The notes under the pieces were generated by a model that was not told the origin of the DNA, ran no database searches, and saw only the letters and a program-made list of their open reading frames with translations. Shown here one piece after another: positions 1 through 43,301 of a DNA stretch of 43,301 nt (position 1 is the first letter of the stretch; each line of letters opens with the position of its first letter). The translations under genes and the position numbers were made by a program. The DNA comes from an uncultured Clostridia bacterium (GTDB lineage Bacteria; Bacillota; Clostridia; Christensenellales; UBA1242), in contig CANRCQ010000005.1 in assembly GCA_947629145.1 (NCBI GenBank), forward strand, positions 1 to 43,301, written 5' to 3'.

Positions 1-2545
1 CCCAACAAGTCAATTTGAAGACGCTAAAGAAGGAGACTTCTATTTAGACAAAGGCTCTTATGATATTTGGCACTACGAAGCCGAAGGTTGGAAGAGTGTA
101 GGAAATATTCAAGGTGAAGTTGGTCCAAAAGGTGATGCCGGAAAAGATGGTATAACATGGACTATTGGCGAGTTGGACCCAACGCAACCGGACTCTGCTG
201 TTGAAGGAAATGAAGGAGATATGTATCTCAACTCCAATACATTTACACTTTATAAATACACGCAAGAAGAGTGGGTTGAACTTGGTTCAATCAAAGGACA
301 AGATGGCGAAGATGGACAAGAAGGGGCGCCGGGAAAAGACGCAGACGAACTATATATGGGCTATGACGGATACATATGGCGTGGTGCGGAAAGGTCAGAT
401 TGGTATATCCCTGGTGCAACAGCAGGAGAAGATGTTTTTGAACACACCACTGAAGTTGCCGAAGTTATGAGCAAGTATTTTGAAAGTGACTATGTTGACC
501 TTTCAAGCAATGTTATCGCCCTTATGCCTTATTATAAAGAGCATGTCGATCAAACGCTCTATTCTGGAATGGAATTGACTGAAATCACTGTCTATGCTAA
601 AGAAGAAGGAAAATTGCAAATTGGGTCAGCAAAGGTCAAAGATGTCATTGACTCACGAACAAATGGCACAGATTTATTAGTTATAAATGAAAAAGATTTA
701 ACTGTTTCGAAAGGCAAAAATGTCATTAAACACACTCTTCATATTGACGATGACGAAACAATTGTGCTTGGTGGAAAAGGTTCAGTTGCACTTTATTATG
801 CAAAGGATATTCCTGTTGATGATGAACCAGGAAATTTCATTGTGATTGACCAACAACCTCACGAAGAACTTCTTGAAAAAACTGGAAAAGAATACAATGA
901 CACACTTGCCATTCAAGTCAGGATGTCCTTGACGGTAGATGTTCCTATATTTGAAGATTTGCGTCAACACGTCCAAGACGACATCGGTGGTCTTAAAGGT
1001 TTGACAAGCGATCTCAGGTTTGCAGGTGAACACTGGGGAGCATATATGTATGCTTATACTGGGCAAAATACCAATTTGTTTGAAGGCAAAACAATCACAA
1101 GAATTGGCGTGCCACTAGAAAAGTTGAATAGGAGTTCAGACGGCGGACTTCCATATCTTGATATGTATTTAATTCCTACCTACAAAGATGAAAATGGTGT
1201 AACACCTGCCCCAGATAGTGACGACGTTAAAGCAAAAAGAAAAGAGCATAGTATATTGATAGATAACACACTTGACCGTTTAGAAATAAAAACTGAGTCG
1301 GAATACCAGGCAGAACTGAATGCATTGGCGGAAGGACCTACTTGGGTGGATTTTGACTGTCGTTATGTTGTTCCAGATGGCTACACGCTTGCTTTCTGTG
1401 GCGATGGTGGTGGCTTTAAGTGGCTTCTAGCGCACAGTAATACTGCTGAGGGTAGTGAAGTAGAGCGATTGGGATTGGCCAAAATTCCATATTATACTCC
1501 AATGAATTCTATTGCGGGATTAGGCAAAAATAAGGAGTTGGGTACGGGTGATTGGACCACTTATGGTGGTCAGGCTGAGCCTACCAAATTGCTTTTTGAC
1601 ATCTATTATGAAGTTGAATGGTCGCCGGCTCAGCAAATTGACAGACTTGAAGAACTTGAATGGGAGGCAACCGAAATGGATAGACTCCGTGCCAAAGTTG
1701 GCGGCAAGTATATCTCCATCCTTGGCGACAGCATAAGCACCTTTGAAGGCTATTCAAATGAATATGAAACTCAAAACAGCGATATAAAACAGAATGGAAC
1801 ACACACTGATTATGGTATTACTGAAGGACAGCATAACTACTATGGCAACGCGGTGGCATATCCACGACTTGCTGACATATCGGTAGAGGACACCTGGTGG
1901 AAGAGGACAATCAATCAGGCAGGCTTGAACTTGTGCGTAAACAACTCAAGTGCTGGAGATTTGGTCTGGTCGGAGTACGAACGCAGTCAACAAGGGTGGC
2001 AGATGCGATGCGAGCAACTGCACGACAACACAACAAAGAACGATTCGGATCCAACTATTGCATCAAAAAATCAAGACCAAGAACAAGATATTTATCCAGA
2101 CATTGTTGCAATCTATTTTGGTATAAATGATTTTACGAATCATATAAATGATGAAGACGGAGGCGTAAAGGAGTTTGAAACCAATTACAAACTGATCGTC
2201 AACAAAATTATGGACACGTATGGCGCAAAAGAAGGCTTCAAACTCTTTGTGTTCACACTTTTCCCAGAAGAAGGTGTTAGTAAAGACTACCATCCCACTC
2301 TCGATAAATTCCCAGACGAAGAAGATTATCAAGCAGCATTGGATAAATACAACACTGTCATCAGAAGTATTGCACTAGACAATCGCAAGATTGAGGTTGT
2401 GGACCTTAGCAGAAAATATCACCTTTCAAGGGATGAATTCAAGCCTTACGCCTTGCAAGATAGTTTGCATCCAAATGAAAGAGGTATGAGATTGATGTCA
2501 AATGCTTTCCTTGAAGAACTTTACAGAGTGTATGTTGGCAAATAA
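1..2545 (+). CDS. Collagen-like/SGNH hydrolase protein, 5'-truncated by window edge
   Basis: The reading frame is open from base 2, so the N-terminus lies outside the window; 847 residues are visible. Gly-X-Y collagen-like stretches occur near visible residues 37-50 (GEVGPKGDAGKDG) and 95-115 (GQDGEDGQEGAPGKD), each followed by a short aromatic-rich module of the kind seen in surface or tail-fibre proteins. The middle has no recognised domain. The C-terminal third carries the SGNH/GDSL hydrolase blocks: GDSIS near 574, GIND near 707 and a D-x-x-H block (DSLHPNERG) near 819, which supply the Ser, Asn and Asp/His residues. That family hydrolyses esters, often acetyl or acyl groups on sugars; the substrate here is unknown. 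Domain order suggests a stalk carrying an esterase. A phage tail-fibre origin is possible but no phage genes are visible. The domain call is firm, the role is inference. Confidence 0.85.
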   Translation, partial: PTSQFEDAKEGDFYLDKGSYDIWHYEAEGWKSVGNIQGEVGPKGDAGKDGITWTIGELDPTQPDSAVEGNEGDMYLNSNTFTLYKYTQEEWVELGSIKGQDGEDGQEGAPGKDADELYMGYDGYIWRGAERSDWYIPGATAGEDVFEHTTEVAEVMSKYFESDYVDLSSNVIALMPYYKEHVDQTLYSGMELTEITVYAKEEGKLQIGSAKVKDVIDSRTNGTDLLVINEKDLTVSKGKNVIKHTLHIDDDETIVLGGKGSVALYYAKDIPVDDEPGNFIVIDQQPHEELLEKTGKEYNDTLAIQVRMSLTVDVPIFEDLRQHVQDDIGGLKGLTSDLRFAGEHWGAYMYAYTGQNTNLFEGKTITRIGVPLEKLNRSSDGGLPYLDMYLIPTYKDENGVTPAPDSDDVKAKRKEHSILIDNTLDRLEIKTESEYQAELNALAEGPTWVDFDCRYVVPDGYTLAFCGDGGGFKWLLAHSNTAEGSEVERLGLAKIPYYTPMNSIAGLGKNKELGTGDWTTYGGQAEPTKLLFDIYYEVEWSPAQQIDRLEELEWEATEMDRLRAKVGGKYISILGDSISTFEGYSNEYETQNSDIKQNGTHTDYGITEGQHNYYGNAVAYPRLADISVEDTWWKRTINQAGLNLCVNNSSAGDLVWSEYERSQQGWQMRCEQLHDNTTKNDSDPTIASKNQDQEQDIYPDIVAIYFGINDFTNHINDEDGGVKEFETNYKLIVNKIMDTYGAKEGFKLFVFTLFPEEGVSKDYHPTLDKFPDEEDYQAALDKYNTVIRSIALDNRKIEVVDLSRKYHLSRDEFKPYALQDSLHPNERGMRLMSNAFLEELYRVYVGK

Positions 2546-2563
2546 AATAAAGAAAAATTGATA

Positions 2564-2596
2564 ATAAAAAAGACACCAAAAGTGGTGTCTTTTTTC
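2564..2596 (+). terminator. Rho-independent terminator of the SGNH gene
   Basis: Perfect inverted repeat AAAAAAGACACC / GGTGTCTTTTTT with a short AAAAGT loop and a T tail, starting about 20 bases after the stop codon. The symmetric A/T flanks would allow it to work on both strands. Confidence 0.9.
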
Positions 2597-2690
2597 ATTT
2601 ATGAAAAAACAATGTTATATCAAAAGGTAAAAGATTGCGCAAAACAGGCGCAATTAGTTAAATAATTTTAAATATAAGTCAAAAATTATT

Positions 2691-2718
2691 TTGTAGTTGA
2701 CAGTAAAAGTGTTATAAT
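2691..2718 (+). promoter_or_regulatory. Extended -10 promoter for the envelope operon
   Basis: TGTTATAAT (extended -10, TATAAT at 2713-2718) with a weak TTGTAG -35, N16 spacing. A better-looking TTGACA at 2697 is only 10 bases from the -10, too close to be its partner. It precedes the first gene of the 2737-11277 operon. Confidence 0.6.
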
Positions 2719-2736
2719 AACGATGTGGAGTTTATT

Positions 2737-3273
2737 ATGAAAAGTAAACTGATAAAGGGTCTAACAAGTTTGCTTTTTGCAGTTTTGGCTTGGGTTTCAT
2801 TGGCATTTCCCTTTGGAGTTGAAGTCATAAAAAGCAAAAGTGGAACGGCATCCAATGTGTTTTATCTCGATGATTGGTTTTTAGTGATGGACATCAATCA
2901 AGTTCAAATTTGGCAAATATCACGAATTTTTATGTTTATTGCACTATCTTTAATTTTGATAACGGCCATTGGTGCAATTATTAGAATTTTTATAAACAAC
3001 AAAATCACAACAACTATTGTCAAAGTGTTTGGATTTACAGGATTGTTTATGATGATTTTGTTTCTGGTTTTGTTTTTGTGTGGTGGTTTGACCTATGCCC
3101 AATCTATAAGCACAAAAGAATTAAAATATTTTTATTATCTTCATGCGGGAGTTTCAATATTATGTTTAGCCGGGCTTATTTCATTATGTTTTGCAATTCC
3201 ATGGAAAAAAGAAAAACTTGACAAAAACACAACAAAAGAGAAAGGGGAGAAAAATGAAAAAATTGTCGATTAA
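2737..3273 (+). CDS. Four-TM membrane protein, unknown function
   Basis: 178 residues. The ATG at 2737 is chosen over an in-frame GTG at 2725 because GGAG (2727-2730) sits six bases before the ATG, while the GTG overlaps that site. Four hydrophobic helices are evident: about residues 8-28, 63-90, 97-122 and 133-155, followed by a short Lys-rich tail that is probably cytoplasmic. I do not recognise the family. It is first in an operon and its 3' end overlaps the signal-peptide coding start of the next gene (ATG 3254), indicating translational coupling with exported proteins. A role as a small envelope partner is inference only. Confidence 0.7.
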   Translation: MKSKLIKGLTSLLFAVLAWVSLAFPFGVEVIKSKSGTASNVFYLDDWFLVMDINQVQIWQISRIFMFIALSLILITAIGAIIRIFINNKITTTIVKVFGFTGLFMMILFLVLFLCGGLTYAQSISTKELKYFYYLHAGVSILCLAGLISLCFAIPWKKEKLDKNTTKEKGEKNEKIVD

Positions 3274-4433
3274 AAGAATTATAGCAATCATTTTATGCTT
3301 TATAATCGTGGGGGGGACCTGCAGTCGTGGTGTCGATATGTATGGCGGCCGGCAAACATCCCGTGCCAACTTATGACGAAAGCCTTGTCACACACTTGGA
3401 TTTCAAAGAAGATGCTGATGAATTTAAAATTCTTCAACTCACTGATACACATATAGGCAGCGCCGAACAACTGGATTATGCAAGAAAGTCTTTTGACCAA
3501 CTTATAAATTTAAGCCATCCGGACATGATAATATTTACAGGCGATTTCATTTGGAAAGCACACACAAAAGAGTTGTTGCCACAAGTGTTAGCGATGATTG
3601 ACGAGTTTAAAATTCCGTATGCATTGGTTTTTGGAAATCATGATTTGGAAGGCGATGCAACTTCAAGCGACTTTGTTAAGGCTTTTGAAGAGTCTGAATA
3701 TGGAATATTTGAGCAGGGCCCTGATTATGTAACCGGCAACGGAAATTATGCAATCAATATCAAGAAAGACGGAGAAATTGTGTATAGCCTTATCATGTTG
3801 GATTCTTTAAGATATGCAAAAAAGAATAAGGTTAACGGTTATAATTACATACATGATGACCAAGTTGATTTTTATGAGTGGAATATAAAAGGCGCAAGCC
3901 AGGCGGCTTATGGTGAATTTAATCCTGAAGAAAATAAAGTTGTTCCATCTCTTGTCTTTTATCATATTCCACAGGTTCAGTTCTTTGAATGTCGCCAAAA
4001 GATACTTGATTATTATCAAGAGCATGGACTAACATATGGAGATGAAACACCTTATGGGGTGGCAACCCTTTCGGATGATGCAGAATATCCCAACAAGACA
4101 AGTGACGAATGGCTGTATCCTTTTGAAAAAACAAAACTTTTTGACAGAGCATCTCAATTAAAAAGCACAAAAGCAATGTTTGTTGGACATTTGCACTACA
4201 ACAGTTCTAATTATTTTTACCGCGATGAGATAAATGACTATGAAATGGAACTGGTTCACGGAACAAAAACTTTGACAACTTCACTTTATTGGGGCTGCGA
4301 AGAAGCTCAAAAAGACGATGTTTGTATTGGGGGAACGGTTATCAGCATAAAGGCAGACGGCTCTTATTCATATGATAGGTTGGCATCAACCTATTTTGCG
4401 CCAGAGTTTAATTTGCACAATTTTGTTGGTTAG
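3254..4433 (+). pseudogene. Exported calcineurin-like metallophosphoesterase, frame broken at a G7 tract
   Basis: A start with a ribosome binding site (AAAGGGGA, then ATG 3254) encodes an N-terminal signal/anchor (MKKLSIKRIIAIILCFIIV), but this frame meets a stop at 3376. The enzyme body continues in another frame from about 3318 to 4433. Removing one G from the seven-G run at 3310-3316 joins the two into one continuous protein of about 390 residues. The body has the metallophosphoesterase signature: DTHIG (near 3448), GDFIW (near 3541), GNHD (near 3632), an isolated His region and GHLHYN (near 4180), which bind a dinuclear metal centre. It resembles purple-acid/Dcr2-like phosphatases of about 370 residues. 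Either this is a phase-variable gene caught OFF, a recent mutation, or a sequencing error in a homopolymer. Position in an operon with a beta-helix lipoprotein and a PLD-fold protein suggests work outside the membrane. Confidence 0.75.
3310..3316 (+). repeat. G7 homopolymer at the frame break
   Basis: Seven consecutive G residues inside the signal-anchor coding region. Six would keep the metallophosphoesterase in frame. Poly-G runs are rare in this AT-rich DNA; see also 25705-25712 and 27375-27382. Confidence 0.9.
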
Positions 4434-4445
4434 GAGGAAAAATTG

Positions 4446-7400
4446 ATGTCATCAAAAACGCGTAATATTTTATACATAATTATTTCTGCTGTTGTGGTTT
4501 TGGCAATGGGCAGTATTTCTTTGCTGCTTTCAGGTTGCAACGATTCCACTCCAAAGGAAAATGTTTTAGAATATTCTGTTCAAACTTTTGAAGAATTGAA
4601 AGATGCGTTTGCTGATGATTCAGAAGGCACTCCAAAACGCATTTTGCTCACAGCAGATATAGATTTTACAGAAACATTGGCTGTTCAAGAGAAAATTACG
4701 TTGACTTCTGTTAAAGATGTCACTTTAACCAGGGCAGAAGAGTTTGACGGTTCATATTTTTCAGTTCAAAGTGAAGGTGTTTTTGACTTAAAATCAGAAC
4801 ACAAAGTGATTTTTGATGGCAAAGAGAAACTTAAAAGCACATCTGCTATTTTAAATTTAGGGACTTTAACTTTGGGCAAAAATATTGAATTTCAAAACTT
4901 TATAGGAAATCAACGTGGTGTTGTGGTTTATAATGGTGGCTTACTTGACAATGAATTATCTGCCAATGCCTTACTTGAAATTGATGGTGCAACAATTCAC
5001 GACAACAAACTTGACGAAAATGCTAAGAGTGTATATGGAATTGTTTATAACTATCAAAAAGCAACCTTTAACTTTAAAAGTGGAAAGTTTTACAACAACT
5101 CCACTCACACAACAGGGGCGCTGTTTATCTTTTCCGATTCTACGGCAAATTTTATGGGCGGAGAAATTTATGATAATGTTTGCACTTCCGGTGGAATTAT
5201 CTATGTAAAAAGTGCAAAGGCTGAATTTGGAAAATGTAAAATCCACAATAACAAGGGCACAACTGGCATTGTTTACTTTAACAATGAGGCCGATGCTGTG
5301 ATTGACGGTATTGAAATCACAGACAATGAAACAACAGATAATGGTGGGGCAATCTATTTGAATGAAACTTCAAAAGTTGTCATCAACAGCGGAAAATTTA
5401 ACGGAAATAAGTCAGCAGTGAAAGGTGGAGTAATCTATACTGCGCAAAAAAGCACTTTAACCATAAATGGCGGAGAGTTTTTGAATAACTATGCTGGCAC
5501 TTATGCTGGAGTGGCATATCTTGCAGGTTCTTCAAAAATTGAATTAAATGGCGGAACTTTAAAAAATAACAAGTCAAAAAACAGTGGTGGAACAATTTTT
5601 GTTGACTCAAACAGTCAGTTTATTATGAATGGCGGCTTGATTGACGGCAGCACAACCGAAGAAGAAACTGCAAGTGGTGGCGCAATCATAAATAAATCTT
5701 TCACAACCATCAATGGCGGAACAATTTCAAACAATTCTACATATTTGATGGGCGGGGCAATTAGAAGTTATCTAAATGCCGATGTTAATCCAAATGCAAA
5801 ATTGACAATTACCGGTGGAAAATTTGAAAACAACAACAATGTCAGTGACCATGGCGGCGCTATACATTGTGTCACAGTTTTAGAAGTTACTGGCGGCGAA
5901 TTTATTTCAAATTCTACAACAAAAAACGGTGGTGCAATCTATTTTGGCACAGGATGCACAGGGGCTATTGAAGGAGCAATATTTAAAAATAATTCCGCAA
6001 GCGGAAATGGCGGAGCAGTATATTTTGTCACCAATTGTGAAGGTGGGGTGAATAATTGCAAATTTGAACAAAATGTGGCTAATAATGGTGGTGCTGTTGC
6101 TGCTTATTCTAAGAATTTAAAAATTGAAAATTCAAACTTTAATGCAAATAATGCAACAGATGGTGGGGCAGTATATTTGTTTAACACTGTCAATATTAAA
6201 ATGAATGAAAATATTTTCGAGTCTAATGAAGCCACAAGCTATGGTGGGGCAGTTTACACTGCGGCAGCAAGCCAAACAATAAATGGCGGAATTTTTACTA
6301 GAAATGTTTCTGCCCAATCAGGTGGCGGAATTTTCTCCTATAACCATCCAAATTTGGAAATAAATGGAACACAGTTTTCTTTGAATGAATCTAATGGTGG
6401 TGTTGGTTCTGGTTTTGGTGGTGGCGGATTGTCCGTGTACAGCAACGGCAAGGCTGCTTCAAATGTAGTTTTAAACAACACAAAATTTGAACAAAACGTT
6501 GGTGTAAATCGTGGACAAGACATCTATGCTTATTGCGCAAGCAACCAAGATACAATAACTCCTATTGTAACAATAAATGATGGCGAGTTTGACCACATCG
6601 GCATTCAGTATGCCACTTTAAGAATTGGTGGAGATGTTGTTATAAAAGATATGTTGGAGTTTCATGCAACAAAAAATGAAAAATTTGCTTATCTTGAAAT
6701 AATTAAGGAAGTGACAAATCCATTTAAAATAAACTCAATAACTGGCTCATACACAGAAGAGAAAACAACCACAAAAAATCGTTTCATCAGATTTAATACA
6801 AATGACCCATGGTCTAATATATACAGCCAAGTTAGAAAAATCACACTGTTAGAAGAGCTGGCTGGAAATGGCAACACAAGTGCTGGCACAAAACCAGGAT
6901 ATGGTTTTAAAGTTAGCGAAGGTCAAATTTTAATGTGCAAGACAAACAGAAAAATCAATATAGATGCATCTGTTATGGCTATTGATGCGCCTGTTGATGC
7001 TGTTGTGGGAGAAACTGTAAACTTTAAAGTGTTTGATGTATATTCAATTGAAAATGTAAAAGTTATTAATGATGACACAAATGAAGAAATACAACTGCAA
7101 CAAACTGATGATGGATATTCATTTACCATGCCGGATGCAGATGTAACAATAAGTTATACTGCAACATCTTCACTTAAATTGACAGTGGACGAAAATATAA
7201 AAGACTTTATTCAAGTAGATGAAACATATCAATTTTTGCAAGAAGTCAATGTTGTGTTGGTTAAACAATTTGACCAGAAGGTTGTAAAACTGTTTATTGC
7301 CCTTAACAATGGTACGCAAATTGACCTTCTTAAAAATCCAACTTTCAAAATGTTTAAAGGGGCAAGAATACAAGGCGAAATTAGCAAATATTATGAAATT

Positions 7401-9149
7401 GGTCAGCAAACAGATGACAGAATAAAAGGTTTAGTTTTTCTGGAAACAGATTGTGATGACAGTGGCAAAGCATATGCGATTGAAAACGAAGTTGTTAAGT
7501 TTAAAATTGAACTAAATGACACACAAAATCGTTATATTGTAAACGAAGTTTCCTATAAATTTAATGGCGGAAAAGTTGTTATCACAAAAGAAAACGATGT
7601 TTACACCTTTATTAATGCACAAGGGAACATTGAAATTGAATTTGTTATTGAAGATTTGTTAGAAGGAATCGAAGAGGGTGTTGTTATATTTAATGAAGAA
7701 CAATTAAACGACACCCTCAGCAAACATAAAATTGCCGTGATTAAAGATGAAATTGTCATAACTAAAACAATAACTCTTGACCAAGGCACCTACCAAATTA
7801 TTGGAGTCAAAAACGCCAAATTGATTCGCGGAGAACAAATGAAAGGCGCTTTTTTTGATATTGGCTTTAAGGCAATATTAAACTTGGGTGCGGATTTGGA
7901 TGGAGAGCATCCGTTGATATTAGATGGCAACGCCACAAACGTTTCAAACATAAAAAGTTCAATTATTGTATGTAGAGATAATGGAGTTCTTAATATCTAT
8001 AATGGAGTTTCAATTTGCAACAACACACTTCAAACAGAAAATGTAGTATTTTCGGCTGATGGATATGGGCAAATTTACAGCATTTCAAATGTTGGTGGAG
8101 CAGGAATTATAAATGTTTTCGGTCAAGTCAATATGTATGGTGGCGAAATTTTCAACAATCAAACCACTGGGAAAATAGATGGTGCGGGAGTATATAACTA
8201 TGGCACATTTAATCTCTTTTCTGGCAGCATTCACGATAACACAACAGTAAATGGCAGCGGAGCAGGGATTTACAGTGCAAAAAGCCTAACCCTAAAAGGC
8301 GGGAAAATTGAAAACAATAACATTTCTGGAAATGGCTATGGTGCTGGAATTTATATGCTAACATCAAAATACGCACATACTTTTATTTATGACGGAGAAA
8401 TAAGCGGGAATACATCGCCGAGAAGTGGGGCGGGGATGTTTGTTTCTTCTTTAAGTTCTTGTTTTATACATGGTGGAGTGTTTAATGGAAACAAGTCAAC
8501 AAAGTATAATGGTGGAGCAATCAACAGCCGTGGCAATCTTTATATCTATGGTGGCACTTTTACAAACAACACCGCTGTTGCTCAAGGTGGGGCAATATAT
8601 CAATATATTTGTGAATCAACAATTGCAGGTGGAAAGTTTGAAAACAACAGTGCGGCAAATGGCGGCGCAATTTGTTATGGACAAGGGGCGATTGCGCACA
8701 TTACAGGCGGCGAGTTTTTAGAGAACACTGCCACAAATCGAGGCGGAGCAATTTGTTTGATTGGACAAGACAACACTTCAACCACAACATTACTCACAAT
8801 CACTGGCGGAACTTTTCAAGGGAATGTTTGTGAAAATGGAAGTTTTGTTGCGATTGAAAAGGCAATTTTGGAACTTGGCGGAACTCCAACAATCACAGAT
8901 GGAAACATCAAATTGGTGATAGAACCAACAAGCAAATTTGCCTTTATTAGATTTATTTCAAATTTTTCTGAAGATATAAAATTTAACATTTGTCCAAACT
9001 CATACACAAATTTAGAATGTTTATTCTTGCAAATCAAAGCGGACGTAAATCCTGAAAATCTACTGCAAAACATTCTTCTCGATAATCCAGATTATGAGAT
9101 TCAAGTCAAAAATGGACATTTTGCGCTCAAAAACAGAGGTGATTTATGA
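4446..9149 (+). CDS. Giant lipoprotein with two right-handed beta-helix regions
   Basis: 1567 residues. ATG 4446 follows AGGAGG (4432-4437) by eight bases. An N-terminal hydrophobic signal ends in a lipobox (LLLSGC), so the protein is probably lipid-anchored outside the cell. A module at residues 45-110 (VQTFEELKDAF, a predicted strand series, then L-x-R) leads into many GGAIY / INGGxFxxN repeats coded at about 5150-6470, the Pmp-like turn pattern of parallel beta-helices. A central region (about residues 830-1080) lacks these repeats and looks like compact beta domains. The start module then recurs near 7680-7870 and leads into a second, shorter helix at about 8090-8860. So the chain is a tandem duplication of cap plus helix. 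No sortase motif and no autotransporter domain. Likely adhesin or carbohydrate-binding surface protein; a lyase is possible since many beta-helices are. Stop overlaps the next ATG (ATGA). Confidence 0.85.
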   Translation: MSSKTRNILYIIISAVVVLAMGSISLLLSGCNDSTPKENVLEYSVQTFEELKDAFADDSEGTPKRILLTADIDFTETLAVQEKITLTSVKDVTLTRAEEFDGSYFSVQSEGVFDLKSEHKVIFDGKEKLKSTSAILNLGTLTLGKNIEFQNFIGNQRGVVVYNGGLLDNELSANALLEIDGATIHDNKLDENAKSVYGIVYNYQKATFNFKSGKFYNNSTHTTGALFIFSDSTANFMGGEIYDNVCTSGGIIYVKSAKAEFGKCKIHNNKGTTGIVYFNNEADAVIDGIEITDNETTDNGGAIYLNETSKVVINSGKFNGNKSAVKGGVIYTAQKSTLTINGGEFLNNYAGTYAGVAYLAGSSKIELNGGTLKNNKSKNSGGTIFVDSNSQFIMNGGLIDGSTTEEETASGGAIINKSFTTINGGTISNNSTYLMGGAIRSYLNADVNPNAKLTITGGKFENNNNVSDHGGAIHCVTVLEVTGGEFISNSTTKNGGAIYFGTGCTGAIEGAIFKNNSASGNGGAVYFVTNCEGGVNNCKFEQNVANNGGAVAAYSKNLKIENSNFNANNATDGGAVYLFNTVNIKMNENIFESNEATSYGGAVYTAAASQTINGGIFTRNVSAQSGGGIFSYNHPNLEINGTQFSLNESNGGVGSGFGGGGLSVYSNGKAASNVVLNNTKFEQNVGVNRGQDIYAYCASNQDTITPIVTINDGEFDHIGIQYATLRIGGDVVIKDMLEFHATKNEKFAYLEIIKEVTNPFKINSITGSYTEEKTTTKNRFIRFNTNDPWSNIYSQVRKITLLEELAGNGNTSAGTKPGYGFKVSEGQILMCKTNRKINIDASVMAIDAPVDAVVGETVNFKVFDVYSIENVKVINDDTNEEIQLQQTDDGYSFTMPDADVTISYTATSSLKLTVDENIKDFIQVDETYQFLQEVNVVLVKQFDQKVVKLFIALNNGTQIDLLKNPTFKMFKGARIQGEISKYYEIGQQTDDRIKGLVFLETDCDDSGKAYAIENEVVKFKIELNDTQNRYIVNEVSYKFNGGKVVITKENDVYTFINAQGNIEIEFVIEDLLEGIEEGVVIFNEEQLNDTLSKHKIAVIKDEIVITKTITLDQGTYQIIGVKNAKLIRGEQMKGAFFDIGFKAILNLGADLDGEHPLILDGNATNVSNIKSSIIVCRDNGVLNIYNGVSICNNTLQTENVVFSADGYGQIYSISNVGGAGIINVFGQVNMYGGEIFNNQTTGKIDGAGVYNYGTFNLFSGSIHDNTTVNGSGAGIYSAKSLTLKGGKIENNNISGNGYGAGIYMLTSKYAHTFIYDGEISGNTSPRSGAGMFVSSLSSCFIHGGVFNGNKSTKYNGGAINSRGNLYIYGGTFTNNTAVAQGGAIYQYICESTIAGGKFENNSAANGGAICYGQGAIAHITGGEFLENTATNRGGAICLIGQDNTSTTTLLTITGGTFQGNVCENGSFVAIEKAILELGGTPTITDGNIKLVIEPTSKFAFIRFISNFSEDIKFNICPNSYTNLECLFLQIKADVNPENLLQNILLDNPDYEIQVKNGHFALKNRGDL

Positions 9150-10576
9150 AAAAATTGATAAGCTGGGCATTAACTTGTTTAGTGTTGGTCTCTTTGTCTG
9201 TGGGCGGCGTGGTTGCAAACTTTACTTATCACACTAATTTAGTTTCTGCAGCAAGTGTCGTGAAAGACTTTAAATTTCACGATGAAAATTATGACAGAGA
9301 TGTGAAAGTTGAAATCTATGAACGCGCAAGTGGAGAGTCGGAGCATAATCCAGTTTTTGCCATTTGCGAACTTGTAAATCAAAGCATTGATTACAGAAAA
9401 GAACACCCAGAACAAACTGATATGACAATAGACTGCTCTTTTTACCGTGTAGAACGTGATACTGCTTGCTATTATAAGAAGGGCGACAAAAATTATGGAA
9501 AGATGACAGTGCTAAAAAATCAAGATTACACAGACAACTGCGAAAGGGTGCTTTACAGTTTTATTAAGGCAGCAAAATATGGAATATACACAAAAATAAT
9601 GTGGCATATTGCTGTTTTGAAAGATGGAACAAAAGTTGCAGATTATTTTAACGACTATATGGATGAGTCATGTATTTTTGATTCAACCAAACAGGTAAAA
9701 GATTTCTTAGAAATAAGATGTTCTACATGGGAAAATGCTGGAATAAGCCAAATGCACAACAAACAACTTTTAGTAAGTCATTACAAGGATTATGATGGAA
9801 AAGAATATCAAGACACCATATTTACGTCAACCAGCAATATTGATTACTATTCTGCAACAAACAATTTGCCTATTTCATATAAAGACTGGTCGCACACAGG
9901 ATTTACTGTGTCAAACCACCCTTATGTATATGGCAGCAACAAAAGATATTTTGATGTTTGTTTTGACAATGCATACAACCGTTATGAATTTGCTAGTAAA
10001 GTCTTTGAATTACACGATAAGGGCGATTATCTTGATGGTGGACTGAACTATGCAGATGAAAATTTTGAATGTTATTTTACTCCGCTTTCACAAAGTCAAT
10101 CTGCAAATCTCTATGATGACACAAATCCAGTAGCAAGATATATTGAAAAACTTAACAGCTGCAATGGGAGAATAGAATGTTTTTTAAATCAATATTCGCT
10201 CAATGAAAGCCAAACGGACCCACTGATAAGCAAATGCTTGGAAAGAATTTATGACGCATTTTCAAACAATAAGACAAGGGGAAATAAATTTGGACTTGTA
10301 GCAAACGGTTCATTTACAAAAGATTGTGAAATTGCACAAAAACTGTTGCAAATAGGGGATATAACCACTCAAAAAATGACCCATACAAAAGATTCTATTT
10401 TCTATTTTGGCGACAGTGATGAATATGTTGTAATTACAGGAAGCACAAACTGGTCTTTTGTAAATTTCTTTGGTCAAAGCAACACTCTTATGGTCTTTAA
10501 GGAACAAGGGTCAAATCACCAAATTTATAATGCTTTTAAAAACAACTACTACAAGACAATGGGGGACCGCATATGA
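9146..10576 (+). CDS. Exported phospholipase D-fold protein
   Basis: 476 residues with an N-terminal signal or anchor helix (residues 5-25). Two halves each carry a PLD-superfamily half-site: H-N-K near residue 203 followed by a TSTSN segment, and H-T-K near 412 followed by GSTNWS. These correspond to HxK plus the downstream GSxN of the HKD motif; the Asp at the usual spacing is not obvious in either copy. The family includes phospholipases, bacterial nucleases such as Nuc, and cardiolipin synthases. The absence of further membrane helices and presence of an export signal favour an extracytoplasmic hydrolase acting on phosphodiesters (DNA, lipid or teichoic acid), which is inference. It starts inside the stop of the beta-helix lipoprotein (ATGA overlap) and ends with the same overlap into the next gene, so the three are translationally coupled. 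Confidence 0.75.
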   Translation: MKKLISWALTCLVLVSLSVGGVVANFTYHTNLVSAASVVKDFKFHDENYDRDVKVEIYERASGESEHNPVFAICELVNQSIDYRKEHPEQTDMTIDCSFYRVERDTACYYKKGDKNYGKMTVLKNQDYTDNCERVLYSFIKAAKYGIYTKIMWHIAVLKDGTKVADYFNDYMDESCIFDSTKQVKDFLEIRCSTWENAGISQMHNKQLLVSHYKDYDGKEYQDTIFTSTSNIDYYSATNNLPISYKDWSHTGFTVSNHPYVYGSNKRYFDVCFDNAYNRYEFASKVFELHDKGDYLDGGLNYADENFECYFTPLSQSQSANLYDDTNPVARYIEKLNSCNGRIECFLNQYSLNESQTDPLISKCLERIYDAFSNNKTRGNKFGLVANGSFTKDCEIAQKLLQIGDITTQKMTHTKDSIFYFGDSDEYVVITGSTNWSFVNFFGQSNTLMVFKEQGSNHQIYNAFKNNYYKTMGDRI

Positions 10577-11277
10577 GACTGAAAAAAATAATTCTAGAGC
10601 AATTTGGAAAGTGGTCAACAATGGATTTTGTTTTAACACTGCTTGCTATACTTGTTGTTATCCCTGTATCTGTTGTTCTAAATAAGCCTGCCCTTTTTAT
10701 GATTGTTGGAGTTTTAATTGTTCCTTGCGCAATCTTGGCTAGCAAAAAAACAGCATTGGGATATTGCGCTTTATCTGTCGCTCTACTTCTTTACAGTTTT
10801 GTTCTTTATCGCTTGGACATGATGGGAAGTCTAATCTTGGCAGGATTGATAATTCCTTTATTTATCTATAAAACTGTGAAATTATATGTAAAAAAATTAA
10901 ATATAAGCACAAGAATAGGTTATATTGAAATGATTTGCTTGGGATTGTTGCTTGCACTTAGTTGCTATCCTATTTATCTTCTTATGAAAATTTTAGATGT
11001 AGGATTTCCTATTGTTGAAACAGTTTGCCTTATTTTTGGCGTGCTGGCAGTTTTTTTGGAAGTAAGAAATTGTAAACTAGCAAACTTCATTTATCCTATT
11101 TTATTGATTTTGCAATTTGTTATCTATGTTTTGTTTATCATAGAATTGAGAAGTTCTGTCATTCCTGTGTCAATTGGCATTCTTCTTGCTCTTTTATCGC
11201 AAATAACAATTTTAATAAGATTTTTAAAAGACAAATTTCTAATCAAACGAAGATCTTGGTCTAAAACAAATTCTTAG
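10573..11277 (+). CDS. Polytopic membrane protein, unknown function
   Basis: 234 residues, ATG in a four-base overlap (ATGA) with the PLD-fold gene. About seven hydrophobic helices alternate with short basic loops, and the C-terminus is basic (KRRSW), consistent with a cytoplasmic tail by the positive-inside rule. Length and helix count are compatible with PnuC-like nucleoside-precursor transporters, but I cannot identify a PnuC signature and would not assign it. Last gene of the five-gene operon; the tight coupling suggests it serves the exported proteins upstream. Confidence 0.6.
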   Translation: MRLKKIILEQFGKWSTMDFVLTLLAILVVIPVSVVLNKPALFMIVGVLIVPCAILASKKTALGYCALSVALLLYSFVLYRLDMMGSLILAGLIIPLFIYKTVKLYVKKLNISTRIGYIEMICLGLLLALSCYPIYLLMKILDVGFPIVETVCLIFGVLAVFLEVRNCKLANFIYPILLILQFVIYVLFIIELRSSVIPVSIGILLALLSQITILIRFLKDKFLIKRRSWSKTNS

Positions 11278-11371
11278 AAGCAAAAATTGGTTTTTTATCT
11301 TTTTTTACGCAAATTTTGGCAATTTTTAGCAAAAATGCTGTCAAAATCTGGATTTTTTGTGAAAGAACTGT

Positions 11372-11400
11372 TTGACATTATTTATGTGAAATTGTATTAT
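11372..11400 (+). promoter_or_regulatory. Sigma-A promoter for the 637-aa gene
   Basis: TTGACA (11372-11377), 17-base spacer, TATTAT (11395-11400). The ribosome binding site AGGAG at 11407-11411 and ATG at 11420 give a short leader. It makes the downstream gene an independent transcription unit. Confidence 0.8.
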
Positions 11401-11419
11401 CTAGATAGGAGAATTGTTT

Positions 11420-13333
11420 ATGATTTTAAGAGGCTTTGATGAAACTACAATGAGAAAATCGTTTGAATGGTTTTTGCATAATCAAAAGACGTATTTAAAC
11501 AACAAGAGAATAGCTTTCATTACAAGGGCCGTTCCACATTTGGGTTGTGGTAGCAATGCAAACTTAAATAATGAACAGATGAAAAAAAGCGAAAGTGAAT
11601 TTAAAAATTCTATGGCGCTTTTATATTTAAAAACTTTTTATGGCAAAAAGTCGGCTGATTTTAAAACAGAAGCATATAAGAAAGAATGTGAGAGATTGCG
11701 CTCGATTATTGAGACTAGTCCAAATTCAAGTGAATTAAAAGAAAAGATAGAAAAATGTTTAAGAGATGGACATATTGATTATATTTCTGGCGAATTGCCA
11801 AAAAATGTTTTTTATGAAAGATTAAGCAAAATAGGACTTGCTACAGACGATATGGACCATAGAATATTTGTTTCTCCGGATTATGTTATACAGGCGAGAA
11901 TTTATATCAACCCTTCTCAAAAAGATTATGCTCATTTGATGACTTTTTTATATAAACATGCTGCCAGTCAAGAATTGGAAATTGGAACAAAAACGAGAAT
12001 GAGAGATATTGGGAAAAGTTCACTAGACAACATGATTATCTATACATCCGCCAAAGATTTTCCTAAAATTGTTGAAATTTTAAATGAATATGGAAAAACA
12101 TATCCAGAGAAAGTGGCTCAGTTTGGCGATACAAATGAATGTCTTGGCAGAAGCGAACAGGATTGGTTTGGATTTGGCTTTGACCCACAAAGAACAGCCA
12201 AAGGTCCGGTTGGATTGGGGACATTTAATACAGCGATAGAAGATTTGTTTAATTCATATATTTTCCCAGCGATAATGTTTGACGATTTTGAAGAAATAAC
12301 AAACGGCATGAATGAGAAGCAACTGACTGAAATTTTTATGGAAGTGTGTAAAGATTCAAAATTAGCGAAAGAAATTGCATTGTCTTTGCGAGAGCCGATA
12401 CTTAGAAGAAAGTTAATAAACAATTTTTGCGATTTGACTTATTTAAAGGAAAAATCCGAGAGCTATACAAGAGATAATGCAAAATTATCTGAAGCGGAAA
12501 GAAACGGTCGCTCTCCTGAACAATTAAGATTTCGAGATAGCCAGTGGAGCGATTTTGACCTTTTGTTGAGAGAAAAAATCACCATTCCTTTAAGGGATGG
12601 AAGGGCGGTGGTGTTTCCAAGATACATTATTTCGGACATAATGAAAAGTCCATTGTTGCGCACCGCTATGGAAAAATTTTATAACACGGAAGAGAAAGTG
12701 CGCAGAGAAGTTTCGCAAATGTCTTGGCTTTGGAAATATGCAGGCAAAAACATGCCATACCTTAATGAAACTTATCCTTTTTTAAGCAATGAGATGGTTA
12801 GGGAGATTGAAAAATATACAGCAACGAGAACAAAATCAGACACTTCAAAAACACAGACTGAAAAATTGACAGGTTATGAAAGATGGCTAAAAAGACAGAC
12901 TATCCGAAAAGGTTTAGAAGAGAAACATAAGAAACAGGAAGAGATTATCAGATTGCTTTGTGGCGGAAGATATAAGTTAGCTTCCAAATTATTAGAAATG
13001 GGCGCTTCTTCCGAGGAAATTCAAGATAGTTCAAGAGAAAACTTAGAAAAATTGTTTATTGAAAAAATTGGCCTTGATGAGACAATTGAGGCATCAAGTT
13101 ATGTCAAATCATTAGAAAACAACAAACTTACGCATAGATATGAAAACTCTATGCAGGCATTAAGGCACCAAAGAGGGAAAGTTTTATGTGATAAAATCAA
13201 GAGCTTGTCAACAAAAACACAGAGAAACAATTATGCCCTAACATTATCTCAATATGCAATAGAAGATGTTATAACAGCATATCAATTTGAAAAAAGCCTG
13301 AAAAAAATGGATGAATTTATAAAAATTTTATAA
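11420..13333 (+). CDS. Large soluble protein with a possible HopA1/OspF-like lyase segment
   Basis: 637 residues, no signal peptide or membrane helix. ATG 11420 is preferred over an in-frame TTG at 11414 because AGGAG is eight bases before the ATG and only two before the TTG. I do not firmly recognise it. Residues about 155-260 show an order of elements I associate with the HopA1 effector/lanthipeptide-lyase family and with OspF/SpvC phosphothreonine lyases: a strand R-I-Y-I-N, then K-T-R-M-R-D, then D-N-M-I-I-Y, then a helix and a glycine-rich FGFGF segment. This is a pattern resemblance, not an alignment. The C-terminal half is helical and charged, with a possible coiled coil near 480-520. 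It is single-gene, with its own promoter, at the left border of the restriction-modification block, so it may be a defence or effector gene. Function unassigned. Confidence 0.55.
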   Translation: MILRGFDETTMRKSFEWFLHNQKTYLNNKRIAFITRAVPHLGCGSNANLNNEQMKKSESEFKNSMALLYLKTFYGKKSADFKTEAYKKECERLRSIIETSPNSSELKEKIEKCLRDGHIDYISGELPKNVFYERLSKIGLATDDMDHRIFVSPDYVIQARIYINPSQKDYAHLMTFLYKHAASQELEIGTKTRMRDIGKSSLDNMIIYTSAKDFPKIVEILNEYGKTYPEKVAQFGDTNECLGRSEQDWFGFGFDPQRTAKGPVGLGTFNTAIEDLFNSYIFPAIMFDDFEEITNGMNEKQLTEIFMEVCKDSKLAKEIALSLREPILRRKLINNFCDLTYLKEKSESYTRDNAKLSEAERNGRSPEQLRFRDSQWSDFDLLLREKITIPLRDGRAVVFPRYIISDIMKSPLLRTAMEKFYNTEEKVRREVSQMSWLWKYAGKNMPYLNETYPFLSNEMVREIEKYTATRTKSDTSKTQTEKLTGYERWLKRQTIRKGLEEKHKKQEEIIRLLCGGRYKLASKLLEMGASSEEIQDSSRENLEKLFIEKIGLDETIEASSYVKSLENNKLTHRYENSMQALRHQRGKVLCDKIKSLSTKTQRNNYALTLSQYAIEDVITAYQFEKSLKKMDEFIKIL

Positions 13334-13581
13334 ATTTCACGCCAATTTTGCAAAAATATCGATTTTCCGCATATATTTTAATCTAATAAATAGTTTTTTT
13401 CATTCTCTGAGTTAGGCCGATGATATATTTTTACTCTTTAATAATGGTGGTTTTTTCCACAAATCTGCTAGTGGATGATTTTTTTATTATTTTGCTGACA
13501 TGATTTTTGTATTTTGTCGCATAATGTTTCTCTATGCTTATAAAAAAATATGATTTGAGCATAAAAAATTAAAAAAAATAC
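13334..13581. other. Gene-poor AT-rich spacer
   Basis: No convincing gene. There is a weak CCAC/GTGG hairpin followed by a T run around 13459-13495 that might act as a terminator for the 637-aa gene, and otherwise AT-rich sequence up to the promoter at 13582. Confidence 0.5.
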
Positions 13582-13610
13582 TTGACAAACATAATCTTAT
13601 GGTTTATAAT
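13582..13610 (+). promoter_or_regulatory. Consensus promoter of the methylase/HNH operon
   Basis: TTGACA (13582-13587), exactly 17 bases, TATAAT (13605-13610): a full-consensus sigma-A promoter, the strongest in the window by sequence. Such a promoter normally needs repression, which the overlapping dyads supply. Confidence 0.9.
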
Positions 13611-13640
13611 AACCACATGATTTGGTTTTTCATAACCAAA
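13600..13640 (+). promoter_or_regulatory. Two tandem operators, TGGTT-N6-AACCA
   Basis: First dyad at 13600-13615 has arms TGGTT and AACCA with the -10 hexamer as its six-base centre. The second at 13623-13638 has the same arms and extends to TTTGGTT/AACCAAA (13621-13640). Centres are 23 bases apart, about two helical turns, both on or just after the transcription start. Two dimers of one repressor binding here would shut the promoter. The regulator is not identified; the nearby XRE gene has a different palindrome in front of it. Confidence 0.75.
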
Positions 13641-13660
13641 ATTAAAAAAGGAGAGATAAA

Positions 13661-15325
13661 GTGGAAAATAAATTATTTGAATTAAATTCTAAATTAAGAG
13701 GGGTGGTTGCGCCATCGGACATTTATGATACTACACTTGCAATCATGTATTTAAAAAAAATTAGTAATGAACAAAATGAAAGGGATTTTAAAAATGTTTT
13801 TAAAAAAATCAAGGATGAAAACATTAAATTGTTTATTGCAGAACTTTTTGATAAATATAAGTTTTTAGTTAATATTTATGAGACTTTTGATTATGATGAC
13901 AAAAGTGCAACTGAATTTATTGAGAATACATCTAATGAATTTTCTAATTTCATAATGCCAGAAAACACTACTCCAAAATGCCTAATTTCTCTTTGTAAAG
14001 AGTTGTTAAATATAGATAAAGATGATGATGTTCTAGATTTTTGTAGTGGAGATGGGAATTTTCTTTACACAATAGCAAAAAACTGCAAGTGCAAATCATT
14101 GTCAGGAGTTGAAATCAATACACATGCAGTGGCAATATCAAAAATCAAAGCGTATTTGACTGACTCGAACTATAATGTTAGGCAAAATGATGTTTTTCTT
14201 GTTGATAATGAAAAATATTCTAAAATATTTTCAAATTATCCATTTGGTATGCAGATTAGATATATCCATTCAGCAAAAGAATTGGTTAAATCTTTAAAAG
14301 AAGGCAGTTATGGGAATTTAATTTCTGCTGATTGGGCATTCAACTACAAGATATGTAAATTACTTACAGAAAATGGAAAAGCAGTTGTCATTACCACCAA
14401 TGGAACATTAACAAATAATTCAGAAAGGGCGGTTAGGGAATTCTTTTTAAAAAGCGGTTTTATAGAAACAGTTATTTCGTTGCCTGAAAAATTATTTAAA
14501 ACTACAGGAATTCCAGTGAATATCATTGTTTTTAGCAAAAACTGGAAAGATGGTGTTAGATTTGTAGACGCAAGAAATATTTTTGTAAAAGGTCGTAGAA
14601 GTAATGACCTGTCAGATGAAAATATTGAAACAATATTAAATCTTTGCAAAAACGATTCTAATTTAAGCAAAAAAGTTTCATTAGCTGAAATATTTAAAGA
14701 AAATGCTGTATTAAGTCCAGTTAGATACTTGGAAGTCCCTGGCAAGAAAGTGGAAGACGGTATTGAATTTGGCAGTGTCATAAAATCAATTACAAGAGGG
14801 GCTCCATTGTCTGGAAAGGACTTAGATTGTATTATTTCCAATGAAAAAACCGACTTTCAATATTTAATGCTTTCAAATATTAAAAATGGTTTAATAGAAG
14901 ACGAATTGCCTTACTTAAAAAATATTGATAAGAAGCTGGAAAAATATTTAATCAAGGATAAAAACTTGGTTATGTCTAAAAATGGTTATCCTTTTAAAAT
15001 TTCAGTTTTTGAAAAGAAGCATAATAAAGTTTTGGCTAATGGGAATATGTTTGTCATTGAGCTGGATGAACAAAAGGTCAATCCCTACTATATAAAAGTG
15101 TTTTTTGATAGTGAAGCAGGTATAGCCGCTTTAAAATCTATTTGCGGGGGTTCAACCATTCCAAATATAAGTCAAGAATCTCTAAAATCAGTTTTAATTC
15201 CAAATATTTCTTTAGAAGAACAGCAAGAGATAGTCAATAAATACCTTGCAAAAAAAGATGAAATTGAATATTTGAAAAGGCAACTTGAAAAAGCAATAGA
15301 TGGACTCAACCACATAATGGATTAA
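13661..15325 (+). CDS. Fused N6-adenine DNA methylase and specificity (M-S) protein
   Basis: 554 residues from a GTG at 13661 after GGAGAG (13650-13655). Residues about 120-330 are an HsdM-type adenine methylase: motif I DFCSGDGNF near 126 (S-adenosylmethionine binding) and motif IV as NYPFG near 192, where the usual NPPF has Tyr in place of the first Pro. Residues about 360-554 resemble a type I specificity half: a target-recognition region (FGSVIKSITRGAPLSG), the SICGGSTIPNIS segment, then EEQQEIVNKYLAKKDEIEYLKRQL, the conserved helix that spaces target domains. One target domain suggests the protein dimerises or reads a half-site. It is fused, unlike the separate hsdM and hsdS downstream at 18293-21687. 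First gene of a three-gene operon that ends in an HNH nuclease, so it is probably the protective methylase of a restriction system. Confidence 0.8.
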   Translation: MENKLFELNSKLRGVVAPSDIYDTTLAIMYLKKISNEQNERDFKNVFKKIKDENIKLFIAELFDKYKFLVNIYETFDYDDKSATEFIENTSNEFSNFIMPENTTPKCLISLCKELLNIDKDDDVLDFCSGDGNFLYTIAKNCKCKSLSGVEINTHAVAISKIKAYLTDSNYNVRQNDVFLVDNEKYSKIFSNYPFGMQIRYIHSAKELVKSLKEGSYGNLISADWAFNYKICKLLTENGKAVVITTNGTLTNNSERAVREFFLKSGFIETVISLPEKLFKTTGIPVNIIVFSKNWKDGVRFVDARNIFVKGRRSNDLSDENIETILNLCKNDSNLSKKVSLAEIFKENAVLSPVRYLEVPGKKVEDGIEFGSVIKSITRGAPLSGKDLDCIISNEKTDFQYLMLSNIKNGLIEDELPYLKNIDKKLEKYLIKDKNLVMSKNGYPFKISVFEKKHNKVLANGNMFVIELDEQKVNPYYIKVFFDSEAGIAALKSICGGSTIPNISQESLKSVLIPNISLEEQQEIVNKYLAKKDEIEYLKRQLEKAIDGLNHIMD

Positions 15326-15335
15326 GGAGAAGAAA

Positions 15336-15860
15336 ATGCTGGATATTGAAGAAATGGAAAACCTTTACAATCAAGTTATTGAAAAAATAAGGGAAAAAAT
15401 GTTTTTGCTTAATCGAGATGATGACCCAAATAGTCTAATTGATTATTTAAAGGGCATAGGAATGAAAGATATTTTTGCAAGTAATCCAATTTATGAAACC
15501 TACAAAAAAGGAAAAATTGTTATATTTGGGGATTCTGCTGTTGACAAAAATGTGATTTACGGAATTGCAAAAAGTCTGGGGATAGATATAAATAGACTTG
15601 AATTGCATCTAGAATATGAAGAGGCAGTTACATATAATTTTAATAAATTAAGATATGAACCGTCATATCGAGTGGTTTTGGTTGGCCCTATGCCACATAG
15701 CACGGTGGGAAAACAAAAACATAGTAGTGTAATTGCAGAAATGGAACAAGAAGAGGGGTATCCAAAGGTTGTTAGATTGGTCGCTGGGCAAGAATTAAAA
15801 ATCACAAAAACAAACTTAAAGGAAGCCCTTCAAAACCTTCTAAAAGAAAATTACATATAA
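15336..15860 (+). CDS. Small alpha/beta protein of unknown function in the restriction operon
   Basis: 174 residues; AAGGAG overlaps the stop codon of the methylase gene and the ATG follows seven bases later. The N-terminal 45 residues are helical. From about residue 55 strand-helix alternation (KGKIVIFGDSAVDKNVIYG, a helix, then YRVVLVGPMPHSTVGKQK) suggests a Rossmann-like or flavodoxin-like fold with two glycine-containing loops that could bind a nucleotide or phosphate. No catalytic motif that I recognise. A gene of this kind is not part of a textbook restriction system. It may be a partner that couples methylase and nuclease, a sensor, or a nuclease subunit. That it is retained between the two, with tight spacing on the 5' side, is the evidence for a shared role. 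Confidence 0.65.
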   Translation: MLDIEEMENLYNQVIEKIREKMFLLNRDDDPNSLIDYLKGIGMKDIFASNPIYETYKKGKIVIFGDSAVDKNVIYGIAKSLGIDINRLELHLEYEEAVTYNFNKLRYEPSYRVVLVGPMPHSTVGKQKHSSVIAEMEQEEGYPKVVRLVAGQELKITKTNLKEALQNLLKENYI

Positions 15861-15899
15861 GTTGAAATTTAACGATTTTAGTAAAAAAGTGAGGAGAAT

Positions 15900-17540
15900 A
15901 TGAAACGAAGTATATTGTTATTAAATGTTGGAAAATCAATTGAAGAATTTGAAAATGGTTTTTATTTATGTCCAAATAATAAAGACTATTCTTTTAATCA
16001 GAATTTTAACTTTATCGCAGGGCATTATAATAAACAAGTTCAACTTATTGCTGAAATTAGAGCTCGTGGCGTTTTAAAGATAAACAACGGGATTAAAGAA
16101 GTTTCGCTTAATTCTTTTAACATGAAAACAGACAATGAAGAAAATTTAAAACGCGAAATTGAAAAGGCTTTTGATAAAGCGCAAGAGATAAATGTATTTG
16201 ATAGAAGTCAGGAAGCGGAAACTTGTGGTTCTCAGGTTTTTTTATTAAAAAATATTCAGCCATTAAATGCAACTTATACACACGGAAGTTATATTTGGAG
16301 CAAAGTTTACTTAGAAGTTTACTCAGAGCAGAATATCACCATTGAGCTAATAACTTCTCGGCTATATGGAGAAAATTTGAATAAATTAAAGCTGAAGAAA
16401 ATAAACTTAGATGCAATGTCTGTAAAAAAAATTGGCAATATTACAGAACCGCAAGCACAACAAACTACGAAAAAACAAGATTCTAGTTCAACCGAAACAA
16501 TAACGAAGCCACAACAAAAGATTTTGTTCTGCAATATTGGTTGGATGGAGAAATACGAGGGGCCAGACGGAAATAGATTAAAAAGTGGAGGCTCTTATCC
16601 GAAAAGATATGGAACAGGCGGAGAACAATATAATTTTTATGACCATTTAGGTTATTGTTATGGTTTTTTTGAGACCTCTGGAGATAATGTTGCGATTAAA
16701 AGGATAGATAAAAATTGCGACAATGATTTTGTTGACGATGTTTTGGTGGTTTGGGTTGCTAATAATCCTAACGACAATTTTGGAACTAGAATTGTAGGCT
16801 TTTATAATCACGCAACAGTTTATAGACAGATGCAAAAAGATGTAACTATAAATGGATTTGGATATAATGTTAAAGCAGAACAAAAATTTTGTTATTGTAT
16901 TCCCATTGAACAAAGGGAATTTGAGGTGCCAAGACAACAAAAAGGATTTTTTGGTGAAAAACAATTTTGGTATGCAGACGCTGATTCAAAAGAAGTTGTA
17001 GACTATAAAAAAAGAGTAATTGATTATTACAATAAAGAAATTGTTAATAAAAATCACAACCCTATTTCTTCTGTAGACATTGAAGATGCCGATTATCAAG
17101 ACGATGTTAACGAATATATCAATGCTCAACGAAAAATTGAAAACATTATAGATACACCTATAGAAGCCGAATCTGTTTCTGTGGATGCTAAGCAATATGA
17201 AACATATCCAAGAGACCCAGCAAATGCTGCTGCAGCATTGAGAAATGCAAATTATTTGTGCGAGGTTGATAATACTCATAAATTGTTCATAAGAAGAAAT
17301 GGGAAAATTAATTATACTGAATCTCACCATTTAATACCTATGAAATATCAATATAAATTTAAAAACAAATTAGATTGTCCAGCAAATATTGTGTCTTTGT
17401 GTAGTCATTGTCATAATAAATTGCACTACGGAAAAGATATAAAAGATGAGTTAACTTATCTATATCAACAAAGGAAATCAAGATTAGAGGCTGCGGGGAT
17501 AAGTATTACACTAGAAGAATTGTTTAACCTATATAAATAA
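15900..17540 (+). CDS. HNH endonuclease with an N-terminal putative reader domain
   Basis: 546 residues, ATG 15900 after GAGGAG. The C-terminus holds an HNH/beta-beta-alpha-metal nuclease (residues about 453-511): C-E-V-D opening, SHHLIPM with the catalytic His, then NIVSLCSHCHNKLHYG with zinc ligands and the final His. Residues about 208-335 form a separate domain starting FCNIGWMEKYEG and including GFYNHATVYRQM; such domains precede HNH nucleases and may recognise DNA or a modified base (PUA/EVE-like), which I infer from arrangement only. A further N-terminal domain (1-200) is unassigned and is followed by a Gln/Thr/Ser-rich linker near 180-205. Third gene of the operon with the fused methylase. 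It is most simply the restriction nuclease; a modification-dependent nuclease is the alternative. Confidence 0.8.
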   Translation: MKRSILLLNVGKSIEEFENGFYLCPNNKDYSFNQNFNFIAGHYNKQVQLIAEIRARGVLKINNGIKEVSLNSFNMKTDNEENLKREIEKAFDKAQEINVFDRSQEAETCGSQVFLLKNIQPLNATYTHGSYIWSKVYLEVYSEQNITIELITSRLYGENLNKLKLKKINLDAMSVKKIGNITEPQAQQTTKKQDSSSTETITKPQQKILFCNIGWMEKYEGPDGNRLKSGGSYPKRYGTGGEQYNFYDHLGYCYGFFETSGDNVAIKRIDKNCDNDFVDDVLVVWVANNPNDNFGTRIVGFYNHATVYRQMQKDVTINGFGYNVKAEQKFCYCIPIEQREFEVPRQQKGFFGEKQFWYADADSKEVVDYKKRVIDYYNKEIVNKNHNPISSVDIEDADYQDDVNEYINAQRKIENIIDTPIEAESVSVDAKQYETYPRDPANAAAALRNANYLCEVDNTHKLFIRRNGKINYTESHHLIPMKYQYKFKNKLDCPANIVSLCSHCHNKLHYGKDIKDELTYLYQQRKSRLEAAGISITLEELFNLYK

Positions 17541-17881
17541 AAATTTTCTAAACAACACCTACTAATTTGCTTTAAGTGCGCAATGGATAAAATGCTATAA
17601 GGTTAAAAGCATTTCATTTCTTAAAATTGGCTAGCACCTAATGAATCTTTTCAAGAAAAACAGTATTTAATTTCACAGAAAACTGTTAAACAAAATAACT
17701 TTACTATTGACTAGCTAAAGATTTTTGCGGGTGGGGCTTTTTCAGTAATAAATTTAGTAAAGATTTCATTTTATTCTTTTGTTAAAGTTTTGGAAAAGTT
17801 GTTATATAGTTCTTCAACGGGGCCTTTGTTTTTTAGTTACAAGGGAGTTTGGAATATCATAAAAAAGTATTAGAAATTTTT
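17541..17881 (+). other. Gene-poor spacer, possibly decayed coding DNA
   Basis: No gene with a start codon and ribosome binding site. One frame stays open from 17716 to 17872 without a start codon and would encode a hydrophobic 50-residue peptide ending VWNIIKKY, which may be the remnant of an older gene. Otherwise AT-rich. Confidence 0.4.
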
Positions 17882-17911
17882 AGTCATTTCAACTTTGAAA
17901 TGACTTTTTAT
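17882..17911 (+). terminator. Rho-independent terminator before the type I operon
   Basis: Perfect ten-base stem AGTCATTTCA / TGAAATGACT with an ACTT loop and TTTTTA tail. It insulates the XRE-hsd operon from transcription out of the HNH operon. Confidence 0.85.
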
Positions 17912-17920
17912 TAAAAACAT

Positions 17921-17949
17921 TTGCATTATTAATTTTAATATGCTATTAT
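17921..17949 (+). promoter_or_regulatory. Promoter of the XRE-hsd operon
   Basis: TTGCAT (17921-17926), 17-base spacer, TATTAT (17944-17949), immediately followed by the palindromic operator at 17952. Confidence 0.7.
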
Positions 17950-17951
17950 AT

Positions 17952-17973
17952 AAATATGTTAGTTAACATATTT
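17952..17973 (+). promoter_or_regulatory. Palindromic operator of the XRE regulator
   Basis: AAATATGTTA-GT-TAACATATTT, a perfect ten-base inverted repeat with a two-base centre, placed at the expected transcription start and 12 bases before the XRE start codon. Position and symmetry fit autoregulation by the dimeric XRE protein it precedes. Confidence 0.75.
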
Positions 17974-17985
17974 ACAAGGTGAATA

Positions 17986-18303
17986 ATGAAAAATAATGCA
18001 TTTGGAAGATATTTAAATAAATGTAGAGGAAAGACAAGCTTGCAAAAACTTGCCGATTTTTGTGATTGCTCAAAACCTTATTTGTGGGACATTGAACAAG
18101 GCAACACTAAGCCGCCGCAAAATTATCAAAGATTAAATGATATTGCAGAGTGCTTAAACTTATCAGATGAACAGCGTAGGAAATTGTTTGATTTGGCTTG
18201 TGATAAAGATGATATACCGTTGGATGTTAAAGAAATCATAAGACAAAATCCGAAGTGGATAAATAAAATTCGAAATGAAAAAGGAGATAATTATGACAAA
18301 TAA
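17986..18303 (+). CDS. XRE-family (Cro/C1-type) regulator of the type I locus
   Basis: 105 residues. A helix-turn-helix lies at about residues 17-60: LQKLADFCDCSKPYLWDIE is the two-helix core, followed by the typical EQGNTKPP and a stabilising helix pair. Length and position match controller (C) proteins of restriction-modification systems and short phage-type repressors. It is the first gene of the operon, has a palindrome over its transcription start, and its 3' end overlaps the hsdM start by 11 bases, so it is co-expressed with the methylase. The expected role is to time or limit expression of the system by binding its own operator; this is inference from arrangement. Confidence 0.8.
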   Translation: MKNNAFGRYLNKCRGKTSLQKLADFCDCSKPYLWDIEQGNTKPPQNYQRLNDIAECLNLSDEQRRKLFDLACDKDDIPLDVKEIIRQNPKWINKIRNEKGDNYDK

Positions 18304-20398
18304 TAAAGTTTTAGATACAATGTGGGATGACAATCCTATCGATGTAACACAGGAGGCGAATTTTATCTGGTCAATTGCTAATAAATTGAGAGGATCTTAT
18401 ATGCCTGATAAGTATGGGGATGTTGTCATTCCAATGACTATTCTAAGAAGATTGGAATGTGCGTTGGAATCTACAAAAGACAAAGTAATTAAAGCCTATA
18501 AAGAGAACCCATCATTTCCTGCAAAAGCATTTTATAGAATATCGGGATTCCAATTTTATAATACAAGCGAATATTCCCTTAAAGAATTGTGCAATGATCC
18601 AAATCATATAGCTGACAATTTTAAGAACTATATCAACGGATTTTCTGATAATGTTAAAGAAATATTTAATGAATTAGAAATGAATAAACACATTGACAAG
18701 ATGGATAAAGATGGATGTTTGTATATTGTTGTTGAAGCGTTCTCAGACTTGGATTTAAGTATAAAAACTTATGATAGCATCAAAATGGGATATATCTTTG
18801 AACACCTTATCGGCAAGTTTTATCAAAATGTTGATGCTGGGCAATTTTATACAGGACGAGATATTATAAAGTTGCTTGTTGAGATTCTTATGGCAGAAGG
18901 TTGTGATGATATTTTTGATAATAGAAAAGTTATCACTGTATGCGATCAGGCGTGTGGGACTGGTGGTATGCTTTCAACAGCATATAATTATATAAAACAT
19001 TATAATCCTACTGCTGATGTAAAATTATTTGGACAAGAATTTATGGGCCAGTCTTATGCGGTTGGTCTTGCTGAAATGCTTATTAAAGGACAAGATGCAG
19101 AAAATTTTAAACATCAAGACACTTTTAAGGCGGATTGTTTCAAAGATATAAAAATGAGATTTGTTATAGAAAATCCACCTTTTGGAACGCCATGGGCAGG
19201 CAAAGATGCTAAGGAAGGACAGGAGAAAGCGGTTAGAGAAGAAGCTCTCAAGGGTGAAAATGGACGCTGGGGACATGGTCTACCTAGTGGAGGTGATTCA
19301 CAATTTATATTTATGCAATCAGCCATTGATAAAATGGCTGATGGAATTGGGCGTGCGGCTATTATCGAAAATGGCTCACCACTTTTTACAGGCGGGACGG
19401 CCTCTGGCGAAAGTCAAATTAGAAGATGGATGTTAGAAAAAGATTTAATTGAAGCAATTATTGCCTTGCCAACAGATTTGTTTTACAACACCGGAATTCA
19501 AACTTATGTCTGGATATTGTCTAAAAACAAACGACCAGAGAGAAAGGGCAAGATCCAACTTATAAATGCAGCAGATATATACCATAAATTGCGCAAAGCA
19601 GCAGGCAACAAGAAGAACGAAATTAAACCAGAAGACAGAAAAAAGATAACGCATCTTTATGCCGATTTTGTTGAAAATAAAAATTGTAAGATATTTAAAA
19701 ATGAAGAGTTTTTATATAAAGAATACACCGTAATGCAGCCACTTCAAAGAAGTTATGCAATAACGGAAGAACGTATTGAAAATATGATTACAAAAGGCTC
19801 ATTGTCTTATATTTATGATGAGGGAAAAGTTTTTGAATTTGAAAACAAATTAGAACCATTAACGGATAAAGAAAAGAAAAAGCTTGAAGAGTATTATAAG
19901 AACAAACCTACATACGATAAAATTTTAGAAACTTTAAAAACCGGTATTGATAATAAAAAATATTACAAACTTTCTGAATTCGAACCTGTTATTTCTAATG
20001 TGTTGAAAGATTTTGATAAAAGGATTGTGGATAAAGTTATTGATGGATTGTCAGAAATGGACAAGAAAGCTGAAATTCATAGAGATAAAAAGGGAAATAT
20101 AATTTACGATAAAGAATCAAAAGACACTGAAATTATTAAATTTGAAGAAGACATAAACGAATATATGGCTCGCGAGGTTTTGCCACATATTCCTGATGCA
20201 AAAGCTTTTTTTGAAGGCAAAAGCGAAACTGCAACTTGGGAGGAGGACAATGGCGAAAAAGTTATAAAAATTGGTGCTGAAATACCATTTACGAGATATT
20301 TCTATGAGTATAAACAACCAACTCCAAGTGAGGAATTGCTTGCTAAATTTCAGGAACTAGAAAAACAAGTTCGCGAAAAAATCAACGAATTGTTTTAG
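18293..20398 (+). CDS. hsdM: Type I restriction-modification methylase subunit
   Basis: 701 residues. ATG 18293 is used because AAGGAG (18281-18286) lies six bases upstream; an in-frame ATG at 18275 precedes that site. The N-terminal HsdM helical domain (FIWSIANKLRGSYMP...ILRRLE) is followed by the N6-adenine methylase core: motif I ACGTGG near residue 218 (S-adenosylmethionine) and motif IV NPPFG near 293 (target adenine). It transfers a methyl group to adenine in the sequence chosen by HsdS, as part of the M2S and R2M2S complexes. Typical HsdM proteins are about 500-530 residues; this one has a C-terminal extension of charged helices (about residues 480-701) characteristic of a longer subfamily. 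Overlaps the XRE gene and precedes hsdS by 11 bases. Confidence 0.9.
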   Translation: MTNNKVLDTMWDDNPIDVTQEANFIWSIANKLRGSYMPDKYGDVVIPMTILRRLECALESTKDKVIKAYKENPSFPAKAFYRISGFQFYNTSEYSLKELCNDPNHIADNFKNYINGFSDNVKEIFNELEMNKHIDKMDKDGCLYIVVEAFSDLDLSIKTYDSIKMGYIFEHLIGKFYQNVDAGQFYTGRDIIKLLVEILMAEGCDDIFDNRKVITVCDQACGTGGMLSTAYNYIKHYNPTADVKLFGQEFMGQSYAVGLAEMLIKGQDAENFKHQDTFKADCFKDIKMRFVIENPPFGTPWAGKDAKEGQEKAVREEALKGENGRWGHGLPSGGDSQFIFMQSAIDKMADGIGRAAIIENGSPLFTGGTASGESQIRRWMLEKDLIEAIIALPTDLFYNTGIQTYVWILSKNKRPERKGKIQLINAADIYHKLRKAAGNKKNEIKPEDRKKITHLYADFVENKNCKIFKNEEFLYKEYTVMQPLQRSYAITEERIENMITKGSLSYIYDEGKVFEFENKLEPLTDKEKKKLEEYYKNKPTYDKILETLKTGIDNKKYYKLSEFEPVISNVLKDFDKRIVDKVIDGLSEMDKKAEIHRDKKGNIIYDKESKDTEIIKFEEDINEYMAREVLPHIPDAKAFFEGKSETATWEEDNGEKVIKIGAEIPFTRYFYEYKQPTPSEELLAKFQELEKQVREKINELF

Positions 20399-20409
20399 GC
20401 GGTGACAAT

Positions 20410-21687
20410 ATGATAGAAATGAAAGATAGTGGAATAGGATGGATTTGGAAAATACCAAAGCATTGGGAGATTATGAAAGTAAAAGATGGCTTTTACAGAA
20501 AAAAGGCTAAGGCTTTACAAGAGGAACCTGTTGTCTTATCTCTTGCAAGAGATGGAGTAAAAATTAGGGATATTTCTACTAATGAAGGCCAGCTGGCTGC
20601 AAGTTACTATGAATACAATCCAGTAACTATAAATGACATGTTGTTAAATCCCATGGATATACAAAGTGGAGCCAATTGTAGCATTTCCAAAGTAAACGGG
20701 GTAATAAGTCCTGCATACATTAATTTAAGATACAAAAAGGGCTTTAATCCTAAATTTTATGATTATTATTTTAAATATCAATATTGGTCATATGCTTTTT
20801 TTACATTTGGTAAAGGTGTGTCATACGAGAACAGATGGACTCTAAATGAAGATACGCTCATGAATTTCCCATTACTAGTTCCCGCCAAAAGTGAACAAGA
20901 TATTATTGCTGATTATTTAGATAAAAAATGTGCGGAAATCGATGAGATAACATCGAATTTACAAAACCAAATCGATATTTTAGAAAATTATAAGAAGTCA
21001 GTTATTGCAGAAGCTGTAACAAAAGGATTAAATCCTAATGTTGAAATGAAACAAACAAAAGTTCTGTGGATAACCAATGTTCCAATGAGTTGGGGGCTGA
21101 AAAAAGGGAAGTATTTGTTTAAAATTAGAAACTCTAAAGGGAACAAAACAAATCTTGAATTATTATCTCCAACGCAAAAATATGGTGTTATTCCTCAAGA
21201 AATGTATGAAAAACTTACAAAACAAATAACAGTAAAAGTAAACGAAAAAACTAATTTGAAATCCTTCAAAACAATACATAAAGGCGATTTTTGTATAAGT
21301 TTAAGAAGCTTTGAAGGAGGTTTTGAATTTTGCAATTATGAGGGTGTTGTTTCGCCAGCATATACTGTTTTTTTCCCGAAAGTAGAATGCTGTCGACAAT
21401 ACTATAAATATTTATTTAAGATTGATGTGTTTATCTATGAAATGAATTCGTATGCCTTAAGTCTAAGGGATGGAAAGCCTATATCATTTGAAGATTTTGG
21501 TCAAACATACTTGCCTGTACCGTCAATCAAAGAACAAAAAGAAATTGCCGATTACTTGGACAAAAAGTGTGCGGAAATTGATGATATAATAAAAATTAAG
21601 AAAGAGCAGTTGACTACAATTGAAGAATACAAGAAATCTTTAATTTATGAATATGTAACAGGCAAAAAGGCGGTTGTTGATGATTGA
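20410..21687 (+). CDS. hsdS: Type I restriction-modification specificity subunit
   Basis: 425 residues with two target-recognition domains and two conserved helical spacers, the standard HsdS design that reads a bipartite sequence. Domain 1 begins SGIGWIWKIPKHWEI and domain 2 begins near residue 216 (VPMSWGLKK). Each ends in the same helix: DYLDKKCAEIDEI near 171-184 and DYLDKKCAEIDDI near 383-396, preceded by E-Q-x-x-I-A. The two helix-coding segments (20911-20950 and 21550-21589) are near-identical in DNA, giving room for recombination that would swap the second domain. It forms a complex with HsdM. A GGTGA sequence is close before the ATG. Its stop overlaps the next gene's start. Confidence 0.9.
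   Translation: MIEMKDSGIGWIWKIPKHWEIMKVKDGFYRKKAKALQEEPVVLSLARDGVKIRDISTNEGQLAASYYEYNPVTINDMLLNPMDIQSGANCSISKVNGVISPAYINLRYKKGFNPKFYDYYFKYQYWSYAFFTFGKGVSYENRWTLNEDTLMNFPLLVPAKSEQDIIADYLDKKCAEIDEITSNLQNQIDILENYKKSVIAEAVTKGLNPNVEMKQTKVLWITNVPMSWGLKKGKYLFKIRNSKGNKTNLELLSPTQKYGVIPQEMYEKLTKQITVKVNEKTNLKSFKTIHKGDFCISLRSFEGGFEFCNYEGVVSPAYTVFFPKVECCRQYYKYLFKIDVFIYEMNSYALSLRDGKPISFEDFGQTYLPVPSIKEQKEIADYLDKKCAEIDDIIKIKKEQLTTIEEYKKSLIYEYVTGKKAVVDD
20911..20950 (+). repeat. hsdS direct repeat, copy 1
   Basis: About 40 bases coding for the first spacer helix, repeated at 21550-21589 with a small number of mostly third-position differences. Confidence 0.75.
21550..21589 (+). repeat. hsdS direct repeat, copy 2
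   Basis: Second copy of the spacer-helix coding segment at 20911-20950; both include TGTGCGGAAAT and GATGA. Confidence 0.75.
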
Positions 21688-22297
21688 TAGAATTATTGAG
21701 GAAATTTTTGTTTGCTTAAACAGTAATTGCTTTTTAGCCGCGCTTTCAACAGCATTAACTTTGCCGGATATATGCGGCAAGGCTGAATACGGAGATATAC
21801 AGACTACTAAAAGATATATCAAATGGTTTGATAAATATATAGGAGATTTTGAAAACTCAAGTAGTCAAAATGCAGATATGCCATACTTGTCTGGGAAAAT
21901 TGTTTATGACTTGAGAAATAATGCTTTGCATGCTGGAACTTTCAGTATAAATGGAGAGAAACAAGACATACAAAATTTTGAATTGTTAGTTCAAGAACCA
22001 AACCGTGCAATTCTTTCAGGGAGCAGTGCACAAATCGCCACATATTATGACGGCGACAATGTTGTAAGAAAGGAACGGACCCTGTGCATAAATATAACAG
22101 ACTTAATTTTGAAACTATGTGTTGTGGCTAAAAGTTATTATAATGAAAATAAAGATAAATTTAAATTTATTACTAGTTCGATTGCCACTGTGGATAATCA
22201 AACAAGGCAAAAGTTTCAGATAAAAGAACCATTATTATATAACGAAACATTCAAATTAGACAAAGATAAAACGACTACGAAATGGTATTTAATATAA
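21680..22297 (+). CDS. HEPN-like protein inserted between hsdS and hsdR
   Basis: 205 residues from ATG 21680, inside the last codons of hsdS; in-frame TTGs at 21674 and 21677 are less likely. The first 100 residues are predicted helical and contain R-N-N-A-L-H (Arg79 to His84), the R-x4-H motif of HEPN ribonucleases, in the usual helix context (KIVYDLRNNALHAG). The C-terminal half is mixed strand and helix without a motif I know. HEPN proteins include toxins and anticodon nucleases triggered by phage, such as PrrC and RloC; PrrC is encoded within a type I restriction locus and is held inactive by it. This protein lacks the ATPase domain of PrrC, so it would be a simpler analogue. Many HEPN-like proteins are inactive, so activity is unproved. 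Confidence 0.6.
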   Translation: MIDRIIEEIFVCLNSNCFLAALSTALTLPDICGKAEYGDIQTTKRYIKWFDKYIGDFENSSSQNADMPYLSGKIVYDLRNNALHAGTFSINGEKQDIQNFELLVQEPNRAILSGSSAQIATYYDGDNVVRKERTLCINITDLILKLCVVAKSYYNENKDKFKFITSSIATVDNQTRQKFQIKEPLLYNETFKLDKDKTTTKWYLI

Positions 22298-22313
22298 TAA
22301 AAAGAGGTGCAAA

Positions 22314-25292
22314 ATGAACAAAATTTTATCAGAAAAAGAATATCAGAAATTTATATTGGATATTTTAGAAAAACAAAATGGTTATAGAATTCGAAAGAAT
22401 GTGAAATATGACCGTCTTTTTGCAATGGACAAGGAAATATTGTTCGAATTTTTAAACGCATCTCAGCCAAAAGAAATGGAAGCATTAAAAAAGATTTATA
22501 GAGATGCTACCGAAGAAACTATTGTTAACTACATTAATGCCGATATCACAAATCCAAGAAAGGGCTTATTATATGTTTTAAAGCATGGCGTGGATTTGAC
22601 AAATTACCATTTAAACTTAATGTACACAAAACCGGCAACGGATTTTAATGAGGAATTGATAAAAAAATATCAAACAAATATTTTTTCGGCCATGGAAGAG
22701 GTGTGGATAAGTGATGAAGAAAGAATTGATGTTGTGCTGTTTTTAAATGGCTTAGCCATAATATCTTTTGAGTTAAAATGTAATTATGCTGGGCAATCTT
22801 ATCAAGATGCAATCTATCAATATAGAACACAGAGAGATTATAAAAACAGGCTATTTCTATTTAATGCAGGTTGTTTAGTTAATTTTGCGATGGATTTACA
22901 AGAAGCTTATATGACAACCAAACTAAATGGCGAGAACACATTCTTTTTGCCATTTAATATGGGCAGTGGAGAGGGCATTAACGCAGGTAGAGGCAATCCT
23001 ATTTTTAAAGACAAATATTCCGTTCACTACATGTGGGACGATATTTTAACAAAAGATACAATTCTTAGTCTTATAAATGAATTTATTTTTATTGAACACA
23101 AAGAAGAAGTGGATGAACTTACAGGCAAAACAAAGGTAAAAGAAAATATAATCTTTCCAAGATATCATCAATTAGATGTAATAAGGAAAACGTTGGCTGA
23201 CCTACAAATTAATAAAACTAGTCAAAACTATCTTATCCAACATAGCGCAGGCTCTGGGAAAACAAATTCAATTGCTTGGCTTGCGCATAGATTAACATCA
23301 TTGCATGACAATGAGAACAAAATTATTTTTGATAATATTATTATCTGTACTGACCGTGTTGTTGTTGACAGGCAATTGCAAGCAGCAATAATAGGTATGG
23401 AGCATAAATCGGGGGTTATTAAGGTGATGGACGACAAATGTTCATCTGCCGATTTAAAAACAGCACTTGAAAGCAATGTGAAAATTATTGCCACCACAAT
23501 TCAAAAGTTTCCTTATATTGTGGATTCAGTTAATAACATGAAGACAAAAAAATTTGCGGTTATTATCGATGAGGCGCATTCTTCCACAGCGGGCAAAGAT
23601 ATGGCTGCAATAACAAAGACACTTGGCTCGGGAGAGGTTTCGATAAGTGAAGATGGTGTTTATGACGCCGAAGATATGATTGTTGACGAATTGGCGAGAA
23701 ATGGAAAGCAATCAAATGTTTCTATGTTTGCTTTCACTGCGACACCAAAGCCTACAACACTAAACTTGTTTGGCAGGGTAAACAAAAAAGGGCAGAGAGA
23801 GGCTTTTCATTTATATTCCATGAAGCAAGCTATAGAAGAAGGCTTTATTATCGATGTTCTAGAAAATTTCACAGAATATAAAACTTATTACCAAATCAAT
23901 AAAGAAATTTCAGAAGATCCAAGATGTAAGACTGTTGACGCTAAAAGGCAAATAGCACGATTTGTTGAATTGCACGAAACTAACATTGCACAAAGAGTTG
24001 AAGTAATTGTTGAACATTTTAGAACTACGGTAATAGACGAATTGGGTGGAATGGCTAAAGCAATGGTTGTCACGGCTTCAAGAGCAAGCGCAGTCAAGTA
24101 TAGACAAGCTTTTGAAGATTATGTGAACAAGAAGGGCTATACAAATATTCATGCATTAGTAGCCTTCTCAGGTAAGGTGAAATTACCAGATGATGATAAA
24201 GAATATACAGAAAGCGGCATAAATGGTTTTTCTGAAGAAAAACTTCCAAAAATGTTCGACAGTGACGCCTTTAATGTTTTACTTGTTGCGAACAAATATC
24301 AAACAGGGTTTGATCAGCCAAAATTATGTGCTATGTATGTCCTTAAAAAACTTAGAGGGGTGAATGCTGTCCAGACTTTTTCAAGATTAAACAGAATTTG
24401 TCCTCCATTTGAAAAGAAAACATTCATTCTTGATTTTGTTAATACTTATGAAGAGATTGTCGATGCGTTTAGCCCATATTACACTACAACATTGTTGGCA
24501 AATTCAGTTTCTCCTAATTCTGTATATGAGTTAGAGGCAAAAATTGATGGGTATATGATTTTTGACCCATACGATATCGATGTATCTGCAAATATCATCT
24601 ATAAGAAAAATATAGATGCCCGTGACAAAAAACAACTTACATTTTATTTACAACGAGCAGAACAAAAAATACACCAATTTGACTTATTGAAACAAATAGA
24701 AATAATGGCTGTGGTTAAACACTTTGTAAGATTTTATGAGTTTTTGATACAAGTATCTTGTTTCGAAGATGTTGACCTACATAAGAAATACCTATTTTTA
24801 ACATATTTTATGTCGTTTGTAAATATCAAAAACCCAGGCGGCGGATTTGATTTAACTGGCAAAATTAAGGCTTCAAATTTTTTACAAAAGAAAGAAGATG
24901 AAGATAAGAAAGAAAAGCTGATAGCTTATCCTATTGTAAAATTGCCAACCGCCGATACATTCAACCTAACCGAAGATAAAATCAAACATCTCTCAGAAAT
25001 TATTGCAGAAATCAATAGTAGAACAGGCAAAAGCTATGATAATGATGTCGCTATAAAAGCCATGTTACAAATAAAAGATTTACTTATGAAATCAGAAAAA
25101 TTAAAGGAAAGTGCAAAAAACAACACACAGAAAGACTTTGAATTTTCATATTTTGACGACATTGACGATGCCTTGGTAGAGGGATTATCGCAAAATCAAG
25201 ATTTCTTCTCACTTTTATTAAATAATCCAGATATGAAAAAAGAAGTTATGGGAATATTTATGAGCGAAATATATAAGGAGCTAAGAAAATGA
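22314..25292 (+). CDS. hsdR: Type I restriction endonuclease subunit
   Basis: 992 residues, ATG after AGAGGTG. N-terminal nuclease domain: RIDVVLFLNGLAIISFELK (about residues 136-155) is the PD-(D/E)xK active site with Asp and E-x-K. Helicase/translocase: Walker A HSAGSGKT near residue 308-315, DEAH (IIDEAHSS) near 417, motif III FAFTATP near 473-479, and motif VI region QTFSRLNR near 693. The C-terminal quarter is the helical HsdM-binding part. It cuts unmethylated DNA after ATP-driven translocation within an R2M2S complex. All motifs are present, so the locus seems intact. Last gene of the operon, followed directly by a terminator. Confidence 0.93.
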   Translation: MNKILSEKEYQKFILDILEKQNGYRIRKNVKYDRLFAMDKEILFEFLNASQPKEMEALKKIYRDATEETIVNYINADITNPRKGLLYVLKHGVDLTNYHLNLMYTKPATDFNEELIKKYQTNIFSAMEEVWISDEERIDVVLFLNGLAIISFELKCNYAGQSYQDAIYQYRTQRDYKNRLFLFNAGCLVNFAMDLQEAYMTTKLNGENTFFLPFNMGSGEGINAGRGNPIFKDKYSVHYMWDDILTKDTILSLINEFIFIEHKEEVDELTGKTKVKENIIFPRYHQLDVIRKTLADLQINKTSQNYLIQHSAGSGKTNSIAWLAHRLTSLHDNENKIIFDNIIICTDRVVVDRQLQAAIIGMEHKSGVIKVMDDKCSSADLKTALESNVKIIATTIQKFPYIVDSVNNMKTKKFAVIIDEAHSSTAGKDMAAITKTLGSGEVSISEDGVYDAEDMIVDELARNGKQSNVSMFAFTATPKPTTLNLFGRVNKKGQREAFHLYSMKQAIEEGFIIDVLENFTEYKTYYQINKEISEDPRCKTVDAKRQIARFVELHETNIAQRVEVIVEHFRTTVIDELGGMAKAMVVTASRASAVKYRQAFEDYVNKKGYTNIHALVAFSGKVKLPDDDKEYTESGINGFSEEKLPKMFDSDAFNVLLVANKYQTGFDQPKLCAMYVLKKLRGVNAVQTFSRLNRICPPFEKKTFILDFVNTYEEIVDAFSPYYTTTLLANSVSPNSVYELEAKIDGYMIFDPYDIDVSANIIYKKNIDARDKKQLTFYLQRAEQKIHQFDLLKQIEIMAVVKHFVRFYEFLIQVSCFEDVDLHKKYLFLTYFMSFVNIKNPGGGFDLTGKIKASNFLQKKEDEDKKEKLIAYPIVKLPTADTFNLTEDKIKHLSEIIAEINSRTGKSYDNDVAIKAMLQIKDLLMKSEKLKESAKNNTQKDFEFSYFDDIDDALVEGLSQNQDFFSLLLNNPDMKKEVMGIFMSEIYKELRK

Positions 25293-25298
25293 TATGGT

Positions 25299-25327
25299 AA
25301 AAGAACGGTTAATATCCGTTCTTTTTT
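25299..25327 (+). terminator. Terminator of the hsd operon
   Basis: AAAAGAACGG / CCGTTCTTTT stem with a TTAATAT loop and T run, starting six bases after the hsdR stop. Confidence 0.9.
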
Positions 25328-25730
25328 ATTGATTTGGCGGATTAGAATGTGTGGGGATAGGCAAATAACGGCATAAAATTATATTAAAACCGTCATCTGT
25401 TATTCTTGTCATGCTGTCATAAAAAACTCCTATATAACGATTTTTTGTAATTTTGTTATTTTGGAATTGGTTTTTGTGTTGTGTTTGAACAATTTGCTGG
25501 TTTTCGTGTGAAAAGTGTTTTTTGCGTCTATGGTGGAGATTTGGCGACTTTTTGAAAATTGGTTGTTGGTGGCGGGCGGTGAGTTGTCGGTAAAAACTTG
25601 GAGATGTATACTTGTGACGTCAAAGGTTGGTAAATTTTGATAAAATAAGAATTATGTTTTGTAAATTTTAGTAAATATAAAAAAGCCAAGAATGGTCTTT
25701 TTGTGGGGGGGGTAATAAAATAAAATTGTT
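25328..25730. other. G-over-C biased spacer with a G8 run
   Basis: No gene found. The plus strand from about 25440 to 25640 is rich in G and T and poor in C, unlike its surroundings. An imperfect hairpin AAAAGCCA/TGGTCTTTT at about 25681-25702 may terminate the minus-strand gene ending at 25731. A G8 homopolymer lies at 25705-25712. Confidence 0.4.
25705..25712. repeat. G8 homopolymer
   Basis: Eight consecutive G, 19 bases beyond the stop codon of the minus-strand gene 25731-26183. Confidence 0.9.
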
Positions 25731-26183
25731 TTATTTGACATTATAATATTCAGTGGTTGGGACATCTAAAAAATAAATTAAGCTGTCTTTTGTTTTAAAT
25801 TCCAAGCCAGTATAGGTTGGTTTTTCTATATAAGTAAAACGGTTGTCGTGTGTGTAAGTTTTTAAAAATTTTGAATAATCGGTCATGCGAAAATCTGGTG
25901 CAGCCAGCCATGGCAACCTTGTTTTGTCAAATTTTCGAATTTTGAATATTTTTAAAACTCCAAATTTGGTTTCAACAGGCTTATGGAAGATATAAAAATT
26001 GCCCCTATCAGTTTGTTCAATAATATCAGCAATTTGGCTAGCTTCTTCATCTAACAATTGCTTATGTTCTTCACTGCGCGGGAAAATATCGATAAAATCC
26101 ACTCCATCGATAAATTTTAGAGATGTAATATCTTTTTCACAATCATTTAAACAACATGAAATGATTGTTTTTATATCTTTCAT
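25731..26183 (-). CDS. Hypothetical 150-aa soluble protein
   Basis: 150 residues, ATG at 26183 with TGGAG five bases upstream and a good promoter. No signal peptide or membrane helix. N-terminal helix, then DGVDFIDIFPRSEEHKQLLDEEASQIADII (amphipathic helix), then alternating strands rich in Phe and Tyr towards the C-terminus. It lacks recognisable catalytic motifs and I do not know the family. Single-gene unit on the strand opposite the hsd operon, facing it tail to tail. Confidence 0.65.
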   Translation of the reverse strand: MKDIKTIISCCLNDCEKDITSLKFIDGVDFIDIFPRSEEHKQLLDEEASQIADIIEQTDRGNFYIFHKPVETKFGVLKIFKIRKFDKTRLPWLAAPDFRMTDYSKFLKTYTHDNRFTYIEKPTYTGLEFKTKDSLIYFLDVPTTEYYNVK

Positions 26184-26248
26184 AAGTGCTCCAAAAGTTT
26201 TTTTTGATTATTTTCGTTTGATTTTGCGACACATTTTGATTTCATCTT

Positions 26249-26276
26249 ATTTTAGCATAAAAAATCAATAAATCAA
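26249..26276 (-). promoter_or_regulatory. Promoter of the 150-aa hypothetical gene
   Basis: On the minus strand TTGATT (26276-26271), 16-base spacer, TAAAAT (26254-26249) with a TGC extension of the -10. Confidence 0.7.
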
Positions 26277-26354
26277 AATTTTTACTTGAAAAACAAGTAA
26301 ATTATTGATAAATACTTCGCTTAATGATATACTTTTATTAGTATTCTTATAAAA

Positions 26355-26390
26355 ATAAAATCGCTACAACAATTTGTGTAGCGATTTTTT
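26355..26390 (-). terminator. Terminator downstream of tRNA-Arg (bidirectional)
   Basis: AAAATCGCTACA / TGTAGCGATTTT, a 12-base perfect stem with T tails on both strands, about 40 bases beyond the tRNA 3' end. Confidence 0.9.
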
Positions 26391-26428
26391 AAGAGTTGTC
26401 TTAAAAAAGACAATTTACTTATTCTACT

Positions 26429-26503
26429 TGGTGCGTCTGCTGGGACTCGAACCCGGAATAACGGTTCCGTAGACCGTCGTGATATCCATTTCACCACAGG
26501 CGC
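26429..26503 (-). tRNA. tRNA-Arg (anticodon ACG), CCA encoded
   Basis: All four arms are present. D stem GTGA/TCAC, anticodon stem ACGGT/ACCGT, loop CTACGGA with anticodon ACG (the A is normally edited to inosine and reads CGN codons), T loop TTCGAGT, four-base variable loop, A73 and encoded CCA. Two C-A mismatches occur: position 4 against 69 in the acceptor stem (GCGCCTG/CAGACGC) and 50 against 64 in the T stem (CCGGG/CCCAG). Confidence 0.9.
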
Positions 26504-26521
26504 ATTTTTTATTGCCCTTTT

Positions 26522-26550
26522 ATTATAGCAAAGAAATTTAAACTTTGCAA
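26522..26550 (-). promoter_or_regulatory. Promoter of tRNA-Arg
   Basis: On the minus strand TTGCAA (26550-26545), 17-base spacer, TATAAT (26527-26522) with TGC before the -10. Confidence 0.85.
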
Positions 26551-26561
26551 GTGTTTTAAAT

Positions 26562-26592
26562 AAAAAAGCCAACATTATTTGTTGGCCTTTTA
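26562..26592 (-). terminator. Terminator of the 223-aa lipoprotein gene
   Basis: GCCAACA / TGTTGGC stem with TTATT loop, A run on one side and T run on the other, 14 bases beyond the stop codon at 26606. Confidence 0.85.
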
Positions 26593-26605
26593 TATTTTTG
26601 AAAAG

Positions 26606-27277
26606 TTATTCAGCAGAAACTGTGTATGTTTTTTCTTTGTCAGATGTTGTTTCATCTGGGCTTACTTTAAAGCCTTGTTTAACTTTGGCATCGTTTTGTG
26701 TATCTGCTGGATTGAAACCATAGAATGTTCCGCCAGAAACTGTGATAGTTGCGTTTTCGTTAGGGTCTTGTGTGTTAAGCATATGTTTAACATAATCTGG
26801 ATGTTCAGCATTTACAATTTTGTAAGAGCCACCTTTGATTTCAGCAGTGCCTTTTTTGGCATAAACAACTGAGCAAGATGCTTGATAAGAGCCATCTTCA
26901 ATTGTAAGTTTTGCATTTTCTTTTGTTGTACCATCAATTTTAAAGATATACAAATCGTCAGAAACAATGCTGCCTTTTCCTTTAATTGTGAGATTGCCAT
27001 TATCTACAATTTTAAAAAGTGTGTTTTTTACATCTTTTTCATAAGTAATTTCTTCTGTAATGTTAAATCCGTTAAGGTCGATTGTCAATGTTTTGCTAAC
27101 ATCAACTACTTTTGTAAGGTTAAGATTGCCAGTAAGTTTTACTTCTTCTTCCTGTGCAATTGCAGCAAGAAAGTCTTCTTCTGTCATTGTTTTTGTTTGG
27201 TCGCAGCATGCAGAAAGTGCAATTCCGCCAACTAAAACAAAAGCAAGGCAAGCCATAATTGATAAAAACTTTTTCAT
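26606..27277 (-). CDS. Small beta-helix-like lipoprotein
   Basis: 223 residues, ATG 27277 with AAGGAGG (27285-27291 on the minus strand) upstream. N-terminal signal with lipobox LSAC, so a membrane-anchored lipoprotein. Residues about 30-95 match in design the cap module of the 1567-aa protein: EEDFLAAIAQ, then strands LTGNLNLTKVVDVSKTLTIDLNG, then LTIKGKGSI. From about 95 short beta-helix coils follow (DGSYQASCSVVYAKKGTAEIKGGSYKIV, then TVSGGTFYGF). Too short for a full adhesin: about four coils. No catalytic motif. Probably a surface domain related to the large protein at 4446-9149; what it binds is unknown. Confidence 0.75.
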   Translation of the reverse strand: MKKFLSIMACLAFVLVGGIALSACCDQTKTMTEEDFLAAIAQEEEVKLTGNLNLTKVVDVSKTLTIDLNGFNITEEITYEKDVKNTLFKIVDNGNLTIKGKGSIVSDDLYIFKIDGTTKENAKLTIEDGSYQASCSVVYAKKGTAEIKGGSYKIVNAEHPDYVKHMLNTQDPNENATITVSGGTFYGFNPADTQNDAKVKQGFKVSPDETTSDKEKTYTVSAE

Positions 27278-27374
27278 TTTTTCCTCCTTTATTTTTGCTA
27301 ATTGAATGGGACAAGCTCGACTTTTAATCCTTGTCTTATTCCAAACTTTCAGCCTAATGTTATTTTAAAACTGC

Positions 27375-27382
27375 GGGGGGGG
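27375..27382. repeat. G8 homopolymer in a divergent intergenic region
   Basis: Eight consecutive G about 97 bases upstream of the minus-strand lipoprotein start (27277) and about 100 bases upstream of the plus-strand start at 27485. Confidence 0.9.
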
Positions 27383-27449
27383 ATTTGTCAAGCAAATTTT
27401 TAACTTTGCAACAAATTTTTATACAAAAAAATTTTTAAGCAGTTTTTGA

Positions 27450-27478
27450 TTGTATTCTTTTTTGATATTTGATAAAAT
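27450..27478 (+). promoter_or_regulatory. Promoter giving a leaderless DUF1461 mRNA
   Basis: TTGTAT (27450-27455), 17-base spacer, TAAAAT (27473-27478). The expected start, seven bases after the -10, is the A of ATG 27485, and there is no Shine-Dalgarno sequence in ATACTT. Confidence 0.65.
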
Positions 27479-27484
27479 ATACTT

Positions 27485-28150
27485 ATGAAAAATACCGTTT
27501 GCAAAATATTATTTACAATTTCGTTGATTTTGCTGCTATGGACAGCGAGTGCGTGTGTGCCGTTTTATTTTCGCGATTTTTATTTTATGCAAATGGATTC
27601 GCTTGGGGTTTGTGAAGAATCAGGGAAAACTCCGCAGCAGGTCAAAGATGCCTACAATGATATGCTTGATTTTTTGGTGTTTAACAAGGATTTCAAACTT
27701 GGCGATTTTGAATACACGGAAGATGCAAAGGCGCATTTTCAAGATGTGAAAGCGCTGTTTGGGGGAATTTTAATTGTAATGCTTGTCAGTTTCATCGTGG
27801 TTGTCACACTTTTGTTTTTGCAGATACGAAAGAAAATCTCCCTGAAAATGTGGGGATTTCATGCAGGCTTTTATGCTTCGATATTTGCAATTTCGCTTCC
27901 CTGTGTGATTTTGGCATTTAGTGCGATAAATTTCAGGGCGGCTGGGGAGTTTTTCCATTATATTTTGTTCCCTGGAAAATCGAACTGGGTGTTCTATCCA
28001 AGCCAAGACCCAATTATCAAAATTTTGCCAGTGCAATTTTTCGTCAACTGCGCAATTTTGATTGTTTGTGTTTTGCTATTTCTGGCAGCAATTGTGATAA
28101 TTTGCAGCATAATTTCAAAAATTAAGGCTCAAAAAAGGGCAAAAACTTAA
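27485..28150 (+). CDS. TIGR01906/DUF1461-type integral membrane protein
   Basis: 221 residues, about four membrane helices: residues 8-28, 92-115, 125-150 and 190-215. Between helices 1 and 2 is an extracytoplasmic segment with YFRDFY, LGV, then DAYNDMLDFLVFN and DFEYTEDAKAHFQDVKALF, the pattern I know from the DUF1461 family of Gram-positive membrane proteins; LPVQFF before the last helix also fits. Function unknown in that family. No ribosome binding site precedes the ATG, and the promoter suggests a leaderless transcript. Its stop codon overlaps the uvrC stop on the other strand (TTAA at 28147-28150). Confidence 0.75.
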   Translation: MKNTVCKILFTISLILLLWTASACVPFYFRDFYFMQMDSLGVCEESGKTPQQVKDAYNDMLDFLVFNKDFKLGDFEYTEDAKAHFQDVKALFGGILIVMLVSFIVVVTLLFLQIRKKISLKMWGFHAGFYASIFAISLPCVILAFSAINFRAAGEFFHYILFPGKSNWVFYPSQDPIIKILPVQFFVNCAILIVCVLLFLAAIVIICSIISKIKAQKRAKT

Positions 28151-29970
28151 ATTTCGCCCTTTTCATGAAAATAATCGTATATGGTTTGAGCAAGCGCTGG
28201 ATGGATTCCTTTGACAAGGCAAAGTTCTTCCACACTTGCTTTTTTGATGTTTGCGGAAGTTTCAAAGGCGGAAAGAAGTGCATTTTTCTTCACTTCTCCA
28301 AGCCCTGGAATTTCGTCAAGGTCGGTTGTTGTCTGGGATTTTGTGCGCAGCGCTCGGTGGAAAGTGATTGCAAATCGGTGTGCTTCGTCACGAATGCGTT
28401 GCAAAAGTTTCAGTTCGGCGCTTGCTGTTTTCAAAATGACAGGGGTGTGGCTGTGTGGCACAAAAACTTCTTCAATTCTCTTCGCGAGCGAAATCATTTG
28501 GATGTCATTTTCAAGATTAAACGACTTTAAAATCTCATAACAAGATGAAAGTTGTCCTTTCCCACCATCTATCACCAAAAGGTCTGGCTTTTCGCTGAAA
28601 CTTTCACCGTTTTGTTCGACATATCGCTTAAGGCGGCGAGTGAGCGCTTCTTTCAAACTGTCAAAATCGTTGTTCCCTTTCACATATTTGATTTTAAATT
28701 TGCGATAGTCCTTTCTCTCTGGCTTGCCATCTTTGAAAACAACCATCGATGCCACTTTGTTTGTGCCACTGATGTGGGAAATATCATAACACTCCATGCG
28801 GCGCGGCGAAGTTTGCAGCCCAAGGCTTTCCTGAAGTTTTTTAACGGCGCCAAGAGTGTTGTTGTATTCAAGTTTGTCGCGCTCGATATGTTTGTTGAGA
28901 TATTCTGTGGCATTTTCCTTTGCCATTTTCAAAAGGGTTAAATTCACACCGTGTGGGTTGGAGATAATGTTTGCGGATTTTGAAAGATATTCACTTAAAA
29001 GATTTTCGTCAATTTCGTGGCTGACAATAATCTCATTCGGCACAAGGCAGTTTTGATAATACTGCGCAATAAAGTTGAAAAGGGTGTCCTTTTCTTCAAG
29101 TTCGGCATCACTTTGTGCAAAATTGACTATTCCAAGAATTTTGCCGCCGCGAACAACCATAACCGTCACAACACCAGAAAGCCCATCTGTCGAGTAAGCA
29201 AAAACATCTTTGTCTATGTTTTTTGGAAGGTTTGCCACCACGCGCTGTTTGAGTTTTGCCACCATCTTTAATGCTTCTCTAAGTTCAATCGCGCGCTCAA
29301 AATTTTGAAGGTTGGACGCAATATTCATCTTTTCCAGCAGTATTTTTTCAATTTCGTCATCATTTCCAGATAAAAAACGCACCACTTTTTTGATTTCGGC
29401 GGCATATTCTTCTTTTGTGACTCTGTTTGTGCAAGGGGCAAGGCACAGCCCAAGCGAATAGTTTAAACATTCGCGTTTTGCAGGTTTGTTTGGGTCAATT
29501 TTGCTTTTGCAAGTGCGGATTTTGTAGGCAAAACTTATGGTGTTTAAAATTGCCTGTGGGTCGATCCCAGCAATATAAGGCCCAAAATACTTTGCACCAT
29601 CATTCTTTTTCACTTTCCTTACAATTTCAAGACGCGGAAAGTCGTCTTTCATATCTATTTTTATATATGGAAATGCCTTTCCGTCTTTTAATAATATGTT
29701 GTAAAAAGGCTGGTGTTTGTGAATAAGGTTGCTCTCTAAGCCCAATGCATCCAACTCCGACACGGCAATAAAATAGTCAAAATCGTCAACATTGTCCACC
29801 ATGGCTTGAACTTTGCTTGGCTTTGGACTGTTGCGGAAATACTGACTTACACGGTTTTTTAAATTCTTCGCTTTGCCGATGTAAATAATCTCCCCAGCGG
29901 CGTTTCTCATAACATAAACCCCTGGGCGAGTTGTCAAAGTTTTAAGTTTTTGGCGTATTTTGTCGTTCAT
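28147..29970 (-). CDS. uvrC: UvrABC excinuclease subunit C
   Basis: 607 residues from ATG 29970. An in-frame ATG at 29988 lies between the -35 and -10 of the promoter and would not be transcribed. N-terminal GIY-YIG nuclease: GVYVMRNAAGEIIYIGKAKNLKNRV, which makes the 3' incision. A UVR motif near residues 200-230 binds UvrB. The C-terminal RNase H-like half (YDISHISG, DLLVIDGGKGQLS, then the DEAHRFA region) makes the 5' incision. Terminal double helix-hairpin-helix: IPGLGEVKKNALLSAF and VKGIHPALAQTIYDYF, for DNA binding. Length is normal for the family. Nucleotide excision repair in the cytoplasm. Convergent with the DUF1461 gene, stop codons overlapping. Confidence 0.97.
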   Translation of the reverse strand: MNDKIRQKLKTLTTRPGVYVMRNAAGEIIYIGKAKNLKNRVSQYFRNSPKPSKVQAMVDNVDDFDYFIAVSELDALGLESNLIHKHQPFYNILLKDGKAFPYIKIDMKDDFPRLEIVRKVKKNDGAKYFGPYIAGIDPQAILNTISFAYKIRTCKSKIDPNKPAKRECLNYSLGLCLAPCTNRVTKEEYAAEIKKVVRFLSGNDDEIEKILLEKMNIASNLQNFERAIELREALKMVAKLKQRVVANLPKNIDKDVFAYSTDGLSGVVTVMVVRGGKILGIVNFAQSDAELEEKDTLFNFIAQYYQNCLVPNEIIVSHEIDENLLSEYLSKSANIISNPHGVNLTLLKMAKENATEYLNKHIERDKLEYNNTLGAVKKLQESLGLQTSPRRMECYDISHISGTNKVASMVVFKDGKPERKDYRKFKIKYVKGNNDFDSLKEALTRRLKRYVEQNGESFSEKPDLLVIDGGKGQLSSCYEILKSFNLENDIQMISLAKRIEEVFVPHSHTPVILKTASAELKLLQRIRDEAHRFAITFHRALRTKSQTTTDLDEIPGLGEVKKNALLSAFETSANIKKASVEELCLVKGIHPALAQTIYDYFHEKGEI

Positions 29971-29976
29971 GCCTTT

Positions 29977-30005
29977 ATTATATAACATTCAAATAAAAAA
30001 AACAA
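29977..30005 (-). promoter_or_regulatory. Promoter giving a leaderless uvrC mRNA
   Basis: On the minus strand TTGTTT (30005-30000), 17-base spacer, TATAAT (29982-29977). Seven bases after the -10 is the A of ATG 29970. The AAAGG just before the ATG is only one base away, too close to act as a ribosome binding site. Confidence 0.7.
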
Positions 30006-30039
30006 CTTTTAAAATTTTTTTGTTTTATATCGAATTTTG

Positions 30040-30068
30040 TTGCAAAATGTGTTTTTATTTGTTAAAAT
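30040..30068 (+). promoter_or_regulatory. Promoter of the VirB6-like gene
   Basis: TTGCAA (30040-30045), 17-base spacer, TAAAAT (30063-30068), then AGGAGG at 30088-30093 before the GTG at 30103. It rules out start codons upstream of about 30075. Confidence 0.8.
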
Positions 30069-30102
30069 GAGAAAGAATAGAAAGTATAGGAGGAAAAAAT
30101 TT

Positions 30103-32511
30103 GTGCAATCAATGCTTTTAGGAATGTTTGATTGGATTAGTGATTTCTTCAAGTCAATGTTTGATTTGATTCCAAAAATCATGTATCTTTTGTATGCATC
30201 ATTTTCATGTGTCATTGATGTGCTTCAATTGTTCTTCCGTAAACTTGCTGGGCTTGACGTCTTTTATGTAGAACAAGATGGGCAAACCATCACGGTTGCT
30301 GGCGACCTTGTAACAAGTTTTATCACTGGAATTTTAGGAATAAACGAAAATGGATTTCAATATAGTGCACTTTCGACTGTCTTTTGGTCGATGATTCTTT
30401 TTGGCGTGATTATTTGCTTTATCAGTGTTTTTATCAAACTGATAAAAGCCCATTATTCATATGATGAAGATTCAGCCAAAGGCCCTATGCCAATAATTTA
30501 CACAGGGCTTAAAGCGCTTTTAAATATTGCAGTTGTTCCTATCATTGTTATTTTAGGGCTTTATCTTTCCCAGGCAATTCTCACCGCACTTGACAGCATG
30601 ACTTCCATAACAACTGGTAATATTGAACAGATGTATGGAGAAAAAACAAACATGCTTATTTCAACAAAAACTGCAAGAGGTTCGGCAGACCAAAATATAT
30701 TGGGGCTAAAAGACGAAACGACATATATTTATTATGATATATTTGGCTATCAAAGTGATATTTACTATGGGCAAGATAATGTAGAATGGCTTTTATCAGG
30801 TTTTAAAGCGGCGGAACTTGCAAAAATTGCATCAACTCAACAGCCTTTTTCTGGTTCTGTGTTTAAGGTTGCGGCTTACAATGCCAATCGTGCAAGACTA
30901 GGACAAATGGATGTAACAAATCCTATCTATACAGGTGGTTCGGGAAGTAGTATGTCGTTGTTTAAAAGAGCAGACGATAACAGTGTTGCAGATGGACAAA
31001 CACTTCTTGCGGATATGATTGACACTGCATTTGCTTGCAATCTTCACTTGATAAGTGCGTATACATTAAATTATGATTATGGTGGGGCATGGGCATCTTC
31101 TAGATATTTTACAAACTTTTTGACAAAAAATGTTAAATCATTCTCAAAATTTAATGTTGGTTTAGTTTGGTATTATTATGATTTGTGGCAGTTCAACTTT
31201 ATTGTTGGATTTGGTGCAATTCTTGTTTGTGCGTCTTTGTTTATCAACATCATTTTGGGGCTTATCACTCGTCTGTTTATGTGCATAGGATTGTTCTTAG
31301 TAGCGCCACCACTGTTTGGACTAGCTCCATTAGATAAAGGTGATGCAGCGAAGAAGTGGAGAGAAAATTTCTTAAAACAAGTGCTTATGACATATGGTGC
31401 AGTCGTCGGTATGAATATATTTCTGCTTATATTACCATATATGAATGAAATAAAATTCTTTAATATAGGAATAGCGGACTATTTGGCGCAGACACTGGTT
31501 ATCATAGTTGGGCTTGTAACCATAAAGGCATTTATTGCAACGGTGAGTAGTCTTATCGGAGCGGCAGATGCTCAAGAAACTGGCGAAAAGAACAGAAAAG
31601 ATGTAAGCAGTGCGCTTGCAGGTGCTGGAAGGCTTACTCTTGGTGCGGCAAGGGCAGGGACCGCTGTATTTAAAAGAACTCCACTTGGCGCTGTAATGGG
31701 GGCTGGAGTTGGTTGGGCTGGAGATAAGATAAAAGGTGGCGTCGGAAAAATTAAGGAATCAAGAGTTGGTAAAGCTGTTGCGAATTATATTGCGGATCCA
31801 AGCAAACAATTAAGAAAGCTTGGTCAAGGCATTTTAAAAGGACACAATGCCAATATGGCACTAAGTGACAAAGAAGAAAGAGATGATCTTAATAGTGTTT
31901 TAAATGTAACAAATGCTTTAGGAGAACAGAAAACTGGTGAGTTGATTCAAAAAATAAAAATATCGCAAGCATCAAGTTCTATTGCTACAAAACTTTCTTT
32001 AAATGGGCTTGTAAATGATGAATTGGAGGCAGCTGGATTGAAAGGAAGTCAAATCAAGGCATTTAAGAAGGCGGCTAAGAAGGTTGATGAAAGCAAGGCA
32101 GGAACAGGTGCGGATTATTATCAAAACTTAACAAACGAATTAAATAATCAAATTAACTCGGAAATTAAAGATACATTCAAACATCAGCAGACTCATATCA
32201 AACGTGCTAAAAAACATAGAGATAGGAGAAATACATTAGCAGAAGATGTGGAAGATAGTAGATTAAAATTAGCTAATGAAGGCGGAATTATAGGACATGC
32301 ATTGGGTGGACTTAACACTGCATTCACCTTGGGCTCTGGTTTGGAATCTAAGACTATTGGGGAAACAATCAAAGACTGGAAGAAAAGCCAAAAAGATGCT
32401 AAACAAAAAGAGACAGATAAAAAGGAAAGACAAGAGGAAACCGCTAGACAAAATAAGGAGATAGAGCTTTTAAATGAGATTTCAAATAAACTTGGCGGCA
32501 GAACGCCATAA
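30103..32511 (+). CDS. VirB6/TrbL-like polytopic membrane protein
   Basis: 802 residues, GTG 30103 nine bases after AGGAGG; ATG 30112 is possible but too far from that site. Hydrophobic segments at about 20-45, 95-125, 140-170, 345-375, 380-400, 420-445 and 455-485 are separated by a large outer loop (about 175-340). After the membrane part come a Gly/Ala-rich stretch (AGAGRLTLGAARAGTA, then GAVMGAGVGWAG) and a long charged helical tail. This architecture is that of TrbL/VirB6-type channel proteins of conjugative and type IV secretion systems in Gram-positive elements. No other transfer genes lie nearby, so it is an orphan: a solitary remnant, or a chromosomal relative with another job. Its own promoter and terminator argue for an expressed single-gene unit. 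Confidence 0.65.
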   Translation: MQSMLLGMFDWISDFFKSMFDLIPKIMYLLYASFSCVIDVLQLFFRKLAGLDVFYVEQDGQTITVAGDLVTSFITGILGINENGFQYSALSTVFWSMILFGVIICFISVFIKLIKAHYSYDEDSAKGPMPIIYTGLKALLNIAVVPIIVILGLYLSQAILTALDSMTSITTGNIEQMYGEKTNMLISTKTARGSADQNILGLKDETTYIYYDIFGYQSDIYYGQDNVEWLLSGFKAAELAKIASTQQPFSGSVFKVAAYNANRARLGQMDVTNPIYTGGSGSSMSLFKRADDNSVADGQTLLADMIDTAFACNLHLISAYTLNYDYGGAWASSRYFTNFLTKNVKSFSKFNVGLVWYYYDLWQFNFIVGFGAILVCASLFINIILGLITRLFMCIGLFLVAPPLFGLAPLDKGDAAKKWRENFLKQVLMTYGAVVGMNIFLLILPYMNEIKFFNIGIADYLAQTLVIIVGLVTIKAFIATVSSLIGAADAQETGEKNRKDVSSALAGAGRLTLGAARAGTAVFKRTPLGAVMGAGVGWAGDKIKGGVGKIKESRVGKAVANYIADPSKQLRKLGQGILKGHNANMALSDKEERDDLNSVLNVTNALGEQKTGELIQKIKISQASSSIATKLSLNGLVNDELEAAGLKGSQIKAFKKAAKKVDESKAGTGADYYQNLTNELNNQINSEIKDTFKHQQTHIKRAKKHRDRRNTLAEDVEDSRLKLANEGGIIGHALGGLNTAFTLGSGLESKTIGETIKDWKKSQKDAKQKETDKKERQEETARQNKEIELLNEISNKLGGRTP

Positions 32512-32516
32512 AGCAA

Positions 32517-32551
32517 AAATAAGACTGAGTAAAATCAGTCTTATTTTTTTT
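32517..32551 (+). terminator. Terminator of the VirB6-like gene
   Basis: AATAAGACTGA / TCAGTCTTATT with a GTAAAA loop and T8 tail, beginning six bases after the stop codon. Confidence 0.9.
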
Positions 32552-32566
32552 GATTTTATTTAAATA

Positions 32567-32643
32567 TGGTGGTGATGGGTGAAATCGAATCACCGACCTT
32601 ATGGGTATGAACCATACGCTCTAACCGGCTGAGCTACATCACC
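32567..32643 (-). tRNA. tRNA-Met (anticodon CAT), elongator type, CCA encoded
   Basis: Acceptor GGTGATG/CATCACC perfect, D stem GCTC/GAGC, anticodon stem TATGG/CCATA with loop TTCATAC, T stem GGTGA/TCACC, A73 and CCA. The G1-C72 pair rules out an initiator tRNA, which has a mismatch there. An Ile tRNA with modified CAT is a less likely alternative. Confidence 0.93.
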
Positions 32644-32650
32644 ATATGCG

Positions 32651-32684
32651 TTTGTATAATATCATACAAATAAAAAAAAGTCAA
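32651..32684 (-). promoter_or_regulatory. Promoter of tRNA-Met with an overlapping dyad
   Basis: On the minus strand TTGACT (32684-32679), 17-base spacer, TATTAT (32661-32656) with a TGA extension. TTTGTAT/ATACAAA (32651-32670) forms a seven-base inverted repeat over the -10. Confidence 0.75.
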
Positions 32685-32721
32685 CTAAAAAAATAAAAAA
32701 ATTACTTTTTTGTTCAATCGT

Positions 32722-32750
32722 TTGCGTTTTGGTGGCAAAAATATTATACT
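32722..32750 (+). promoter_or_regulatory. Promoter of yqeY and the metallophosphoesterase
   Basis: TTGCGT (32722-32727), 17-base spacer, TATACT (32745-32750); AAAGGAG and ATG 32771 follow. Confidence 0.75.
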
Positions 32751-32770
32751 TATATCATAAAGGAGTTGTT

Positions 32771-33193
32771 ATGATTGAAGAACAAGTTAAAAAAGCAAAC
32801 ATCCAGGCTATGAAGGACAAGGATGTTGATGCGCGCGCATTTTACAGTGTGCTTATGAACAAAATCTTGCTTGAAAAGATTGCGAAAGGGGACAGAGAAA
32901 AGCCGCTTGATGATGCAAGTGCTGCAAACATCATTCAAAAACTTATCAAAGAACTTAGTGAAGAAAAAGAAAACTATGTGAAAGTTGGAAACTCCGCACA
33001 GGTTGCCGTCATTGACAGGCAGATTGAGATTGCAAAGGGCTATCTTCCAAAGCAACTTGGTGCAGAAGAAATCAAAGAAATCATCCTTTCTCTTGCGGAC
33101 AGGTCAGTTCCAAATGTTATGAAGCATTTTAAGGCGAACTACAATGGACAGGTTGACATGAGACTTGTGCAAGAAGTTTTGAAGAGTGTTTAA
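32771..33193 (+). CDS. yqeY: GatB/YqeY domain protein
   Basis: 140 residues, ATG 32771 five bases after AAAGGAG. All-helical YqeY protein: N-terminal QVKKANIQAMKDKDVDARAFYSVLMNKI, a middle KLIKELSEEKENYVKVG, then EIAKGYLPKQLGAEEIKEII and the C-terminal VMKHFKANYNGQVDMRLVQEVLK (family ending G-x-x-D-x-x-x-V). The domain is shared with the tRNA-binding tail of GatB; the stand-alone protein's role is not settled. Length is normal. Its TAA overlaps the next ATG (TAATG), so the two are coupled. Confidence 0.92.
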   Translation: MIEEQVKKANIQAMKDKDVDARAFYSVLMNKILLEKIAKGDREKPLDDASAANIIQKLIKELSEEKENYVKVGNSAQVAVIDRQIEIAKGYLPKQLGAEEIKEIILSLADRSVPNVMKHFKANYNGQVDMRLVQEVLKSV

Positions 33194-33888
33194 TGAAGAT
33201 TTATGCGATTGCCGATTTGCATCTTTCCGTGAACAACCCAAAGCCGATGGACATTTTTGGGCCTACATGGGAAGGCTATTTGGACAAAATTTTTGACGAT
33301 TGGAAGGAAAAAGTCACAGATGACGATGTTGTTTTGATGGCTGGGGATTTTTCATGGGCAATGAAACTTGAAGAAACGGCGGAAGACTTTAAACTGCTTG
33401 AAGGCTTGCCCGGGAAGAAAATCCTTATTCGTGGCAACCATGACTATTGGTGGAAAAGCATAAGCGCAGTGAGAAAGGTTTTGCCACCAAATTTCTATGC
33501 CATCCAAAATGATTCGTTGAAGTTTGGTTCTTGTGTCATTTGTGGAACAAGGCTTTGGAATGTGCCAGATGTGAACAAGCCTATGACGGAAGAAAATGAG
33601 AAGATTTACAAGCGCGAACTCATCAGGCTTGAACTTACCCTTCAAGATGCGCAAAAACTTTTGCAGGAAGGGGACACACTTGTTTGTATGCTCCATTATC
33701 CGCCGTTTACATTTAAAGAAGAAGACAACGAAGTGACCGCGCTTTTGGAAAAATATCATGTGAACAAGGTTGTTTTTGGGCATATTCACGCATACTTGAA
33801 ACAACACGCATTCTTAGAAAAAAACGGCGTGGAATATTATCTCTCTTCGTGTGATTTGGTTGGAAATAAACTGGTTGAAATTGTGTAA
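33193..33888 (+). CDS. Cytoplasmic calcineurin-like metallophosphoesterase
   Basis: 231 residues, no signal peptide. Metal-binding motifs in order: DLHL near residue 8-11, GDFSWA near 51-56, RGNHDYWW near 79-86, the LHYPPF His region near 168-173 and GHIHAY near 196-201. Together these are the D-x-H, G-D, G-N-H-D, H and G-H-x-H ligands of the dinuclear centre. It resembles compact bacterial phosphoesterases of about 230 residues with unknown natural substrate. Translationally coupled to yqeY by a TAATG overlap. It is not closely similar to the exported metallophosphoesterase at 3254-4433, which is longer and anchored. Confidence 0.88.
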   Translation: MKIYAIADLHLSVNNPKPMDIFGPTWEGYLDKIFDDWKEKVTDDDVVLMAGDFSWAMKLEETAEDFKLLEGLPGKKILIRGNHDYWWKSISAVRKVLPPNFYAIQNDSLKFGSCVICGTRLWNVPDVNKPMTEENEKIYKRELIRLELTLQDAQKLLQEGDTLVCMLHYPPFTFKEEDNEVTALLEKYHVNKVVFGHIHAYLKQHAFLEKNGVEYYLSSCDLVGNKLVEIV

Positions 33889-33933
33889 AATAATGCCAAA
33901 AATATGGAGTTTTGGCAATTCTTTGAAAAATTA

Positions 33934-33963
33934 TTGACTTTTGGGGCAATAATAGTGTAAAAT
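33934..33963 (+). promoter_or_regulatory. Promoter of the 477-aa lipoprotein gene
   Basis: TTGACT (33934-33939), 18-base spacer, TAAAAT (33958-33963); AAAGGA precedes the ATG at 33995. Confidence 0.65.
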
Positions 33964-33994
33964 CATATAGAATATCTTTTAAAGGACTTATAAA

Positions 33995-35428
33995 ATGAAA
34001 AAATGGGCTAAAATTTTGTGTTGTTTGTCGCTTTTCGTGCTGGTTTTGACAGGATGCTGTGGTGGGTCGGCAACGGTCAGCAACATTCGCAACACTCAAG
34101 AAGGAATAATCTACAATGGAAATATCGCCGCAAGAGTTGGCGATTATCTTTATTTCAGTAATTCTTATCAAAATGACTTCACAAATGATGCTTCTTACAA
34201 AAGCGCAGCATCTGTTGGCTTTTTGGGGCGCGTGAATTTAAACAAATTGAATGCCAAAGACGATGTTCACAGTCCAAAAGAAGTTGGAAATGTCACAAGC
34301 GAAGTTGTAGGAAATGACAACAGTTTCATGTTTGTGCTTGGTCAGTCAATTTATTATGCAACTCCAAACACCCAAATAATTGAAACAGACGACAACGAAT
34401 ATCAACACAATTATCGTTACACAAAACTTTATCGTTCAAATTTAGACGGCAGCAACAAAAAGAATTTTTACACTTCCACTGCCGAAGTAACAGCTATTGA
34501 AGCGGTTAAATTCAACAAAAACTATTATATAATTATGCGCGCAGGAAGTGAACTTTTGGCTGTTAATCTTGCAAATGACAATGTTTATGGGCTTGCTAGT
34601 GACGTGACATCTGTTGCAATTCCAAAAACTATGCAACAGGGCGACAGCACAGGCTTGGCTGACTGGAACGGCTTTATTTACTATACAAAGACTGTTAACG
34701 ACGAGCAGACCGGCACACAAGCCACAGCCGTTGAAAGAATAAGCATTACTGGTGGCACTAAGAAAGAAGTTTATCGTGAAGACGGCAGCGGCAGTGTTTC
34801 ACTTATTGGCAGAGATTGTGACACAATTTTCTATACAGTGAGCAGCAAATCTTACTATTCAAATGTTTCTGGCGATAGTGCAGAAAATGTTGACAGTTTT
34901 GTTGACACAAAAACAGATTTATACAACACTGCTGTGACTGATGTAAGGGCTGTCAAAACAAAAATTATTGAAGAAAATGGAGAGCTGACAAAAACTTTGG
35001 GTTATGTTTTCATGTCTAGTTCTTCTTTGGCTTACAATTTTGGTGGTGAAAATATGGGTGCAGTTGTTATGCAAAATGACACTGAATCCCCACTTTCATC
35101 TTACAAAATCCTTGTTGCGAGCGGCGAAAGTATGTATGTTTCAACCACAAGCGGAATTTACAAAGTTGACCTGTCAAACCTTGCAAAAAATAAAGGAAAA
35201 GCATCTTACACAACTGTTGCAACCATGACAAACATCTATGACGGCGATTTTTATGCTTTTGATGGAAACTATTTGTATGTATATGCAAAACTTCAAGATT
35301 TGCACGCAACCGACAACGAAGATGACACACTTACATCAACAGACGAAACATATTATCTCTATCAAGTTCACATCCAAAGTGGAAAATTCCAACTTTTAAG
35401 TTATGTAGATGAAAGAAAAACAAAATAA
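33995..35428 (+). CDS. DUF5050-like beta-propeller lipoprotein
   Basis: 477 residues. Signal with lipobox VLTGC (Cys about residue 21), so anchored outside the cell. The body has repeated units of strands in the style G-D-Y-L-Y-F, N-G-F-I-Y-Y, D-T-I-F-Y-T, D-G-N-Y-L-Y-V, each near a segment on parameters or values (TKLYRSNLDGSNKKNFYTS, VERISITGGTKKEVYREDG, YKVDLSNLA). That matches the DUF5050/propeller-type lipoproteins common in Clostridia. No catalytic residues seen; a ligand-binding or scaffold role is inferred. Single-gene unit with promoter before and hairpin terminator after. Confidence 0.75.
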   Translation: MKKWAKILCCLSLFVLVLTGCCGGSATVSNIRNTQEGIIYNGNIAARVGDYLYFSNSYQNDFTNDASYKSAASVGFLGRVNLNKLNAKDDVHSPKEVGNVTSEVVGNDNSFMFVLGQSIYYATPNTQIIETDDNEYQHNYRYTKLYRSNLDGSNKKNFYTSTAEVTAIEAVKFNKNYYIIMRAGSELLAVNLANDNVYGLASDVTSVAIPKTMQQGDSTGLADWNGFIYYTKTVNDEQTGTQATAVERISITGGTKKEVYREDGSGSVSLIGRDCDTIFYTVSSKSYYSNVSGDSAENVDSFVDTKTDLYNTAVTDVRAVKTKIIEENGELTKTLGYVFMSSSSLAYNFGGENMGAVVMQNDTESPLSSYKILVASGESMYVSTTSGIYKVDLSNLAKNKGKASYTTVATMTNIYDGDFYAFDGNYLYVYAKLQDLHATDNEDDTLTSTDETYYLYQVHIQSGKFQLLSYVDERKTK

Positions 35429-35445
35429 TATGAAAAATTTTAACG

Positions 35446-35508
35446 AAAAAAGAGTGTTCTAAAAAAGCACTCTTTTTTTCGTCATTCTGAGCCGAAGGCG
35501 AAGAATCT
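35446..35508 (+). repeat. Terminator plus GTCATTCTGAG repeat, copy 1
   Basis: AAAAAAGAGTG / CACTCTTTTTTT hairpin terminates the DUF5050-like gene and runs directly into CGTCATTCTGAGCCGAAGG and on to AGAATCT. The same block recurs at 35943-36000. Confidence 0.85.
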
Positions 35509-35567
35509 CTTGAGATGTTTCGCGCGGCGCTCAACATGACGCATGACAAAACCTGCATTTTGGCTTG

Positions 35568-35591
35568 TTTTTGCCACTGATATGGCAAAAA
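35568..35591. repeat. Perfect hairpin TTTTTGCCA / TGGCAAAAA
   Basis: Nine-base arms separated by CTGATA. Intrinsic-terminator-like shape but no gene ends nearby. Confidence 0.7.
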
Positions 35592-35730
35592 GCGGCGCTT
35601 GGGCATTTGGTTTTGTCCTTTTTTTCGCGCCAAACGAAAATCGCAGCAATGCTTGGCGATTTTGCGCGACTACTGTGGTGATTTATATTGTGGCAAAATT
35701 CCGCTGGACATTTTGCTGGCGGCCAAAGCA

Positions 35731-35887
35731 CCATCTGGTTTTTGAGAGCGGACACCGGCAAAAACTGCATTTGTTGCTCATTTTTGACTGCGTCAAAAAG
35801 TATCGCCTAATGATTTGTTTTTGCCTTTTCCCCAAAAGTATCAAGCACTTTTGGGGTGCCCCAAGAAAGCCTACAAAAACCAGATGG
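35731..35887. repeat. MITE-like unit bounded by 14-base inverted repeats
   Basis: CCATCTGGTTTTTG at 35731-35744 and its exact reverse complement at 35874-35887 enclose a 157-base segment with an inner hairpin CCCCAAAAGT / ACTTTTGGGG (35830-35856). No transposase is encoded and no target duplication could be established. Confidence 0.55.
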
Positions 35888-35942
35888 ATTTTTTTATATA
35901 TGAAGTTTATATTTAAAGTATGGATGCGTAAGTAAAGTGTTT

Positions 35943-36026
35943 AGAGTGTTTTTTAAAACACTCTTTTTTTCGTCATTCTGAGCCGAAGGCGAAGAATCTA
36001 GATCCTTCGTTGCACTCAGGATGACG
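35943..36026. repeat. Terminator plus GTCATTCTGAG repeat, copy 2
   Basis: AGAGTGTTTT / AAAACACTCT hairpin with T7, then the block shared with 35446-35508. CGTCATTCTGAG (35971-35982) pairs with CTCAGGATGACG (36015-36026) over 12 bases with one wobble, so the copy forms a large hairpin. Confidence 0.8.
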
Positions 36027-36120
36027 GATGAAAAGTCTGCCAGGATGACGGATGAAAAGTCTGCCAGGATGACGGATGAAAAGTCTGCTAAGATGATGAA
36101 TGAAAGTTTGTCAGGATGAC
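36018..36120. repeat. 24-base tandem repeat, about 4.3 copies
   Basis: Unit AGGATGACGGATGAAAAGTC plus TGCC; exact at 36018-36041, 36042-36065 and (last base differing) 36066-36089, a diverged copy at 36090-36112, then a partial copy ending seven bases before the rubrerythrin stop. It grows out of the 3' arm of the adjacent hairpin element. Confidence 0.9.
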
Positions 36121-36126
36121 ATTGCA

Positions 36127-36723
36127 TTATGAGTGAAGTTCGTTTTCTAAATCAATGATGATATAGCCTTGTGGCATAGAACAAAGTGGGCATTGTTTAA
36201 AGCCTTCTTTTGAAAACTCAACATAGCCACAGTTTGAGCATTTCCATTCTGTTTTTTCGTTTCTTTTATACATTTTATGTGAATTATACAAGTCCGCAAG
36301 ATATTTTAAAATTTGATGATGGGTTGACTCCACATTCGCGACCATTTCAAAGGTTTTTGCAACATCCGTAAAACCTTCGTCACGAGCAATCCTTGCAAAA
36401 CTTGGATAGATGTTGTTTGCTTCGCTTTCTTCAATTTTGCTTTCTTCCAAAAGGCTGTTGGAAAGCTGGGGCATATCAAATGGATAGCCTGCTTCGATTG
36501 AGATGTTTTTCACATTTCCGCCACCAAGTTCTATGATATAATCATAAAAGACTTTTGCGTGCGCCATTTCGTTTTTTGCAAGTGTTTTCATTGTGTCGGA
36601 AAGGTATTTTTGTTGGTCTGCAAGTGCCATTTTTGACATAAATTGATACCTTGCACCTGCTTGGCATTCGGCGGCAAAAGAGCGCGCCAAGTTTGATTTT
36701 GTTACACTGTCATTAAAATTCAT
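36127..36723 (-). CDS. Rubrerythrin (diiron plus rubredoxin domains)
   Basis: 198 residues, ATG 36723 after AAGGAG. Ferritin-like four-helix part: ESAAECQAGARY-type first helix (AAECQAGARYQF, Glu ligand near residue 19), KNEMAHAKVF with Glu and His ligands near 51-54, then RIARDEGFTDVAKTFEMVANVESTHHQILKYL with further Glu and His ligands near 116-135. C-terminal rubredoxin-like zinc/iron ribbon: CSNCGY and CPLC near residues 162-181. It reduces hydrogen peroxide in anaerobes, taking electrons through the rubredoxin site. Length and layout are standard. Single gene; the downstream repeats begin seven bases beyond its stop. Confidence 0.93.
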   Translation of the reverse strand: MNFNDSVTKSNLARSFAAECQAGARYQFMSKMALADQQKYLSDTMKTLAKNEMAHAKVFYDYIIELGGGNVKNISIEAGYPFDMPQLSNSLLEESKIEESEANNIYPSFARIARDEGFTDVAKTFEMVANVESTHHQILKYLADLYNSHKMYKRNEKTEWKCSNCGYVEFSKEGFKQCPLCSMPQGYIIIDLENELHS

Positions 36724-36775
36724 AAAATTCTCCTTTTACAAACTTAATATTGCCATAAAATTCATGTTTAAACAT

Positions 36776-36804
36776 TTGCTTTTTTTATAAAATTTGTTTA
36801 AAAT
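36776..36804 (+). promoter_or_regulatory. Promoter of the CYTH-like gene
   Basis: TTGCTT (36776-36781), 17-base spacer, TAAAAT (36799-36804). GGAGGGG at 36813-36819 precedes ATG 36824, giving a leader of only about a dozen bases. Confidence 0.55.
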
Positions 36805-36823
36805 ATAATCATGGAGGGGAAGT

Positions 36824-37612
36824 ATGTTCCTTGGAGATAAGGGAAAGCCTAGTGAATTTGAAAATGTTAGAATGAATTATGACATCATTATTGACAATGA
36901 AAAGTTCACAATTCAAAAGATGATGCACAGGCTTGGGTTTTACACGATATACAGTGATGGAAAAATTAAGACAACAGAGATTGTCTATGACACTGACAAA
37001 AAACTGCTTTCTGGGGCAGGGCTTTATCTTCGCAAAAAAATCACTGCGGAGAGGACTTACTTTTCACTTGTTCGCGTCAGCTCAATGAGCAACATTCAAA
37101 ACAGAGAGAAAAAGTCTTTCTTGGGAGAGTGTGAAACTAACGACCAGCCAAGTGAATTTCCTGTGCAAATTGCTGACGGAATCAACAGAATTTTCAACAA
37201 CTTATTTACAATCAACATGGTGGATGTTGTAAAACACTGCACTCCATATCTTAGAATTGACATAACTGGCAATAGATATAAAATTGTAAGTGGAACAGGT
37301 TATGAAGTGGAAATGGCTTTTGAAAATCTTAAAATAAAGGATTTTCGCACTGGGAGAAAGGCTAAAAAGCGCAATTTCACAATTGAAATGAACAATGACC
37401 CAAACTACGCGCATGAAAGAGAGCAGATTATGGACTGTATTGAAAGATATTGCAAAGAGATGCTTTTTGTAAATCGCAATCGCTTTGAAATCGCAGAAGT
37501 TGCGGTTAAAGTGCCAGAAGTTCCTGTGGATAAAGACGGCAATCCAATAGCAGTTAAGAAAAAGACCAAGAAAGATTTGAAAAAACAAACAATGAATGAA
37601 CAAAACGGCTAA
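36824..37612 (+). CDS. CYTH-like domain protein
   Basis: 262 residues, no signal or membrane segment. EIVYDTDKKLLSGAGLYLRKK (residues about 52-72) matches the CYTH signature in which a Tyr-Asp-Thr is followed by a Leu-rich turn and L-x-x-R, and basic residues that would line a triphosphate tunnel follow (RTYFSLVRVSS, then YEVEMAFENLKIKDFRTGRKAKKRNFTIEM). The usual N-terminal E-x-E-x-K metal motif is not clear here (NYDIIIDNEKF), so catalytic activity (inorganic triphosphatase or adenylyl cyclase type) is doubtful. The C-terminus is a Lys-rich tail (KKKTKKDLKKQT). The last codon lies inside the terminator stem. Confidence 0.6.
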   Translation: MFLGDKGKPSEFENVRMNYDIIIDNEKFTIQKMMHRLGFYTIYSDGKIKTTEIVYDTDKKLLSGAGLYLRKKITAERTYFSLVRVSSMSNIQNREKKSFLGECETNDQPSEFPVQIADGINRIFNNLFTINMVDVVKHCTPYLRIDITGNRYKIVSGTGYEVEMAFENLKIKDFRTGRKAKKRNFTIEMNNDPNYAHEREQIMDCIERYCKEMLFVNRNRFEIAEVAVKVPEVPVDKDGNPIAVKKKTKKDLKKQTMNEQNG

Positions 37613-37629
37613 ATTTAGTCGTTTTTTTA
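37602..37629 (+). terminator. Terminator overlapping the CYTH-like gene stop
   Basis: AAACGGCTAA / TTAGTCGTTT with one G-T pair and a T tail; the stop TAA (37610-37612) is part of the stem. Confidence 0.8.
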
Positions 37630-37674
37630 TTTTATGCTTGTCCTTAAAATAGATTTACACGCATAGAATATAGG

Positions 37675-39144
37675 GTGAAAAAGAAACTTGGATTTTTTAC
37701 TAAACTTTCATATGGTGTGGGCAATTTGGGCTATGGTTCAATGGGGCAGACTGTCAACAGCATGATTATGTTTTTTGGCACAAGTGTTTTAAAAATTCCT
37801 GCAATCTGGGTGGGGATGACAATTGCAATCACTTCACTTTGGGATGGGCTTTCCGACCCTGTGATAGGCTATCTTTCCGACCGAACACGCAGCAAGTTTT
37901 TTGGGCGCAGACTTGGGCATATGCTTTTTGCATCTTTTGCACTTTCAATCAACAACATTTTGCTTTGGCTTTGTCCACAAAGCAGTGCGCTTGGAATGTG
38001 TGCGTGGCTTTTGATTTTTCTTCTACTTCAAGAAACTTTCAACACATTTTTTGCTACGCCATATTCTGCACTTTGCATTGATATTGCGCCAGACTACAAC
38101 GACCAAACAAAAACACAGGGCTTTAAAACGGTGTTTTATATTTTTGGACTTATCTTGCCAAGCATCTTGATGTATTCGCTTATGCCATCAGGGGCATCTG
38201 GGCAATTTTCACGAGAAGGCTATCTCAACATTGCCTATGTCAACTCTGCGCTTGTGCTTGTGTGTGGGCTTATCACAATAATAGGCACAAGAAGGCGTGT
38301 GAGAAGTATGCCACATTACAGCGAAGCAATAATTGAAATAGATAAAAGCGAAAAAATATCAAAAAATGACGAAAAAATTCAAAAAAAATGCAAAAAAAGT
38401 GGAAAATTGTCGAAAATTATGTCTGGATATGTTGATACTTTCAAAAAGAAAGATTTTAGAACGGTTATGCTGGGCTATTCAGTTTCGCTTATTGCATCCG
38501 TGTTTATCACTTCGGTTGGAATGCACCTTTTCACATTTTGCTATCACTTCACAAGCGTGCAAATTTCTTCGCTTATGATTTGTTTCTTTGGCGGAGCAAT
38601 CCTTTCTCAACTTGTCTGGGTTAACGTTGTCAAAAAATATGACAAAAAACAAACGCTTATTTTTGCGCTTAGTGTCATGCTTTTTGGAATAGCCATGGCA
38701 AGCATAACTTTTCTTTTTCGCCTTTACACCACAAGCGACAAAATTTTTGTGTATGTGCTTTTGTGTCTGTTTGTGTGCGGAATTGGCTCTGGGGCGCTTT
38801 ATTCTCTTCCACATTCCATGTATGCGGATGTTGTCACAATGGACGCAATAAAAACTGGACAGAATAATGCTGGGCGATATACTGGCTATTACACATTCAC
38901 CTACAATTTTTCAAATTCAATCGCACTTTTATTTATAGGATTTTTGCTTGATTTTATTAAATTTGATGCATCACAACCTGTTCAGGCGCTGTCCGTTCAA
39001 TCAGGGCTTGGAAAAATTGTCTTTTTCGGCAGTGCCATTGCAATCACGTGCGCAATCATAATTTTTTCCAAATATTCACTTAAAAGAGCGGATGTTTTGA
39101 AAGTTCAAATTGAAGCAAATGAAACCCCAAACGAAAAAAAATAA
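37675..39144 (+). CDS. GPH-family (MelB-like) sugar:cation symporter
   Basis: 489 residues with about twelve membrane helices. GTG 37675 is used; AGG directly before it and a TAGAAT at 37664-37669 make this start close to, or at, the transcript end. The family signature is clear between helices 2 and 3: WDGLSDPVIGYLSDRTRSKFFGRRLG, which in MelB proteins includes the Asp residues for cation coupling and the cytoplasmic R-x-x-G-R-R loop. A central Lys-rich cytoplasmic loop at about residues 205-250 (SEKISKNDEKIQKKCKKSGKLSK) splits the two six-helix halves and is longer than usual. Substrate not deducible. Directly followed by a MarR-type gene that may regulate it. Confidence 0.85.
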   Translation: MKKKLGFFTKLSYGVGNLGYGSMGQTVNSMIMFFGTSVLKIPAIWVGMTIAITSLWDGLSDPVIGYLSDRTRSKFFGRRLGHMLFASFALSINNILLWLCPQSSALGMCAWLLIFLLLQETFNTFFATPYSALCIDIAPDYNDQTKTQGFKTVFYIFGLILPSILMYSLMPSGASGQFSREGYLNIAYVNSALVLVCGLITIIGTRRRVRSMPHYSEAIIEIDKSEKISKNDEKIQKKCKKSGKLSKIMSGYVDTFKKKDFRTVMLGYSVSLIASVFITSVGMHLFTFCYHFTSVQISSLMICFFGGAILSQLVWVNVVKKYDKKQTLIFALSVMLFGIAMASITFLFRLYTTSDKIFVYVLLCLFVCGIGSGALYSLPHSMYADVVTMDAIKTGQNNAGRYTGYYTFTYNFSNSIALLFIGFLLDFIKFDASQPVQALSVQSGLGKIVFFGSAIAITCAIIIFSKYSLKRADVLKVQIEANETPNEKK

Positions 39145-39180
39145 TTTGTTTATTTTTATATAACTTTTTGCATAAAATAG

Positions 39181-39209
39181 TTGCAAAAATAAAAAGAATT
39201 ATATATAAT
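39181..39209 (+). promoter_or_regulatory. Promoter giving a near-leaderless marR mRNA
   Basis: TTGCAA (39181-39186), 17-base spacer, TATAAT (39204-39209), then GATTGTGT and ATG 39218. The predicted start is within two bases of the ATG and no Shine-Dalgarno sequence is present. Confidence 0.75.
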
Positions 39210-39217
39210 GATTGTGT

Positions 39218-39601
39218 ATGAAAAATGCAGACAGGCTTCTTGAAATAGAAGCGTTAACGGAAAATTTAACAAAACACCTTGCAAACAATAATCTACTTAA
39301 AATAAAGGTGCTGTATTTTATATCACAATATGAAAATTTGTCTGTCAGCATGATTATTGACAAACTTGGAATAAAGAAATCCAACTTTGCGCTTATGGCA
39401 AAACAACTTGAAGATGAAGGGCTTATCTGTTCTAAACAGGGCGAAATTGACAAGCGATGTCGCCTTATGACGCTCACTAAAAAAGGCAAGGAAGAACTTG
39501 CAATGTATCTTTCAAATCTTAATAATTGTTTTAAAGATATGAATGGCGAAATTGAAAGCGCAATTGAAGTTCTTGTCAATTATTTGAATAAAAAAATATA
39601 A
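39218..39601 (+). CDS. MarR-family winged-helix regulator
   Basis: 127 residues; ATG 39218 rather than TTG 39212, on the basis of the promoter position. Helix-turn-helix LSVSMIIDKLGIKKSNFALMAKQLEDEGL (about residues 43-72) followed by the wing, EIDKRCRLMTLTKKGKEEL, with the Asp-x-Arg wing tip of MarR proteins. Flanking helices form the dimer interface. Regulates an unknown set of genes, probably including a neighbour (the symporter upstream or its own promoter). The cysS gene follows after 45 bases and may be co-transcribed. Confidence 0.85.
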   Translation: MKNADRLLEIEALTENLTKHLANNNLLKIKVLYFISQYENLSVSMIIDKLGIKKSNFALMAKQLEDEGLICSKQGEIDKRCRLMTLTKKGKEELAMYLSNLNNCFKDMNGEIESAIEVLVNYLNKKI

Positions 39602-39646
39602 AAAACGCAAAAAAATCACAAAAAAAACAAATTTTTGGAGTAAAAA

Positions 39647-41002
39647 ATGTTGAAATTTTATAATTCACTTACAAGGCGTGAAGAAGTTGTTTCGCCTTTT
39701 GATAAAAAAGTGATAAGAATGTATTCTTGCGGCCCAACCGTTTATTATTACCCACACATAGGAAATTTTCGTGCCTATCTTTTTATGGACAACATTCGCC
39801 GCGTGTTGAAATATAACGGATTTAAAATTGACGGAGTTATGAACATAACAGATGTTGGACATATGACTTCGGATGCTGACGAAGGCGAAGACAAGATGCT
39901 TGTTGCAAGCCAAAGAGAACACAAAAGCCCATGGGAAGTTGCAAAATTTTACACAGATATTTTCATGAAAGATGCAAAGGCGCTTAATATCGACCTTCCA
40001 GAACATATTGTCCCAGCAACATCCGTGATAAAAGAGATGATTGTTTTCGTGGAAGGGCTTTTGAAAAAAGGCTTTGCATATGAAACAAGCAAGGGCATCT
40101 ATTTTGATATTGAAAAATTCCCTGAATATGGCGCACTTTCCGGCATGGACATCCGCGAAAAACTTGCTGGGGCGCGCATTGATGTTGACGAAGAGAAACA
40201 TTCGCCATATGATTTTGTGCTTTGGGTTAAAGCTCCAAAGGAACATATTATGCAGTGGGAAAGCCCTTGGGGAATGGGCTATCCAGGGTGGCACATCGAA
40301 TGTTCCGTGATTGGAGACAAATATCTTGGACAGCATATCGATATTCACACAGGTGGAGTTGACCATAAACCTGTTCATCATGAAAATGAGATTGCACAAA
40401 GCAACTGTTTTTACGGACACCAGGTTGTGAAAATGTGGATGCACCTTGAATTTTTGCAAGTTGATGGCGGAAAGATGAGCAAAAGCCTTGGAAATATCTA
40501 CACACTTGCAGACCTTGAAAAACGCGGTTATAGTGCGGAAGATTTTAGATTTTTCTATTTTCTTGCACATTATTCAAAACAACAAAATTTCACTTTTGAC
40601 GCGCTCGATATGGCAAAAAATACATTAAAAAGCATTAAAAACCTTGTAAAAGAGCATCAAAAAGGCGAAAAAACACTTGATACAAGCGAATTTGAGCAAG
40701 AATTTTTGGACTCAATCAATGACAATTTGAATATGCCAAAGGCGATTGCGTGTGTGCAAAGAATGTTGAAACAAGAAAGAAGCAAAGATGTATATCAAAC
40801 ATTTTTGAAGTTTAATCAAGTTTTAGGCATTAAACTTGAAGATGAAGATGTGCCACAAGAGATAGCGGCCCTTGCCCAAAAGCGTTGGCAAGCAAAAAAG
40901 GACAAAAATTTTGCCCTTGCAGACGAACTTCGCATGAAAATTGACAGCCTTGGGTTTGTTGTAAAAGACAGCAAAGACGGATATGAAATTATAAAAAAGT
41001 GA
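39647..41002 (+). CDS. cysS: Cysteinyl-tRNA synthetase
   Basis: 451 residues, ATG 39647 after TTTGGAG. Class I aminoacyl-tRNA synthetase: CGPTVYYYPHIGNFR (residues 27-41) has a zinc-binding Cys and the HIGH-type motif (HIGN); GWHIECSVI supplies the second Cys ligand; HTGGVDHKPVHHENE (near 234-248) provides the His and Glu zinc ligands; GGKMSKSLGN (near 276-285) is the KMSKS loop. The C-terminal anticodon-binding helices end in QAKKDKNFALADELRMKIDSLGFVVKDSKDGYEI, the standard CysRS tail. Charges tRNA-Cys. Length is typical. Shares a bidirectional terminator with the opposing gene. Confidence 0.97.
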   Translation: MLKFYNSLTRREEVVSPFDKKVIRMYSCGPTVYYYPHIGNFRAYLFMDNIRRVLKYNGFKIDGVMNITDVGHMTSDADEGEDKMLVASQREHKSPWEVAKFYTDIFMKDAKALNIDLPEHIVPATSVIKEMIVFVEGLLKKGFAYETSKGIYFDIEKFPEYGALSGMDIREKLAGARIDVDEEKHSPYDFVLWVKAPKEHIMQWESPWGMGYPGWHIECSVIGDKYLGQHIDIHTGGVDHKPVHHENEIAQSNCFYGHQVVKMWMHLEFLQVDGGKMSKSLGNIYTLADLEKRGYSAEDFRFFYFLAHYSKQQNFTFDALDMAKNTLKSIKNLVKEHQKGEKTLDTSEFEQEFLDSINDNLNMPKAIACVQRMLKQERSKDVYQTFLKFNQVLGIKLEDEDVPQEIAALAQKRWQAKKDKNFALADELRMKIDSLGFVVKDSKDGYEIIKK

Positions 41003-41027
41003 AGAGAGAAAAAGTGAAAAGAAGTGG
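40997..41027 (+). repeat. Purine-rich repeat, copy A
   Basis: Contains GTGAAGAGAGAAAAA followed by GTGAAAAG; the same words occur in the tract at 41713-41760 on the other side of the RyR-like gene. Confidence 0.6.
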
Positions 41028-41087
41028 TGGATTAAAAATAAAGAAACATCATGGAAAGTGAAAAAATTGGAAAATTTATAAAAAATA

Positions 41088-41111
41088 AAAAGCAGTTTTA
41101 CAACTGCTTTT
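41088..41111. terminator. Bidirectional terminator between cysS and the opposing gene
   Basis: AAAAGCAGTT / AACTGCTTTT perfect stem with TTAC loop, T or A runs on both sides; it ends at the stop codon of the minus-strand gene. Confidence 0.9.
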
Positions 41112-41628
41112 ATTTTCTCATTTCAGGATTTGTGTTTTTGTTTTTTAAGCCTGGCAATGTTTGCTGAATTTCTGCATCCAATATTTGCTCCATTGTTTCA
41201 ATGCCAATATAATATTGAGCTAAATCTTTATTCTGCTCATTTTTTGGCAAATCCACAAATGGAACATCAAGTTCTCCGCCTTTTGCCCAATCATTTCTTT
41301 TAAGCCATTCTGTGTGAATTATTTCTCCAACTTCGTCAATGGAATAATCTTTGTCACTTTCAAGAACTTCTGCAACAACTTCTGCTGCTGCTTTGTTTTC
41401 TACTTGCCAGTCTGCACTCAACTGCTGATATGTTGAATTTGCAATATCAATTTCAACAACTCCCTCATTTATGCGGACATTTGCAGGGAGATTTTCTAAA
41501 TCAAGTTTTAATATAAAACTTTCGTCTTTTACTTTCTTCCATCTAGGCTCATAAACTCCGGTTTCAGTTAAGCGAGTTTTACGCCAATCTTCATGTAATT
41601 TTGAAGCAATTTGTTCTGCTAATTTCAT
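41110..41628 (-). CDS. RyR-domain-like hypothetical protein
   Basis: 172 residues, ATG 41628 with AAAGGAG upstream. No signal or membrane segment. N-terminal half: ASKLHEDWRKTRLTETGVYEPRWKKVKDE and a strand series. The second half has IHTEWLKRNDWAKGGELDVPFVDLPKNEQNKDLAQYYIGIETM, a spacing of Trp, Pro-Phe, Leu-Pro and Lys-Asp that resembles the small RyR domain found in bacterial and phage proteins. The domain's function in bacteria is uncertain, possibly binding ADP-ribose-type or nucleotide ligands. Single-gene unit with its own TTGACA/TATGAT promoter, flanked on both sides by purine-rich repeats. Confidence 0.6.
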   Translation of the reverse strand: MKLAEQIASKLHEDWRKTRLTETGVYEPRWKKVKDESFILKLDLENLPANVRINEGVVEIDIANSTYQQLSADWQVENKAAAEVVAEVLESDKDYSIDEVGEIIHTEWLKRNDWAKGGELDVPFVDLPKNEQNKDLAQYYIGIETMEQILDAEIQQTLPGLKNKNTNPEMRK

Positions 41629-41654
41629 ATAAATTCTCTCCTTTTACTAATTAT

Positions 41655-41683
41655 ATCATACAGCATAATCATCAAAATGTCAA
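41655..41683 (-). promoter_or_regulatory. Promoter of the RyR-like gene
   Basis: On the minus strand TTGACA (41683-41678), 17-base spacer, TATGAT (41660-41655). Confidence 0.8.
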
Positions 41684-41712
41684 TTTTTAAACTGTTTTTA
41701 TACTTATATTTT

Positions 41713-41760
41713 GAAAGTGAAGGGGAAAAAGTGAAAAGTAAAGAGTGAAGAGAGAAAAAT
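41713..41760 (+). repeat. Purine-rich repeat, copy B
   Basis: GAAAGTGAAGGGGAAAAAGT followed by a second GTGAAGAGAGAAAAA; almost no pyrimidines except T. See copy A at 40997-41027. Confidence 0.6.
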
Positions 41761-41762
41761 AA

Positions 41763-41789
41763 AAAAATCCAGACTTGCGCTGGATTTTT
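41763..41789 (-). terminator. Terminator hairpin of the degenerate tRNA-Glu element
   Basis: AAAAATCCAG / CTGGATTTTT with an ACTTGCG loop, directly abutting the GGTGACC remnant of a tRNA-Glu 3' end. Same arrangement as 42009-42040 beside the intact tRNA. Confidence 0.85.
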
Positions 41790-41792
41790 CTT

Positions 41793-41947
41793 GGTGACCG
41801 CTACACGAATTTTTAAATAAAGTTTATTGAACCCATGATAGCAAGGAGCACGAACTTGCTTGCAAGAGTGAGTGCGACGCAGATAACTGGGTTCGAATTG
41901 TGTGCGGATGCACACACGATTGCGAAGCAATCGACCGTAGGGGGGTG
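41793..41947. other. Palindromic degenerate tRNA-Glu-derived element
   Basis: The left part carries pieces of the tRNA-Glu 3' end in minus orientation: GGTGACC (41793-41799) and GAACCCATGATA (41829-41840), identical to the intact gene. The right part carries the same in plus orientation: TGGGTTCGAAT (41888-41898) and CCGTAGGGG (41935-41943). Between those last two is a 36-base insert made of two perfect back-to-back hairpins (TGTGTGC/GCACACA and CGATTGC/GCAATCG). A central hairpin (CTTGC TT GCAAG near 41855) joins the halves. No cloverleaf can form; it looks like inverted, expanded tRNA debris or an attachment-site scar. Confidence 0.7.
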
Positions 41948-41955
41948 ATACAACG

Positions 41956-42002
41956 ATAAAACGATGATAAAGTTATATCACTTAATCGTTTTATAACTTT
42001 AC
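41956..42002. repeat. Overlapping AT-rich inverted repeats
   Basis: AAAGTTATA and TATAACTTT (9-base arms) interlock with AAAACGAT and ATCGTTTT (8-base arms), so two alternative hairpins are possible between the degenerate and the intact tRNA-Glu. Confidence 0.6.
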
Positions 42003-42008
42003 AACTAG

Positions 42009-42040
42009 AAAAATCCACATCGTGTTGATGTGGATTTTTT
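42009..42040 (-). terminator. Terminator of tRNA-Glu (bidirectional)
   Basis: AAAAATCCACATC / GATGTGGATTTTT with GTGTT loop, two bases from the tRNA CCA end. Confidence 0.9.
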
Positions 42041-42041
42041 T

Positions 42042-42116
42042 TGGTGACCCCTACGGGATTCGAACCCATGATACCGCCGTGAGAGGGCGGTGTCTTAACC
42101 GCTTGACCAAGGGGCC
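42042..42116 (-). tRNA. tRNA-Glu (anticodon CTC), CCA encoded
   Basis: GGCCCCT/AGGGGTC acceptor with one G-T pair, D arm GTC/GAC, anticodon stem ACCGCC/GGCGGT with loop CTCTCAC, T arm ATGGG TTCGAAT CCCGT, A73 and CCA. Sequence is a standard bacterial tRNA-Glu apart from the CTC anticodon; most bacteria rely on TTC, so a TTC gene is expected elsewhere. Confidence 0.95.
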
Positions 42117-42133
42117 GATATAAGAACAACATA

Positions 42134-42162
42134 ATCATAGCATTTTTGTGAAAAAAAAGCAA
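42134..42162 (-). promoter_or_regulatory. Promoter of tRNA-Glu
   Basis: On the minus strand TTGCTT (42162-42157), 17-base spacer, TATGAT (42139-42134) with TGC before the -10. Confidence 0.75.
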
Positions 42163-42202
42163 TAAAAATTTGAAAAAAGCGGAAATTCTTTTAAGAAAAG
42201 TT

Positions 42203-42231
42203 TGGCTTTTTGAAATTTTTTATGATATAAT
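42203..42231 (+). promoter_or_regulatory. Extended -10 promoter of the second MarR gene
   Basis: TGATATAAT (TATAAT 42226-42231) with a weak TGGCTT -35 at 42203-42208; GGAGG at 42244-42248 and TTG 42255 follow. Confidence 0.6.
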
Positions 42232-42254
42232 AAACACGATTTTGGAGGAACGTT

Positions 42255-42677
42255 TTGAAATTCGGCGGCATTTACAAAGCAATCAAACTTAATATTTACA
42301 GGAATATGTTCAAGAAAATCAAGGACCAAGAAGAGCAGTTAACTTCCACGGAGTATTTTTGTCTTGAAATAATTTATCTTATGGACAAGCCGACCATTTC
42401 ACAATTTGCTGATTTTTTGGACATATCTTCGCCAAACGCAACATACAAAGTTAAGTCGCTTATCAAAAAGGGGCTTGTGGAAAAACAAAAGTCAAAGAAA
42501 GATGGAAGGGAATACTTGCTTGTTCCAACACAGAAATATTTTGAATTGTTTCAAAACAGCAAGGTTGCGGAAGAAACCAATTTAAACAAAGTTAAGAAAA
42601 ATTTAGATAAAACAGAAAGCAAAAAGTTTGACAAAATCTTAAAAATTTTAGATGAAATGCAAAATGAAGAAATTTAA
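42255..42677 (+). CDS. MarR-type winged-helix regulator
   Basis: 140 residues, TTG start at 42255 six bases after GGAGG. Helical N-terminus, then PTISQFADFLDISSPNATYKVKSLIKKGLVEKQKSKKDGREYLLVPT (about residues 48-95): helix-turn-helix plus wing with K-D-G-R-E at the wing tip. The C-terminal helices (KVKKNLDKTESKKFDKILKILDEM) form the dimer arm. Close in design to MarR regulators that control membrane or envelope genes. The next gene, plsC-like, has its own promoter, so the target is not obvious. TTG initiation suggests low-level synthesis. Confidence 0.8.
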   Translation: MKFGGIYKAIKLNIYRNMFKKIKDQEEQLTSTEYFCLEIIYLMDKPTISQFADFLDISSPNATYKVKSLIKKGLVEKQKSKKDGREYLLVPTQKYFELFQNSKVAEETNLNKVKKNLDKTESKKFDKILKILDEMQNEEI

Positions 42678-42699
42678 CGGCGAAAATTGCCGTTTTTTT
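42676..42699 (+). terminator. Terminator of the second MarR gene
   Basis: AACGGC / GCCGTT stem around GAAAATT with a T7 tail, overlapping the TAA stop. Confidence 0.85.
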
Positions 42700-42731
42700 G
42701 TTAAAATTTTTTAAATAATTATGCAATTTGC

Positions 42732-42760
42732 TTGAAAAAATATTTTATTTATATTACAAT
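42732..42760 (+). promoter_or_regulatory. Promoter of the acyltransferase gene
   Basis: TTGAAA (42732-42737), 17-base spacer, TACAAT (42755-42760); TGGAG at 42788-42792 and ATG 42798 follow. Confidence 0.75.
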
Positions 42761-42797
42761 AAACATAGAATTTTTAAAACTTATTTTTGGAGTTTTT

Positions 42798-43301
42798 ATG
42801 ATAGATAAAGACGGCATTGAACGTCCTGACGAATTTGACGGCAATGTCATGGAGATAAAAAACGAAACGAGAAAGATTAAGATTGACGGCAATTATCCCT
42901 ATAAGCCGCGCAACATTTTTTTTCGTGCATGGTGTGCCACATTCAGGGCGCTTGCAATTTGTATTATAAGTCCGGCTTTGATGATAAAACACAAGATGTA
43001 TTTTTTTGGGCGAAAGAACATAAAACAATTCAGGCATAAACCGTTTATTATGACTTGCAACCATGTCAGTTTTTTTGACGATTTGACGATTGGAACAAAT
43101 CTTTTTGCATGGCGCAAGATTTATTTTGCAACTCTTTATCGCAATGTGCTTAGGCCGGCAATAGGCTTCTTTTTAAGGTCACTTGGGGGAATTCCAATTC
43201 CAGTGCAAAGCATTTCTGGGACAAAGAAATTCAACGAAGATATAAGCGAACTTTTAAAAGAAAACAAACCTATTTTGTATAATCCAGAAGGGTCGCTGTG
43301 G
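42798..43301 (+). CDS. PlsC-type lysophospholipid acyltransferase, 3'-truncated by window edge
   Basis: 168 codons visible, frame still open at the right edge. ATG 42798 is five bases after TGGAG. The N-terminal 45 residues are charged, then a hydrophobic segment (FRALAICIISPALMI) leads to the acyltransferase core: TCNHVSFFDD (H-x4-D catalytic motif near residues 92-101), a middle LRSLGGIPIPV block and YNPEGSLW (Glu-Gly-Ser/Thr, motif III) at the edge. This family adds an acyl chain to 1-acylglycerol-3-phosphate or a similar lipid at the membrane. The rest of the protein lies outside the window. Confidence 0.88.
   Translation, partial: MIDKDGIERPDEFDGNVMEIKNETRKIKIDGNYPYKPRNIFFRAWCATFRALAICIISPALMIKHKMYFFGRKNIKQFRHKPFIMTCNHVSFFDDLTIGTNLFAWRKIYFATLYRNVLRPAIGFFLRSLGGIPIPVQSISGTKKFNEDISELLKENKPILYNPEGSLW

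Follow-up and report, generated by a model that had tools for sequence, protein, structure and literature searches.

The window analyzed here is a stretch of 43,301 nucleotides from an uncultured Clostridia bacterium (Christensenellales, UBA1242; assembly GCA_947629145.1, contig CANRCQ010000005.1), in which a first-pass annotation made from the letters alone had drawn attention to three closely spaced genes behind a consensus promoter and tandem operators, all of which we could confirm. The three open reading frames lie on the + strand, with 10 bp between the first and second and 39 bp between the second and third. The first gene (13661..15325, GTG start, 554 aa; hereafter MS) encodes an HsdM-like N6-adenine methyltransferase joined to half a specificity subunit, as annotated and as profile matches bear out (N6_Mtase, its best Pfam family, E 3e-39; Methylase_S, E 2e-6). 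The second (15336..15860, 174 aa; hereafter mid) encodes N-terminal helices and a CheY/flavodoxin-like alpha/beta domain with a GPxPHS motif, while the third (15900..17540, 546 aa) indeed carries an HNH domain (E 2e-5), a C-terminal nuclease similar to EcoKMcrA. The sigma-70 promoter of this unit (13582..13610, + strand) reads TTGACA-17-TATAAT, agrees with the consensus at 12/12 positions, and is the single perfect match in the whole window (at most one mismatch, 3 found vs 0.79 expected). Two operators, assigned to neither strand, are both exact: operator 1 (13600..13615, TGGTT-TATAAT-AACCA), whose 6-bp spacer is the -10 box, and operator 2 (13623..13638, TGGTT-TTTCAT-AACCA), which lies 23 bp beyond operator 1, shortly past the point where the transcript is expected to begin.

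Farther along the same strand, positions 18275-25292 hold a complete type I restriction-modification (R-M) system, comprising HsdM with a canonical NPPF motif (18275..20398), HsdS with two Methylase_S stretches, i.e., two TRDs (20410..21687), and HsdR with an HSDR_N nuclease and a SWI2/SNF2 motor (22314..25292). A 105-aa HTH regulator (17986..18303, +) precedes hsdM, and a 207-aa protein (21674..22297, +), which has no family above the curated cut-off and is possibly cargo, lies between HsdS and HsdR. Downstream of the HNH gene we found a weak terminator-like hairpin (17882..17905, +; 10 bp stem and T tail) and, before the HTH-HsdM pair, a weak promoter-like site (17920-17949, 9/12 consensus positions); hairpin and promoter scans of the window region gave counts close to the chance expectation (terminator-like hairpins, 2 found vs 1.5 expected). 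Because the HNH gene and these weak signals stand between MS-mid and the hsd genes, separate transcription is possible in the window, where the MS-mid-HNH and HTH-hsd genes may thus be transcribed apart.

In the predicted structure of MS (mean pLDDT 87.7), an N-terminal helical part is followed by the methyltransferase, a single TRD, and, at the C-terminus, one long helix. Its first PDB match was a Vibrio vulnificus methyltransferase whose crystals also contain the DNA mimic Ocr; type I M subunits (PacII and others), CamA, and TaqI came next, and all of these are gamma-class methyltransferases. Motif IV of MS is NYPFG, as had been read earlier, and such departures proved to be a trait common to the MS family: with the canonical motif defined as N, D, or S, then P-P, then an aromatic residue, it occurred in 2/29 MS proteins vs 18/18 HsdMs encoded at MS loci (NPPF or NPPY; proteins of 400 aa or more). 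Among the same 29 proteins, the first residue was N or D in 27, the second was Y in 19, and the fourth was non-aromatic in eight, while motif I was mostly intact. This does not prove MS inactive, since most of the proteins retain the N or D of motif IV. Nor is MS a single-chain enzyme of the Type IIG or type ISP kind, as it has no nuclease or motor domain match and the model shows none, the sole such match being to the methylase part of Eco57I, below cut-off. Membership in MADS was likewise rejected (30 bits vs the MAD2 cut-off of 720 and 40.1 vs the MAD5 cut-off of 400, NCBIfam), the best PADLOC match of MS being to the mad2 model (E 2e-30).

To place the locus among relatives, we compiled 36 MS loci, found via the M-S fusion or via mid, together with the window, plasmids, and one viral contig. 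The fusion search yielded 25 loci from genome contigs, which by record title were mainly Lachnospiraceae, Oscillospiraceae, and other Clostridia, with further loci from Selenomonas, Erysipelotrichaceae, Treponema, Succinimonas, Olsenella and other actinobacteria, Kiritimatiellae, and a metagenome-assembled genome labelled Planctomycetales; we take these names to represent several phyla. In 29 loci the DNA extends at least 4 kb past MS (viral contig uncounted), and HsdM, HsdS, or HsdR is encoded downstream in 26 of them (the exceptions are L048, L076, and L086). The hsd genes often lie immediately 3′ of mid, and the usual order is MS-mid-HsdM-HsdS-HsdR. MS-mid is therefore a recurring add-on of bacterial type I restriction systems. 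The first-pass annotation had proposed that the three genes form one restriction or anti-phage system, independent of the type I system next to it. The first part of that proposal did not survive the comparison of synteny, as an HNH gene of the window type follows MS in 1/36 loci, namely the window itself; of the claimed independence, the possibility of separate transcription in the window stands, while the recurrence of hsd genes downstream of MS speaks against the remainder.

The middle gene had been left unplaced, and its product in the window matched nothing in Pfam, NCBIfam, or PADLOC even with E values up to 1. We agree that the locus is unusual, with a middle gene that is conserved and without a match to a named family. 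Within 600 bp after MS, mid was present in 25 of the 33 loci with that much DNA (viral contig uncounted; two copies, in L076 and L078, are interrupted by an in-frame stop and were still scored as present) and missing from L049, L061, L083-L087, and L089. In L049, a weak mid-like ORF occurs farther downstream. A stand-alone mid of ~175 aa follows the M-S fusion in the eight contexts that we read (L027, L028, L029, L031, L034, L076, L077, and L078; the contig of L034 carries only the end of MS), and other forms of mid are fused to a UvrD-like helicase, fused to helical proteins near helicase-like or unknown genes, or adjoin a large helicase. Across genomes mid is sparse, with matches in 3/101 genomes of relatives, 11/396 of the order (three-row profile; weakest E 8e-4), 2/291 of the class, and 7/299 of the phylum (three of the matches, at E 8e-5 to 6e-4, with broken frames), counts that each include the window's own genome. 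The predicted fold is Rossmann-like and resembles receiver domains, and mid is probably a partner of MS that acts as a sensor. Clear membership in DUF2325 was rejected: the window protein had no PF10087 match at E up to 10, and DUF2325 was absent among the 15 families listed for 11 mid members. A more distant kinship may exist, as profile-profile comparison by hhalign gave a probability of 32% with strand 1 and the H motif aligned. On a Salimicrobium plasmid, the gene before MS belongs to DUF2325.

The third gene appears to be a passenger of this module. Its HNH domain matches EcoKMcrA (PDB 6ghc) over residues 425-523 (E 5e-8), and the protein also matches the PADLOC mREase_IV model (E 2e-9); it is probably a modification-dependent nuclease that cuts modified invader DNA. 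Unlike that C-terminal part, its N-terminal ~400-420 residues found no counterpart among solved structures or curated families above cut-off in our searches; residues 370-419 gave an NCBIfam sigma-factor match far below cut-off, and the nearest relative of the N-terminal part (G068) is encoded two genes after a type I operon that has no MS. Pairing of MS with a window-type HNH gene in 1/36 loci also led us to reject a type II R-M pair consisting of the MS methylase and the HNH nuclease. Five inserts from MS-mid loci were examined, the family-less 207-aa protein of the window included, and the extra genes inside the operon at the four other loci encode an AbiJ N-terminal domain, a DUF4435 ATPase, a RelA/SpoT protein, and a DUF1016/YhcG nuclease. 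Since the HNH gene is confined to one locus and other inserts occur elsewhere, we regard it as exchangeable cargo.

The tandem operators, which the first-pass annotation had mentioned only briefly, proved to be the key feature. Counts inside the window alone fit chance, so the significance of the operators has to come from comparison across loci: TGGTT-N6-AACCA with one mismatch allowed occurs three times in the window vs 2.43 expected, which is not above chance, and 38/300 shuffles of the window's upstream region yield recurring palindromic pairs with 5-bp arms. We therefore scanned 500 bp of DNA ahead of each MS gene, from 200 to 700 bp upstream of its motif I, in 34 loci (L088 and L089 were added later, L034 has no upstream DNA, and L027, L028, L029, and L077 were dropped before counting, as they lie on the same contigs as L043, L058, L046, and L066). 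Of these, 29 have a TRD at least 0.34 identical to that of the window, and five with diverged TRDs (L031 and L084-L087; identity 0.19-0.27) were set apart. An exact GGTT-N6-AACC precedes MS in 27/29 loci with related TRDs, while all 29 carry the site with at most one mismatch and 27 carry two or more. The exact sites numbered 51 in 14,500 bp of upstream DNA, whereas the rest of these loci had 8 in 511,014 bp, a 225-fold enrichment, and 200 Markov shuffles gave a mean of 0.12 and a maximum of 2. The gap is equally specific, with 51 sites at 6 bp and 0 or 1 at each gap of 2-5 and 7-12 bp. Over all 34 loci the exact site was found in 27, or in 24 when a narrower stretch around the ORF starts was used. 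Common descent of the flanks does not explain the operator, because the upstream DNA, once the sites were masked, split into 22 mutually dissimilar groups, and an exact site is present in 21 of them.

In the 29 loci scanned, promoters before MS agree with the consensus at 9-12 of the 12 positions, and the operators sit on or close around them, with a variable number of sites per locus and variable spacing between sites. As their 6-bp spacer, the window, L056, L078, and L088 have TATAAT and L044 has TATGAT; TTGACA falls inside the spacer in L045, L047, L048, L049, L051, and L053, and other sites lie up- or downstream of the promoter hexamers. The viral contig (L088, from IMG/VR, a phage contig) carries MS with three exact operators and a consensus promoter, followed by a phage HNH gene, a terminase small subunit, and further phage genes, while neither mid nor hsd genes were detected in the 6.4 kb after MS; a composite promoter-operator pattern searched over all viral contigs matched this contig only. 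By contrast with the related-TRD loci, the five loci with diverged TRDs held no exact site (0/5) and one 1-mismatch site in total, so that the exact operator is associated with TRD relatedness (Fisher p 8e-5, for a split of the loci by TRD made after the sites had first been looked at).

The TRD is also the most conserved part of MS in the nine loci found via mid, with a mean pairwise identity of 0.415 (M part, 0.288; C-terminal part, 0.342). Another set gave 0.546 for the TRD vs 0.380 for the M part (L059 and L063 left out), a comparison biased towards the TRD, as this set was mostly fetched with TRD patterns. At MS loci, mean pairwise identity was 0.425 for mid (n=21), 0.261 for HsdM (n=18), 0.185 for HsdS (n=15), and 0.269 for HsdR (n=14), with length floors of 140, 400, 300, and 700 aa, respectively. 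Specificity domains are usually the variable part of type I systems, and a TRD that is frozen where such domains normally vary suggests that MS reads a fixed site.

Together, gene linkage, conservation of the operator and its co-occurrence with the TRD, departures in motif IV, and the predicted folds form the basis of the explanation that we consider probable, namely that MS is a homodimeric, methylase-derived autorepressor in a conserved, regulatory MS-mid head module of an expanded type I R-M operon; from them we infer binding by MS, its dimerization, repression, and the roles of mid and the HNH protein. Two MS copies would pair via the C-terminal helix, forming a symmetric, M2S-like clamp able to recognize GGTT-N6-AACC. 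One to three such sites lie on or near the near-consensus promoter that drives MS (at the -10, at the -35, or just up- or downstream). Since the sites are on or near the MS promoter, bound MS would block transcription, and its action on its own strong promoter would amount to negative feedback, such that the operon would fire when MS is scarce, as after entry into a new host, or when it is removed. Mid would probably bind a small ligand or nucleotide and modulate MS or relay a signal, and in the window the HNH cargo would share the MS promoter.

The nearest rival would have MS as an active adenine methyltransferase of fixed specificity, with the methylation state of the promoter sites, rather than their occupancy, controlling the promoter. 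We regard this as unlikely, though the strong N6_Mtase match, a mostly intact motif I, and the N or D kept at the head of motif IV in 27/29 proteins would all suit it. The motif as a whole is canonical in just 2/29 and has lost its aromatic residue in 8/29, and the genome of the window holds four exact sites in all, two of them before MS. The site itself bears on the question. In gamma-class type I methyltransferases, it is the top strand that is methylated within the 5′ half (PMC3874165), and the invariant GGTT offers neither A nor C there, which fits binding without methylation, with the caveat that position 5 of the site is A in 42/51 sites.

A second rival makes MS a mere neighbor of operators that are bound by mid or by an unlinked regulator. 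Mid is the other conserved gene and its receiver-like fold would suit a regulator, but exact operators occur where mid is missing within 600 bp of MS (L049, L061, and L083) as well as on the phage contig, whereas six mid loci without MS are almost devoid of sites (1 in about 69 kb), and MS is the likely reader of the operators. As the symmetric half-sites and 6-bp gap would also suit a half-S dimer, and exact operators are absent where the TRD has diverged, we judge this rival very unlikely. We give hardly any credence to an independent trio in which MS methylates, HNH cuts, and mid couples, for all that the genes adjoin and a terminator-like hairpin precedes hsdM in the window, given the single HNH occurrence among 36 loci, the hsd genes at 26/29, and the G068 relative of the HNH protein's N-terminal part near a type I operon without MS.

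An extension of the autorepressor reading, which we offer tentatively and ourselves think doubtful, is that MS serves as a molecular guard. Factors that invaders direct against type I enzymes would then also strip MS off its operators, so that the operon fires; DNA mimics (Ocr, ArdA), SAM destruction, or flooding with sites could each remove MS in this way. The back-up cargo so released would be the HNH nuclease or the AbiJ-like, RelA/SpoT-like, or DUF4435 proteins, mid would be a second input or relay, and some phages would answer with a lone MS and the same operators.

The autorepressor that we propose has counterparts among known regulators. RptR represses type I R-M islands via repeated palindromes over the -10 box, and it resembles MS in being encoded by the first gene of such an island, in the joint conservation of sites and regulator, and in the further defence system embedded in the operon (PMC12255303). 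RptR is a small four-helix protein with a TAGCTA site, reported as conserved in Gammaproteobacteria (PMC12255303), whereas the proposed repressor MS joins methyltransferase and specificity parts in 554 aa, goes with a bipartite site of type I-like form, and occurs in several phyla. The window was rejected as an RptR-regulated island, as the sequence from 13560-13660 at the MS promoter has no TAGCTA repeats over the -10 box; a single copy lies elsewhere, by 17712. Among methyltransferases, M.SsoII is reportedly autoregulatory through a site in the promoter of its gene. M.Ecl18kI likewise inhibits its own gene at a promoter site, and this regulation survives the loss of methylation (PMC3695355). 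Both share with the MS locus an inverted-repeat site in their own promoter, but they are cytosine-5 enzymes with an N-terminal regulatory region, whereas MS is of the gamma N6-adenine, type I-like kind, and its specificity domain itself appears to read the predicted operator. MS-mid would work like RptR and M.Ecl18kI yet belongs to neither family.

The architecture of MS has been built artificially, in that M-half-S fusions engineered from a type I enzyme dimerize, are active methyltransferases, and restrict together with HsdR (PMC6158711). MS differs from them in its altered motif IV, its conserved TRD, and its position next to separate hsd genes. PacII-type systems, like MS operons, have two different M proteins; their M1 and M2 use a single S subunit in common and retain NPPF or NPPY motifs (PMC9613975), whereas MS has its own half S.

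In the open-licence literature searched, we came across no account of the MS-mid module or of the site. To our knowledge, little is known about the control of defence operons such as type I systems, RptR itself having been described only in 2025 (PMC12255303). Here, a methylase-specificity fusion appears to have taken on the role of a transcription factor with a type I-style bipartite site as its target, and the protein and its operator have been kept together in several phyla. This provides a natural example of a restriction-enzyme recognition domain that is frozen rather than variable, and yields at once a testable prediction of a protein, a DNA site, and a promoter. It also points to a conserved, as yet unnamed protein, mid, and to a possible phage-borne copy of MS.

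At 17920-17985 of the window, where the HTH-HsdM unit has its promoter-like site, lies an ATGTTA-GT-TAACAT palindrome, possibly a second, distinct operator serving the 105-aa HTH protein. Further along, flanked by HsdS on one side and HsdR on the other, is a 207-aa protein (21674-22297) for which no curated family was found. The N-terminal 380 residues of the HNH protein have a relative, ~40% identical, in a comparison locus (L035:9443-11443), where another C-terminus is attached; this gene lies two genes downstream of a type I operon in which HsdM is encoded twice. Within operons joining MS (methyltransferase plus half specificity subunit), mid (the ~174-aa protein) and hsd genes, variable cargo (L043:15213-16040, L044:15666-17291, L054:16814-17833, and L067:13924-15339) included an AbiJ N-terminal domain, a DUF4435 ATPase, a RelA/SpoT domain, and a DUF1016/YhcG nuclease.

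MS genes also occur on plasmids and on a phage contig. Those of Lactococcus plasmids (L084, L087) lack mid, have a different TRD, and are preceded by two copies of a TAGTAT-N5-ATACTA palindrome (L084:8790-8955, L087:8475-8640), with hsdS genes and a XerA-type recombinase downstream in L084. A Salimicrobium plasmid operon (L085:8247-16922) runs DUF2325, MS, a 151-aa protein, HsdM, HsdS, and HsdR. The IMG/VR phage contig (L088:1-8435) carries a solitary MS gene with a consensus promoter and three GGTT-N6-AACC operators, neighboring genes for a terminase small subunit, a ParB-methylase, and a PAPS reductase. It is possibly a phage-borne copy of the regulator; alternatively, the edge of the contig may be host DNA.

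Finally, mid-like domains were joined to helical proteins or a UvrD-like helicase, or adjoined a very large helicase (L032:5860-8328, L030:7644-8744, L079:588-1814, and L024-L026), perhaps representing a second type of system that uses this domain.
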